DNA from: Gongronella butleri
Lineage: Eukaryota; Mucoromycota; Mucoromycetes; Mucorales; Cunninghamellaceae
Length of the DNA stretch: 64,000 bases
Assembly: GCA_025201375.1 (NCBI GenBank)
Contig: JAIWZP010000089.1
Span: 1 to 64,000 of the forward strand
Reading direction: 5' to 3'
The notes below the pieces were generated by a model that did no database searches, was not told where the DNA came from, and saw only the letters and a program-made list of their open reading frames with translations. The translations under genes and the position numbers were made by a program. How positions within the stretch are numbered: the stretch's first letter is position 1; the number at the start of each line of letters is the position of its first letter. Below are positions 1-64,000 of the stretch, in pieces.

Positions 1-154
1 TTTTAAATAAGAGGAGAGAGGGGAGGGGGCTAACAAAGGGGGAAGGGGGAGGCCGGGGCGGAAGGATGCCATTTGTCGCCCGCCGACTTTACGTTATCAT
101 GGAAAGGCCCCCCTTTTTCATAAAGTCGCTCATTTTTATTTTATGTCTAATTAG

Positions 155-843
155 AGCATGGGCACCATCATCACGGCGGCGGCCATGGGCACCAGCATGA
201 TCACGATATGGCGGATGTTGAGCACCAGCATGGTGATGAGCAGGTGGACGCGCATCCACACAAGGGCGATGGTCATTTGAACATGAAAGGGGTAAGAATC
301 TTGGCCACTCGCAAGCTCACGGCACCAATGGGGGCACGTGCCCTATTGGTTGAGAGCAAAAGCAGTGCGTGGTTGGATGATGTGGTCGAAACAGCGCGCT
401 CATTTGCAAGTTTTTTTTTTTTTTTCGTTTCTTGCTCCATTCCTCTTTACTCTGCCAAAACAGATCTTTCTGCATGTTTTGGGTGACGCTTTGGGAAACA
501 TCGGTGTCATTGCTGCTGCTTTGTTTATTTGGCTCACTCCATATGATTGGCGCTTCTATGCAGATCCTTTCATTAGGTACAAATGGACCGTTTTACCCTT
601 CCAAACGCCGAATTGACGCGTCCGATGTTTTTTTTGTGTTAGTCTGGTGATTGCTTTTATTATTTTCCTGTCGGCGGTGCCACTAGGTAAACAAGCGAGC
701 AATCTTTGACAGACAGAGGGTGAAAGAACGAAAAAATAGCCTCACACATACTCTCATATCGCAGTACGCCAGACCTCCAAGATCATGCTGCAGGGTGTGC
801 CTGCCAGCATCAACCTAGAGGAGCTCCGGGATTCTCTATTGCA

Positions 844-911
<68 letters not shown>

Positions 912-1290
912 TGCAAAAAGCATCATGGTGAACGAAAAAAAAAAAAAAAAAATGGGGCCTCTCACCCTTTTTTTTTTTAGATTCCAGGGATCAACTCGGT
1001 GCATGAGTTGCATATTTGGCAATTGTCAGACACCAAGATTGTTGCGTCATTGCATGTGCTGATCGAGCATGGGTTTGATTATCTTGCGCTCTCGGCTCAG
1101 ATGCGCCAAGCCCTGCACGCCTATGGGATCCACTCGGCGACAATCCAGCCAGAATTCCTCGAAAAGAAGGAGACCATGGCCGACGACGCCGCGTCCAATT
1201 CCATCGCCACCTCCCTAAACGTGCTAGCCGGCGCGCGACAGGCAAGCTTTAAAAAAAAAATGTGCGTGCCACGAGGCCATGCAGCTGACA

Positions 1291-1330
<40 letters not shown>

Positions 1331-1529
1331 TTCTTAGCCCATCAACATAGAGTCATCTTGCCTGCTTCATTGTGTAGAGGACGATACCTGCTACGAGAAT
1401 GCATGCTGTCCACCCCCGTATTCCCAGCCTGGCGGTGGCAATGGCACAGCCGCCACCGTCACGGAACTTACAGTCGCATCGCCGCCAGACTCACCCATCA
1501 TGGCGACAAACACGCAACCGCCCACCTAA
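155..1529 (+). CDS. Zinc transporter, cation diffusion facilitator family (ZRC1/COT1-like), 5' part missing
   Basis: Membrane antiporter that moves Zn2+ out of the cytosol, in yeasts into the vacuole, in exchange for protons. The visible part opens with a His/Asp/Gly-rich loop (155-291), the cytosolic metal-binding loop of ZRC1-type carriers. It continues with the transmembrane block containing FLHVLGDALGNIGVI (from 464), whose HxxxD motif is the transport-site signature, and another membrane segment (about 646-690). The cytosolic C-terminal domain follows, with SINLEELRDSLL and VHELHIWQL. The tail carries a CxxxC...CCPPP motif typical of fungal ZRC1/COT1. Exons are about 155-291, 464-576, 646-687, 780-845, 981-1241 and 1338-1529. 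The first exon starts after an AG acceptor in mid-codon, so earlier exons with the first membrane segments lie upstream of the window. The last intron appears to use a GC donor. Family assignment is secure; the metal and membrane are inferred from homologues. Confidence 0.9.
847..908. repeat. A62 homopolymer directly after a 5' splice site
   Basis: Sixty-two consecutive A follow the donor dinucleotide GT at about 845-846 of the zinc transporter. A second A run of 17 follows at about 936. Runs this long are prone to sequencing length error, so the exact count is unreliable. Confidence 0.9.
1293..1327. repeat. (CT)n microsatellite in the last intron of the zinc transporter
   Basis: About 35 bases of perfect CT dinucleotide repeat directly upstream of the 3' splice site at 1337. 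It serves as the polypyrimidine tract of that intron. Confidence 0.95.
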
Positions 1530-2869
1530 AGTGTATTATTTTTTTTCTTTTTTTTTGCTGTTGTGAGTGTCTGAGTTTTGCTCCCGGTGTTGCTTTTATT
1601 TTTGCTTTTGTACGAGTTTTACATTTTACAAACAAATATAATTAAAGCCTTTTTTTTGTAATTTATGCAATCGGAATCAGTCTCCGACCGCGTCGGCATG
1701 AGGTCATGACGCTCCAGGCCTTTGCGGGCCATCCATGGCCGCCAGTAGCCCGCGGTGGCTCATTGTGCTCTATTTTTCAAGATTTTTGCTCCTCACCCCC
1801 CCCCTCCGCGCACCACTCAAAGATGAAGAGATCAGTTAAATTGTGGGCGTGGCTTTATTTCTGTGTTTGATTGTAGAGAAAAAAAATGGAGAAAAGGGGG
1901 ACAAATGATGACAAAAAGGAACATTTCGACGGAATTTAGCATTTTTTTTTAGCATTTTTTGACTTTTTGATGGCTGGCCAACGCGGAGAGAGAGAGGGAT
2001 TGTGGACATGTCATTTTTAATTGCCGCGGCATGCCGGATGAGCCCACGAGCCACTACCACCACCGCCTGGAGCATGGAAACTGGCGACAACACCGCGACC
2101 GGGCTTGCTAGGGATGCAACAGCACATGGTGTACAGAGAAAAGGTAATTGAGAAAAAGTGTAGTGAGAAAAAAAAAAAAAGTCTCGCAAATGACCTCCAA
2201 GGACTTTTCTTTTATACCATTTTCTTTTTATTACGCGTCCTGATGACGCCATTGACGCTGAGTGCTGAGTGACCACATTCCACGGCGATCAGAGCAAAGC
2301 ATTGTGGAGCTGAGCTTGACAAAATAAAGTGTGAGCTGGACCGTGGAAGCACAATTCCACGCGATCAAAAAAAAAAAAAAAAAAGCGTGCAAGATGCGAT
2401 TTCCTCCCCATTTCCCCAGTTTTGTGAGGGAGGTCCTATGCATGCATCAATGGAGGTGTCTGACCACATCGTGGGTGGTGAATCCATTGCATAGTGCGCC
2501 ACATCAATGCGCATTTTGACCAAAAAAAAAAAAAAAAAAACGTGTAAAAGATGGAAGATCATCAAAATCACGGAGCACTCGGGGGTCAAGCGCGCTCAGA
2601 CTCCTTTTTTTTCTCCCATGGAAATATTAGTCAAAGGGGGTTTCGCGTCACCTCCTCCTTTTGCCGTCGCCTCCGTGCTGCGTAAAGAGATGAAGATGTG
2701 CGGAATCGCGTGTCCCGAGCATTGCATTTGCCAAATTTAGTCGCGCGCACGCACACCCTGCTTCCCCAAGCTTTCGATTCAACCGCTCCCCCCAAAAAAC
2801 GTAAAAAAAAAAAGGGGGGACGATCTTTATTGAAACGTCAAAAAATCCAAAAAAAAAAAAGAGGGGAGA
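1530..2869. other. Intergenic spacer between convergent genes; no gene seen
   Basis: It holds several A/T homopolymers, including A runs near 2368, 2522 and 2803. Two similar stretches near 2361 and 2519 (a short GAT/GAC-C lead, a long A run, then CGTG-AAGATG) look like local duplicates. No open frame with family resemblance was found. Both flanking genes end here, so 3' UTRs and polyadenylation sites are expected. Confidence 0.6.
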
Positions 2870-4382
2870 CTAGCTTGCGGTTCGTGCCTGGCCGGGAATG
2901 GTGATGGAATCGTAGGCAGGCAGCGTGGAGCTGAAGCTGTAGAGGCGATTTGACCTGACGGCGGTCGTGTACGAGGGCACACGCGACAGATCCATGCCTT
3001 GCCACGGCAATGGCGCGGGTTCATGGTCGTTTTCGTCGTTTTCGCCATCGTGGTCGTGCGAGGACGCGTCATTGTCATCGAGGGAGGTGGGGGCGAGGCT
3101 GGCGGCCGCATTGGGCGTGGCAACGACCAGCGACGCCGGGTATTGTCCCTCGGCAATCATGCGCGCAAACGTGTCGGGGTCAAACGGCACGCTCTTCCAC
3201 GCATCCTCGTACCTTGGCAGCGCATTTCCGTCGTCATCGCCAGAACTCACTGGGGAGATGATCACGGGGATCGCCGCACGCAATTCTGCCCATGAAAGAA
3301 AAAAAAGTCAACAAATGAGCTCAAAATTCGATTTTTTTCTGTTTTACCTGAAATGTGCCCGTCCTCGTTGACGAGGGAAATCTCGATTTTGATCTTGTGG
3401 CGAACCTTGATGAGGTCATTGGTTGTGTCGAGCGCGATTTTGTTGTCTGTGATGGTGCTCGGAACATGGATTGTCTCTGTTTTGTTAAAAACGTGGTCTG
3501 TCCAGCAGGCTGCGCCTTCGAGATGCTCGTCCTTGATCTGGCGGATGATCTGGCTGAATGTTTTTGAGTGTCCGTCTGCGGTGAGGGTGATGTATTCCTT
3601 GAGTGAGCAGTGAATTGCGCGGAAACGCAGGTTTGGCGCAATGGGCATGAGTTTGAACGTGATTGGGATGTCCGAGTCGGGGACAAAGCATTTTCGCGGC
3701 GTGGAGAACTCGTAGGACATCTTGTCGGACCATGTGTTGACGATCTCGACCTGCTGCAGCAGCGCAAGCGACGTTGGCAGCATCAAACGCGACACCGTCA
3801 GCGTACGCTTGTCCGACCAATTCATCGAGAATGTTGGGCGCTCGGCCACGGCCTTTAGACGATAGTATACCTGGCCGAGATCGTGGGTCACCGTCTCGGG
3901 CAGATCCCCAGGCAATGGCAGCTCGAAATCCCTATTATTTTCATAAAAAAAAAACAAAAAGAAGACGATCAGACCACAATGGCCACTTTAGCCATTTCCC
4001 CATGTCAATTGGATCAATTGGGTCGTTGGGGGATGGAAAAAAAAGAGAGAGAAAAGAGGGTATACCAGCGATAATGTTTCTCCGTGAGGTGGTAGAGCTT
4101 TTTTGCGTGTGGAAGGAAGCTCCACTCGTGTTCGAGAATAGTCTGCTCGTCCTTGTACATTGCCTGTTGCGGCCCACGGCCAAACCCCTCGATCCAGTTC
4201 ACCTTGACCTTGCCAACAAACTTGAGGACGATGGAGCGAATTTTAATAGCCTCGTGGCTGTCGAGGACGACAGACCCTCGCAGTAAGACACCCGCCGACT
4301 CGTCCGTCGACCCGTGCAGCTCGATATGGTCCGTCTCCAAATTGATTTTGAACTCGGTGCCTTGTAATAGAGGCACGTGCAT
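2870..4382 (-). CDS. Arrestin-domain protein (ART/alpha-arrestin-like adaptor)
   Basis: Alpha-arrestins link plasma-membrane transporters to Rsp5/NEDD4-type ubiquitin ligases for endocytosis. The N-terminal arrestin half contains HGSTDESAGVLLRGSVVL and VKVNWIEG. It continues across an intron into the typical WDFELPLPGDLPETV, formed by joining at 4063 and 3931, then FSMNWSDKRTL. The C-terminal arrestin half contains CFVPDSDIPITFKLMPI. A third exon (3283 down to 2870) finishes with ELRAAIPVIISPVSS and a tail rich in Asp and Ser. The tail has PRYED, which resembles a PxY-type ligase-binding motif, and a second PAYDSI near the C-terminus. I chose the ATG at 4382. Arrestin folds often begin a few strands earlier, and a reading frame at about 4490-4530 could supply an upstream exon, but the splice phase does not fit cleanly. 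Confidence 0.82.
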
Positions 4383-4399
4383 CGTATCATACAAGAAAA

Positions 4400-4949
4400 T
4401 AAAATAAAAAAGTAGAAAAGTAAAAAGAACAAGAATGGGGTGGAAAAGAAAGCCAATGGGCCATTTTTTTGAGCGTGTGAAACCTCAATTGGCAAGCGCA
4501 GCGATATTTTGCCTTTTTCGATCTTGTGCGACGTGCACAATTTGTGTAGTTCATGCGCGAAACGCACGGAATGACATATGAATGGTAACCCCAAGAATGA
4601 TGATCTTTTTCATCTTTTTTAATCTGTCGTCCAAGAAGATGACAAGACTTTTTTCACAAGAATTCGCCATCTTGGCACCATTGTTTGCACGGATGTCTTG
4701 GGGGGAGAAAGGGGGGTTGAAACATGGCTCGGTTGCATTTTGAGACCAAGCAAAAAAAAAAAAAAAAAAAGAGAGAGAGCCGGCAAGGAGGTCAATTTTT
4801 TTTTGCGGGGGATCATTTAAAGGGTGGCCCTTGCCCTTTCCAAATCTCTTTTCTTTCTTTTTTATCCTCACATTCTTTTTTTTTTCTCAACTGTCCTCTT
4901 TTTTTTCTTTTTTTTTTTTTTCTTTTGCCCACTCCAACGCAAGCCAATT
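4400..4949. other. Spacer between divergent genes, with long A/T runs
   Basis: Divergent promoter region of the arrestin gene and the gene starting at 4950. It holds an A18 run near 4752-4769 and a strongly T-rich stretch at 4850-4925 just upstream of the ATG at 4950, a pattern seen before many starts in this window. A short frame at about 4490-4530 (minus) might be a 5' exon of the arrestin gene. Confidence 0.5.
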
Positions 4950-6169
4950 ATGGGCGATATGCAGTTTTGCGTGAACGTCCCGTTCTTGTCCTTTGGTGAG
5001 TATGTCGAGCAACGGCCGTCCTTTGTTCTTATTTGCTCTTTAGAGGCGACTGTCTTTCTGATCGCCACCTGCTGCTATATTGCCCTCCTGTTTGCTTCCG
5101 ACGACCAGGACCAGCCGTCTGGCTATGAGCCCTATTCGCCGGTGTTGACAACAGACCGCGTGGCTATCCACGAACAGGCGCCAATGGATGAATTGGACAT
5201 GGCAAAGGCTCATTCTTCTATGGCATTGGCCGACAGCGAGCCTCTACACGACCAAGAACAAGCATGGCACCACGAGGACCACCCATCGTCGCTCCTGCTG
5301 CGCAGGCGCAAGGCGCGTCAGCGCTCCAACACCCTGTCGCCTTGCATGCGCATCGTCACGTCGTCCAAATTCACGGTCAAGCCCAATCAAAGCAAGCAAA
5401 AGCCATCTGTGGCGCCCCAGGAGCAAGAATTGAAGCCATTGGTGTCTCTTGTGCCGTCACCATCGACATCCACGCTATCGACGACGAGCACGGTGGTCAG
5501 CAACACGACCGTTGCGTGCGACGACAAGGTGGAAAACAAGAAAATCAACGAAATTAACGAAAACGACGACAATGATGCCGAAACGATGCTGACCGCGCCC
5601 GTTTCGCCTGCGGAGTCGCTGGTCGTGGCATTCTCGATGGAAGCCAGCCAGCAGAAGCCGTTGCCGCCCATGTCGCCCGTGACACCCGTGGTCAAAACAA
5701 TCAAAGCCGTCAAACCCTGTGTTGCGTCGCCCATTGTGCGCGTCGCGCCGCCAGCATTGTCCCCCTCCGTGTCGGACTCGACCTTGTCCAGCATCGATGA
5801 CGCATTGTCACCGCTGCCGAGGCGCAGAAATGCCGCGTCGCGCGTGGGCCTGCTCATTCGCAAGTTCGAGGCGGAGCTGCTCAATGCCATGGCCACCGCC
5901 ACGGCCTCCAATCGCCCCGTCGAGCGCCGCGCCTTTGAATTCCAACCAACTTTTTTCACCTGGGAGAACCGCTCTTCCACTACATCACCAGGGCATACCA
6001 ATTATGTCACCTCGTACGTCATGTTAGAAAAAAAAAACACGAAAAAATGTGTGATTGTGCACATACACGCATGGCGATGATTAATCACCCTTTTTCTTTT
6101 TGCATCAGGAAAGCGCTCATGTCGCCTAAAAAGTCACATTCGTCGCCCACACGCATCCCCACACAATGA
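4950..6169 (+). CDS. Unrecognised protein with one membrane segment and a long Ser/Pro-rich cytosolic-type region
   Basis: Function unknown. About 375-390 residues. The N-terminus holds one clear hydrophobic segment (TVFLIATCCYIALLFAS, about residues 32-50). A long polar region follows, rich in Ser, Thr and Pro, with an acidic stretch around 5520-5590. A conserved-looking C-terminal block contains RRRNAASRVGLLIRKFEAEL and FEFQPTFFTWENR. The last exon starts at 6110 after an intron whose donor is at 6014, ending in SKALMSPKKSHSSPT. A 48-base stretch at 4995-5042 (GTGAGTATG...TTTAG) is a good intron, but its length is a multiple of three, so both readings stay open. The start at 4950 follows a pyrimidine-rich leader; a longer in-frame extension upstream is T-rich and probably not coding. 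Confidence 0.7.
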
Positions 6170-6755
6170 TACCACCATCCATTTCTCCTAATTTATAGTC
6201 ACTTTTTGCATCCTCCAATATTTATTTTGTACAGCGTAATTTACAACATGAAGCAATAAAAAAACAAGTGGAAATCCACTCAATTGGTTCCTTTAGATGG
6301 CACACAGGCCAAGCATGCGGACTCAAAACCTGTTTTTTTTTTTTTTTGAAAAATCAAAGCAGACATCTTTTTTTTATTGTTATTTTTACGAGCTGCCAGG
6401 GCACGAATGGGAGAGAAGGCAGGGATAAAAAAAAAAAGCAGGGAGATGCGCCGCAAATTGTAAAATGGGAATTAAGACGCGCCAAAAAGGGCCATGAACA
6501 ACCAAAAGAGGTCAAAAGGGGGGTATTGCGCATGAAAGATCATGCTGAAGAATGAAAAAAAAGGAGAACCAAACGCAAGACGGATGGACAGGGCAGATGC
6601 AATGCGGTTGAATGACGCTTCTGCACGCGCCACGCTATTTTTTTCTTATTTTTTTTGCATTTTTTCAAGTAGTAGGCAAGGGCATTACCATGGCACATCG
6701 ACGTCAAGGACAGACAAAGGGGGTACAAGATGCGCTTTTAATTCCCTTTTTTTTA
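6170..6755. other. Convergent intergenic spacer; no gene seen
   Basis: It lies between the 3' ends of two genes and is rich in A and T homopolymers. AATAAA at about 6255-6260 could serve the upstream gene as a polyadenylation signal. No other feature is supported. Confidence 0.5.
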
Positions 6756-7895
6756 TCAGCTGATGGGACAAATGAGACCCTGGGCGTCTGTTGGGTAGAC
6801 GGTGAGTGTTGGCAGCCAGATAAAGTACCAAAAGTGAAATGTGATGGCCAGGGACACGTTGAGGGCCGGTGGATTATTGACGATGTGTGGTCCGCACGCA
6901 TTGTACAGCTGGACAAAGGCCAGGTCCGGCAAACTAGCATTTGTGGCGTTTATGGGGAAAATGGCGTAAATTTCTTGCTTGTCGTGCAGAGTAAGGTCAG
7001 GGATGGTTGATGTGGCGAATGCGGTGGGCGGCAGCGAGCTGTAAGTGCTGTTGTTGAGAAGATTGAGAGTCAAATCCATCTGTCTGATGTGCAATGGGAC
7101 GAAATTAGGCCGATTGTCCATGGTGACATTTAACTGCCACGTGGTACGATAGTAAGGTGTCTGTGGCGGTCCCCAATCCGGCGTCTCGAGGCCATATGTG
7201 TCGACCATGGATGCCATTGTCACTATGGGCAGCCGGGGCCAACAAAAAAACAAAACAAGCGCTGTCACCAGCACCAGCACGCACGCCAAGCATGCAAAGC
7301 ACCACCGCTTGGGCGGCAGCCAGCATGCCGTCAGCAGAGGGACACGCCCATGTGCCTGCTTCTGCTGTTGCTTGCGCAATTCCTCGCATAATGACATGGT
7401 TGTCGCCGTTGCATCTTGATGTGTGTGGTAATACGCCAATCCGGACGTCGCAGCAGGCGTCGTCGTGATCGTCGTCAGCAGACTGTCCTGCCTGAAGCCA
7501 TGCTGCGTCATTGTTGCTGTCCGCGACGCGTCGCCCAAGGTCGTTGCTGGTAAATCCGCCTTTTCCTTGTCGCTTTCCTCTTTTTTCGTGTTCACCGTGC
7601 TCATTGACGAATAGGGCAGGTATGTGGGTCGCTCACGCGTCTTGCGCAGGGCGGACCCTTAAAAAAAGCAATGCAAACGGCGTGTCAGCTTAGCCGATTG
7701 CCCCACAAAATCGATTCTTTTGCTCTTTTTTTCGATTTCTTTCTTTTTTTTTTTACGTCACTAACGATTATGTTCGTCGTCCAGCGACGAGCGTGTTGCG
7801 TCGTTCTGAAATGACAAGGATTGGCCTCCTGTTCGCCGACTTCGATAAGGATCCTTTGTAAAATCGTCTTGGTATTCGTCGGACGCATTGGTCAT
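6756..7895 (-). CDS. LEA-2-like single-pass membrane protein
   Basis: Resembles fungal proteins with a cytosolic N-terminus, one membrane anchor and a late-embryogenesis-abundant type 2 (WHy-like) domain; their function is not well established. Two exons, 7895-7766 and 7657-6756, join in frame through a GTTAGT donor and a TTTAAG acceptor to give 343 residues. The start at 7895 is preferred over the internal ATG at 7604 because the added N-terminus (SDEYQDDFTKDPYRSRR) continues in frame and ends in an Arg/Lys-rich stretch. A hydrophobic anchor (ACLACVLVLVTALVLFFCW) follows near residue 175. After it comes the LEA-2-like module with WQLNVTMDNRPNFVPLHIRQ and several N-glycosylation sequons, consistent with a luminal or extracellular face. 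The C-terminus is again hydrophobic (FHFWYFIWLP). Confidence 0.75.
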
Positions 7896-8588
7896 GACGG
7901 CTCGGTTCGATTTTCAGAGGGTAAGAGCTGGCAAAGATGATAAAGAAACGTTCACGAAAAAGATTAAAAAAAAAAAAGTGGGAAGAGAATGGCGAATCAA
8001 CCATCGAAAAAGGGGAGCCTCCTTTTTTTTCATGAGCTTGGACGCTCATGGTCCCACTCTATGCTCGTCTTGCCCCCTTTTTTTAAATCAAGATCCCCTT
8101 GCCGCTAGCCCTCCTGTAAGCCCAACTCTGGGTTTCCAGTCGACTCAAGTCTATCGATTTCGCTCATTTTTGGGGATTTCTGGAATTTTTTTATGCGGAT
8201 TGGCAGCTTTTGTGAGTGCGACGCGTCCTCCCTCGGCGCGTCGTCCATGCAATAGGCTCAGGCATAAAAGCAAGCACAGAGGGCGTTGAAAAATAAAAAG
8301 GGAGGCAGCGCAATTGCTGTTTTTATTGCTGAAATATACGAATTATCGAAAGCTTGGTATCAGAGTATGAAAAGGGGGGAAGAAGGACGAGACGAGCAGC
8401 AGAAAATCTTAAATGCATTACTGCTCTTCCGTATGAGAAAAAGAGCAGGGGGGTGGGTTTGCTGTCAAGGAGGAGCAGAACAAGGAAGAAAGGGGGATTC
8501 AAGCAAAAAACACAAAGAATGGAGGGTGTGTACAATGAAAAAAAAAGAGGGAGGTGGGCATGGTGGGGAGGGGGAACATGCACACGTC
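7896..8588. other. Intergenic spacer; no gene seen
   Basis: Promoter side of the LEA-2-like gene and 3' side of RAE1, both on the minus strand. It contains several pure A or T runs and a purine-rich stretch at 8380-8570. I see no convincing coding region or RNA gene. Confidence 0.5.
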
Positions 8589-10166
8589 TCACTTTGGCTG
8601 AGGCGTCATGTCGGTGTTGGTAATCGGGTGCAGCATGATGCGGTTGGGCGCATTGGGATTGTATTTTTTGTGCCCCTGGAGCCAGTCGTAGCTGATAGCA
8701 TAGGCAAAGATGGTGCCGGTCTTGTTGAAGCACGCGGCTGAAAGCGATCCGTTGGCGCGAGGCAGCGTGTTGTTGCGCCGCTTCAGCTCCCTATTCCAAA
8801 AGATCGCAGCACCGTCCGATCCACATGTTACAAACGTCGCACCGTTTGTCGGATGGAACGCCACTTGATTGCACGAGTAAACAGACCGCGTCGCGTCATC
8901 ACGGTGCGATTTAAACACAAAATTGCGCCTACAGGGGGGAAAAAAAAATAGTAGGTAACCCTTGCATTACGCCATTTTTTTTTCTTCGCTATCTTACGCC
9001 TGATCCTTGTCTTGGATGTAATGGATAGCCGTGCGGCCCTCAATGGAACCAATGCCAAAGCCCGAGCCATCCGTAAAGCACGCCACTGAGCGCGTTTGCC
9101 ATTTTAACGGCGAAACCATGGTCTAAAAGCGTAAAAATCAGCAAAACTGGTCGCTTCACCGCCATTGGCACCTTCCATTGACGCGCCTCGTCCCCCGCAA
9201 GATCCAATTGGACGCGTCTCTTTGCTACTTTTTTTTTCTTATTTTTGGTGATTGACGCGTCATGGATGCGTTTTTCTTCATTTCCTTTTCGCACTTTGCG
9301 CCCCCCTCTCTCCATTCTTTCGCCCATTTGCAATTTACCTTGTAGGGAGTGGATGGGTTGCTGAGATCGTAAATGACGATGTGGCGGTCGGCGGTGCCGG
9401 CAACAAGAAGGTTTTGGCGCGAATCCATTGAATAAAGGCGTTCTGGCAGCTGTGCGGTGGTTGCGGGTGTACCCGACGGCGCGCGGATGTCCCAATATTT
9501 GATCGTCTTGTCCCAGCTGCCCGTGGCGACGATTGTCGGCTGAAGCTCGAGGCACCGCACGGCCTTGATCGTGTCTCCATGTGCAGCAATCTGCGTCGCC
9601 TGCCCGGTTGCCAAATCATACATGCGTGCCGCTTTGTCTGCGCCACACGAAATCACCTTGGTGCCGTCCTGAAACGAAAAAGGAGGTCAACGGCGTTTTC
9701 ATGAAGCTGGCATGGCCCTTGCATTGGGCTGCGCCATTTCTCTTTTTTTTTTTTTTTTTGTTTCTCATCTTTGCACTAACCTGGGACCATGTGACATCAA
9801 GCACTGGGCCCTCATGAGCGTACGCAGCCTTGGGTATCGTCTGGCCAGAAGGCTGCACCTCGTAGACACGCACCTGGCGCAAAAGAAAAAGAAATGCAAC
9901 GAGAAATCGCGTTAATCGATGAATTCCACGCGTCGATGTCTCGTTTTTTCCTCATTTACCTGGTTATCCCACGACGAGCTTGCAAGGTAATCGGCCTGGC
10001 TGGAAAAGGCCAAGGCAGAGATACCGTCCGTGGGTGGCGACGTGACCTAAAAAAAAAAAATCGAAAAAGAAAGAGGGGCAGCCACGCGCCGTCGTCAGCT
10101 TTCTAGCGCAGACCCACACACAGAACGGAGTGTGTGCCACCTCACCTCAATATCGGTTGTAGCCAT
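8589..10166 (-). CDS. RAE1: mRNA export factor RAE1/GLE2, WD40 protein
   Basis: Seven-bladed WD40 beta-propeller that binds the GLEBS motif of Nup98-type nucleoporins, acting in mRNA export and spindle function. Exon 1 (10166-10146) encodes only MATTDIE. Later exons give [73 protein letters not shown], and the family hallmark [19 protein letters not shown]. The C-terminal block has [22 protein letters not shown] and [16 protein letters not shown], diagnostic for RAE1 rather than other WD proteins such as BUB3. Total about 345 residues, the usual size. There are at least five introns, several with T or A runs. It is divergent to SSF1, with a 243-base gap between start codons. Confidence 0.95.
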
Positions 10167-10409
10167 AGGTTCAGAATGAAGCGACAAAAAAAAGAGAGAA
10201 AAGGAGACAAAGAACGAAAAAAAAGTGGGAAAATGGGCCACGATGAACCCTTTTTGGTGTTGCACCAAGTATTGCGGCAGCGAAGCAAAGCAGCCCAGCG
10301 GAGCCGCGTGACTCGCTTTCTTGAATTGATATGCAGCCGCAGCCTTTTTTTTTTTTTTTTTTTTTTTTTTACTCTTTCTTTCATTTTTACCTCTTTGATC
10401 CACACAACC
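10167..10409. promoter_or_regulatory. Shared divergent promoter region of RAE1 and SSF1
   Basis: Only 243 bases separate the two start codons. The stretch includes T22 at about 10347-10370 immediately upstream of SSF1 and A runs on the RAE1 side. Homopolymeric dA:dT tracts disfavour nucleosomes in yeasts, so a nucleosome-free shared promoter is plausible. This is inferred from geometry and base composition alone. Confidence 0.55.
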
Positions 10410-11882
10410 ATGGCCAAACGCAAGGTAAAATTGATTTTGGCGTGATAAAAAGGATGTCCAATAGCTCACTTTTTATGTGACAATAGAGAAAGTCCAAGCC
10501 CACCAAGAAGATCACCGAGGAAGAATACGACAAGGTGCCCAAAAGCTTCGTTATGCGGTCTGGCGACGTTGGACGTTCGGTCACGACGCTTGTGGGCAAT
10601 GTGCGCCGCATTATGGAGCCCAACACCGCGACACATCTTCGGGTAAGCATGCACAACTGGGGCAATGTCGCGCAAAAAAGGGCCATTTTTCAAACAATTC
10701 CCGTTTTTTTTTTTTTCTGTCTTGCACTTTTGCCCCCTTAGGAACGACGCACGAACAAGCTAAAAGATTTTGTGGCCGTGGCAGGTCAGCTCGGTGTGAC
10801 CAATTTCATGATCTTTAGCCGGACGGAAAAGCACGTGAATCTGCGCATTTGCCGCGTGCCGCGCGGTCCCACCTTGTCGTTCCGTGTCCTTGATTACGCG
10901 CTGACCAAGGACTGCCTCGCTCTGCAAAAGCACCCTCATACCTCGGACATGGATTTCCGCACGAGCCCGCTGCTCGTTCTCAACAATTTCCGGCAGGAAG
11001 GCAAAGAATTCAAGGTCATGTCCGCCATGTTGCAAAATATGTTCCCAGCCATTGATGTCCAGACAGTAAGCACCACCACCACCATCTTTTGAAACGACGA
11101 ATGAGCGCGACAAAAGAGGAGTCGCGTTGGTAAAAAAGAAAAAAATAGTGCTCATTTTGTCGTTTTTTCCTTGTTTTCAGATGCAATTGAGCCAGGCCCG
11201 ACGCGTCCTGCTTTATAATTACAACGAGGATGCCGAGACCATTGATGTGCGGCATTATGGCATTGGCGTCAAGGCGACGGGTGTTTCGAAATCGATCAAA
11301 CGCGTCGTTTCGACACAAATTCCTGATTTGGGCAAGTTTGAGGACATTTCCGACTATGTTCTCAAGGAGGCGATCATTTCCGAGAGTGATGTGGAGGATG
11401 GCACGGACGCGACCGTGACGCTTGGTCAGGATTATCGTGGGCGCAACAATCGCAAAAACGAGCAACGCGCAGTGCGACTTTACGAGCTTGGTCCGCGCAT
11501 GACGCTGCAGCTGTACAAGGTGGAGAATGGCATGTGCGACGGCGAGGTCTTGTACAATCGTTATGTTGCCAAGACTGACGAGCAGGTCCGCGAGCTCAAT
11601 GCCAAGCGCCAGCGCACCATGTCCGAAAAGGCGCGCCGACGCGATGAGCAGGAGGCCAACGTTCAACGTAAAAAGGAAGAGCTCGAGGAGCATCGACGAC
11701 GCACCGGCGCGCCTGCAAAGGACGACGACAACGATGACGAAAGCGACCAAGAGGAAGCGGCCGAGGATGAAGAGGAGGACGAAGACATTGGCAATCAGGA
11801 CATGGGCATGGATGACGAAGCCGATGACGACGACAATGACGACAGTGATGCAGAAATGCAAAACGACAGCGATGACGAGTGA
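10410..11882 (+). CDS. SSF1: Ribosome biogenesis protein SSF1/PPAN (Peter Pan), Brix domain
   Basis: Nucleolar 60S assembly factor. Four exons (10410-10424, 10487-10642, 10742-11065, 11181-11882) give 398 residues. Exon 1 encodes only MAKRK. The N-terminal FVMRSGDVGRSVTTLVGNVRRIMEP and the Brix core (FSRTEKHVNLRICRVPRGPTLSF, LLVLNNFR, VLLYNYNED, IDVRHYGIGVKATGVSK) match PPAN/SSF1 rather than the other Brix proteins. The C-terminus, from YELGPRMTLQLYKVENGMCDGEVLY, leads into a long Lys/Glu coiled stretch and an acidic tail ending NDSDDE, usual for nucleolar proteins. All splice phases agree. Confidence 0.96.
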
Positions 11883-12721
11883 AAACCTCTTTTTTTTTTT
11901 TGCCCCATTTTTGTCGGTTTTTCATGTTTTTTTTTTTTACATTTTCTCCCCCTTCCCCCTTTTTTTCTCATTGATCGCGCCGCCATGGCCAACAACACAT
12001 TGTCATACAAAATGATCCCCCCGATTTCCCTTTCTTACGCTCATATTTCGCATTTTCATTCAAAAGCATTGAAATAAAGCCAGATGGCACCTTTTTTTAA
12101 AAGCCAATTGAGATCTCGTTTTCTTTTGTGCACATGGGGGAATCAAGGTTGGGGGGGGGCTTCATCCAAGTTTCCGGAATCTTGCACAGCTTTGCCATAA
12201 TGAGGAGGACCCTTTTTATTTTTTTTAAAAAAGAAAGTTGGCACCAAAAAAAAACCTTGTCATCTTGGCTTTTTGTCCCACCATCCGCCACGCGATGGTG
12301 CTGGAAAAAAGAACCTTTTTTATTTTATTCCACAGTGGATTTACAAATACAATGGGTGCATTGACTGTCATGGGAGCAAGATGACGGCAACAGGGGGCCG
12401 AAACCATACATAAAAGGGGGGTGTGGGGGCCTGAGAGGGGGAAGAGGAGAAAGATAACCAAGAAAAAGAGTACAATAAGAAAAGAAAAAGAGGATGAATA
12501 GGGGAGGCAACATAGCATACATACGATATAGCAAAAGTAAATAATAATAAAAAAGAGAGAGAGAAAGAAAAAGAAAAAGGGATGGAAAAAGAAACCGATA
12601 AGCGCCCACAATGGATGCCCATGGGGGAAAAGGGAGGAGACAGTCAACGGTGTAGTGGCGTCAGAAAGAGAGAGAGAGAAAAAGAAAAAAAAAAAAAGAA
12701 AACGCGTCTTTTTTTTTCGTT
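11883..12721. other. Convergent spacer with long purine/pyrimidine-asymmetric tracts
   Basis: It separates the ends of SSF1 and the WOPR gene. Bases 12410-12700 are almost purely purine on the plus strand (GA-rich with A runs), and 11885-11975 is T-rich. No coding region is supported. Confidence 0.55.
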
Positions 12722-14717
12722 TTAGATCCATTGCATTGCGGTTTCATCGAGCGAATAGAGTCGATTCATGGGCGGGGCAAGGTGAGGAGGACCGGACGCG
12801 TGTGTGGGAGGCGGATGGGGTTGGTGGTGGCCATAATAATCGGAGAAGCCAATGGACGAGGAGGGCAAATGGGTGTGATGATGATCTTCGGGGTGGTGTT
12901 GGTGGTGATGATGGTGATGGTTGGCGGGCGCGTCATTGGACAGGAGCGAATTGATGCTCGTGTTGTTATGTGGGGCGCGCGTAAGATTGGGCAAGCTGAG
13001 CATGCGGCCGTCATTGGGTTGCGCGTGGTCCATATGGGTTTCGTGCTTGATTGGGGACGACGGGTGATTGTCCTGGGGCGAGCCTGCCTGAGGCTGAGGC
13101 GCGCCGTGGTGCGAAGGCTGCTGTTGCTGCTGCTGCTGTGGGGGCGCGTGGTGGTGGTGATGGTGGTGGTGTTGCTGTTGCGTGTGGTGCGAAGGTGCCT
13201 GGTGTTGAGGTGGCGGCGGCACGGACGCGGCAGCGGCGGCGGCGCGCGTGTAATCAAAGGCAAACGACGACGAGGACGCGTGCGTGTAAGGAAGCGACGC
13301 GGCGGGCGGCTGCTCATTGGGCGGCATCATGCCGGATGACACGGACGTCGGCAAAGGCGTGTTGGGCGACGATGTGGGCGACGGCAACGTGTACGTGGTC
13401 ACATTGTACATTGGGTCGAACACGGGCTTCGATCGGTCCATATCTAGACTAGCGCGATGGTGCTGTTGCTCATACGCAGGGTGGTGGAACCCAGTCAATG
13501 AATGATGGCGGCTATAAAGCGACGTTGCACTCGTCGGTGTGCTCGGATGGTGAATATATTCCGTCGATGGCAACGACATGCTGCGCGCAGCAGACGACGA
13601 ATGCGATTTGGCAAGCTGACCAGCGGCTAAAAATAAAAAAAAGTCAATAAAACCACGAATTGACGCGTTTTTTTCTCTTCTTTTTTTTACCTGTGGCAAA
13701 TCCAGACGTCGCGGGGGTGGCGCCACCGTGGGTGGCCGAATAATAGGGCTGCGAATACTGATCGGGCTCGACCACGGGCGGTATACGGAAATTCTGTCGA
13801 ACAAGCAGCTCGGGCGAGATTTCCAAGTTGACCAACTCGGGGACGGCAGACGGGGTACGCAGCTTTTGGGCCACGACATCGTCAGGGTGGTAGTACGAGA
13901 CGAGGTGGAGCGGCGAGCCGTCGACAATGAGCGACATGGTCTTTTTGATCAGACCATCCTCCTTGAAATTGTACGCATCCGACAGACTGCCCACCAATTG
14001 GCGTTCCTTGTGTCGGTCCGTGGCGCTCTGGTCCGCACTATTGCTACGCACGCGCGAACGACCAGGTTCGATCATGGCACGTTTCCGTTTGGGCACTCGC
14101 TTGTCCAATTCTCGATAAATCAAGAAATTGCCCAAAATACGTGATGGACTCCACACCAGGCCATCCGTCCAGCGCTTGATGCCTAACAAAACAACGAGAA
14201 ACAATCAGCAAACCAATCGCAAAAAAAGGGCACCATGGGAGTGACCAACGAAAAAATATGGAAAATGGAAAAAATGGAAAAAAAAAAAAAAGAGCGACAG
14301 AACCCATTGACGAGCAACAAAGCAACAACAATGGGATGGGAAGAGAGAGAGAACCGAGCAATATGTAGGGGAGAGGGTAAAGGGGAGCAAGGGCGAGGGA
14401 AAGGGAGGCAATTGGGGGGAAATCGGTGTGGGGCAAGCTATTTACAACACGCATCCAGTCATAGCACCTCTTTTTTTTTTTGGGCTCCCCTCCCCCTTTG
14501 GGCCCGCCCACCTTGCCCGCCTTTTTTTTTGCCATTGCTGCTTACCTGAATCTTTCTCGTCAAAAACAAAGACAGAGCCGGAACGTACTAGTTTGCGCTC
14601 CTTTTCTTGCAAACGTCTCGACACCTTGGGAAGCAAGCATCGACGGCAGGCCTCCAAAATTAACAACGAGTCTTGGGTTGTTTCGATATATCCGTGGAAA
14701 GTCTCGACGACGGACAT
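12722..14717 (-). CDS. WOPR-domain transcription factor (Gti1/Pac2/Wor1 family)
   Basis: DNA-binding regulator of morphological switching and development in fungi. Three exons (14717-14546, 14182-13691, 13626-12722) join in phase to give 522 residues. The N-terminus has the WOPR first half (VETFHGYIETTQDSLLIL, CRRCLLPKVSRRLQEKERKL, SGSVFVFDEKDSG). Exon 2 supplies the second half (IKRWTDGLVWSPSRILGNFLIYRELDK), interrupted by an intron exactly inside the domain. ISPELLVRQNFRIPPVV may be part of an extended conserved core. The C-terminal 300 residues are low-complexity, with runs of His, Gln, Ala, Ser and Pro (His runs near 13160 and 12905), and end in MNRLYSLDETAMQWI. Such tails commonly act as activation or condensate-forming regions, which is inference here. 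The ATG at 14717 is chosen because the upstream frame lacks another ATG. Confidence 0.93.
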
Positions 14718-16400
14718 TTGTGCGCAATCAAGAGACACAATCAAAGAAAAAGGGGAGAGAGAGAAGGGGGATGATTAGAGTTTGACAATTAATCAGGCAA
14801 AAGGGAGAGTATAAGAAAAGAGAGAGAGAGAGAGGAGGGGAGTCGAAAGCGAGAGTGAATGTAAAAAAAAAAAAAAAGGTGAAAGTTCAACTGAGCACAC
14901 ACAAAAAGAAAAAAAAAAAAAAAGAGGGGAAACAAGAACAAGAAAAAGGTGAACGTGACTCCCAGTGCAAAAGAGAAAGGAATAAAAAGGGAATAGCACA
15001 AAAGGGGAAAGGAATCGAATTGAATTAAATCGAGGCCAATCAGCTTGCTACTGATTTCTAGTCAGATTGGTCTCCAGATCGCTCTCTTCCAATTGAATTG
15101 CGGCAATGGTCGAAAAAAGGGAGTGTGTGTGCCTTTTTTTTGAGCCAGCACTGATCACCCTTTTGGCTGGAATCATTCCCATGAGAATTTTTTTGTTGTA
15201 CACAAACAAAAGAGGGATGTTTATACGCCTTTTGCGTTTTCGGATGCCCTAACAACACAATGAGCCAAGCTGTCGCTCTCTTCCTCTCCCCCAACTCCCA
15301 ATTGCAGTGTGTCATGCTTTGTCGTTCCATGTTTCAACCATGTTTTTTTTTGTTGAGAAGGCGAGGGGGGGCGAGCGGGGAGACAATGCGTGTTGGGCAA
15401 TGACCAACGGGATTTTCAGACAAGAAATGATTTGTTCAGATCGACCTCGGTGCTGGGGCTTGATTGGTGTCGATAAACTTGAAGCAATCTCGCACGCCAC
15501 GGAGTTTTGCGCTCTTTTTTTTGCCTCACATCCCACCATTTCAGAATTCCCATATTTGAAAAAAGGGCCAGCCAAGGCCATGCCTTGCACGAAAAAGAAA
15601 AAAAAAAGCTTTCAGGGCCCATTGAACCTTCTTTCACATCAATCAAGGTTCATAAAGACAAGCCTGTGTGCCTCACGGACTTTATTTTACCTTGCATGAA
15701 TGGTTAAAAAGTCGGGAGAGAGGAAAAAGGGGGTCAATGCCAAGGCCATTGGGTTAGTGTGTGAGTGGTTGTGTGGTGTGTGGGGGTGAAAAAAAAGGGG
15801 AGCGGACACCGTCAGCCCGGCAATTGTGGAAAAAAAAAAAAAAAAAGCACGGGAAAACCACCCAACCATGGCTTTCGTGGTGAGAGGGTGCGAATTGTGC
15901 TGGTCATTGGATACTTTTTTCCTTTTTCAATCCGTGACTGACGTAACGTCGCAGGGGCCGCTGTGGAGGCAAATGGGTGCCAGAGCACGCGCCGCCCCCG
16001 GCTATTCTCAAAAGATGGGGGATTTCCCACGCGTCGCCATTGGACAGGATGCCCATGGCCCGCCCACCCATTTTTACCCCAAGGTCACCGTACTTCCCAC
16101 TATTTGCGCCCGGCTGCTCAAGTCCGCACCTTTTCGCGCGAGAATTCGGCCGTTTCACTGAAAATTGGTCATTTACTGTTTTAAGAGCAACTCGTTGTTG
16201 CCGGGCCGCACCAATGGCACCGCGTGTGTGCCTTGCTCTGCTTTCAAGCCACACCCATCGAATTCGCTGGAATAAACCTGAAACTCCGCCTGATGCATGA
16301 TTGGACTTTTGCGCTTGCTCATTTCTCCATTAAAATAATCTGACAAGGGCTACCCCCTCGCTTCTTCTTTTTTTCTTTGTTTGCTTTACTACTTTTGAAC
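14718..16400. other. Long divergent intergenic region between the WOPR gene and HSP10; no gene seen
   Basis: About 1.7 kb. Bases 14730-15000 form a purine-rich stretch on the plus strand with GA repeats, which would be a pyrimidine-rich 5' leader of the minus-strand WOPR gene. Large upstream regions are common for master developmental regulators such as WOR1. The 16380-16400 pyrimidine tract belongs to the HSP10 leader. No open frame here shows family resemblance. Confidence 0.5.
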
Positions 16401-16996
16401 ATGGTAAGCAAAAGTTCTCGACGTTTTCGACCGCTTGGCGCGCAAAAAATTGCGCGTCGCGTCTCATTTTAGCGCGCGTCGCCTAGACTCACGCGTCTCT
16501 TTTATTTTTTTCTCCAGTCTGCTGCTTCCAAGATCAAGAACGTCGTGCCTCTGCTTGACCGTGTGTTGATTCAACGTGTCAAGGCCCAAGAAGTAAGTGA
16601 ATAGGCCTGAAATTGGCCAAAATGGCGCGCAGTGCAATGGCATTGACTTTTTTTTTAATTTTCCATCATTGTAGAAAACCGCCTCGGGCATCTTCATCCC
16701 CGAAAAGGCCCAGGAAGCCTTGAACGAGGGTGTTGTCGTTGCTGTCGGCAAGGGCATGCTCAACAAGGATGGCAAGCACATCCCCATGGAATTGGCCACG
16801 GGTGACCGTGTCCTCTTGCCCGCTTTTGGCGGCAGCCCCGTCAAGGTTGCTGGCGAGGTACGTTGTTTGTGTTCAATTAACAGACCCATGGGTCTAGTTG
16901 GCGCGCAATGTCACTCACTTTTATATTTTTTGACTTTTTTTGCAGGAATTCCTCTTGTACCGCGACAGCGAGATCCTTGCCAAGCTCACCGAATAA
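16401..16996 (+). CDS. HSP10: Mitochondrial 10-kDa heat shock protein, co-chaperonin (GroES/HSP10)
   Basis: Caps the HSP60 ring in the mitochondrial matrix during protein folding. Four exons: 16401-16403, 16518-16592, 16675-16857 and 16946-16996, about 103 residues in all, the normal length. Exon 1 is just the ATG start codon, followed at once by a GTAAGC donor. The body shows VPLLDRVLIQRVKAQEKTASGIFIPEKAQ, including the mobile loop that contacts HSP60 (TASGIFIP), then GDRVLLPAFGGSPVKV and the C-terminal YRDSEILAKLTE. All three splice phases work. No long presequence is present, as is usual for HSP10, whose N-terminus itself targets mitochondria. Confidence 0.97.
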
Positions 16997-17854
16997 GCGC
17001 GCTGTCTTGAATGCGTCTTGAAAATCAAAAAATCATCGTAAGTTGGGAGCGCGATGAGCCCATTGAGCCATTGGATGGCCTTTTTTTTTTGCATGAATCA
17101 AGTGAAATTGGTTCTCATGATTTTTTTCCTGTTTTTTTTTTTTTTTTTTTTTTTTTTGTCACGCCCCACTTTCAGGATTAGATCATCATACCTTTAGCAA
17201 AAACAATGAAAAAAAGTAAAGGTTCTCTTGTTTTTTTTTAAGAGTAATTTGCCTTTAGAGTGAAAAGAGAAGCTGGCCACAGTGCGATCGGGTGGGGGGA
17301 GCGGGACCGTGGGGAATGCGCCGTGGCAAGCGAGTCCGAAGAAAGAAAGCGTCTCGATCTTGTGTCACGTAGGAATGTTAATCACTTTCCTTGGATCACC
17401 CGCGCAAAAGTCAAAAAAGATGCATGCTGTCTGGACTGCATGAACCTTGTATAGAGTTTAATGCTTCATGTCGATCCCCAGCACGTCCGTCACGAGCGCT
17501 GTCATCGATGCAAAGGCTGCGGCATCTCCGGCTTTGGATAGAAATGCGCTTTGCAGCGCGATTTATCCTTTTTTCATCTCAATAGCGTGACCAATTGTTT
17601 CTCATGTCCATGGCAAGAGCCTTTGCAGAGCTTGAGATCTTAAATCCTGTCCTACAGTATAATAATGAGATGGACTATGATATGTTTTCTCATATTTGTC
17701 GCTTTTACTCCACAAGGACGCAAGCAACCAAGGCATGTTTGGCTTCAAGTGTGTGAGCGAGACCAAGCAATGACATAACCTGCATCTGGTATCAATTTTA
17801 GTGATTTTGAATACGTGCTTTTAAAAAGGACTTGCAAAACATCTTAGTTTGCAA
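16997..17854. other. Spacer downstream of HSP10; no gene seen
   Basis: It includes a T27 run near 17131-17157. The stretch 17400-17800 has a more even base composition like the repeat-rich zones, but I could not match it to another part of the window. Confidence 0.4.
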
Positions 17855-18390
17855 TAAAATTTCGCCGTTTCTCGCGAACCAGGCACCCAATGGTCCAAAA
17901 CGCGTGTCATCGTGGCGAGGCTCGCGAGCATCATATGATACAGTATGATCCCAAATTATAGGAGCCGGTTTACAAGTTGCTTCCTGCTCGTGCCATCAAA
18001 ATGCTGGCCGTCGCGAGGCCCCAAAATCAAACTCGATAAGTCACGTCTCCAAGACTGTACCAAGCTTGCACATACAGTAAGATGGATTGGACATTGGGAC
18101 GGGGGACCAAAAAATGCTAAATCCGTGGCAATATTTTTGGGAAAAAAACAAGAAGCCATGGCCGATTACGTATGGATTTAACTGAATTGAATTGCGCGTG
18201 CAAATCCGCGCCGATGCGTCCAATAGCAAGAGACACTCCAGGTGCATGGATTTGGCTAAAACAGGCGCGTGAGGCTCGATGCCTGACGCGGTTTTTCACG
18301 CGAAGGAAATGACGATCATATTGTTGTAAGTATGAACTTTTTCATTGATCGCTGATGTTCACGTACCGTACGCAGCGAGGAGCGAGCCAT
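17855..18390 (+). repeat. Dispersed repeat family B, copy 1 (partial)
   Basis: Matches two other places in the window by eye. Shared landmarks are the CTCGCGAACCA stretch (17874), the CCCAAAATCAAACTCGA block (18023), CTTGCACATACA (18065), a CATGGATTTGGCTAAAACAGGCG block (18244) and the TGACGCGGTTTTTCACGCG block (18285). Corresponding blocks occur near 21640, 21685 and 21860-21920, and near 47215, 47260 and 47440-47490. It ends around 18390 soon after a TACGCAGCG motif that opens the next part of the unit elsewhere. Confidence 0.65.
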
Positions 18391-18501
18391 ATTCGTTTGG
18401 TGTTCAACAAGAAGAACAAGATATGAAATGCACGATTTATTATGGATACGATTTGATAGAAATTAGAGAAAACAGAATACGTAAAAAGCACAACAATGGC
18501 A

Positions 18502-19842
18502 TCAAATAAGAATGCAGAAAGGGATTTCGTCCAAAAATTCGATGTGCGTCATTTCTGTACTGGCAGAATTGTTGTCAGGTGCACTTTCTACGCATAATGG
18601 CAAAGAGTCGTCGTGTTCCTTCTTGATAAGCGGCCATCCTTTGGTGTTGAGTTCCCTTTTCAGGCGTCTGACAGTGATAACGTTCACTCCGCACTGTTCC
18701 GCCACTCTGGACGGGTCCTCGCCCTTAGCAAGTAGATGGTTGACCTCGTCTAACTTGGCCCCGGATGGAGTTGGCTGTCTGGGTAGATTCATTTTGCGCC
18801 TAATCCTGGCCACGGTTTTTTCACAGCGGCCACAAGCGGCTGCCACTTTGAGTGTTGTCATCCCGCTGCGCAAGAGGCGCCTGATCTTTTGCTTTTCGCA
18901 TTCTGTAACGATTTGGTGTGGTTGCACTTTCCAGCGAGCCGAGTAAGGTCCATTCGAAGGCGGTTTGGTCATGTTCAATTCTCTTTTGATGTTTGTCACG
19001 CTGCTTACTGAAATTCCGCATGCTTTGGCCACAGCCATGCTGGTCTCGCCTTGCTCAAGTCGCCTTTTCATTTCTTGTTTTTTGGCAGGCGTGATTAGCC
19101 TTTGGTAGGGGTACGGGATGTTGCGTGTTTTGCACAAATGTAGTATTGTAGGAGCGGTGATACCACATATTTTGGCTGCCTTGACTGACGACATCCCCTT
19201 GGCAACGCATTTCTGGATCTCTTCGATTTTTTGGTCGTCAGCTGTCCTATAGTTGATGCCCAACTTTCTTTTCACGGTTTTGACAAAACGGAGCGAAACA
19301 TGGCAATCATCCGCAATTTTTTTGAGCGGTTCTCGATCTTGCAGCTGCTTTTGTATCTTTTTGACCGTGTTTTCGTCGTAAGTTGGTTTCTCGTCAGGGG
19401 ACTGGATATCATAAATGAATTTGAGGCTACTGACAGTCTGGTGTGACGTTTTGCTGATGCGAGCTGTTTCCATTATGGAGGCGCCGTCTAAAAGTAGTCG
19501 TATGATTTGTTGCGTTTTGACGAGCGTGAGGCGTCCTATGTATGGCTCGGATTTCGTCGGTTGTAATCGGTATTGGGATACCGTGCGCTGGCCAACATTG
19601 CATGCCGCTGCAATGTGCGAAATCTTCATGCCCTGGGCAATAAGCTTTTTGATTTTTCTGATTGTTGATGCGCTGCATATTTTCGCGCGGTCGTGTGTCT
19701 TTGGAAGGTTGTGTTTGACTCGTTCTCTAGTAACAAATGAGCGACTCACGCCACACTGGCGCGCCGTTTTACCCATTGATAAGCCGCTCAACAAACACGC
19801 CTTAACTTCGTCACGTTTGGCTTGGCTGATGACAAAGCGCAT
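18502..19842 (-). CDS. Protein of eight tandem helix-turn-helix units (new arrangement, not matched to a named family)
   Basis: Single exon, 446 residues, starting at the ATG at 19842. The whole body is a string of eight related units of about 46-62 residues. Each fits the pattern K..I..LL..G.S...AA..CGVS..TV..IKR.LN, as in resolvase/transposase-type helix-turn-helix domains. The glycine ending helix 1 falls at residues 20, 71, 120, 216, 265, 327 and 374; unit 4 has Arg at 170. The Cys-Gly turn (CGVS, CNVG, CHVS, CGIT, CGIS, CGRC, CGVN) falls at residues 30, 81, 180, 226, 275, 337 and 384; unit 3 has Ser-Lys there. A tail of about 35 residues, acidic and then hydrophobic (EFLDEIPFCILI), follows. 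No catalytic domain is visible. The lack of introns and lower GC content set it apart from the conserved genes. Sequence-specific DNA binding is inferred; biological role unknown. Confidence 0.85.
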   Translation of the reverse strand: MRFVISQAKRDEVKACLLSGLSMGKTARQCGVSRSFVTRERVKHNLPKTHDRAKICSASTIRKIKKLIAQGMKISHIAAACNVGQRTVSQYRLQPTKSEPYIGRLTLVKTQQIIRLLLDGASIMETARISKTSHQTVSSLKFIYDIQSPDEKPTYDENTVKKIQKQLQDREPLKKIADDCHVSLRFVKTVKRKLGINYRTADDQKIEEIQKCVAKGMSSVKAAKICGITAPTILHLCKTRNIPYPYQRLITPAKKQEMKRRLEQGETSMAVAKACGISVSSVTNIKRELNMTKPPSNGPYSARWKVQPHQIVTECEKQKIRRLLRSGMTTLKVAAACGRCEKTVARIRRKMNLPRQPTPSGAKLDEVNHLLAKGEDPSRVAEQCGVNVITVRRLKRELNTKGWPLIKKEHDDSLPLCVESAPDNNSASTEMTHIEFLDEIPFCILI

Positions 19843-20499
19843 AGATACAGCAAAACGGTGGCGAGAAAAAAAAAATGAAAAAACAAAAAAAAAAAAAAAA
19901 GGGGGGGGCTGGGTGTTAATTGCATTTTTGTTTCAGAGCACCGTCGCGGCACCCCAATTCATGTCGAAATTCAGCATAAAAGCTTCCATCTCGTCGTACG
20001 CGTGAATTTCGGATCTACTTGATGCGTTGTCGGTCCAGATAAAGACCATTTCATTCAAAAAAAAAATGTTTTAAAATTCGGCACACGATTAGACGTCAGT
20101 CGCGAAAATGCAACATTTTGCTATTTTGCCTATGATAGGTCTCATCATCTTAAGTTTAGACAATTTGTTGCTAAGCGACCACCATTATTTAGAAATGTTC
20201 TCGGTCACCCTTTTCTCTCTGCCTGGGTGTTCGTTTTTTGCCGTAAAACTGATGTCAAAACGCCGACTTAAGAAAATGGCCGAATTCAAAAAGTTTAAAA
20301 AGCATAGTAGCACTTTTCTCCAAGTGGCAAAACGATGACAGATGTTGCCGTCATTGGTTTTAATGCTTCAAAAAAAGAAAAAGCAATCGATTTAGCGCGG
20401 TGTTGACGCAAAATGCTAAAAGACTGAAATTTACTATTTTTCAAATGACATGGCCTCTGAACTGATCGATGCCACTCCACTGTAGGTATGATATCATTT
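19843..20499. other. Upstream region of the tandem helix-turn-helix gene
   Basis: It contains an A18 run then GGGGGGG near 19885-19907, close to the start codon on the minus strand, and AT-rich unique-looking sequence. No other gene is seen. It lies between the intact gene and its inverted remnant, which face away from each other here. Confidence 0.4.
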
Positions 20500-20835
20500 C
20501 CGCGCGTCTGTAATGGACGTTTTGGGTGAAATTGGACTTATATTTGGACGGCATGTTCATAACTGAAACAACTCGCGTCAGCAAATCATCGCAGACCACT
20601 GTCCAATTTCTGAAATTCGTCAACAACATTCATAACCTTTGGCGAGAGAATGACGTACGAACAAGACGTGGTAGAAAAGATCCAGAAGCAGCTCATAGCT
20701 GGTCAGCTGCTCAAGAATATTGCGGCAGATTGCAACGTTAAGCTCTACTTGGTCGAAATGATGAAAAGTAACTATCATAGAATTAGCAATGACAAAATTG
20801 ACAAGGTCACGCAGCCAGTGCCAAAAACCAATATA
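20500..20835 (+). pseudogene. Broken, inverted partial copy of the tandem helix-turn-helix gene
   Basis: On the opposite strand to the intact gene. One frame reads LDLYLDGMFITETTRVSKSS then TTVQFLKFVNNI, matching unit 3 (IRLLLDGASIMETARISKTS). It then shifts frame to TYEQDVVEKIQKQL, LLKNIAADCNVKL and NDKIDKV, matching unit 4 and the start of unit 5 (TYDENTVKKIQKQL, LKKIADDCHVSL, DDQKIEEIQ). At least one frameshift and the lack of the other units make it a non-functional remnant. The level of divergence suggests an old duplication. Confidence 0.75.
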
Positions 20836-21589
20836 ATACAAACACGTACAAAAAAAAAAAAAAAAAAAAAGAGACCATCGAATCCAAGAAACACATCGCT
20901 TTGCCGTGCTCTTTGGCTCATTGTGACGACCTCCTCCTGCTGTTTACCGGCTAAGAACAGTTTTCCAGGTCGTTTGCTTGACAAATCCAAAAGGTTCACG
21001 CATAGACACGAATTATGGGAGAAAAAATAAGGATTGTGCGGGAACTATCCATCTATCAGGTGCAAAATGTCGGATCTTCACACACTCATGCCGCTTGCGG
21101 TGTTGCTGCAATACCAGTGCGTACCATGCGTTGCTGAGATTGTCAAGCACAAGTAGTATTTCACGCAATAAAATCTGACCCATGATAAAAAAATAAATCC
21201 AAAACGCGGACAAAATCATTTTATGTCTGCTCTCGCGCCGGTGTATGCATTTCTTGATTCTATACGTGAGTAGTGCGTAAACATGCGTCTTACGAAAACA
21301 TTAATGCGTGGGAATCGCTAAATTGCTTATCCAAGCTAATGGCACGCACAATGCGGCCCGTCACACCCATCAGCAAGGCATCCTTTGATAGAGACTCCTT
21401 GCAGAACGGGAGGATGCCGGTGATCCGTTGAATTTGAAGTGGTTTGTGGGGAAACAAATCAAAAATGTGCCATTTTGGACAAATCGACGTGTCACGCCTC
21501 CACAAGCAATTGTACGCTTCCGAAAAGCATCCAAGCGTGAAAAGGCACACTAGAATCACGAGTAGAACGCAACTTTCAAGATGCCAACT

Positions 21590-22450
21590 ATCTTTGAGGC
21601 GCACCACGCGCAAATCAAAAATCAGTCGTGGTCGAGCTCCAAAACCAAAATCGAAAAAGAAGGTCTGCAGAATAGCGCCAAACTTGCACACAAGAGGAGC
21701 CGCATGGAGAAACCACGAAAAATGGTAAAAAAGATTAGGATCGACCTGCTGAGTGACGAGCAATTCGTGATTTTAGCTTGACTTTCAAGCGCGAATTGCA
21801 CGAGGAAAACGCGTCTACGGAGCCGCGCCGACTTGTGCATTAGCAAGAGAACAGCCATATGCATGGCTTGATTAGAAACGGGCGCGTGTAACTCGAAGTT
21901 TGACGCGGTTTAGCACGCGTCGAAAATTGCTAATGATTTTGAAACCGTGTTAAACGAACCAAAAATCTTTTTTTTTCCTTGACAACCAATGGCCACATAC
22001 GCAGCAGACCGTGCTGTTTCTAGTGGTCTGTGTTTTGCGGCTCTGTGGCCAATTTTCGTCGACTTGGCCTTGAGACGAAAAAAAGACGCAAATTGCCATT
22101 TACGCGGCAACCAGTCGATGGACCCCCGGTTTTTATTGCATTTCTGTCAGTAAACGATAGCCACCGTACCATGTGGTTGAATGGCGTGGCGATCCGAGGA
22201 CCTATAGTTTATTGTTTTCAAATCCTCGACTGTGCCCCTTGGAAAATTGGCAATTTTTGAAAATGTCAATGCTCGGCACGCAACAATCGCAGTGCCGCAA
22301 GAGTAGGCTCATTTGAAAGAATGATGATGGAAGCATAGATTTAAATAGTCGATCTCCCCAGTAGATTACAAATCCTTTGGCAAGCAGCCAAAATTCAATA
22401 AAATGACTCTATTTCACGTTTTCTCGAGAACCAACTGATCGATCTCCATT
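21590..22450 (+). repeat. Dispersed repeat family B, copy 2 (three parts in order)
   Basis: Part 1 (21590-21930) matches 17980-18310 and 47185-47510. Part 2 (21975-22330) includes TCTGTGTTTTGCGGCTCTGTGG and ACCCCCGGTTTTTATTGCATTT and closely matches 47540-47890. Part 3 (22390-22450, AAAATGACTCTATTTCACG then CTCGAGAACCA) matches looser sequence near 47970-48030 and 17860. Same strand as the other copies. No intact gene lies inside; frames are broken differently in each copy. Confidence 0.7.
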
Positions 22451-23069
22451 TTTAATACGCAGCAAGCATCTTTGCAGTGATCTGATGCGCAAACAATTAG
22501 GTAGCCATTGGCAATGAATCCATTAAAAGTATGACACGTGTGAATTTGAAATTCTAATGGAAATTTATAATACACAGCGCCATTTTTGTGAGATTAAAAA
22601 GGGTGGTCACCGCATCATCACACGCTGATAGGATTGTGGTTCTCATGGCATCAGAAATTGGCTGCAAGAAACGCGTGACACTCGCGATTTGCTTGTGAGG
22701 AAAGTGCCTTTTTGACGCGTATTGTCCGGTTTTGTATAAAATTTCTCCTTCTGTGTAATCCATAGGCGTCATGTTCATTGATGTATCAGCGCGTAGCTTG
22801 AAAAAAAAAAAAAAAAAAAAAAAAAAAGAAGTCGCTGGCGATCTGTGAGGTCGCAGCGGAGCCCTCACAATCCACGACGGGCTGTTGAAACAGGGTGGCA
22901 GCTGGGTTTGAACACAGGAGCAAGCTGATTGGCTGGCCACAGACTCCAGTCTCGAGGCCAAAAAATAAGAAGCGCGTTTGGGGCGCATCCCTTTTTTTTT
23001 TTTTTTTTGTCGTTTCTTCCCAGCTCTTTTCTTTTCACCTTTTGCTGATTTTAACTCGTTCTCGCCACC
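22451..23069. other. Upstream region of RFC1; A27 run, no gene seen
   Basis: A run of about 27 A occurs at 22801-22827, and a T-rich leader at 22991-23050 directly precedes the RFC1 start codon. I checked 22880-22925 for a tRNA because of a GGGTTTGAAC motif and found no cloverleaf. Confidence 0.5.
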
Positions 23070-26000
23070 ATGGGCAATATCACCAATTTCTTTTCACCTG
23101 TTTCCAAGTCGGCGAGCAAGGATCAGGTACGTGACGGCTCGACGTGCGCGTGCGAAACTTTTCCATGGGCACTGACCGCTACTTTTGTTGTTGTTTTTTC
23201 CAGCCTGAAAAGAAGACGGAGAAGAAGAAGCGCAAAGCTGGTCCTATTAGTAAGTGCAACAGCGTCTCGTTGGTCATTTTTCACGTGTGTGAACCCTTGA
23301 ATTTTTGTTTTTGTAGTTGAAAGCGACGAAGACGACGACTTGTAAGCGATATTTGCCGCTTTTTTTGACGCCGCTGACGCTGTTTTGCCGTGTCTTTTTT
23401 TTTTTTTCAGTCAACCTGTCGAGCCTCCTGCGAAGAAGCGCGTGGTGCCCGAGGTGCGCCCGAGTGAGTACTTTGGTAGCAAGAAGAAGAAGGCGGAGCC
23501 TGTTGCGGAAAAGCCCAAAGCTGCACCGATGAAAAAGGAGGCCAAGAAGGCAACGAGTGCCATGGACATCGATGAGCCGCCTGCCGCCCCGCAACCCAAG
23601 CCCAAACCCAAGGCAACCAGTTCGTCTAGCCGCAAACGCGCCATCAAAATCGACAGCGACGATGACGAGGCCGACTTTGTCCCCAAAAAGGAAGAGCCAA
23701 AGGAAAAGGAGCCTGCGCCTGCGCCTGCGCCTGCGCCTGCGCCTGAACCTCCTGCCAAGAAGCTTTCTGGCAAGGCAGCGTAAGCAAAGAACGAAAAACG
23801 CGAAAAAAAAACACGGAAAAAAAACAATTTGACGCGTTTTTCTCTCTTCCAGTTTCTTTGCCATGAAGAACCGCACCGGTCCGCAGGCTTTGGGCTCGCG
23901 TCCCCGCCCCGAGGGCGAGCCTGGCTGCCTGAATGGCTTGGCGTTTGTCATCACGGGCGAGTACGAGACACTGACGCGTAGCGATGTCGAGGAATTGGTC
24001 AAGACCTACGGCGGGTAAGCGAGAAAAAGAGAAAAAAACGTGTCGTGGCAACGTTCAATGGCTTACTTTTTGCTATAGTCGTATGACGGGTGCCGTGAGC
24101 GGCAAGACCAATTACCTGTTGTTTGGCCGTGGGGCAGGCGAGACCAAAAAGGCCAAAGCCAAGAAGCTGGGTGTCAAGGTGCTTGACGAGGACGCGTTTT
24201 ATGAGCTGATCAACACATCCAAAGGCCAAGAGACCGTCATGGAGATGCCCCCTGAGCCTGCGCCTTCCAAGTCAAAATCCACAAAGGGCAAAGCCGCGGC
24301 CAGTTCTGCGCCCGCTGCTGCCGCGCCTAGGTAAAAAAAAGCATACAGCACGCAAAAAGTCGGCCATTTTTCGCTGATTGTTTTTTTTTTCTTTTTACAA
24401 AGCCATGAGGCGGGTGACATGCTTTGGACCGAAAAGTACAAGCCCACGAGCAGCGCAAACATCATTGGCAACAAGAAGCTTATTGAAAGCATCAAGTCCT
24501 GGCTTGGCCATTGGTAAGTTTTTGCTCTTTATCACGTGATGCTGCGGACACGCGCTGATTTGCCTTTTTTTTTTATTAGGGAGGAGAACCGCAAGAGCAA
24601 CTTTGAAGGCCATGGCGATAATTCCATGGAAGGATTCCGTGCGATTCTGATTAGTGGTCCACCCGGTGTGGGCAAAACAACGACGGCCCAGCTTGTCGCC
24701 AAGGAAAATGGGTACGAGCCCCTGGAATTCAATGCCAGTGACGTCCGCAACCGCAAGGTCCTGCAAGAGATGCTGTCGGACACCACAGACAACCGCTCCA
24801 TGACCGAATTCTTCTCGGGCGGCAAGAAGCCCGTGCAAAAGGTACAAACGACACATAAAAAAATTGCCATTTGCGCTGACAATTCCATTTATTTTTCGAT
24901 AGAAATCCAAGCAGGGCCGTGTGGTGCTGATCATGGACGAGGTCGATGGCATGACGGCCGGTGATCGCGGCGGCAGTGTCGAACTGGCCAAAATGATCAA
25001 GACCACCAAGGTAAAAACAAAAGAAAAAAACGCGCTTTTTTCGTTGTTTTTAATCATGTCACACCTCTTTTTGTTTGCAGATCCCTGTGATCTGTATCTG
25101 CAATGACTCGCGCTCAGACAAGGTCAAGCCTTTGCTCAAGGTGGCCTTTGAATGCAAATTCATTCGGTAAGCCACGCTGAGTGCAATTCGTTGCATGGGG
25201 ACGCGACTAATGACCTTTTTTTTTTTTTTTGTAGAACGCCCGCAAAGAACATGCGTGCCGCACTCATGAAGATCTGTTTCAAGTATGTCTCGTGCCATTG
25301 GACGCGTCAAAAGTTCATGCTTTTGCTCAATTTTTGTGTTTTTTTTTTCACCACAGTGAGAAGCTCAAGGTGGAGCCCAATGCCTTGGACGAATTGGTGG
25401 CGATCACGGGCAACGACATCCGCCAGGTGATCAACATTTTGTCCAGCTATCGCCTTGCGCACACCGACATGAAGTACAATGACGCCAAAACTTTGTAAGT
25501 TATGCAAAAACGCATAAAAAGACACATCACTGACGCGACAATTATTTTTTCAATCAGCGGCGGTGCGAATCAAAAGTACAGCCAGATCAACCTATTTGAG
25601 ATCCCTGGCAAGCTGTTGAGTGTCCACGCGTGGGCGCGCCCCAGGATGAACGAGCTGTCCGAGGTGTATTTCCACGATTACTCGCTGTCTCACCTGATGA
25701 TGTTTGTAAGCAATTGAGCAAAAAGACGATGTGCAATCTGGCGCCATGCTCATTCTCTCTTTTCCTGCCCTTTAGGAAAACTATACCAAGTGGTCGCCCA
25801 ACAAGGCGGAAAAATGGTGCGAGTCGGGCAATCCCAATGAGGTTGCCGTGCTTGAAATGGATCTGATCGCCAAGGCAGCCAACGCCATGGCCGATGGCGA
25901 CCTCGTCGACACGCGCATCACGTAAGAACAGGCGGAAATGAGGAAAGCGAACGCTCAATGGCCCTCTCTTTTTCCCTTTTTTCTAGTCTCAAGCAGGATT

Positions 26001-26772
26001 ACTCGCTGATGCCGGTGCACTCGATCTTCTCTTGCGTTAAGCCGGCTTACTACATGACGGGCAACACAAAGGGCATGGCACGCGTCGGCTTCCCAATGTA
26101 AGGACACGCTCAATGGCATGCGCCATCTCAAATTCACCTTTTTTTTTTCTTTCTTTTTTTGCTAGGTTCCTTGGCCAATTGTCCAAGACAAACAAGCACA
26201 AGCGCCAGCTCGCCAACATCCAGACCAAGCTGCGCACGCGCGGTGGCGCCGATGTGATCCGCCAAAACTATGTGCCCGCGCTCACCAGCCAGATCTTTGC
26301 CGACATTGCCAAGGCAAGTATCCCTATTCACAATGAAATGACGCGTCTTAATTGTATTTTTTTTTTTGATTGGCATGTAGGGCGACTATGACAAGGCCAT
26401 GGACATTATGGACTACTACTATCTGGACAAGGAAAATCTGGAAGCGCTCAACGATGTATCCCTGGACGACAAACCGCCAATGAACCTGATCCCGGCTGCC
26501 AACAAGCGCAAATTCAATGCCGCGTAATGCCTCACCTCGAGTCTCTTACCATTGCAGATCAATGAAACGAAACTCACGCATCGCACCTTTTTTCGTATTT
26601 TTTTTTTATCCACAGGTACAAAAAGCGCAGTCATCCCGTCCTGTTTGAATTGAGCGACACGACGCCCCTCAAGAGCAAAGCCAAGGTGGCTGTGGACATG
26701 CAAGAAGACCGAGAGGGCGCCATCTTCGAGGTGGAGGAAGACGAGGCCGCTCTTGCTAGTGATGATGAATAA
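23070..26772 (+). CDS. RFC1: Replication factor C large subunit, RFC1
   Basis: Large subunit of the clamp loader that places PCNA on DNA. The start at 23070 gives MGNITNFFSPVSK, a PCNA-interacting (PIP-like) motif usual at this end. A Lys/Asp/Glu-rich and Pro-rich linker follows, including an APAPAPAPAPEP repeat near 23715. The BRCT domain runs from GCLNGLAFVITGEYETLTR to GVKVLDEDAFYELI. The AAA+ core has LWTEKYKP, Walker A GPPGVGKTTTAQL, Walker B LIMDEVDGM and sensor 1 ICICNDSRSDKVKPL. The C-terminal RFC1 domain includes YSLMPVHSIFSCVKPAYYMTG and the usual basic/acidic tail. About 15 introns, all short with T-rich 3' ends. Estimated 870-880 residues, close to the yeast protein. Order and motifs leave no reasonable alternative. 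Confidence 0.97.
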
Positions 26773-27310
26773 TCCCCTTTCCCCGTCCTTTTTTTTTTTA
26801 CCTTTTTTCGGACTGTTTTCTTCTACTCATACCTCACATTGTCCTGCCATCTTTCTCATTCATCTGTTCTCAGTTTTTACCACCATTTCCCGCTGAATGA
26901 TCCCCCCTTTCGTAATACAAAACAAATCAGTGCCATTGTATCCTCTGTTACTTGCGATCTAGATACCCCAGGGAGACGAGCAATGGATCAAATGAAAGCG
27001 CGTTTCCTCGACTTCCATTTTTATTGCTTGACACGCGGTGTTGGACTCTATGTTGCGGAGCGTTTGACGCGAATTGATACATTTTCAACAGCTTTCGTGA
27101 CAATTTTTTGGTTAAAATTTGCGAGACACGATGAAATCAAGACGCACTGGGCGAGCACAGACGTGCACAAATCTTCGAGGCGCGGGTAATTGAGGAGTTG
27201 AGGGCGGATCCGAGCGCCCGCAGTTTTTTTTTCGTTTTTTTTCGACCCGCTCGCTTTTTTGGCACTTTTTCTTTTTTTTTTTGTTTCTCTCCTGTAATTT
27301 TTTTGACGCC
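26773..27310. other. Intergenic spacer between RFC1 and KAE1; no gene seen
   Basis: Tandem gene arrangement on the plus strand. Pyrimidine-rich sequence follows the RFC1 stop, and a T-rich leader (27220-27305) precedes the KAE1 start. Confidence 0.5.
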
Positions 27311-28624
<1,314 letters not shown>

Positions 28625-28748
28625 ACCGCAGATTTGCTTAGTGAAATGGGACGTTTTTTATGGAATTTTAAAAGTGAGATGTTGCTTTATTGTATGATCA
28701 GCGCCGAAAAAAAGAGGGGCGCGTGTATTTGCATGAATTGTACGATTT

Positions 28749-31336
28749 TCACTCGTGTTTGTGGAAACAATTGTTGCATTGGCCCTTTTTAAACACATTT
28801 GCGGTAAAATCGTCGCATCCGCAGTCGTGACAGGGTCCGACGGCGGCCATTGTGGCATTGGTTGATGCGCCACGAGATGGTGGGGGTGGTGGGGGTGTGC
28901 GTGTGGACGACGAGTAGCTTCGCGCAGTGTTTGAGCGAGCGATTGGTGGTGCTGGCGCGGTGCGACGCGTGGCTGCGGGCGAATTGACGGCGGATGCGGG
29001 TGGTGTGGTTGTTCCGCGCAGGTAATTGAACGAAGGAGGTGCTGCTGCGGACGTTGGAGGCGCGGCGCGGTCGGTAAAAGGCGAGTCTGCAGAGGCGTAT
29101 GGATCGTCGTCCATGTCATGAGGCTCTTCTTGGATATACGTGGCAATGACCGGGTATCCATTGCCGGTGTTGGTCATTGTGGTGGTGCTGCTACTATTGC
29201 TCGTCAGCACTGGCCTCGTCGCGGGCATGGGCGGCGCCGCAGCGGTTGGTGCCATGGGGGCTGTGTACACAACTGGGAATATCCCGCGTTTCTTCGTGCC
29301 CAGAGCGTCCATCTCGCCAATCCACCATCCCTCGTCCACCGTGTCAATCACCGTAATCACATCACCCACTTGGAACGACAGCTCGTCCGCTGTCTCGCCC
29401 TGGAAATCGTAAACCGCCTTTTGCTGCTTGCGCACAAGCCCAGCGCTGGCTAAAAAATTCAGAAAAAACCCTGTCAGAAATGCATTTTTCGCGTTTTTTC
29501 GCGTTTTTCGTTTTTTTTTCGCGTTTTTTGTGCTTTTGCTCTTTTTTTTCTCCCTTTTCTGTTACATACACCGGCGGCGGATGGGTGGCGTGGAGGGCGC
29601 GACACGGCTGGATGCCGAATTGACAGAGGCCGCATCGTCCATGACGGCGGACGAAAAGCTGCCTGCGCGGACGACTTTTGGATGGTGCTGATGCAGGCTG
29701 TCGACGCTTGGCTGGCGACCAGCGGCCGTGCCATTGCCATTGGCCATGGGGCGATAGCGCGCAGGCGGCGTGTCTTCGTTTGACGATTGTGACGACAAGG
29801 TGGACGACCGTGTGATCGGCCTGGGCCCAGCGCCCACACGATAGCCGTTGGTCGCACCAAGACCGCTTGGCGCACCACCATTGGATCCCAGCTGCTGGCT
29901 GACTTGTTGCAACACCTCGAGTGATTGCTGGTGATACGTCAATTGCGCGTCGACAAATTGTTGCAATGCTTGGCATTGATCCGCCTGGAGTAGGAAAAAA
30001 AAAGGGGGGGCGAGGAGAAAGAGGCGAAGCACGTCGATTAGCAGGATGCATCGAAACGCGTTTGCGCAGCTTTTTTTTTCGTTTTTTTCTTTTTTTTCTT
30101 TTTTTTTTACCTCGTATTCTTGCAGAGCGACCATCTTTTGAATCAAATCATACTCTGTTTCCTCGTACTTCATTTTGGCAGCCTGCATCTCTTGTTCCCA
30201 TTCGGGTTTTTCCTTTTTCGACTTTTGAAGGCGTGCGAGTTTGGCATCATAGTCGAGCCGCCTTGATTCCAATTTCTTTTTCAGGGTGCCATAATCCTTG
30301 TAGGCGTGCACGCCGTGTTGCAGCAGATTGACGTACTGATCACGCATGCTTGCCGCATATTCGTCGTGCAAATGTGAAATTTGAAGCTCGCCGTGGGCCA
30401 CGTTGATCATGGTTGCCCCTGAAGAGAGATAAAAAAGCAAATATTGAGCAACGTCATCAGAATTAAGGCAAGGGGTGGGGGGGAGACAAAGGGAGAAGAG
30501 CGAGAACCAGGTCAGGGATACGCTTTTTTTTTTTTTTTTGCCTGAGACGCAATTTAACCTTAATTCCCTCCCCCCTCGTCCTCTTTTTCCTTACCCAAGA
30601 CAGCGTCATCACTAAAGGTTGCGGCGTATTGAAGCCAGCAATTCGCCAATGCTTCCAGGGGCGGACACTTTGTCTTGCCGTCCTCAGGCGACGGCTTCTT
30701 TTTGGCCAAATGGTGCTGGAAAGCGTCGGCCGCCTCAAACACCTTGTCAAAGCCCGCTTTTTTGGCATCCGTGTCGTGCTCCATCTGCTGGAAATCCTCG
30801 GTTTGGTTTGTCGCCTTGGCTTGCCCCAGGCGCTCGCCCGTCCACTATGAAATAAACCGTGCAATTAGCATATCGAACAATTCGCTTCCAAATGCGACCC
30901 AAATATGGCAATGGGTTGTGTCTGGAACAGAACTAGGCCCATCTCCGAGTTAAAAAAAGGGTTCGCGCACAACGGCTGCAGCCTGATGGGGGGCCTGGGT
31001 GTATATTTTTAGCAGTAAAATCCGTTCTCTCTTGCTGTTTGTTGCCAAAAAGTCGTGATGAATCTCATCACTATGACCATGACTTTTTGCAACGCTGCAA
31101 TAAGGCCAGCAAAGCATAATGCAAAAAAAAAAAGGTACGAGGCGCGCCACAAGGGCCGTTTCCGGGTGCCAATTGCCCCAGGTTGCCTTGACCACTTTTT
31201 TTTTTTGCGCTGATCAGCTCGGTGACACCAAAAGCAAAGCAGATCAGCGCGCCAACGCATTGCCGCTTCAAGGGAGAGGAGGAGAAGGGGGAGGATGCTT
31301 GCTTACCTGTTTCAATTTCCCAAAATTTTTAATCAT
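28749..31336 (-). CDS. BAR and SH3 domain protein with C-terminal zinc-ribbon-like motif (endophilin/amphiphysin-like)
   Basis: Probably bends membranes at endocytic sites and recruits actin or endocytic partners. Five exons (31336-31307, 30844-30595, 30418-30111, 29984-29570, 29449-28749) join in phase to give 567 residues. The first 10 codons sit alone, followed by a 462-base intron. The BAR region (about residues 5-240) includes WTGERLGQAKATKQTEDF, LESRRLDYDAKLARLQKSKKE and KYEETEYDLIQKM. A Ser/Pro-rich linker follows. The SH3 domain contains KAVYDFQGETADELSFQVGD and EGWWIGEMDALGTKKRGIFP. A Pro-rich region precedes a tail with CHDCGCDDF and CNNCFH, a CxxC...CxxC pattern suited to one zinc ion. 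The exon 4/5 join uses the GTATGT donor; a nearby GTGTAT would break the frame. Confidence 0.88.
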
Positions 31337-32489
31337 GATGTATGAGTGGAGGGACGGTCACAAAGTAATTAGGAAGAGGGGTGCAAAAAAAAAAAAATTG
31401 GTGAGAGAACGAGAGACGAAAGAGAAAGGGGAGGAACCGTTGGAAAAAAAAAAAAAAGAAAATCTGATCCATGTTCCTTTTTTTTTTTTTTTGTGATCTA
31501 CGGCCGGTCGGGTCGCACAAGCTGTGAATTTGCAACCATGCCCAACTTGGAAAAAGGCAAAAGTTGACCCAATCAGGACACCGCAATACCCAGCGGCCAA
31601 CGAAGCTCACAGGGGTTCATGGATCTCCTCAATTATACAGAATTTGAGGATGATTTTCACTGTGACACTGAGAAAAAATAATTGAAAGTGCCATTGCATC
31701 ATGCAAAAGACCCCTATTCTTGGATGGTGTCTGGACCGTGTATCTTGAACAAGGTGTCAAGACAACTCACCTGCCACAAATCACTTGAACCACTTTAATC
31801 ACTTGATTTGGTGGAAACTCAATGGAATGATTTTTTTTCCAGTCCGCTTCACACCACTCCTTTTATGCGAATGACCAGCGTCGCTATTTTCGCAGGTCGG
31901 TCACGTCGATTGTTTGCCTTTTTTGATGCGCTCTTGCTTGCTTCAAACTCAATGACACGTCAGCCAATGATTTCTTTAGCCATCCACGCGCGCCTGGTGC
32001 CTAGAGAATGTAAAATGACACCCAACCACGACGTTCATCGCAATGGCCTAAAACATAAAGGGGACACCTTGTCAGATTTGCTAATTTTACGCGACAATCC
32101 TTAGTTTATGAGATGATCCAAAGGTCTTGCCAGCCATTGAGCTGCCCCATTGCATGAATCAGCGCAAGCAGAGCTTGAATGAACACCCCCGTATAAGAAC
32201 ACTGAGCATCCGCAATCTCAAACCGGAAAAAAATGCTCTCATTTACGAAACAAACGCATCAGCGCCATTCTTGTAGAAAAAAAACTAGGAGGATTGCGAG
32301 AAGAACATCAGCGCTTGCCAAAACAGACGGATTCAAGGAAAAACACACGTGCAAATACTTGCAAACCCGCCGGGTGTTGGCAAAATGGATGACAAAACAA
32401 ATGCTTGACGCCCATGACAGGAGGGAAGACGGATGAGTATGAAGATAAAAAAAAAGGAAGCGGTGATGATTTGGATCGTCTTCATTTCA
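31337..32489. other. Gene-free spacer upstream of the BAR-SH3 gene
   Basis: It contains several A runs (31385, 31444) and T runs (31478-31492) near the promoter, then more even sequence with no recognisable gene. Bases 31600-32490 look like degenerate repeat DNA, but I could not assign them firmly to families A or B. Confidence 0.4.
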
Positions 32490-33770
32490 TCAATGCTTTC
32501 CGTTTCTGAATATATACTGTACGCCAAAGAAGCCCTAATTTCATGCAAAGTGCTTATCCTCAGCACTGTGTAAGTCGAATTGCGAAAAAAAATTGGAATC
32601 ATTGGAGACTCGAGTCTACCATGCACTGGTCTAAATTTGGCGCCACGTGATCAGGCTCATCGGGAGAAACGCGTAAAATATTAATTTGGCTCTGGTTTTT
32701 ATTAGCAAACCCTAATATCGTGATTTCTCAAGACTGAATGATTCAATTTGAAGAAAAACTTGGAATCATTGGAGCCTTGTGTCCACCATCCACTGGTGTA
32801 AATTTGGAGCCATGCGGTCATGCTCATTGAGAGAAACGCATAAAGTATCATTTTGGCTCTGGGTTTTCACTAGCAAACACGAATCTCGAGATTTCTCAAG
32901 AAGGAACTGTCCGATCCGCGAGAAAAATTAACATTGCTGGAGAATTGGATTTACCATTAACTGATCCGAATTTGGTGCCGGATGAGTAAGTTTCTGAGAA
33001 AGCGCCAGTTTCATGGGCCTAAAGGGGGTAAATCACCACCATTTGGTCTCGTACGGCGGCAACGGCTGAGCGCCCCCACGCGGAGACGCATCAAATTAAC
33101 TAGTGGGCAAACGCGATAAAAGCGCTTGTGGTTTGGGGACATCGCGTTGTGCCACCGGCGAGTTGGCCTTTACGGGGTTGATTTGGCCCTAATTCATGCA
33201 AAACGCATTTCCTCAGGACTGAATGATCCGATCTCTGAAAAAACTTGACATCGTTGGAGATTAGTTCTCAGCATCCTCCTCCTCAAATATAGGACCCGAT
33301 GAACAGAATCCGGAGGACGCGTCCAGCAAAATGGGATAAGAGTTTGTCCATTTTTGTGGCACACGCGACAATGGCCCAAAGTATCGATGCGCGATTCATT
33401 TCAATGGAATCAGCGGCCAAACGTGGTGAAAGCGCTCGTGTTTTCGTGAGGTTACGTTGAGATCTCGACGAGTTGGCCTTCACGGGGTCGATTTGGCCTT
33501 GATTCATGCAAAATGTATTTTCTCGGGGCTGAGTGATTCGATCTCTTAAAAAACTTGACATCGTTGGCGTTTTGTATTCATCATTCTCTACATCAAATAT
33601 AGGACCGGATGAACAAGAAGATCCGGAGGACGTGCCCGGCAAAAGGGGGAGTAATGTCTTTTGGATTTGGTAATGCACGCGACAATGTCGTAACCTATCG
33701 GCATGCGCGGCCGCCTCAAATGTTTCTATGAGCAAAGGCGGTAAAAGTGTTTGTGTTTTGGAGAGATCGT
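32490..33770 (+). repeat. Tandem repeat family A, locus 1
   Basis: Two monomer types are seen. Short monomers of about 165 bases start with a TCAT(CGG/TGA)GAGAAACGC motif at about 32657 and 32823 and contain TTTGGCTCTG, TTCTCAAGA and ATTGGAG landmarks. Longer monomers of about 305-310 bases repeat landmarks such as ATTCATGCAAAA at about 33192 and 33502, AAAAAACTTGACATCGTTGG at about 33240 and 33549, and AAATATAGGACC at about 33286 and 33594. Short and long monomers share part of their sequence. No coding frame is preserved across copies. Confidence 0.75.
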
Positions 33771-34837
33771 GTTGAAAAATAATCAGTGGTGGCTAAAAAT
33801 TAATTGGATTTCGGCAGAATGGATGTAAAGCAAAGAAAAAAAAGGTGTTTAGGGCCTCTATCAGCGCGTGATAAAGCGCGCCCTGCGTCGAGCTACACCG
33901 CCTGATTCTAATAAAATCCATGCATTTGTGTCTGTCTTGCTAGTGCATGCGTCGATACGGCTCTATGAATGCGTTCTTCTGTGCAATTCGCTTCTGAAGT
34001 ATTAATCTCAATTCACTCATTGCACGCCGCCAACGAGCTGCTCGGAATCATACCACACTTTTTTGGCATTTTTGTGGTTTCTCCGTGCAAGGTGCGATGT
34101 ATTTTGTAAGTTTGGAGGATTTTAGATTTGGAGCTCATTAAGGGCGACATTTCAGATTGTTTGTGACGCGCTCCAGTGGCCTTTGCAAGCTACGCGAAAA
34201 GCACTACTACTTTCTAGTTTTCCATTTCACGCCACGACGTAGGGCTAGAAAATGCCCGGTTGGCCGGCCGCAGCCAACTTTTGCTGAAACTAACATTTTA
34301 AAGAGCATTTTTGGACAAAGACGTTCCAATGGTCCCAAAATTGTAAAAGAGGCAAAGAGAGGTGCAAACCCAACAATGGCACATTTTTGCGACAATTGAA
34401 AGAGTACAATTTCTGTGAATTCACCTGCAAATCACAGCCAAATCAGCCAATTCGCCTTGACACACCGAGATCTCTACAGGGTTGTCCCCCTTCAGGCGTC
34501 ATCATGCTTTTTACAACGTGAATTGATATCTTGTCGTGCTTTTTTTGAGCGCGTAAAAGAAAAATCACGGTTTTATATGAAAGACGCGCGCGCATTGCCC
34601 GTCGCACAATGAAACAAGCCTATTGGCGGCGCATGCAAGGGGGCCGGCAGCAAGGGGGGGCGACAAAAAGCAGGGCAGGGCAGGCGGTGATTGAATTGGA
34701 CGTTGGAAAAGGGAAAAAACAGCGGAGGGCAGAAAAGTGGGAAAAAGGGCAAAATGGCGGCCGCCCTACTGCTTACTTTTTCTTTTTTTTCTCTTTAGCT
34801 TTTTTTTTCTTTTTTTCTTGTTGTTTATCTGTCCAAG
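33771..34837. other. Spacer between repeat family A and the V-ATPase gene
   Basis: No gene seen. The last 60 bases before 34838 form a T-rich leader typical of this genome. Confidence 0.45.
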
Positions 34838-37800
34838 ATGTCGCAGCAGCCAGTGCTCTTCCGTTCGGAAGAGATGTCACTTGTTCAGCTCTACGTCCCT
34901 GTCGAGGTTGCGCAGCGCTGCGTGGCCGAGATGGGCGAGCTGGGCAAGGTCCAGTTTCGTGATGTAAGCGTCGAGATGGCCACTTTTTCCATGCAACCCA
35001 ACACGTTATTTACGCGCGTCGTCGGCCCTCTTTTTCCATTTTTCTAGCTGAATCCCGAAGTGAATGCCTTTCAGCGCTCGTTTGTCTCGGAGATCCGCCG
35101 TTTTGACGAGATGGAACGCCAGTGCCGTGAGTGGAGGCACAAAAGAGACACGTTTCTGGGCGTTGTGAAACGATTAGGGGCGATAAACAAAAAGCGGGTC
35201 CACTGAATTTTTTTTGTCATTTTTGTAGGCTATTTCAAGGCGCAGACGGCCAAGGCCGATATCCCTGCGCGCACGTTGGCGACGTCCGCGACCTTGTCGC
35301 GCGCTCGCTCTGCGCAAGAGATTGACGAATTGGAGGAGAAGTTGCGACACCACGAGGAGCGCATTCTCGAGATGAACAATTCCTATGAAACGCTGCAGCG
35401 CCGCTATCTGCAGCTCACTGAACTGCGTCATGTCTTGCGTGACACAGATGTCTTTTTCCAACAGGTAAAATAGCGAGCCATTTGCGCGCCAATTCGCCCC
35501 CGAAAACACGGGCTCACGCTTTTTTTTTTCTTTTTTCTTTTCTTTTAGGCCGAGTCGCGCAATGCCGATGAGCCCGATGACTCTGCAGCACTTCTTGACA
35601 ATGACATTGAGCAGCAGGCGTACGCTGAGACGAACCAGGTGCATCTTGGCTACGTGACGGGCGTGATTGCGCGCAATCGCATCCAAACCTTTGAGCGCGT
35701 TCTTTGGCGCTCGCTCCGTGGCAATTTGTACATGAAGACCGCCGAGATTGACGAGGCCATTGTCGACCCCGATTCCGACGAGGTGATCGAGAAGAATGTC
35801 TTTGCCATTTTTGCCCACGGCCGCGAAATCATTGCCAAAATCAAAAAGATCTCGGAGAGTCTTGGCGCCACCCTTTACAGCATTGACGACTCCCCCGATA
35901 AACGCCGTGATGCTTTGTTGGACGTCACCTCGCGCATTGAGGACCTCAACAGTGTAAGAAACAAAAGAATTTGAAAAAGAATATGCCAAAAATGACACTT
36001 TTTTTTCCTTTTTCTGTATGATAGGTTCTTTCCAACACGAGCCAGACGCGTCGTTCTGAGCTCTTGGACATTGCCGAGAACCTGGCGGCGTGGACCACCA
36101 TTGTGCGCAAGGAAAAGGCTGTATACCACACGATGAATCTCTTCAACTATGATATCAACCGCAAGTGCCTGATTGCCGAGGGCTGGTGCGCGACCAATGA
36201 CATCCCCTTGATCCAGCACTCGCTGAAGGAGGCCACGGTACAGCCTAAAAAAAAAAAAAAAGACGCGTCGCGCGCTCACAAAAGGTTCTTTTTCTTTTTT
36301 TTTAAAAAAAAAAAAATAGGAATCCTCGGGCACAAACTTGCCGTCCATCTTGACCGTGTTGCGCACCAAGAAGAAACCGCCCACGTTCCACCGCACGAAC
36401 AAGTTCACAGAGGCATTCCAGACAATCATTGACGCGTATGGCATGGCGCGCTACCGTGAAGTGAATCCTGGCATTTTCACCATTATATCCTTCCCGTTCC
36501 TCTTTGCCATCATGTTTGGTGATATTGGCCACGGCTTTTTGATGTTCCTGTTTGCCTTGTACCTTGTCGTCAATGAGAAAAAGCTGGCGCTAAACAAGGA
36601 CGAGGTAAAGTGTCCTTTTTTTTTTTGTTTTGCATGCACCTCCTCAACTGGCAAGCATTGACCCTTTTTTTTTTCTCTCTGTAGATCTTCCAAATGTTCT
36701 TCACAGGCCGTTACATCATGCTGCTCATGGGTCTCTTTTCGATTTTCACCGGTTTCATTTACAATGACATCTTTTCGCTGTCGCTCAACATTTTCCCGTC
36801 CGGTTTTGACTGGCCGTCCAACTACACGTCCACCGAGGCCGTCACTGCCACGCCCAATGGCGAAGTTTACTTTTTGGGCCTGGACCCTGTAAGTGGTTGC
36901 GCGTCACGTCACGTCTCGCGACCACGGCTCATAGTCTTCTTTTTTTTTTGCCTAGGCTTGGCATGGCTCGGAGAACTTTTTGCTCTTCACCAACTCGTAC
37001 AAGATGAAGCAAGCCATCATCATTGGTGTGATTCACGTAAGACGATTCGCAGAGAAACGCGTCTGAGCGTGCACTCATATTTGGTTTTTAATTTTTTTTA
37101 CAGATGTCCTTTGCCATTGTGCTTAATGTGTACAACCACATCAATTACAAGAACAAGGCCTTTATCTGGCTCGAGACGTTGCCTCAATTCCTGTTCATGG
37201 AGTCCATCTTTGGCTACTTGATTCTTTGCATCATGTACAAGTGGAGCGTCAACTGGTGGGAGCTTGACAGCGACGGCAATCACTTGCACAACAAGCCGCC
37301 AAGCTTGCTCAACATGCTGATCTACATGTTCCTCTCCCCTGGCAAGGTCAATCCCGAGGACCAGCTGTATCCTGGCCAGGTGCGTTACAAAAAAAAAAAT
37401 GAAAAATGACATTTTGGGCGCATTTTCTGATCCATTCGCCATTTGCGCTTCATTTTTTTTAGGGTACCGTCCAATTGATCTTGGTGCTGATTGCCGTGGT
37501 GTGCATTCCCTGGATGTGGTTTGCCAAGCCTTACTACTTGAAGCGCAAAAACAGCCAACACCAGTATGCGCGCATTGAAACCCAGGACGAGGAGGAGCCC
37601 ATGGGCAGCTCGTCGGCCGAGGTTGTCGACGACGACGATGAAGAAGAGGAAGAGGTACTTTTTCTCATTTGAACACAACACGGGGACCCATTGCTCACAA
37701 CTTTTTTATGCGTTTTTAGTTTGATTTTAGTGAAATCATGATTCACCAGACGATCCACACGATTGAATTCTGCCTGAACTGCATCTCGAACACGGCGTCG

Positions 37801-38100
37801 TACCTGCGTCTGTGGGCGCTGTCGCTTGCGCACGCGCAATTGTCCAGTGTGCTCTGGGACATGACAATGAAGAAGATTTTCAACATGAGCGGCGTTGTGC
37901 AGGTGATTGCGCTCGTCGTCGGCTTCAGCATGTGGTTCTCGCTCACGGGCTTCATCCTTATCGGCATGGAAGGCCTGTCGGCCTTTTTGCACACGCTGCG
38001 TCTCCATTGGGTCGAATTCAACAGCAAATTCTACCTCGGTGATGGTGTGCCCTTTGAACCCTTCTCTTTCCGAACCGTCCTAGAGGAAGCTGACAACTAA
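34838..38100 (+). CDS. VPH1: V-type proton ATPase subunit a (VPH1/STV1 type)
   Basis: Membrane subunit that forms the proton half-channels of the vacuolar or Golgi V-ATPase. The start at 34838 gives [20 protein letters not shown]. The N-terminal cytosolic domain includes [35 protein letters not shown], the coiled [20 protein letters not shown] and [20 protein letters not shown]. The membrane domain includes [24 protein letters not shown] and [37 protein letters not shown] contains the Arg essential for proton transport (Arg735 of yeast Vph1). About 12 exons and roughly 840 residues, normal length. The 3' splice site at 36319 is preceded by A13 rather than pyrimidines. I cannot say whether it is the vacuolar or the Golgi isoform; a second gene may exist elsewhere. 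Confidence 0.97.
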
Positions 38101-38432
38101 GACTTTTTTTTATGTATTTGATTGATTGGAACAAAAAAAATTAAAAAAAATGGGCCCTGAATTTTTTGATTTTTCCCCACATTTTTTTTAAAAGCAAGGC
38201 ATTGTCAGCACATGAAAGTCGATCGAGTCGGGCTTTTGTTTTGCCAATTGGGCATGTCAGCAGAAATCATCGTGCATGATGGGGCGGGCGATACAAAAAA
38301 AAAAAGCCGGCTTTCATCGTAGCCTTCTTCTTTTCCCCCTCTTTTTTTTCTTCTTTTTTCTTCTTTTTTCTTCTTTTTTCTTCTTTTCTTCTTTGTTCTT
38401 TGTTCTTTGTTCTTTTTACCCTTTTTGTTTTC
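38101..38432. other. Short tandem-gene spacer with TTC/T microsatellite
   Basis: Bases 38335-38410 are a degenerate TTCTTTTTT / TTTGTTC repeat forming the pyrimidine leader of the hydrolase gene. No other feature. Confidence 0.6.
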
Positions 38433-39771
38433 ATGTTGACCCCCACTGCCACGTTTACTATTCCTGTGCACCCTTCCACGGTCGGGTGGGACGTGCAAAA
38501 GCTGGTGGTTGAGAAACACTGCTTCCACGCGCCACAAGCAGCAACGTCCAAGCTGGCACTTGTTGTTTCGCACTCGAACGGGTTTAACCGCCAGACGCTG
38601 CACCCTATGATCAGGCGTATCGTCGAGGGTATCCACCAGCAGACCGCGTATCAGCGCACCGACCTTTGTGTCTTTGCCTGGGACGCGCGAAACCACGGTG
38701 ACTCGGCTTTGCTCAACCGTGGCACTTTTAGTGACCATTGTAAGAGACCGCCAGTGGTGCGCGCGCCAATGGGGGGGGGGGTTTTCCTGGTCGCTCACTA
38801 CTGCATTTTTTATTTTTATTTTAGACACTTGGTTTGACAATGCGCTCGACACCAAGCAAATTGTCGATCATTTCGAATTGGATGAATACGACGGCATCAT
38901 CGGTGTCGGCCACAGTTTTGGCGCGACGTCCATGTATGTGCAATTCATTTTTTTGACACGCTTCAGCTCATGATGGTCTTTTTTTTTAGGGTTTTGGTGG
39001 AGCACATGTATCCAGGCACGTTTACGGGCCTTTGCTGCATTGAGCCTGTTTTGGCACCGATGATCATGCCCACGGAGGCGCGTGCGCAGCTGCCAGTGCT
39101 TGCATCGCTGAAGCGACGCGACACGTGGCCCAATCGCGACGCGTGCTTCAAGTCACTCAATGGCCGTGGCTTTTGGAAGACGTTTGACCCTGAGGTTCTG
39201 CAGCTGTATGTGGACACGGCGCTCTATGACACGCCCGAGGGCACTGTCATGCTAAAGACCCCCAAGGAGCAAGAATACGTAAGCAATTGGCACGCATGAG
39301 ACGCGTCAAACACACGAATTGGGCTCATTTTCCGTTATTTTTGTTGCCGACAGCATGTCTTTGCCGCTGGATACTACCCCAACAACATTGGCTATCATGC
39401 TGTGCGTGGCGTGACCGTCCCAATTCACTTTGTCTATGCCGAAGACTCGACTTAGTAAGGCACAATGGCCGAAATCGGCCAATTTTTGTCCGCTTTTGAA
39501 AGGCTCACGTTTTATTTTTATTTTTCGCATCAGTGTCGCCTTTGATCCCATGGAATTGCCTGCCATGAACCCGAAATTGGTGACTTGCGACGTGGTGCCT
39601 GGCAGCCACATGGTGCCCAATGAAAAACCAGCCGATATGGGTAAGTTTGCGCGTCGCCATGGGCTGAACATGGCTGACGCGCCCAATTTTTTTTTTGTTT
39701 TCCTAGTGCCTCACGTGCTCAAGGTCATGGACCGCGCGCTCCAACACCTTCGCCCCACGGCTAGACTGTAG
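38433..39771 (+). CDS. Alpha/beta hydrolase, probably peroxisomal (LPX1-like)
   Basis: Serine hydrolase of unknown substrate. Six exons, about 330 residues. The start at 38433 gives MLTPTATFTIPVHPSTVGWD. Fold landmarks are LALVVSHSNGFNRQTLHPMI (oxyanion region), VFAWDARNHGDSALLN, and the nucleophile elbow IGVGHSFGATSM. A plausible acid follows IHFVYAEDS, and the likely catalytic His is in GSHMVPNEKP near the end. The last three residues are ARL, which fits the PTS1 peroxisomal import signal, as in the yeast peroxisomal lipase Lpx1. The similarity to LPX1-type proteins is from motif style and the C-terminus, so the substrate (lipid esters) is only a guess. An in-frame extension upstream exists but has no ATG and is T-rich. 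Confidence 0.85.
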
Positions 39772-39966
39772 ACTATGTTGTTTAAACTTGTATTTTTAAA
39801 AAAAAATAAACCTCTTGTAAAAAAAAAAACTTGTCCCTGCTTCTTTTGAAACGCGTCGCACACACGGCGCTGCGAGCGGGGTTTTTTGAGTGTGGACCAA
39901 AAAAAAAAAAAAAAAAAAAATCGCAGCTTCTTCCCCTCTTTTTTTTCGGCCTTTTTCACTTTTACT

Positions 39967-42283
39967 ATGGAACCTCACGTCGAGCCGCACCCTCAGCTGC
40001 CTGTGGGCAACCGCCTGTTTTTCTGCGTCGAGTATCCTGGCATTGTCAAGAATGTTGACCGGGCCATCGACACACTGGGCGGCTACAAGGCCATTATTCA
40101 GGTAAAAAGCACGCTTTTTTGTAATGTTGCTGATCGACCACTTTTTTTTTTCTTTTGCTGCGCTCGACTAGGCGTACCAAGGCAAGGATCACCACCGCAT
40201 GGAAATGAAATATCGTCCCAATGACCCGTTTTGCCATACGATCAATGGCAATGTGCTTCCGTCTTCGCGACTTTTGCTCAAAGTCACACGCCGCCGCCGC
40301 AAAGACCAGCCAGAGGAAGACGCGCAAATCACTACCGAAATTCTCGGCATTGTACCTTATACCTGTCGCTTCCGCTGTATGTGCAATTGTCATTTTTTGT
40401 TGCTTTTGGACTCACAATTGACTTTTTTTTCTGTAGCCATGGCGGATTTTCAATATGTGGTGCCGGCCACTGACCCGATCAAGCAGCTGACGCACGATTT
40501 GCGCGACGTCAATGGTAAAGGAAGGAGGAGGGAAAAGCGCGACACGCGTCTCATGTGCGCTAAAATACGCGTTTTTTTATAAAAAGTCGAGGGCATCAAA
40601 CAGTTTCAAGAGCGAATTAGCACCGAATTGCCTGAAAATCAACAAAACCTGCCGCCACCTGCATTTGTCATGATGGAGACGCCTTCCACCTACGAGTATG
40701 CAGTGCCGTGACAGCCAATAGGGTCAAAACTCATTTTTTTGTTCTTTTTTTTCTATAGCTACAAGCAAAACGCGCCCATTGTGCGCGTGCGCGTACTTCA
40801 GCCCGATGGCAGCGTGAGTCACATCCATTTTCGTTTTTTTTAGGAATTGGAGTCTCCTGACGCCATGTTTTGTTGTTTTTTATTGCAATAGTACAAGATG
40901 AAATTGGTGAACAAGAACCAAGTCAAGGCGTCATTGCTGACATCCATTGTCTTTGAAGCGACCAACGTGCCTGAGGCGTCGCTCAAGCATCTGCCTACGC
41001 CACAGGGCGCGGTGATCGAGGTCAATGCGCGCCTACGCGAGGTAAGGATGCCAAATCATGGTATTTTCGCGAAAAACACGCTCATTGCGTTTTCTCTAGG
41101 CATTTGAGGACCGCCCCATCTGGTCCAAGGCTGCGCTCCGTGGCTACTTGGGTCCAAAAGATAGCAAATTGCTGGATGAGTAATACCCGCCGCTACTAAT
41201 CGCGTCAAAATGACTGACTAGTACGCGTTTACGCGCTTTTTTCCTATTTTTAGATGTCTGCCGTACTTTGCATACTGCTTCCAGAATGGTCCATGGCGCG
41301 AGTGTTGGGTTCGCTATGGTCTGGATCCTCGAAAGAGCAAGGAATACGGCATGTAAGCCCAAAATTGAGACAATTCGCGCTTTTTGGAGACATGGTGGGC
41401 TGACGGACGTGTTCTTTAATAGATACCAGCAGATGGACTTTCGCTCGAATCTCAAGACCAACAACACGTATGTGCGCGCACGTCGCGTGAAACGACAATA
41501 TGGCCAGATTGGGGACGCGCCGCCCAATGAATCGACCAAGACGGAAAAGTAAGCCAATATTTTCTTTGTTTGAGATCTCGCTGGGCACAATGGCTTACTC
41601 TGTTCCTTAAAAAAAAACCAGGTCACGCAATTGTCCAGAAGCCATCGCCTACGTCTTTGATGGCGTACGCATGCCCTCGGGCTCCGCATGGTTCCAGATG
41701 TGTGACATCACCGATCCGGATCTTTTGCCCGCGATTCGCAATCAAGCGTATCTGCATGATGGCCCACCCACGGTACGGAATTGTAAAACGAGCGTGACGG
41801 CGTTGCGCTTGCGCTCATTCTCTTTTTTTTTCCTTATTTTTGGTGTAGAAACGATGTGGTTTCTATTATCCGTCGGCGTTTGAAGCGGTGCGCAACTGTT
41901 TGCGTACGAAATTCCAGCAATTGGCGGAGCAGGGCTATGCAGACCGCATCTACAACCTTGCAAATGCCGAATTGGACGCGCGAGTCCGTGCCGATATGGC
42001 TGCCATGGAACAGAAAAAGGAGCGAGACGGCAAACGCGACGCGGCCGACGTTGCAGCCGCAGCCGCGTCCATTGCCGGCACCGCGGAGGCCTCCGGCTCG
42101 GCTGCCGCTGCAGCATCCTCCTCCTTCCCATCGACAGCTGAACTTCAGCAAGCCATGCAAACACCCCTCGATATTCAAGCCATGCAAGACTACAGCGACA
42201 TTGACATGGAAGGAAGCGACTTTGATGAGCTCGAGTACACCAGTGATGAAGCAGACTCAGGCGACGAGGCACGCGAATTGTGA
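39967..42283 (+). CDS. TFC1: Transcription factor IIIC subunit tau95/Sfc1 (GTF3C5)
   Basis: Part of the TFIIIC complex that binds the A box of tRNA genes and recruits RNA polymerase III. The start at 39967 gives MEPHVEPHPQLPVGNRLFFCVEYPGIVKN, then a conserved ALDTLGG-like DRAIDTLGGYKAI and EMKYRPNDPFCHTINGN. Mid-protein motifs are VPATDPIKQLTHDLRDV, the dimerisation-region end. The C-terminal DNA-binding half contains FEDRPIWSKAALRGYL, LPYFAYCFQNGPWRECWVRYGLDPRK and YQQMDFRSN. An Ala-rich stretch and an acidic tail (YSDIDMEGSDFDEL, EADSGDEAREL) close it, as in yeast Tfc1. About 11 exons and roughly 530 residues by adding exons. Assignment rests on several family blocks in the right order. Confidence 0.92.
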
Positions 42284-42475
42284 AAACCCATGTTCCCCAT
42301 CTTTTTTTTTTCTTTTTTCAACGACACATCCGCCTCCAAATAATAAATCGATACCTTCTTTTTTTTCTTGTGCTCAATGCATTGTGTGACCATGAGAGGC
42401 GCGCGCAGCACCAAAAAAGGGGCGAGCAAAACAGGGGCCAAGCAGACTTTATTATTTTTTATTTATTTTTTTTTT

Positions 42476-42958
42476 TCATGCAATGAGTGTGATAAAGAGC
42501 AAAATGAGTGAGAGCAGGCAGCTGCGCCATGCATGATTGGAACGTCGTGGAGCATTGCTACTTGCAGCGGGAGGAAATGGGCTGCCTGCCTGGTTTGAAG
42601 GTGTAAACCAGGTGGTGTGGTCGGAAAGCAAGAGTGTAGTGGCTGGGGTCACGGTCAAACTGACGTCGCTCATGATCGCGGGCACGCACGATGGCACTGT
42701 CGTGGTCATTGGGCTTACGATGCCCTGGCAATTGGGCTGTGCGTACGATTGGACGAGCACGGGCCACGACGTTGACGATTTATTCACATGCGCCAAGAAC
42801 GACACGCCGGCATAGCTCGTGCACAAGCCAGGCGTGAGCTCAATGGCATTGATAGACGTATAGCACACAGCATTCTCTGCCCTGGTGCACGTCATCACTG
42901 GCGAGAGCGAAAATGTGCCATTGCCGCTGCGCATGCACGATTGGTAGCTATCGACCAT
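42476..42958 (-). CDS. Small Cys-containing protein with hydrophobic C-terminus, paralogue of the next gene
   Basis: Function unknown; 160 residues in one exon. It opens MVDSYQSCMRSGNG and has about nine Cys before the tail, among them VMTCTRAENAVCYTS, GLCTSYAGVSF, NCQGI and PSCVPAIM. A Ser/Thr/Pro-rich stretch then leads to a hydrophobic C-terminus (SCLLSLILLFITLIA). Position-by-position resemblance to the gene at 43805-44368 (NSFQSC / DSYQSC, VCYTS / YCYTS, YAGVSF / YSGYSF) shows they are tandem duplicates. The C-terminus suggests a GPI signal or tail anchor, yet neither protein has an obvious N-terminal signal peptide. An AG just before the ATG (gatag/GATGG) could be an acceptor for an upstream exon carrying a signal, which I could not locate. 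Confidence 0.65.
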   Translation of the reverse strand: MVDSYQSCMRSGNGTFSLSPVMTCTRAENAVCYTSINAIELTPGLCTSYAGVSFLAHVNKSSTSWPVLVQSYAQPNCQGIVSPMTTTVPSCVPAIMSDVSLTVTPATTLLLSDHTTWFTPSNQAGSPFPPAASSNAPRRSNHAWRSCLLSLILLFITLIA

Positions 42959-43804
42959 CCTATCTTGGCCATGCGCAAAAAAAAAGAAGAAAAAAAAAAG
43001 ATAATAGTAAAAAGAAAAAGACGGGGCCCCCGGTACCCTCTATCTCTTGTTTTGACCCATTGAGGGTCGACGTGAGAGCGTCGTGTGCGCCAATTGTCAC
43101 ACCAATGGTACCAATTGCTTGGACAGCCCTAAATAAAGGGGGAAGGGTTCACACACACGTGCCACAGGCTAAATTTCTCGAGTGAGTCTTCCCTGTCACT
43201 TTTTGTCCCATTTTGACGCTTTTCCTATCATCATCCCTTTATTTCATGGACAATGAGTCAATGAAGAATAAAAAGGCACCTTCATCATGACAATGCCTGC
43301 ATAGAACCCTCTGCACGGCATTTGAAAAACGTTACCCAATAACGCGACCTCGTCCATTCGAGGCAAAAAGTGGTACAAAAGGCGCGTCCAAGGTAAAAGA
43401 AAATGCGCGCATTGACCGCCCCTGGATCATCCTATCGAGGTCATTCATGACGGGAAAAACAGGCAACGATGCTTCATTGCCCGTTGAAACGAGCTGACTT
43501 TTTCAATCGCGGCTGTGTAGATCCGTGCAAGCCGAGTCAATTAGGAAATGGAGATGCATCGCGCCCTGTGTCACCTCATTGTATATTCTGCATCATGGAA
43601 CATTCGACTGCCAGCCCTTTTATGTAATGATAAACGCAATTTTGCGCAAAAATAAACCCATTTTACAGCACCACCATGCTTTTTTTTTTTTGGCGCCGGG
43701 GCGCCAGGCCAATGCCTTTTGTGCATTGATGATTGAGTTTGCCGTTTGTTTCCATTACCACCTGGGAAAATCGACGAAAAAAAGATTTTATTGAAAAGGA
43801 CACG
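42959..43804. other. Spacer between tandem paralogues
   Basis: It holds the promoter of the 42476-42958 gene. A purine-rich stretch at 42975-43025 would be a pyrimidine tract on the minus strand, consistent with a leader or an intron end. No additional gene. Confidence 0.45.
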
Positions 43805-44368
43805 CTAGGCACGGATCTTAAAGACAAAGAGGAGACAAAAGAACAAGGGGCAAAGATTGGTGATGCCAAAGGGATCGACGCGATGGCCGAGGCTAGCGGT
43901 GCTGCCGGAGGAGCCGCCAGTGGGCGACGAGCCAGTGCCTGATCCGCCCAAATGGGTGGGCAAGGCGCTGCCCGACGGATTTTTGTTCGAGTACGACACG
44001 GTCTCATTGGAGACGATGATGGTGCCATTCTTGGTCTGCGCGTACATGAGTGAGCCGCCAAAGAGCGACGTGCACATCTCAATGGTGTCCGTTGTGGGCG
44101 CGGTCAAATGTGTGAATTGATCCTGGCAATTCACATCCTTGTACTGCATCAGGTTTGTCTGATTGAAATTGTCCGTCACAAACTTGAACGAGTAGCCAGA
44201 ATACAATATGCACTCGTTTTGCTTGGATTGATCCAGAACCATGGGATTCTTGCTGGTGTAGCAATAATCGGCCACGGATGAAGCAGCACATACCTTGACA
44301 GGTCCAATTTGAGTCTGACCTGGATAACTTTGAGCCATGCACGACTGGAAGCTGTTGATGGACGCCAT
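43805..44368 (-). CDS. Small Cys-containing protein with hydrophobic C-terminus, paralogue of 42476-42958
   Basis: Function unknown; 187 residues in one exon from the ATG at 44368. The N-terminal part has SFQSCMAQSY, VKVCAASSVADYCYTSKN, NECILYSGYSFKFV and VNCQDQF, and CTSLFGG. The Cys pattern aligns with its neighbour. Several Asn sequons (NQT, NGT, NET) suggest exposure to the secretory lumen. A Gly/Ser-rich linker (GGSGTGSSPTGGSSGS) precedes a hydrophobic end (LCPLFFCLLFVFK), the layout of a GPI-anchored or tail-anchored surface protein. A TATA-like TATAAAA lies on the minus strand near 44430, about 65 bases before the ATG, which supports this start even though no signal peptide is seen. 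Confidence 0.7.
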   Translation of the reverse strand: MASINSFQSCMAQSYPGQTQIGPVKVCAASSVADYCYTSKNPMVLDQSKQNECILYSGYSFKFVTDNFNQTNLMQYKDVNCQDQFTHLTAPTTDTIEMCTSLFGGSLMYAQTKNGTIIVSNETVSYSNKNPSGSALPTHLGGSGTGSSPTGGSSGSTASLGHRVDPFGITNLCPLFFCLLFVFKIRA

Positions 44369-46599
44369 TGATGATGAATCAAGAGAGATGGAATTAATGA
44401 ATAAAAGATGAGGCGTCCAACCTGTCGTTTTTTATACAAAATAGGTGTATTTTTTTTCATCAATAAAGTGACACACGGTGTGCAACGCACGCCACGCGTG
44501 CCCCGCAATTCCGAGCGAGTCAGAACAACGACGCCACAAAAAATGATAACATTGTGCAATGGCACTGGGCAAACACGTTTTTTCGAGCCTTCCGTGAAGC
44601 CAGCGCAGCCATATTGTGTGACCACGGCGCTACGCTAGACCGAACACTTGCCGGGGAAACCATGGAAAAGGCGCGCAAAAGGGGGGGAAAAAAGACGCGT
44701 CGATCACGTGTGCTCTCCCTAGTTTCGCGAACAATGCAAAACAGGGCGCCAATGGTAAGAAATGACGCCACCGCGAGGCAAATGTCCTTGAAAAGCACCC
44801 ATTGCAACTGTCGGACGCATGGCAAGCCTTTAAAATCGTGATCCAAGGGCGTGCGTGGCCACAAAGGCCGTGCTACAAAAAAAAACGCTGCTGCTGCCAA
44901 TTGGCCCTCGTGGGCCCTCAATGGCTCTCTCACCGCGCAATTGGCACCTCAAAAAAAGGCGGTGTCACGCGACTGTAAGGAGCAAAAAAAAAAAGTGATC
45001 CACTGACTCTGGCATCACATGACACGCGCCCAATTTGAAGAAGAATGAAATAAGGCTTCCTTTTTATTTTGTTGTGAAAAGGAGAGAGAGAGAGAGGAAA
45101 AAGGTTGGGGTATTTTGTGTACGTGACGACATGAGAGGGGGGCATTGAGGAGATATTGTGACCGGACGTGTTTGGCTTGCCGAGAAGGCTAGTCCAAAAA
45201 TTGGCCCTTTAGGATGGCCTCACGCATGGGGCTGTGAGAGCGTTTGCTGGCATTTGCAGCGGCTTCACTGGACCTACGCCTGGGCACCTGTAATTGTCGT
45301 TGGCCTTGCGGAAATAAAGTTGGTTTGGATGTCAATGGCTTCGCTTATCTAATCACAAGGGAAAAAGAAGAGGGGGCTTACGATGTTCCTCGTATTGTCG
45401 CAGCATCAGTGACGTGGGCTGGTTGTGTAACAGGTGCTGCTCTTTCTTTTGGTGTTGCTGTGTGTGAAATGGACGAAAAAAAAAAAAAAAGATGAGGGGG
45501 CGCGCCCTTGCGTTCCAAGCTTTTCCCACTTTTCTCAACATTTTACCAATGTAATGTGTTGCATCAGGCTGCCAATGCGCTGTGTGTGATCTGAAAGCGT
45601 GGAGCTGTGGCTGTCTTGAGAATCCATGGAGGAATGATGAAACATGCTTGTTTTGAGTGTGCAATGCTAGACAATGGATTTGTTCCCAGTGAAAGAACGA
45701 TCAAGGGGGGTAGAAATGAGAGAATGAGAAATGGAAAGAAAGTGGAAAAAGTGGAATTGGAGCAAAAGGGAAAAATTATAATTTGCTTGGTGGGCCAAGA
45801 AACACATCACTGCGGTGGGAAAAAAAAATAGAGACGCACAAAAACGGCAATTGGGGCAAACTGGAATGGGGAACGAGCCCAAACAAAAGAAGCGCCTCTC
45901 AAAAAATTGTGCAACAGACGTCATTGATAGTGTCTGGCGCATCGCCGCATTGGTCAACCCAATTTTACCCCGCTTCGTTGCATGAACCCAAAATATGCCG
46001 CAGTCGTCCCTTTTTTTTTTTTTTTCTTCATTACGCGCCGAAGCGATCAATGGAAAGCACAAGCGGTGCATTGGGCGCGGCTGTCTGTGTGAGGTGTCAC
46101 GGTCAAAACACGCCAATGGGACGGCGTGCCGCCTCGGTGACCACAAAACACGACCACCGTGACACCTGGCAGGTGACCTGCCCAGCACGCGATTTGGTGT
46201 TGCCAAGGCCATCAAATGGGCCCAAATGACGGACAAGGCAAAAATATGGCAGTGAGGTTGCAGTGGCAAGGAAGCTACACATCTCACTGAATATGAAGCG
46301 ACGCGTTGGAAACACAATAATTGAGCTTTTTTCATGTCTGTTTCATCCTGGCACATACTAGATCGCCGTCGGCTGCAAATTTTGCATGTTTTCAGGCCTT
46401 TTTTGAGAAGAAAAAAAAAAGAGCTTGCAAGTGCAAGATCCGATTTCGATCTTTTTGCACTTTGCGTGCCTGTCCGAGTAGACAAAATCCTCTCCACTGC
46501 AACGCTACTGCACGTGTGATTATCGAATTGGGCTTTGACCGGGCTGCTGTCATCTGCCATGTCCTTAAATGAGGCTCTTTATGGGAAAAATCGACTTTT
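44369..46599. other. Gene-free region with purine/pyrimidine tracts
   Basis: No conserved gene found on either strand. A long open frame on the minus strand (46560-45667) is judged accidental. An 11-bp perfect inverted repeat with a 54-base loop lies at 46092-46102 / 46157-46167. GA-rich stretches occur at 45070-45110 and 45715-45770. Confidence 0.45.
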
Positions 46600-48045
46600 T
46601 GAGGACTGTAACCTTAGTTTTTGCTACAACCTACGCTTTTATTGTATTTCTATCAGTGACCGCGGAGTGTTCACCAGGTGATTGAAAGGCGTGGCCATTT
46701 TCCGCTCCTCGACTGCACCTCTAGGAAAACGCGTGATTTCAAATATTGTCTTTGCGCGCCATCCAGTGACCGCAGCGCCGCGAGGCTGAGCTCATTCAAT
46801 TGAGAAGAAGTGGAATGAGGAGGTCAAAGATTTATTCGCTCTTTGGTTTGCAAACTGAGGGACATGCTATCAAAAATTGTAAAGAAACACAAAATCGCTC
46901 TTGTCTAGACAACCCACTTGATCCATATTGATCCATAACCCAATTTATGTCACCAAAGGCAAAGAACAATAGACCAAACTGTCTCTCAAGCTAGATGCAT
47001 ATTGCATCTTGACTAGTTTTCGGTAAAGCATGGCAAAATGACTATTTTACACAAATGTCTATTGTAGCGCGCAAAAAATTGGGACTGCCATGCCTCGAAA
47101 TGCTCGTCAACGAACTCTGGAGAGCTTGGAATGTAAATGAGCATTGATTTGGCGACTGCCACGTGTCATAAACGCACGCCACAAGCAAATCAAGATTTTG
47201 TCGTGGCGAGCCTCCAAAACCAGAATTGAAAAATGAGGTCCTCAGAAAGCTGCGACACTTGCACACAAGAACAATGGCATAGAGAAACCAACGAAAATGC
47301 CCAAAAAAAGGGCCATCCAACTGTCGAGTCACGAGCAATGGCAAATTTTCAATTTTATTTCAATCGCGAATAACACGGAAAAAACGCGTTCATAGTGCCG
47401 TGCTGACGCGTCCTCTGACAAGTGCTGCCCCAGATGCATGGATTTGGTTAGGAATAGGTGCGTGTAGCTTGACGCCTGACGCGATTTCTCACGCGTCAAA
47501 GCTGACCCGCAAACAGATTAATTGCGTCCATGCCACCCAAAACTGGATCTTTGCAGAGATTATCGATGTCCTCGTACGCAGCGCACCGTGCTTGTTCTGA
47601 TGGTCTGTGTTTCGTGGCTCTGTGGCCAATTTTCGTCGACTTTTCTTTGAGATGAAAAAAAGAGGCAAATCGCATTTTACGTGCCAACCAGTCAATGCAC
47701 CCCCGGTTTTTATTGCATTTCCATTGGTGAAAGCGAAGTGTTCACCTTGGGATTGAAAGGCGTGGCGATCTGAAGACATAAAATTCGCTCTTTTTTGAGG
47801 GTCGACTGCACCCCTTGGAAAATCAGTGGTTTTTGAAAATGGCCATGACGAGCCATCTAGTTCTCACAGCGCCGCACGGGTGCGCTTATTCAAACGAGTG
47901 AACTTGGAAGTGCTGATCCAATGATGTAAACGGCCATGTAAAGAGAAAGCAATGGCTGCAAACATCCAGAAAACAACATAAAGATGCCAATTGCCATTTT
48001 CTCAGCAACCGCCTCATCGATTGTTGTTTTCGCTGCACGTGACGA
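46600..48045 (+). repeat. Dispersed repeat family B, copy 3 (more than one unit)
   Basis: Order of parts: a degenerate part 2 (46620-46800), part 3-like sequence (46880-46970), part 1 (47060-47510), part 2 (47540-47890) and part 3 (47960-48045). The two part 2 segments are about 1.06 kb apart, so the unit is about 1 kb and arranged in tandem. It shares CTTGCACACAAGA, TGGTCTGTGTTT, GCTCTGTGGCCAATTTTCGT and CCCCCGGTTTTTATTGCATTT with copy 2. Same orientation as copies 1 and 2. Confidence 0.7.
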
Positions 48046-51000
48046 AGCTGCTTGATAGAACGCTCAATTTCATCCGCTACATGTTTGACAGCAGACCAGT
48101 TCAAACAAGATTGCAAAAAGGTTTGAAATCACAAAAATACAATTCTGCTATTGCTAGTGTTACAGCGACCCGATCCCCGCCAGCAGTCTACATGGATTTT
48201 AACTATGATGCTCCAAAGGCATGACAAGAGCAACAAGCGAATCGCAAACATGCTTTGTAATTCATTTTGAATTTTGATCTTTCTCGACAACCACGCGTCC
48301 GAGCAGCCTGAAACTCCAAGGACCTTGTGCCTTTTGAACATGCGCATCTGCCCATTGCCGTCATCGCAGAAAACGACGCGCATTTGAATGACATTACACG
48401 CGTAAAAAAAAAAAGAGAGAGAGAGAGAGAGCAAGACCATAAAAGAATGAGAAATTCGAATCCGATGCTCCATGTATAGAAACAAGAAGAAAAAAAAAAA
48501 GACCTGCTTTATATGTGTGTGAGGCCGTGGAGCGGCATTCGCGGAGAAATTGGTAGAGGAGGGCATGGAGCAAATATATAAAAAAAAAAAAGCTTGTGAA
48601 CTCGTTTCTTCGTATTTTAAGAGGTTGTTTGAAAAAGAGGTGCCCCGAATTAGCCAACGGGCATAAAAGTCTATCCATCTGGGGCGCCCCTCGTTCATAC
48701 AAAGGCAACCAGTTTCTCCTTTATTTCAAGGCGCATGCAAGTGCTCTCAGAGTGGTGTCACTCGATGCTTTGGCGAATACAGACACGATTGTCAGCGCGC
48801 TTTAAGCCAAAAAAAAATCATCGATTTCTCGTAAAAACCAAAGTGTTCGAGCCAAATTGAGATCTTTGGCAGCAATAAACATGCACTGTCATGGAAAAGG
48901 CGGCGGGATGGCAGTGCTGAACCCTTTTTTCAAATGGATGGCATGTCCTGGGCATCCAATATGCAGACTTGCATGCTGCTCTGTCGCTGTTTCACTGTTT
49001 AGCCGCCCCCACCCCCCAATCGCGCTTTTTTACCAGCCATGTTGCGCTGCCACACTGCCCATGTTGTTGCACTGCCTCACAGGCTGTTTTTTTCTCCCAT
49101 GTGCACCACAATAAGATTAAAACGACCGGCTATTCCCATATCGTTTAAAAAGAATGCAAAAAAAGGGCTTTTTTTATTGTAAAAAGGGTGCTTTGGCCAT
49201 TAGTTCACTCTTTTCAAAGAAAAAGAGATCCGTCCTCCCCAGGACGAAGACCTTGCCAAGCATGGGGGAGGAAAAAGTTTGGCTTGGAGGCGAAAGGGTG
49301 AAGCCGCAAGCAGCAGGGAGCCTTTTGTCAAGTGAATGGCACGTCCACTCGTGCCAATGGGTGGGAGTTCGAGCAGACGCATGGCGTGGTCGGCGACGAG
49401 CCGTAGCCCTATGACCCAGAGAGCCATGCCAACCACAAGCGCCCACGATAACTCGACCACCACCGACTCAAAAAAGCCTGCCAGCTTGGGGGCCCAGCCC
49501 CACCACAACCCACCAGAGCCGTTTGGAGGGTTACCAACCATGCCTTGTCGAGGGTCATATTCAGGGGAAATCATTCATGACGATCTTCCACTAGCACACC
49601 ACAGACATTGGCTTCTTTTCAGTAGTTTTTGCGTTTCCAGGAGAAGCCGAGCCCATCAAAACGACCTAGAAACATATCCCTCGGATCCAAAAAAGACGTC
49701 GGTTAGGGTTAAGCGAACGCTGTGCTGTGGAACAACAACAAGACAGGCGGCAACAAGTTTAATCGGGCCGCCTCCAACCTCGAAAGGATGAAAACGACTG
49801 AAAGAAAAAGAAAACAAAACAGCCCCGCCCGCCCCCCTTTTTATTTTTTTCTTCAGCCAGACAAAAAGTCCGACCCCCTTTTTGGTGACGATTGGCTCTT
49901 TTGCGCGTTTCGGCGTCCCATTCCATTCCCCCGCCCTGCTTTTTGCATTTTCTGGGACTGTCCGTCGTCTTCACTGCCAGACTTTTGTGCTTGATCATGC
50001 AACAAGCTTTTTGTGCAAGACCAAAATTATCAAAACAGCGTTTTCTAGGCGTATGACCAGCTGAGAGCAATCAAATCTGCAGCCACAGAGCCCCTCAATC
50101 GGATGTGGATGCCCGGGATCGTCGAGTCAAATACAGAGCGGCCATGAAGGGCTGTGAATTCATCGAGAAAAAAAAAAAACCTGCAAGTTGCAGTAAAACG
50201 GCTTTGATTGCCGTTTACTCACCACCCACCTATTTAATCATTTGGGAACAAAACGGACCATGGAGCCTCGCTGATGCACAATGTGACGATGATGAGGTCG
50301 AGGAGCCGGTCGGTTGTGGAAAAGGACGAAATTTGGTTTGCGTCATGAAATCATATCATTCCCGGAAAACCTCGCTTTTTTTTTTTTACTGTATTGATCA
50401 CGCACATCCATGACGCAGCCAATAGTGATCTTTGCGATGATGCATGTTTCAAGGCACAGCGGCCTGTTTTCGTCGAGATGGGCTTGGTGGACAAAGTGAT
50501 TTTCAAATGGTCATCAACCAAGAGTCACGATGGCCCAGAGGTGGGCTCATTCGAACGAAGACCATTTTAATATGTAGTCCAAAAGAGTGGGTACCTTTTC
50601 TTGCCGGTCATGTATTGATTTTTGGCCAAGATACGCTTTTGCGGGTTCCTCGACTCTTGCACGGCGCCATGATCGCGTTCGAAATGGTGCAGCACCCAAA
50701 GGAAGCAGCGAATTGCCTGCGGTGTCTCAACACTGTAGAATGCCTGAAAAAAATGGACAATACTGTATGGATGCCCTTTATACCGATCAAGTCGCAAAAC
50801 CTGTACTTTGGCTCTGCATGCGCGATGGAATCATCTCTTGTTCATTTTCTGATAATTTCACCCCTGGTGGACAATTACAACTTGGCGTCCACGCCTTTCC
50901 AGACTTGCCTTTTAAGGAAAGTGCAGGTCCATTCGTCTTGGTCTTTCTTTTTTTTTTTTTTACAGGCACACCGTAAGTCTGGAGACACAAATACGGTGCG

Positions 51001-51835
51001 ATCTACCTTTTAACGTGACAGGGGTAATGTGCCTTTGATTTTTGTGAACTGGCGCCCTGGTATGCACGAGAGAGCACGCCTTTCATTTTTTTTTTTTTTT
51101 TTGCCAGCAAACTCAGGCACTGGCTGCAAAATGAGGTCTGCCACTCGTGGGACTGCCATTGTAGCGCATCATCAAGCATAAAATGGCTTTTCTGGCAAAA
51201 AGCAAAGAGGCTGCAGTCTTTTCTAGTTGAAATCAGTTGCAAACACGGTGTTTTGCGTAAAATGGAGACATGGCACTCAATTGTGTAAATTTCATCCGAG
51301 ATTTCTTATCCTACTTGCCATCAAGCTCACAAATGACATGAAAATGCGTAAAAATCACGCGGCAGCATCGCCAAACGTAGGATATTCATATAAAATCGTG
51401 TTTTTTTCTATTTGTATCGGAAATGCATCGCTATATGCCTCAACAGTGATCGAGCGAGCCAGAGCCACGATCATTGGCTGGCAAATGTAGACTCCGCCAT
51501 TCTGCCATCCAAAACTTGACTCAAAATCGACATCTATTTTTTTTTCATCAGGCTCGCAGGCGCCAAAAAGTGGCTCAATGCCAGTGCAAACGGTCCTATT
51601 CAAAAGAAAGAGGGCCAAGCAGTTGAAATGATCCAAAAGAAATGGGATCCAAGCCAAGATTTCATAGGCCCCGAACAGGCGACGCTATTTTTTTCGGTCG
51701 TTTCGCTTTTTGTCGGTCAACGTTGCGTCCATAGCCATCCAAACGGGCTCATTCGACAGCCAGACATCCAATGAACAGAATGGGGTGCTGCATCAATCAC
51801 GTTTTACAAGCATCCATTTATCGTTTCACGAATTG
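48046..51835. other. Gene-free region; no feature that can be supported
   Basis: Mixed unique-looking sequence with A/T runs and a GA microsatellite at 48414-48431. The plus-strand frame 50444-51013 (189 codons) has no family resemblance and no usual leader or introns, so it is not called. No tRNA, rRNA or repeat-family match was seen. Confidence 0.4.
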
Positions 51836-52057
51836 CTGGCCAATCTCGTCACACGCGCCTCGCATTGCAACAAAAAGGGCCACCGACCACCGCGATCGAG
51901 CTTTATTCACATCCGCGCGTGCAAACAGAACACGCTCCATCAAATGAAAGCTGCTGTGAGCCAAAAACAAAAAAAATTGACACTTGCAGAAGGGTGATCA
52001 TATCCCGCTCGAAGTTAGGGACATCAAGTGCTCTTGTGGCGCAATTGGCTAGCGCGT
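51836..52057 (+). repeat. Left arm of a 222-bp inverted repeat including the 5' part of tRNA-Asn
   Basis: Nearly identical in reverse complement to 52383-52604, with only a few mismatches (for example CATATCC versus CACACCC just before CGCTCGAAG). It covers about 194 bases upstream of the tRNA plus its first 28 bases. Confidence 0.92.
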
Positions 52058-52125
52058 TCGACTGTTAAATCATCATAACATGACGGTTTATCGAGAGGTT
52101 GGTGGTTCGAGCCCACCCAGGAGCG
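52030..52125 (+). tRNA. tRNA-Asn (anticodon GTT) with a 22-base intron
   Basis: A full cloverleaf can be folded. Acceptor stem GCTCTTG pairs with CAGGAGC (52118-52124), discriminator G. The D-arm stem is GCGC/GCGC. The anticodon stem TTCGA pairs with TCGAG around loop CTGTTAA, with GTT as anticodon. The T-arm is GGTGG/CCACC with loop TTCGAGC. The loop is interrupted after position 37 by 22 bases (about 52068-52089), the canonical intron site cut by the SEN endonuclease. A box TGGCGCAATTGG lies at 52037-52048 and B box GGTTCGAGCC at 52104-52113. Confidence 0.93.
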
Positions 52126-52129
52126 ATTC

Positions 52130-52135
52130 TTTTTT
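52130..52135 (+). terminator. RNA polymerase III terminator of tRNA-Asn
   Basis: Six consecutive T, four bases after the tRNA 3' end. Confidence 0.85.
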
Positions 52136-52382
52136 GTCTTTTTTTGTAATTTTTCCATTTTGAATTGGTTAAGTGTGCCTTTTTTTTTTTTGGGTCGCCT
52201 CTTGTGCACTGTGTCCCTCAGCAGTGGATGTTGCAGCGTGGTGTGCAGTTTCGAGGGAGCTTGGGGTGTGGCCAGGTGTGCCTTGAAGCATTTTTTCATT
52301 TTTGCGATTTCTTCAGGCAAAAGTTGCTTTGGACGATGCTGCATGGAGATTGAGTATTGCTGCTTGTCGCTGTCCACGAGAC

Positions 52383-52604
52383 ACGCGCTAGCCAATTGCG
52401 CCACAAGAGCACTTGATGTCCCTAACTTCGAGCGGGGTGTGATCACCCTTCTGCAAGTGTCAATTTTTTTTGTTTTTGGCTCACAGCAGCTTTCATTTGA
52501 TGGAGCGTGTTCTGTTTGCACGCGCGGATGTGAATAAAGCTCGATCGCGGTGGTCGGTGGCCCTTTTTGTTGCAATGCGAGGCGCGTGTGACGAGATTGG
52601 CCAG
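52383..52604 (-). repeat. Right arm of the inverted repeat; carries a truncated tRNA-Asn 5' half
   Basis: Reverse complement of 51836-52057. On the minus strand it ends with the first 28 bases of the tRNA (acceptor 5' strand, D-arm and A box) and then diverges, so the anticodon, T-arm and B box are absent. It is a non-functional tRNA fragment. A 325-base spacer separates the arms. Confidence 0.9.
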
Positions 52605-53526
52605 TCATTTCCACTAAATCACAATGGAATGTGGTTGCCCTTTTAAGAGAATGATCGGCCTACCCCTCCATTTTGTTCTCTGGGTGCCTGGCTGTTGAAT
52701 GAACCCATTTGTATAGCAATTGAAGCGAAATTGTACGAAAAAATGTCAAATTGACAGAAAAAAAAGAGTTGCATATTTGACGCTTGGAGAGTCTTCCGTT
52801 GAATCGCATTTTATTGATATTTTTAGAGGGTTGACATTGTTGGATTGGAATGGGATTGTTCGTCGAAGCATCATTGGGCCACTTGTTGCCCTTGCGAGCT
52901 AAATGAAAAGCGATTTTGAGCATAGTTTTGGGCAATAGGCACGCGTCCTTAGAAGGCAAGCTTGAAAAGGCGTGGGCGCTAGGCGCAATGTCCACTAGGA
53001 GGGAAATTCATTGAAAAAAGGACCTTTTTACGATTCAATCGTAATTTTTTCATGCGCAGCACGCGACAACGACAACCCCAACGCATCTATATAAGCGTGT
53101 TTATCATAGCTCTAGCTGCACCTCAAAGCCATCGCGAGCACTACACAACGGTTGAAACCTCAAGGTTTCCTGCTTGGACACGATTTTTGCAAAGCAAGGC
53201 CAAATGTACTATTGATCCAGCAAAACTCACCGAAATTGCAACAGACTCAGCCATGCAGACAAAGGCGCTTCTCTCTGATTCATTTGGGGTCCAGCAGGCT
53301 CGAATTTTTGCAGCCCTTGTCGATAAAACGAAAAAGAATATGATTTTTCGGCGTGCTTTACTTTTTTTTTTTTTTCCTGATTCCTTCCAGTAAAGCATCT
53401 AAAAGATCCCAAAAGCAAAGTTTCGACGATTCCACCTGTCAAGGCTCTCTTGACTTTTATGCATTTTTGGCACAAATCACGGTCATGCGTCACAATTCCA
53501 TCTCCGATTGTCATGATCCTTTTCCG

Positions 53527-53561
<35 letters not shown>

Positions 53562-53824
53562 CGTGTGATTGATCGTGTGTCGTGATAGATTGAGCATGTC
53601 AATCAAGTGAAAAAGATAAAAAGGTCCAGCGATGCACATCCCAAGATTTCGCACAACTGAAACAATGACCTAGTGGTGGCACAATGACACCAGTAACAAC
53701 CATGCTTTTTTTTTCCTGCTGCTGTGGAGCATTGTGCCTAATCAGGCGGGGCCATAAAAACGCCATCCCGTCGCCGGGTCGGCGCGTCGTTTCTTCTTCT
53801 TTTTTTTTCTTTGTTGTTGTCAAT
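52605..53824. other. Spacer with a T34 run; no gene seen
   Basis: It includes 34 consecutive T at 53528-53561. No conserved coding region. Confidence 0.5.
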
Positions 53825-55040
53825 ATGGCGAGCGTCTCCACGCCTCCCATCGCTTGCAAGGCGGCCGTCTACTCGCTGCTGGAGCGTCGGTTTGCCGAAA
53901 GCGAGCTTCCTCCGTTGACTGACGCGTCGCGTACTGTTGACAAACGGTTTGGCGTCGACCTGGCGAGTGGACGACACACGGCGCTTTTAACATGTCGAAA
54001 GCATCTGTTGAATCTCTATCGAATGAGACTCAGGGTGGAAAAAGGTGTTGGACGCGTTGAACGACACTTGTCTCGTGCCTCACGTCGAGATATCAAGGCT
54101 TTTTGGCTTAAACGAGCAAAAGAACGAGCCCAAGGGCTTCACGCGGGGCTCTGTCGTATTTTATGAGCGATGTTACGCGTGCCAGGTTAGCAAGATGCGC
54201 GACACCATCGATGTGTACGACCGACACCGCAGCGACGCGTCGTTTCATGCGGCATGGTGCAAGCGGCGGGCTAACCTGGATTAGAACAGCCACGACTGGG
54301 GTGGCTATGTAGGCTGCACGACACGTTCTGCCGAGAAGCGTGCGTGACAAGATGAACAAGCAAAAAAGGACAAGCGACGCGTCGCAGCAGCTTCCTCGCT
54401 TGCTGGGGCGCCATCTTGGGCGCCATTCTGTCGCCAATGATCTTTACCGTGCCCAGACTTGAGTTCACCGACAAAGCGGAAGGCACAGAGCGCTCGCGCA
54501 AGGTCGACCACGCCATTCTGGGCCGCGATTTCATTCTGAATCGCCAATCAGGCGTCTTTGACCTCGCCTATCACCTGCGGGACAATATCAACCAAGCGAT
54601 CTCGCAATTGGGGCTGCGCCTGCAAAGTCCGGAGCTGCCAATTTGACATTTGAAGCGCTGCCAAGCTTCACATCCGCAAAAAGGTGAAAAAAGTGGTCCC
54701 CACGTGCTCGCAGCGCAACACCGTTTGATTCGCATCTCATTTGTTGCAGAGATGCGCCAGAAAAGCACCGCCATGCGTTGGAGGTGGCCATGGCCACAAT
54801 GTAGCGATGGAAAGATAGACCTTGAGACGCAAAGCGGTTCGGACGACAAGATCTACGAGGCCGTGGCTGCTTACACCGCCACCACGGCCATTCAGCAAGG
54901 TACATTTACAACAACAAAAAAAGGGGGGCCAAAAGGATTTTGTGAATGACTTTCCCCCCCATACAGTGAGTGTACAGCCCATTATCGCCCAAGATTCGCC
55001 CTTTCTCTTCACCTGGGACATCCCATCCTTACTTCCTTAG
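53825..55040 (+). pseudogene. Unrecognised gene, reading frame broken in several places
   Basis: I do not recognise the product. The start at 53825 follows a T-rich leader and gives MASVSTPPIACKAAVYSLLE, continuing to LLNLYRMRLRVEK. At an A5 run (about 54035) the coding sense moves to another frame: VLDALNDTCLVPHVEISRLF, KGFTRGSVVFYERCYACQ, ending at a stop at 54282-54284. Coding-like sequence resumes in another frame (FTVPRLEFTDKAEG, FDLAYHLRDNINQAISQLGL), shifts again near 54645 (LTFEALPSFTSAKRDAPE) and again near 54800 (DLETQSGSDDKIYEAVAAYT). A clean intron at 54900-54965 leads to a last exon ending FLFTWDIPSLLP at 55040. Another intron at about 54682-54750 fits. So it is either a young pseudogene or a real gene with sequencing indels. 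No known domain is visible. Confidence 0.55.
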
Positions 55041-55189
55041 CCTTGCCTGCCTGCTACCAGTATCGGCCTATTTGTTCTCTCTCTTGTCTATGTTCAAACA
55101 ATCTCTATTAAAAAATCACTCTTATGGCTTTCCATACTTTTGAATGTGATAAAGGCTGAAAGGCATCCCGCCTTACAATCCATGTACTG
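55041..55189. other. Short spacer
   Basis: 3' side of the broken gene; nothing else seen. Confidence 0.4.
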
Positions 55190-55760
55190 TTACTGTAGCC
55201 TCATCGGGAGAAACGCGCAAAATATTATTTGGCGCTGGGTTTTCACTAGCAAACACGAATCTCAAGATTTCTCGAGACTGAGTGATCCGATTCGCGAAAA
55301 AACTGAACACCGTTGGAGAATTGGGTCTCCCCTCAACTGATCCAAATTTGGGAGCAGATGAGTAAGTTTCTGATGACGCGCTAGATTCATAGGCGTAAAG
55401 GGGGTAAGATCAGCTCCATTTGGCCACGTACTGCGGCAACGGCTGTGCGCCCCGATGCGTGAGACGCCTCAAATGAATTAGCGGGCAAACGCGGTAAAAG
55501 CGCTTGTGGTTTGAGAACATCGCGTCGAGTTTTCGGTGAACTAGCCTTCAGGGGTCGGTTTAACCCTGATTTTGGCCCTGAATTTAAGAAAAATGCATAT
55601 TCTCAGAACTGAGTGATTCGAGTTGCAAAAAAAAAAAAGGAATTAATGTATTTCCAAGTGGAGTATCATATCCACATGTCTAAACGCCAGATGGTCAGAC
55701 TCATCTGGAGAAACGCGTAAAATATTATTTGGCTCTGGCCTTTGGGGGGGTTCAGTTCTA
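55190..55760 (+). repeat. Tandem repeat family A, locus 2
   Basis: Shares landmarks and order with 32820-33230. These include TCATCGGGAGAAACGCG, TTTCACTAGCAAACACGAATC, TCTCGAGACTGAGTGATCC, GATGAGTAAGTTTCTGA, CGTAAAGGGGGTAA, GGCAACGGCTG and CGCTTGTGGTTTG. The first motif recurs at about 55702, some 500 bases later. Same orientation as locus 1, about 22 kb away. Confidence 0.78.
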
Positions 55761-56435
55761 CAGTAATACAGGATTGCTGATCTTTTTTTTCGTGTCTGAT
55801 TCCCGTGTGAGTCATGTCGCCCGTGTTCGGGTAGCACTCGGGTGGTGCGTGGTGGTGCAAACCAACAATACAGTAACGCCAAAACGTCCACAGGATGCGA
55901 CCGTTAGAAAACATTCGCTTTTCACAATCCATCAAGTACTATGTAGTTGCCTAGATGATGATCCCACACAAGGCACAACCACGCAGGATGCATTGTCCCA
56001 GCCATTTTCCACATATTTTCAGCTAAAAGTCACGCTTTTTATTACCTTTGCAAACATCACCGCTAAAACAGGAGCCAATAGAAATCGATGCTTGGACGGC
56101 GTGCGTGTGGGGACGCCGAGCACACAATGCGCCCCCTGATTCAATGGGCGATCGATAGGGTCAAGCGCTTGTATTTTTATTTTTCGGGTGTTGCGAGGCA
56201 GGATTGGTCAATGCAAGGCCTGATTGTCGCAGAAAAATAAGGAGTGGGGCGTTTGCATCTGCAAGGCAATAAGCCAATGAGGAGAAGGAGAAGGAGGAGG
56301 AGGAGAGGGGACGACATGGCGGCAGGAGAAAAAGCAGACTCTTGCAGCATATGACCGCGCATCTCCCTGCGTCGTCCATTGTATTTCTTTGGCAATTCAA
56401 GTATATTTCTTTTTTTTTATTTTTACACGAGTGTT
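55761..56435. other. Spacer; no gene seen
   Basis: It lies on the 3' side of the small secreted-protein gene. A purine-rich stretch (GGAGAAGGAGAAGG...) occurs at 56278-56310. Confidence 0.4.
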
Positions 56436-56753
56436 TCAACTGATACGGCGGAGCGAGCGGATGCTTTGGCGTGTGTGACAATCAGAATCAAAGCGATCAG
56501 TCGAGTCTGGCTGCTGGCAATGGTCATCGAGGAAACCTGCCCAGGTTTCCGTGTCCGAGGTGACCTGGTACGAAAAATAGGGCGAGGGGATCGTGAAACA
56601 ATTGGCATTGGACACGTTGTTGTCGACAAAGACCTTGTCTGCGGGCTTTATCTTGTTTTCTTCGCCATCGCCGCACACATTATTGGACCAGACCTGAAGG
56701 TCGGCGGCTACGGCGACGAGAAAACACAAAAAGGCGACGGTGCGAGCCAGCAT
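56436..56753 (-). CDS. Small secreted protein
   Basis: 105 residues from the ATG at 56753. The first 17 or so residues (MLARTVAFLCFLVAVAA) form a textbook signal peptide, with cleavage likely after VAA. The mature part is polar and acidic with Cys in NNVCGDG, NANCFT, DHCQQP and DSDCHT, so four Cys that could make two disulfides. The final 12 residues are basic. No known family recognised; the size and Cys content fit fungal small secreted proteins, whose roles vary. The longer frame upstream of 56753 is hydrophobic and T-rich in DNA and is more likely leader. Confidence 0.7.
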   Translation of the reverse strand: MLARTVAFLCFLVAVAADLQVWSNNVCGDGEENKIKPADKVFVDNNVSNANCFTIPSPYFSYQVTSDTETWAGFLDDHCQQPDSTDRFDSDCHTRQSIRSLRRIS

Positions 56754-56946
56754 GATGACAAGAATTAGAAAAAAGAAAGAAATGCAAAAAAACAGGGGAT
56801 GATCTACGCGATGAGTGTGTGTTTCCCCCCTCTCCCCTTTATTTTCAAAACGGGCAATCAGGATCTGCGATGCACATGCACGCGCTCTTTTTTTTTTTTT
56901 ATTCATCTATTTTTTATTCATCTTTTTTTTTTCCTTCTCTCTTCTC

Positions 56947-58340
56947 TCAATGAGCGTCCATGTCATGGTCGCCGTCCTTGTCCGTGTCGTCCTTGCGCAC
57001 CTGGCGCTCGATGCCGCGCAAAAAGGCTTCTGGGCCGAGGGCAGCGGAGGGATCGAGGCCGAATTGCTGTGTGAGTGGGCCGAGCTGGCCGCTTTGGAGT
57101 GCGCCGGTGAAGCCATGGAGCGCCTGTTGGAATTGAGGCGATAAAAGGACCTGGCGCAGCTGGTCGGGCGTATGTTCGCAATTGTCGGGCAAGTGAGGAT
57201 ACATTGCTTCGCAGACGTCCTTGTCGGTGAGCAGGGTGGCAAGCACGTCCTTGTTCAAAACGTCCTTTAGGTGGACGGGGCTGGCCTGCTGCTGTTGTTG
57301 CTGGAATCCGGCGAGGATGTTGCGCAATTGCTCGTACTGGTCACCCGACTCGGCGGCGGGGGCTGATGCAGATGCTGGTTCTGCGGCTGGTGCCGGTGCC
57401 TCCTGCTCCTGCTCCTGCTGTTGTTCCTGCTCTTGCTCTTGCATGGGCGTGGGCTGCTCAGGCGCGGCCGTCGCCGTCGTGTCCGTTTCGGCCGTGTCGG
57501 GGACAGACGGCGCCACCGTCGCATTGGTGGTATTGTCGTCATTGATCGCGTCGTCGTCATGGTCGTCACTATTTTTCAAGAAAATTGAGCCTCTCCCATT
57601 CTTTTCTTTTTTTTTTTATTCCTTACTGCTGCTGCCTGGCTTGCTGAAAGAGCTCCATGAGACTCTGTTCGGTAAGCGAGCCGTCCGAGGCGGAGCCCAT
57701 AAGACGCTGCATCAGTTCCATTTCGATGTTTTGCGAATCAATGTCCATGGCGGTGTCATCGAGCGATGGCGTGTTTATGGCCCGATTGACGCTATTGATG
57801 AATGTGTCGTCACCGCGGTCGTTTTTGTGTTGCATCCAATAAAACAGTCGCTGGCTCGATGTCTTGAACTTTAGCATGATCACACGGCCCGTCGTGCATT
57901 CAGGCACCCGCACCATCTCGGCCTCGTCCGGGAAGATGATCAAATCCTACGCCAATCGCGTCAATTTTTTTTTAGAAAAAGAGGGAGGAAACGCTTACGT
58001 CTTCGGGCTGGCTGCCACTCTTGCGTTCCTTCCAGTAAAAATGCATCAATTGGTCGTCGCCCTAGGCATTCACAAAGAAAAAAACAGATGAATTTCGGCA
58101 GTGCACACGCGCGCGCGCAAACAAAAAAAGTGTACCTGATCCATGTAAATCAAGCTATAAACAACAACAAAGAACGAAGAAGAAGAAAAAATAAAGACAC
58201 GTCAGTGGGTGAGAGTGGAAAACAAAGCAATTGTACCCTTTTCGTAGGTCAGGCTTGAGCAAGTTGCCTTGGCGTATGCATTTTCCGGCGTGGAATTGCA
58301 CTAGGTGGCGCTCTACGGGCTGATACAGGTTGAGGACCAT
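56947..58340 (-). CDS. RPN13: Proteasome regulatory subunit RPN13 (ADRM1)
   Basis: Ubiquitin receptor of the 19S proteasome that also anchors the deubiquitinase UCH37 where present. Four to five exons from the ATG at 58340. The N-terminal Pru domain has LVQFHAGKCIRQGNLLKPDLRKG, LIYMDQGDDQLMHFYWKER, FPDEAEMVRVPECTTGRV and KFKTSSQRLFYWMQHKND. An acidic, Gln/Glu-rich and Ala/Pro-rich linker follows (EQEQEQQQEQEQE). The C-terminal DEUBAD-like helical domain includes LKDVLNKDVLATLLTDKDV, MYPHLPDNCEHTPDQLRQVL and SPQFQQALHGFTGALQSGQL. Having the DEUBAD domain implies a UCH37 partner, unlike in S. cerevisiae. About 375 residues. It is divergent from SEN54 with 154 bases between the start codons. Confidence 0.95.
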
Positions 58341-58494
58341 GGCAAAATTAAAAAAAAAGAATGAGCAAAAAGAGAACGGTGACGATCGTGACGCAAACCT
58401 CTGCGCCAGCTATGGCTGAGGCCAATTCAAGGCCCGAATTTCCTGCAATCTGGCCCCTGCGGCCTTTTTTTTTCTTTTTCTTTTTCCTCCTCTC
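58341..58494. promoter_or_regulatory. Shared divergent promoter of RPN13 and SEN54
   Basis: Only 154 bases separate the start codons. A T-rich tract lies just before the SEN54 ATG. Inferred from geometry. Confidence 0.55.
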
Positions 58495-59647
58495 ATGGAC
58501 GACTCGAGTGACGAGGATGTGGCCGACTATTCGGAACTGCTAAAGTCCAAGTAAAGCGAAAAGGCACGACCATTTGGTGTATTTTCTCTTTTTCTCACTT
58601 TTTTTTTTCTCCCTCTTAGGAAGCCTCAGCGCGGTAGCAAGACGTTTGCGCCGGCCGACCAGGACCAAGATAAAGTGGAACGCGCACGGCATGCGCTTTA
58701 CGAGCTGATCGGCGAGGAGCGCGCGCAAAAGGGTGGTGTGTGCAGCGGCGAACTTGTTTCTGGCGGATTGACGCGTCTGACTGCGGAAAAGGGGACACAT
58801 GTACGTGTGCTGGGGCACGCTTTGCAAGGTGCGGTCCATTTGCACCTCGAGGAGGCGGCGTGGCTGATGAATCGACAAGGGCTCATTGTCCCCGAAAAGA
58901 CATTGGCCGATTTTTATGCGATGATTTGCACATCGCACGACGGATGGATCTCGTTTGAACGGTATCAGGCATATGCCTTTCTCAAGCGTCTAGGCTACAT
59001 TGTGCGCCGCGCGCCGCCCATGCAAGTGATTGTGCCGCAGCCGAAAGTGTCTTTTTGGCATTTCTTCCATCAATGGACGGCACGCCTCGTCCATTGGTGC
59101 CGCGGCCTCCTTTTCAAATGGCCCATCCGCCCATACACCTGCACCACTTATGCTGATCTCTTTGCCAGGCTGCAATCGCCCGTCCAGAGCCAACAATGGC
59201 ACCAACCAGCCATCATTTCGCCGATGCACCGCTACACCTTTGCCTACGACCTCTACAAGCCTCGCCATGACTGGAAAAAGCGTGATCCCGGCGTTCCAGA
59301 CTTTCGTGTCGTCGTTGGCAGGTACATTCATTTGACAAAAGAAAAAAAAGCAAAAAATACCTGGAAAAATCTGAAAAAGAGGCTGACGGCGCAAGACGGC
59401 TCGTTTTTTCCCCTCTCATTGTCGCAGGATGACAGATGCGTTGCCGGACCCAGAGAATCTCAAGGCATTGTTCTCGCAGGTGGCGGCGTGGCCAAGCAAA
59501 GAGGGGAGCTATTTCCCCATTGCGCACACAAGGCACACAGAGCCTGCGCTGCTAATGGCCCTGGTTGGCGACGCCGAGGGCGTGTCGTTTGTGCGCTTGC
59601 AGGCAAACGGTGTCGCCAGCCTCGTGGACATGAACTTGTCAAAATAA
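58495..59647 (+). CDS. SEN54: tRNA-splicing endonuclease subunit SEN54
   Basis: Structural subunit of the heterotetramer that cuts introns out of pre-tRNAs. Three exons: 58495-58550, about 58620-59321, and about 59428-59647, joined in phase; about 325 residues. The start gives MDDSSDEDVADYSELL. The Sen54 N-terminal domain has HLHLEEAAWLMNRQGLI and SHDGWISFERYQAYAFLKRLGYIV. A middle segment with FYLYRP-like YDLYKPRHDWKKRDPGVPDF leads to the C-terminal EndA-like domain (FRVVVGRMTDALPDPENLKAL, FAVVD-like SFVRLQANGVASLVDM). As expected for Sen54, no catalytic triad is present. Shorter than the yeast protein (467), mainly in the linker. Confidence 0.92.
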
Positions 59648-59706
59648 ACAGGATACCAATGCAAAATGCAATGCAAAATGGATGAGTTTTGATTTAATGA
59701 TGAGAT

Positions 59707-59952
59707 CTATGAGGATGCAGATGGCGAGGAGGGGTCGTAACGAGGGGGCTCGTTGCCGGGCTGTGACTTTAGACAGTCGAGAAAGCGGTGGAACGGCTGC
59801 GAGACGTCCAAAGGCCAAGAAGACAAGCCTTTGAGCACGTCCTCCAAGTGGTTGTTGCAGCGGTGAGCGTGTGGTGCCTGCGATGGAGCATTGCTGTGTC
59901 GGTTCAGCTGGAAGGATGCCTTGTCGTCGTGAGTGTCGTCCTGGCCTGGCAT
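59707..59952 (-). CDS. Possible small protein, unrecognised
   Basis: 81 residues from the ATG at 59952, MPGQDDTHDDKASFQLNRH, then RCNNHLEDVLKGLSSWPLDV and FHRFLDCLKSQPGNEPP, ending PSSPSASS. The composition (amphipathic helix flanked by polar ends, two Cys) looks coding. It lies divergent to exportin-1 with 123 bases between start codons, an arrangement seen for two other pairs in the window. A further in-frame stretch upstream is basic and T-rich and probably non-coding. An AG at the ATG (ATGCCAG/GC) could also be a splice acceptor, in which case the true start lies upstream. No family recognised. Confidence 0.42.
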   Translation of the reverse strand: MPGQDDTHDDKASFQLNRHSNAPSQAPHAHRCNNHLEDVLKGLSSWPLDVSQPFHRFLDCLKSQPGNEPPRYDPSSPSASS

Positions 59953-60075
59953 GGAAAAAGTGGAAAAAAGAGGAACAATGAAAAAAAAAGGGCAAAAAAC
60001 ATCATCAAATAAGACCTGGGCGGGGCTCAATGCGTCTTTTTTCCTCTTTCTTTTCCCCTTGTCAACCCTTTTGGC
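59953..60075. promoter_or_regulatory. Divergent promoter of exportin-1 and the small uncertain gene
   Basis: 123 bases between start codons, partly T-rich. Inferred from geometry only; it depends on the small gene being real. Confidence 0.35.
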
Positions 60076-63000
60076 ATGGACCAGGTAGCGCACACCTCTT
60101 TTTTTTTTCATTGTTATGCTCATTCTCGCGTTTCTTCTTCATTTTCCTAGTTACTCGAAAGGCCCTTTGACGCGCAGCTCTTTGATCGCATCGTGGACGC
60201 TTTTTACACGGGCTCGGACGACACGGTAAACCGACTACCACGTGTTCTGCGCCTCCAGCGTCTAATTTTTTTTATTTTTTTTTATTTTCAGCGTACCAAG
60301 GCCCAGCAAGTGCTCACAGCGTTTGGCAATCAGCCAGATGCATGGCAATCGGTCGCCACTATCCTTGACGCGTCCACAAGCGCCAATGCCAAGGTAGACA
60401 ATCAAAAAGAACAATGAAAAAAAAAAAACTCGGACGTGACCCCTTTTTTTTAATTGGGATAGTACCTAGGCCTGCGTATTCTCGAACAATTTGTCCTTGT
60501 GCGATGGTACACGGTGCCAGTGTCGACGCGTCTAGGCAAGAAAAGAATGAGGGGTTTATAGAAATGGCCATTGACCTCCTTTTCCAAGTAGAAATTCGGA
60601 ATTACCTTGTCCAGCAGGTGATTCGGCATGCATCGGCGGGGACGGCTGCGCCGCTCGTCTTGGGCAAACTGAATGTGCTTCTCGTGCAGATTCTCAAAAA
60701 AGACTGGCTACACCATTGGCCCGAATTTATCCCCGAGCTCGTGGCCGCCAGCCCGACATCGCTTGCGCTGTGCGAGAATAACCTGCGTCTGATTGCCATG
60801 TTTTGCCAAGATGTGTTTGAAAAGGAGGATGTCATTGTCGCTAAGCAGCGCAAGATGCGCGCACGCATGATGGACCAGGCGCCGATGCTGCTCGATCTGT
60901 GTACTCAGGTGCTGACATCACCAACTGTTCCGCCCTCTCTTTCACGCACCGCGCTTGCCACCGTGGCTAAACTCGTCCCATTCATCGACACGAGCGCCGT
61001 CCCAACCATCCTCAAGCACATCGCCTTGTGGGGAACCAAATCGCACGCACATCGCCATCTCGTTGTCGAATGTCACGCCGAAATCATTGCACGCGACGAA
61101 CTGCCGCCCGCAATCATACCAGACATGGCCAATTCGGTGTTGTCGCTGCTTTCGCAGGCCATTGGACCCTCACTTGACGACATGGACGCCGAGGATCAGG
61201 CGTGTGTGCAGCAGGGTGCTCTGTTTTTGACAAGTGTCATGACCAAACCTTTGGAAATGCCCGTCGACCTCAAAACACAGTGCCATCGCGCAATGCTCGC
61301 GGTCTCTGGCCTGGAAAGCGAACCATTGTGGGTTGTTTGCCTGGAATACTGGGAAAAAATGGTGACAAGTGATGCCATCAGTGGTGATTTCGCCAATGAT
61401 TTGCTGCGCACGATCTTGGCACATTTGGATCAAGTGGATCAAGTGGACCCCATGGCCAGCAAGGTCCTCCGATGGGCGGTGCAGGCGAATCCAGCGTGGA
61501 CTTTGGGCTTTCTGGAGCATGAATTGCAAGCGGGATTGCAGGCGCAGCTATGGGACGACCAGGTCCCGCGTGTGTGCTGGGCAATTGCAAGCCTGGATGA
61601 TGACGATGTTCGAGCGCCGCCTCAGCCATGGATGGGACCCCTCGTTGACGCATGTATGAGGGCATTTCAGGCGTCATTGAGCGAAGCGACCGCCCAACAC
61701 ATCTTGCAATGGGCCTCCATCATCCTTGGACATGCTCCGCGCCACATTGACACACATCTCGCCTTTGTCGCGGCTCTCTGGCCATTTTTACGCGATGCCC
61801 TTCACAGCAATGACCCAGAGATCAAAAAAGTCGCATGCAATTCCCTTGCCCATCTCGCCAAGGCTCCCGCCATGGCCACACTCGATCTACCAGGCAATGG
61901 CGGCTCGCTCTTGGCACGCGTGGGCGCCCAATTGCCCACCATCCTATCTGACTGGCATCAGACGCGCGAGGTAAATTCAAAATGAGGTGCATTTTCGCCC
62001 TTTGGCTTACTTTTTTTTTTTCTCTTCTCTGCTAGATGGAGATTCTTTTTGCATCGCTTGGTTGCATGATTCGCCACCTGGCTCCCGGGCAGCAACTGGC
62101 GGCCCTACAGCAGGTCATGGCCGTGCCAAATGAAAAAATGGGTCTCGTCGCACGCGCATCCAGCATGAACGACTTGGTGATGCTGCGCACCGTGATGCAC
62201 ATCAACGTCTCGCTAGGCACACACATCGGAGCCGTCTTTCAGCACCAATTCGACGCGATGCTCCCTTTGCTCTTGGTGATTTACAGCACAATTAGCTCCT
62301 CGTCGGCTGCATCGGCCTCGCTGCCGCCACCACAGGCGAGGATGCACGTCCTCATCAAGCAGGATTGCTGCAAGATCCTCAGCGCATACGCGACCCATTA
62401 CACGGGCGTGTCCCTTGCAAATGTCGACATTTGGCCACAGCTGCTCTGGACCATCATGCTCGATTTTCACGACCAGGGCTTTGCATCCGCCGCACCGGTC
62501 CTCACCATGATGGCTGAGCTGATTAAAAAGCTCAAGGTATGATAAGGAAAAAAAAAAAAAAAGGGGAGAGAAGAAAAAAAAATGGCGGAATAATCATCCT
62601 TTTATTGTCAGCTACCGTGGGCATACCCGCAAAATGCCATGGTCACCATGCTCATTGAGCCGACACTCATGGCCATCAAGCAAAACATGAGCGATTACCC
62701 TGACCACCGATCAGGCTTTTTTACCCTATTGCAAGCCATTGGTGAACATTATTTTCAAGGTAAAAAAAAAAAAAAAAAGCAAGGAATAGAGAGGACGGAA
62801 ATGGAGTGTGGCTCGTCATTAAATTATTTTGGACGCGTAGAGATGATGCAGTGGCCCGTGCAAGACGTGGCGCTGCTGCTGGACAGCATGCTTTGGGGTG
62901 CGCGGCACACACTGCTGGACATAGCGCTGCCGTCGCTCAAGACGTGCCTAACGCTCCTCCAGCAAGTGCGCGAGCTGGATGATGAGGACATGGCAGGCGA

Positions 63001-63515
63001 TTTCTACCAAGCACATTACATGCGTTTGCTCGACGGTGTGCTGCAGGTGCTCAAGGACCCCGATTGTCAAAATAGTCTGCACGCCCAGAGCAGGCTTCTC
63101 GCCACCCTCCTCCAGGTCGTCGAACAGGGGGAAGTCTATGTCCCCGTGTTCGACCCATCCCAGGTCGCCAACCCACTCATGTCAAACACGGTCTATATCA
63201 CCCAGTACGTCCACGACTTTTTCATGCGCTCTTTTCCCTTTCTCGCCTCGTAAGCACAATCATCAAAAGAAAAAAAAAGAAGAAAAAATGAGGCCAGGGC
63301 CGGACGCCATTGCTCATGAAACATCCCTTGTCTGAACTAGTCATCAGGTCGAGGTGATGGTGCGTGGGATGTTTGCTTACAGCGATCAAATGTCGCAATT
63401 CGAGCAAGATTTACAAGACTTTTTGGTGGACATTCGGCAGGCCGAGGATGATGAGGTCACGCAAGAAATCAAGCAAGACGAGCTGCTCGCCGAGCAGGAG
63501 CTTTTTACCCTGTGA
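60076..63515 (+). CDS. CRM1: Exportin-1 (CRM1/XPO1), one exon with an unresolved frame break
   Basis: Karyopherin that carries leucine-rich NES cargo out of the nucleus with RanGTP. Exon 1 (60076-60084) encodes only MDQ. Exon 2 starts at 60151 (LLERPFDAQLFDRIVDAFYT), exon 3 is 60292-60393 (RTKAQQVLTAFGNQPDAWQS), exon 4 starts at 60463 (YLGLRILEQFVLVRW). Then come GKLNVLLVQILKKDWLHHWPE and FIPELVAASPTSLALCENN. The NES-groove helix IKKVACNSLAHLAK carries the Cys attacked by leptomycin B in sensitive species. The C-terminal HEAT repeats include MSDYPDHRSGFFTLLQAIGE and LLDSMLWGARHT, and the end FSYSDQ-like FAYSDQMSQFEQDLQDFLVDI. After exon 4 codon RW the frame changes by one near 60500-60540. 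A 29-base GT-AG stretch (60507-60535) would restore it, otherwise a one-base indel is needed. About 1000 residues. Confidence 0.93.
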
Positions 63516-64000
63516 CTCTCATAGAAGATTGATACCTACATTCGATGATAAAGCAATAATGGGCAACTCTCTGATGAAAGTCTGAATAATGGCAAGCGTG
63601 TTCCAATGATGGGAGAGAGGGCTAATGTAAACTTTTATCCGTGCTTGCACTTCAACCAAATGCGACCCGGCGAATGGTGAAAAAGACAAAACCACAAGCC
63701 TGCGCTATAAGAACGTCTTCTAAAAGTGCGTCGCATTGTTGTCTGTGCTCAATTTAATTTGCGACAGCACGCTCCATCGTCATTTGTTGACGATTAGGTA
63801 AATTTGGTGAGGCGTGAGGGCGTTGCTACAGTACAAGCATTGAAGCGTGCCTTTCTCCGTTTGAAAAAAAATCAGCCCTATACTGTAATACAGTATCAGC
63901 GCCCTAGTCCCTAGAGGGTGCGCAAAAAGCACGATTTTCATCTGTTTTTTTTGCACGCGAATACAGTAAAACATTTGATCCGTCCAGGGTTTCAACCTCA
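63516..64000. other. Window end; no gene seen
   Basis: 3' flank of exportin-1. A TACAGTA-type word recurs at about 63831, 63885-63895 and 63963. No coding region supported. Confidence 0.4.

Follow-up and report, generated by a model that had tools for sequence, protein, structure and literature searches.

Locus and gene content

The window, that is, the whole stretch of DNA that was analysed, comprises 64,000 nucleotides of the genome of Gongronella butleri, a soil fungus (Mucorales, Cunninghamellaceae). We found in it a gene for a 446-residue protein that consists almost entirely of helix-turn-helix (HTH) units (hereafter the poly-HTH protein) and ends in a short tail. The features of the window are as follows.

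18502-19842, minus strand: poly-HTH protein gene; ATG start, 446 residues, single open frame, no internal stop
19702-19824, minus strand: HTH unit 1, residues 7-47; Arg34-Ser35 opens helix 3
19549-19671, minus strand: HTH unit 2, residues 58-98; Gln85-Arg86 opens helix 3
19402-19524, minus strand: HTH unit 3, residues 107-147; His134-Gln135 opens helix 3
19252-19374, minus strand: HTH unit 4, residues 157-197; Leu184-Arg185 opens helix 3
19114-19236, minus strand: HTH unit 5, residues 203-243; Ala230-Pro231 opens helix 3
18967-19089, minus strand: HTH unit 6, residues 252-292; Val279-Ser280 opens helix 3
18781-18903, minus strand: HTH unit 7, residues 314-354; Glu341-Lys342 opens helix 3
18640-18762, minus strand: HTH unit 8, residues 361-401; Val388-Ile389 opens helix 3
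18616-18627, minus strand: SUMO-like psi-K-x-E motif, residues 406-409
18505-18543, minus strand: C-terminal family tag, residues 434-446, predicted to be disordered
20535-20826, plus strand: decayed paralogue remnant just upstream of the gene and in opposite orientation; it corresponds to the region of units 3-5 and is spread over two frames (E 1.3e-4 and 0.24)
3262-3957: arrestin C domain, ordinary neighbour (Pfam)
27281-27982: TsaD, ordinary neighbour (Pfam)
28749-30440: SH3 and BAR domains, ordinary neighbour (Pfam)
56947-57579: RPN13 C domain, ordinary neighbour (Pfam)
60414-63253: exportin-1/CRM1, ordinary neighbour (Pfam)

The neighbours were taken from the 50 open reading frames of at least 150 residues in the window. 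Twenty of them were scanned with Pfam; seven matched, and none of the 20 showed a transposon domain. In addition, the 178-residue protein that is listed for this contig covers only the last 40% of the 446-residue protein, and the existing model of the gene may be truncated.

The eight units, each of about 41 residues, start at residues 7, 58, 107, 157, 203, 252, 314, and 361 and fill residues 7-401. Successive starts lie 51, 49, 50, 46, 49, 62, and 47 residues apart, which is the range of 46-62 residues given by an earlier reading of the sequence only. That reading had also taken the units to be HTHs of the resolvase and transposase type, and the Pfam results agree: the protein matched HTH_23 (PF13384; E 5.5e-31, 106 bits against a cut-off of 24.6), HTH_28 (E 3.2e-21), and HTH_7 (PF02796; E 1.1e-20, 73.9 bits against 23.8). 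A unit profile made without the protein's own units recovered all eight of them at 23.7-46.2 bits; in 1000 shuffles of the protein, the best score was 9.3 bits, and any unit reached at least 8 bits in 2 of the 1000. Of the two motifs pointed out earlier, the conserved helix-end Gly is present in seven of the eight units, whereas the exact Cys-Gly turn holds in five only. Furthermore, the HTH part is strongly basic. The best 25 of the 35 Pfam matches (E <= 1) include no catalytic domain, and the chain is filled by the eight HTHs, just as had been described. A standard transposase, recombinase, or single repressor was therefore rejected.

Predicted structure

An AlphaFold2 model was made for the window protein only, from nine sequences (mean pLDDT 71.7). 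It contains 24 helices, which form eight groups of three, and pLDDT is mostly 75-90 in units 1-7 and about 67-75 in unit 8. The pTM was 0.31, and therefore no arrangement of the units relative to each other is predicted. In the model each unit adopts a three-helix HTH fold, and helix 3 starts at unit position 26 in all eight (residues 34, 85, 134, 184, 230, 279, 341, and 388). Thus, the eight tandem HTH units that had been read from the letters alone, with profile and structure comparison named as the check, were returned both by the unit profile and by AlphaFold2.

The best fold matches of unit 2 were resolvase and Tc3 domains, and the close solved folds for the unit include DNA-bound recombinase and transposase domains. 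In the PDB, Foldseek found nothing at E <= 0.001; the best match had an E-value of 0.036. Among viral structure models, 23 matched at E <= 0.001, and the best two span 411 and 427 columns with a low TM-score. The top PDB match, both by sequence and by Foldseek, was 8vd6, a "CAP repeat" with five short HTH-like repeats. Because this entry is named in a protein-design paper (PMC12339374), we took it as a designed protein and set it aside as a natural precedent.

A family of paralogues in G. butleri

A tblastn search of the G. butleri genome with the protein gave 67 matches. We scanned 26 stretches and obtained 43 frames with a unit match, 24 of them with at least four units. The tail ends 22 of these 24, and the two tail-less frames are broken copies (C78 and C93). 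With a refined profile, there were 24 tail-bearing frames with 4-11 units and three shorter ones with 1-3 units, all selected for the presence of the tail. Two of the 24 open frames stand apart: C52:225437-226450 resembles the 3' portion of a split gene, and in C34:310751-312271 the tail is degraded. Meanwhile, broken or partial copies number about nine (C78:711k, C93:56k, C93:74k, C100:538k, C45:693k, C44:108-109k, C46:130.8k, C34:710-712k, and the remnant in the window, 20535-20826, plus strand). Several members stand in head-to-tail clusters, for instance five on C67 (92.9-99.8 kb) and others on C52 and C44. Identity to the window protein was 23-49% across 22 aligned paralogues. All six divergent paralogues scanned with Pfam passed HTH cut-offs, and one of them also matched CENP-B_N (2.4e-5).

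The units evolve as modules. The gene on C1 (580544-582505, minus strand) has 11 units: its sixth and seventh agree at 141 of 141 bases, and from the seventh to the tenth each unit is 80-89% identical to the next. This gene records a recent unit duplication. In addition, the residues at unit positions 26, 27, 30, and 31 form 156 different tetrads in the 165 units that could be scored.

The C-terminal tail

Variants of the consensus I-x-F-L-D-E-I-P-F-C/V-I/V-L-I-stop close all 27 tail-bearing frames. Pro -6 is present in 27 of the 27 tails, Phe -5 in 26, and Ile -7, Leu -2, and Ile -1 in 25 each. The tail is kept as a protein, since different codons are used for Pro, Leu, and Ile -7. At some other residues the third positions are nearly fixed: Phe -11 is TTT in 24 of 24, Phe -5 is TTT in 25 of 26, and Ile -1 is ATT in 25 of 25, against 57% TTT and 32% ATT at the matching amino acids in the rest of the genes. 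Among the well-conserved columns that were scanned, these tail codons belonged to the most skewed, and some columns of the body were skewed too. Shared descent explains part of this skew; a constraint at the level of DNA or RNA that overlaps the tag is possible.

A genome search with the tail found 15 places, of which 14 lie at family genes or remnants. The remaining one, a doubtful match on C85 (E 0.056) with neither a clean tail motif nor a unit, was not counted. We also considered whether the CILI ending is a prenylated CaaX box and rejected this reading: Cys -4 occurs in 14 of the 27 tails and Val in nine, and the rest is nearly constant.

About 41-45 residues from the C-terminus, the motif psi-K-x-E, which we take to be the SUMO consensus, recurs in genes on C54, C44, C52, C94, and C31 and in the window; it is absent from the C67 cluster. 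Among 24 frames, it lies at -41 in seven and between -41 and -45 in ten. We regard the SUMO-like site as a lead only.

Rates of change across the unit

Two groups of paralogues were aligned separately, namely seven intact window-like genes and the five genes of the C67 cluster. Four of the 11 window-like genes were omitted as broken or doubtful (C44:102887-104053, C52:225437-226450, C93:56224-57375, and C78:711009-712295); the order of the position classes by omega was unchanged with all 11. Alignment columns in which fewer than half of the genes were present were removed. Omega was obtained from a purpose-written codon likelihood in which the classes either share one dS scale or have their own dS, and the classes were chosen after the column variability over all 178 units was known.

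With shared dS, omega of positions 26-27 was 2.98 in the window-like group and 1.59 in the C67 group. Linkers had 1.01 and 0.61, other surface positions 0.69 and 0.39, and the core 0.42 and 0.25. The tail, with 0.00 and 0.26, changes least of all classes in the window-like group. The short tail that had been noticed at the outset is thus a real conserved element, slow-evolving and common to the paralogues.

Positions 26 and 27 exceeded the linkers with a likelihood-ratio statistic of 47.2 (p 6.5e-12) in the window-like group and 21.0 (p 4.5e-6) in the C67 group. When the 37 unit positions were ranked one by one, 27 came first and 26 second in both groups; the two stayed the fastest in all 12 leave-one-gene-out runs, and they again had the highest site rates under an amino-acid model. 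Positions 15, 30, 16, and 31 rank next in the window-like group, and 15 and 16 fall outside helix 3. Positions 30 and 31 gave 1.82 and 1.26 in the window-like group, and 0.54 and 0.23 (not fast) in the C67 group. A wider class (26, 27, 30, 31, and 34) exceeded the linkers at p = 0.02 in the window-like group with all 11 genes and at p = 0.13 in the C67 group. With class-specific dS, omega of positions 26-27 was 2.25 (p = 0.017) in the window-like group and 1.47 (p = 0.39) in the C67 group. Thus, it is firm that positions 26-27 outpace every other part of the gene in both groups; that omega there is above 1 is less certain, being marginal in one group and not significant in the other.

In the model, positions 26 and 27 open helix 3, at the point where a recognition helix would meet DNA. 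The base-contacting residues Ser174 and Arg178 of Hin presumably correspond to unit positions 27 and 31. Fast change at the predicted DNA-contact residues fits what unit-by-unit reading of DNA would lead one to expect.

Relatives and origin

A search of 5.8 billion proteins (6737 candidates) found seven relatives, all seven from G. butleri. A profile search with 23 sequences, in which the 7995 candidates sharing most words were scored, found nine: seven G. butleri proteins, the window's own, and a JGI metagenome protein that matched at 9.3e-4 and has no tail. The recall of this profile search is limited, because it missed a protein that the larger search had found. A search with the tail region returned nothing, not even the G. 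butleri proteins in which FLDEIPF is present. The prokaryote genomes gave 46 pattern matches and the viral contigs 14, with no confirmed relative in either, and the phage search gave one match (E 0.5). Thus, no tagged relative outside G. butleri was found in these limited searches of protein collections, prokaryote genomes, viral contigs, and phages. In the open PMC literature, no title or opening of an abstract among those listed describes this family; the draft genome of G. butleri is the subject of PMC9117579. The family is real and under selection, and has been seen so far in one species.

Strings of HTH units do exist elsewhere. ORF18 of Bacillus phage PM1 (9461-10555), an uncharacterised protein of 364 residues, has six HTH_23-like units by profile and a seventh by eye; it shares the string layout but has no tail. 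In addition, PHROG profiles of phage DNA-binding proteins match the window protein, including PHROG 323 ("transcriptional regulator, D5-like") over residues 155-354 (1.3e-9). The sequence-only reading had known of no such string in this fold; in view of ORF18 and the long viral structure matches, that was too strong. What appears to be new is the expanded, diversifying, and tagged family.

The units may have come from a transposon. Six HTH_23-like frames of the genome were scanned: four have DDE_3 and HTH_Tnp_Tc3_2, one has HTH_Tnp_Tc3_2 only, and one has DDE_3 only. The unit profile matches the first HTH of these elements, and its best match among the frames of 13 stretches (E 1.2e-7) is a frame without DDE_3. 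Judged from these sequence matches, an origin of the unit from a Tc1/mariner domain is plausible.

Comparison with known systems

The HTH_23 of the genome's Tc1/mariner elements resembles the unit, and the Tc3 domain superposes on it. However, Tc1/mariner proteins such as Tc3 and Mos1 have HTHs of two types followed by DDE_3, whereas the G. butleri proteins have 4-11 like units. No DDE family was among the best 25 of the 35 Pfam matches (E <= 1) of the 446-residue protein, while DDE_3 was seen in five of the six HTH-bearing element frames of the same genome. A DDE-derived domain like that of CENP-B or Abp1 was likewise absent from the Pfam matches listed. Serine recombinases (Sin, gamma-delta, Tn3, and Hin) share the HTH_7 match and are among the best structural matches, and residues 172-197 of Sin align to the unit profile (E 0.034). 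They carry one HTH behind a serine catalytic domain; the poly-HTH chain has no such domain among the Pfam matches listed and no room for one.

TALE proteins are modular DNA-reading repeats with two variable residues per unit. Their repeats have 34 residues and two helices and are packed into one superhelix. The G. butleri protein has a TALE-like modularity, but its units are separate three-helix beads of about 41 residues on linkers, spaced 46-62 residues apart, in a model with a pTM of 0.31.

In its layout, the family resembles KRAB zinc-finger proteins and PRDM9. According to PMC3126818, these have tandem DNA-binding units, clusters of duplicates, a changing number of units, and an effector part, and the same layout is found here. 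In the same text, KRAB zinc-finger duplicates show signs of selection at DNA-contact residues, and zinc-finger orthologues, PRDM9 excepted, mostly keep these residues. In G. butleri, duplicates also diversify at the predicted contact residues 26 and 27, with omega above 1 under class-specific dS in one group only, and the pattern comes from paralogues only. The units are trihelical HTHs rather than C2H2 fingers; in place of a KRAB, SCAN, or PRDM domain, the constant part is a peptide of about 13 residues at the C-terminus; and the host is a fungus. Neither C2H2 fingers nor a KRAB domain was among the best 25 of the 35 Pfam matches of the window protein. The family is not a member of the KRAB zinc-finger family.

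Interpretation

The most likely reading is that the family is a diversifying repertoire of DNA readers with a shared docking tag. Each protein is a string of 4-11 HTH units of the resolvase/Tc1 type on flexible linkers and ends in the constant C-terminal peptide. The third helix of each unit would enter the major groove, so that the string could read a long composite site; paralogues that differ in the residues opening helix 3 would then bind different targets. Meanwhile, the tail may dock all members on one partner, for example a repressor, a chromatin factor, or a recombination factor. The likeliest use would be to recognise targets in the genome that change, for instance transposons. We think that this is probably how the family works, with the binding, the targets, and the partner being the parts that we infer from the fold and from the pattern of change. 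The interpretation given by the sequence-only reading is partly supported.

A second reading is that the HTH fold is kept but binds protein or RNA, and that conflict with a protein partner, for instance in non-self recognition, drives the diversification of the helix 3 face. HTH folds have indeed been reused: in PMC12062965, nematode F-box A2 proteins with a captured Tc1/mariner HTH showed no DNA binding in gel shifts on the inverted repeats that were tried. Moreover, expanded and fast-evolving families are often recognition families. However, the two fastest residues open the recognition helix in both groups, the HTH part is strongly basic, and the close folds include DNA-bound domains. We consider this reading unlikely.

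It is also conceivable, though we would not expect it, that the strings read DNA but work for their own propagation as a drive, a killer, or a satellite binder, and are not a host repertoire. The restriction to one species so far, the clustering, and the many broken copies would suit such a selfish family; against it, no mobility domain, toxin, or transposase catalytic domain is among the Pfam matches listed, and the strongly constrained common tail suggests a common host partner.

The PHROG 323 match and the string layout of ORF18 raise a further reading, in which the protein is an architectural one that covers DNA with little sequence preference. Phage D5 coats DNA. A coat of this type gives no reason for the residues expected to face the bases to outpace the linkers, or for 156 tetrads in 165 units, and we find it improbable. 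Finally, the family might be an ordinary relic, in which copies of a transposase DNA-binding domain drift and have no function. The Tc1/mariner elements that match the unit profile and the nine or so broken or partial copies may suggest this, but it is contradicted by 24 long open frames and by purifying selection on the core (omega 0.25-0.42) and the tail (0.00-0.26), and is hardly credible.

If the family is a repertoire of DNA readers, we tentatively propose a more specific form of it, which may well prove wrong in part or in whole: the fungus would have its own equivalent of the KRAB zinc-finger repertoire, in another fold. This set would be private to its lineage and read DNA chiefly through positions 26 and 27 of the recognition helix (in some members also 30 and 31). 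Units would be duplicated to extend the site, selection would retarget members to transposons or recombination sites, and the invariant tail would recruit the same silencing or recombination machinery each time.

To our knowledge, animal zinc fingers are the chief known case of a modular repertoire of DNA readers under diversifying selection. If transposase-type HTHs had given rise to one independently in an early-branching fungus, it would show that the design of such an arms race can be built from another fold. The 13-residue tag that is common to the open members would point to one testable partner. Furthermore, if the proposal is true, natural variation could reveal the recognition code of the HTH, and this code might then be of use in programming DNA binding.
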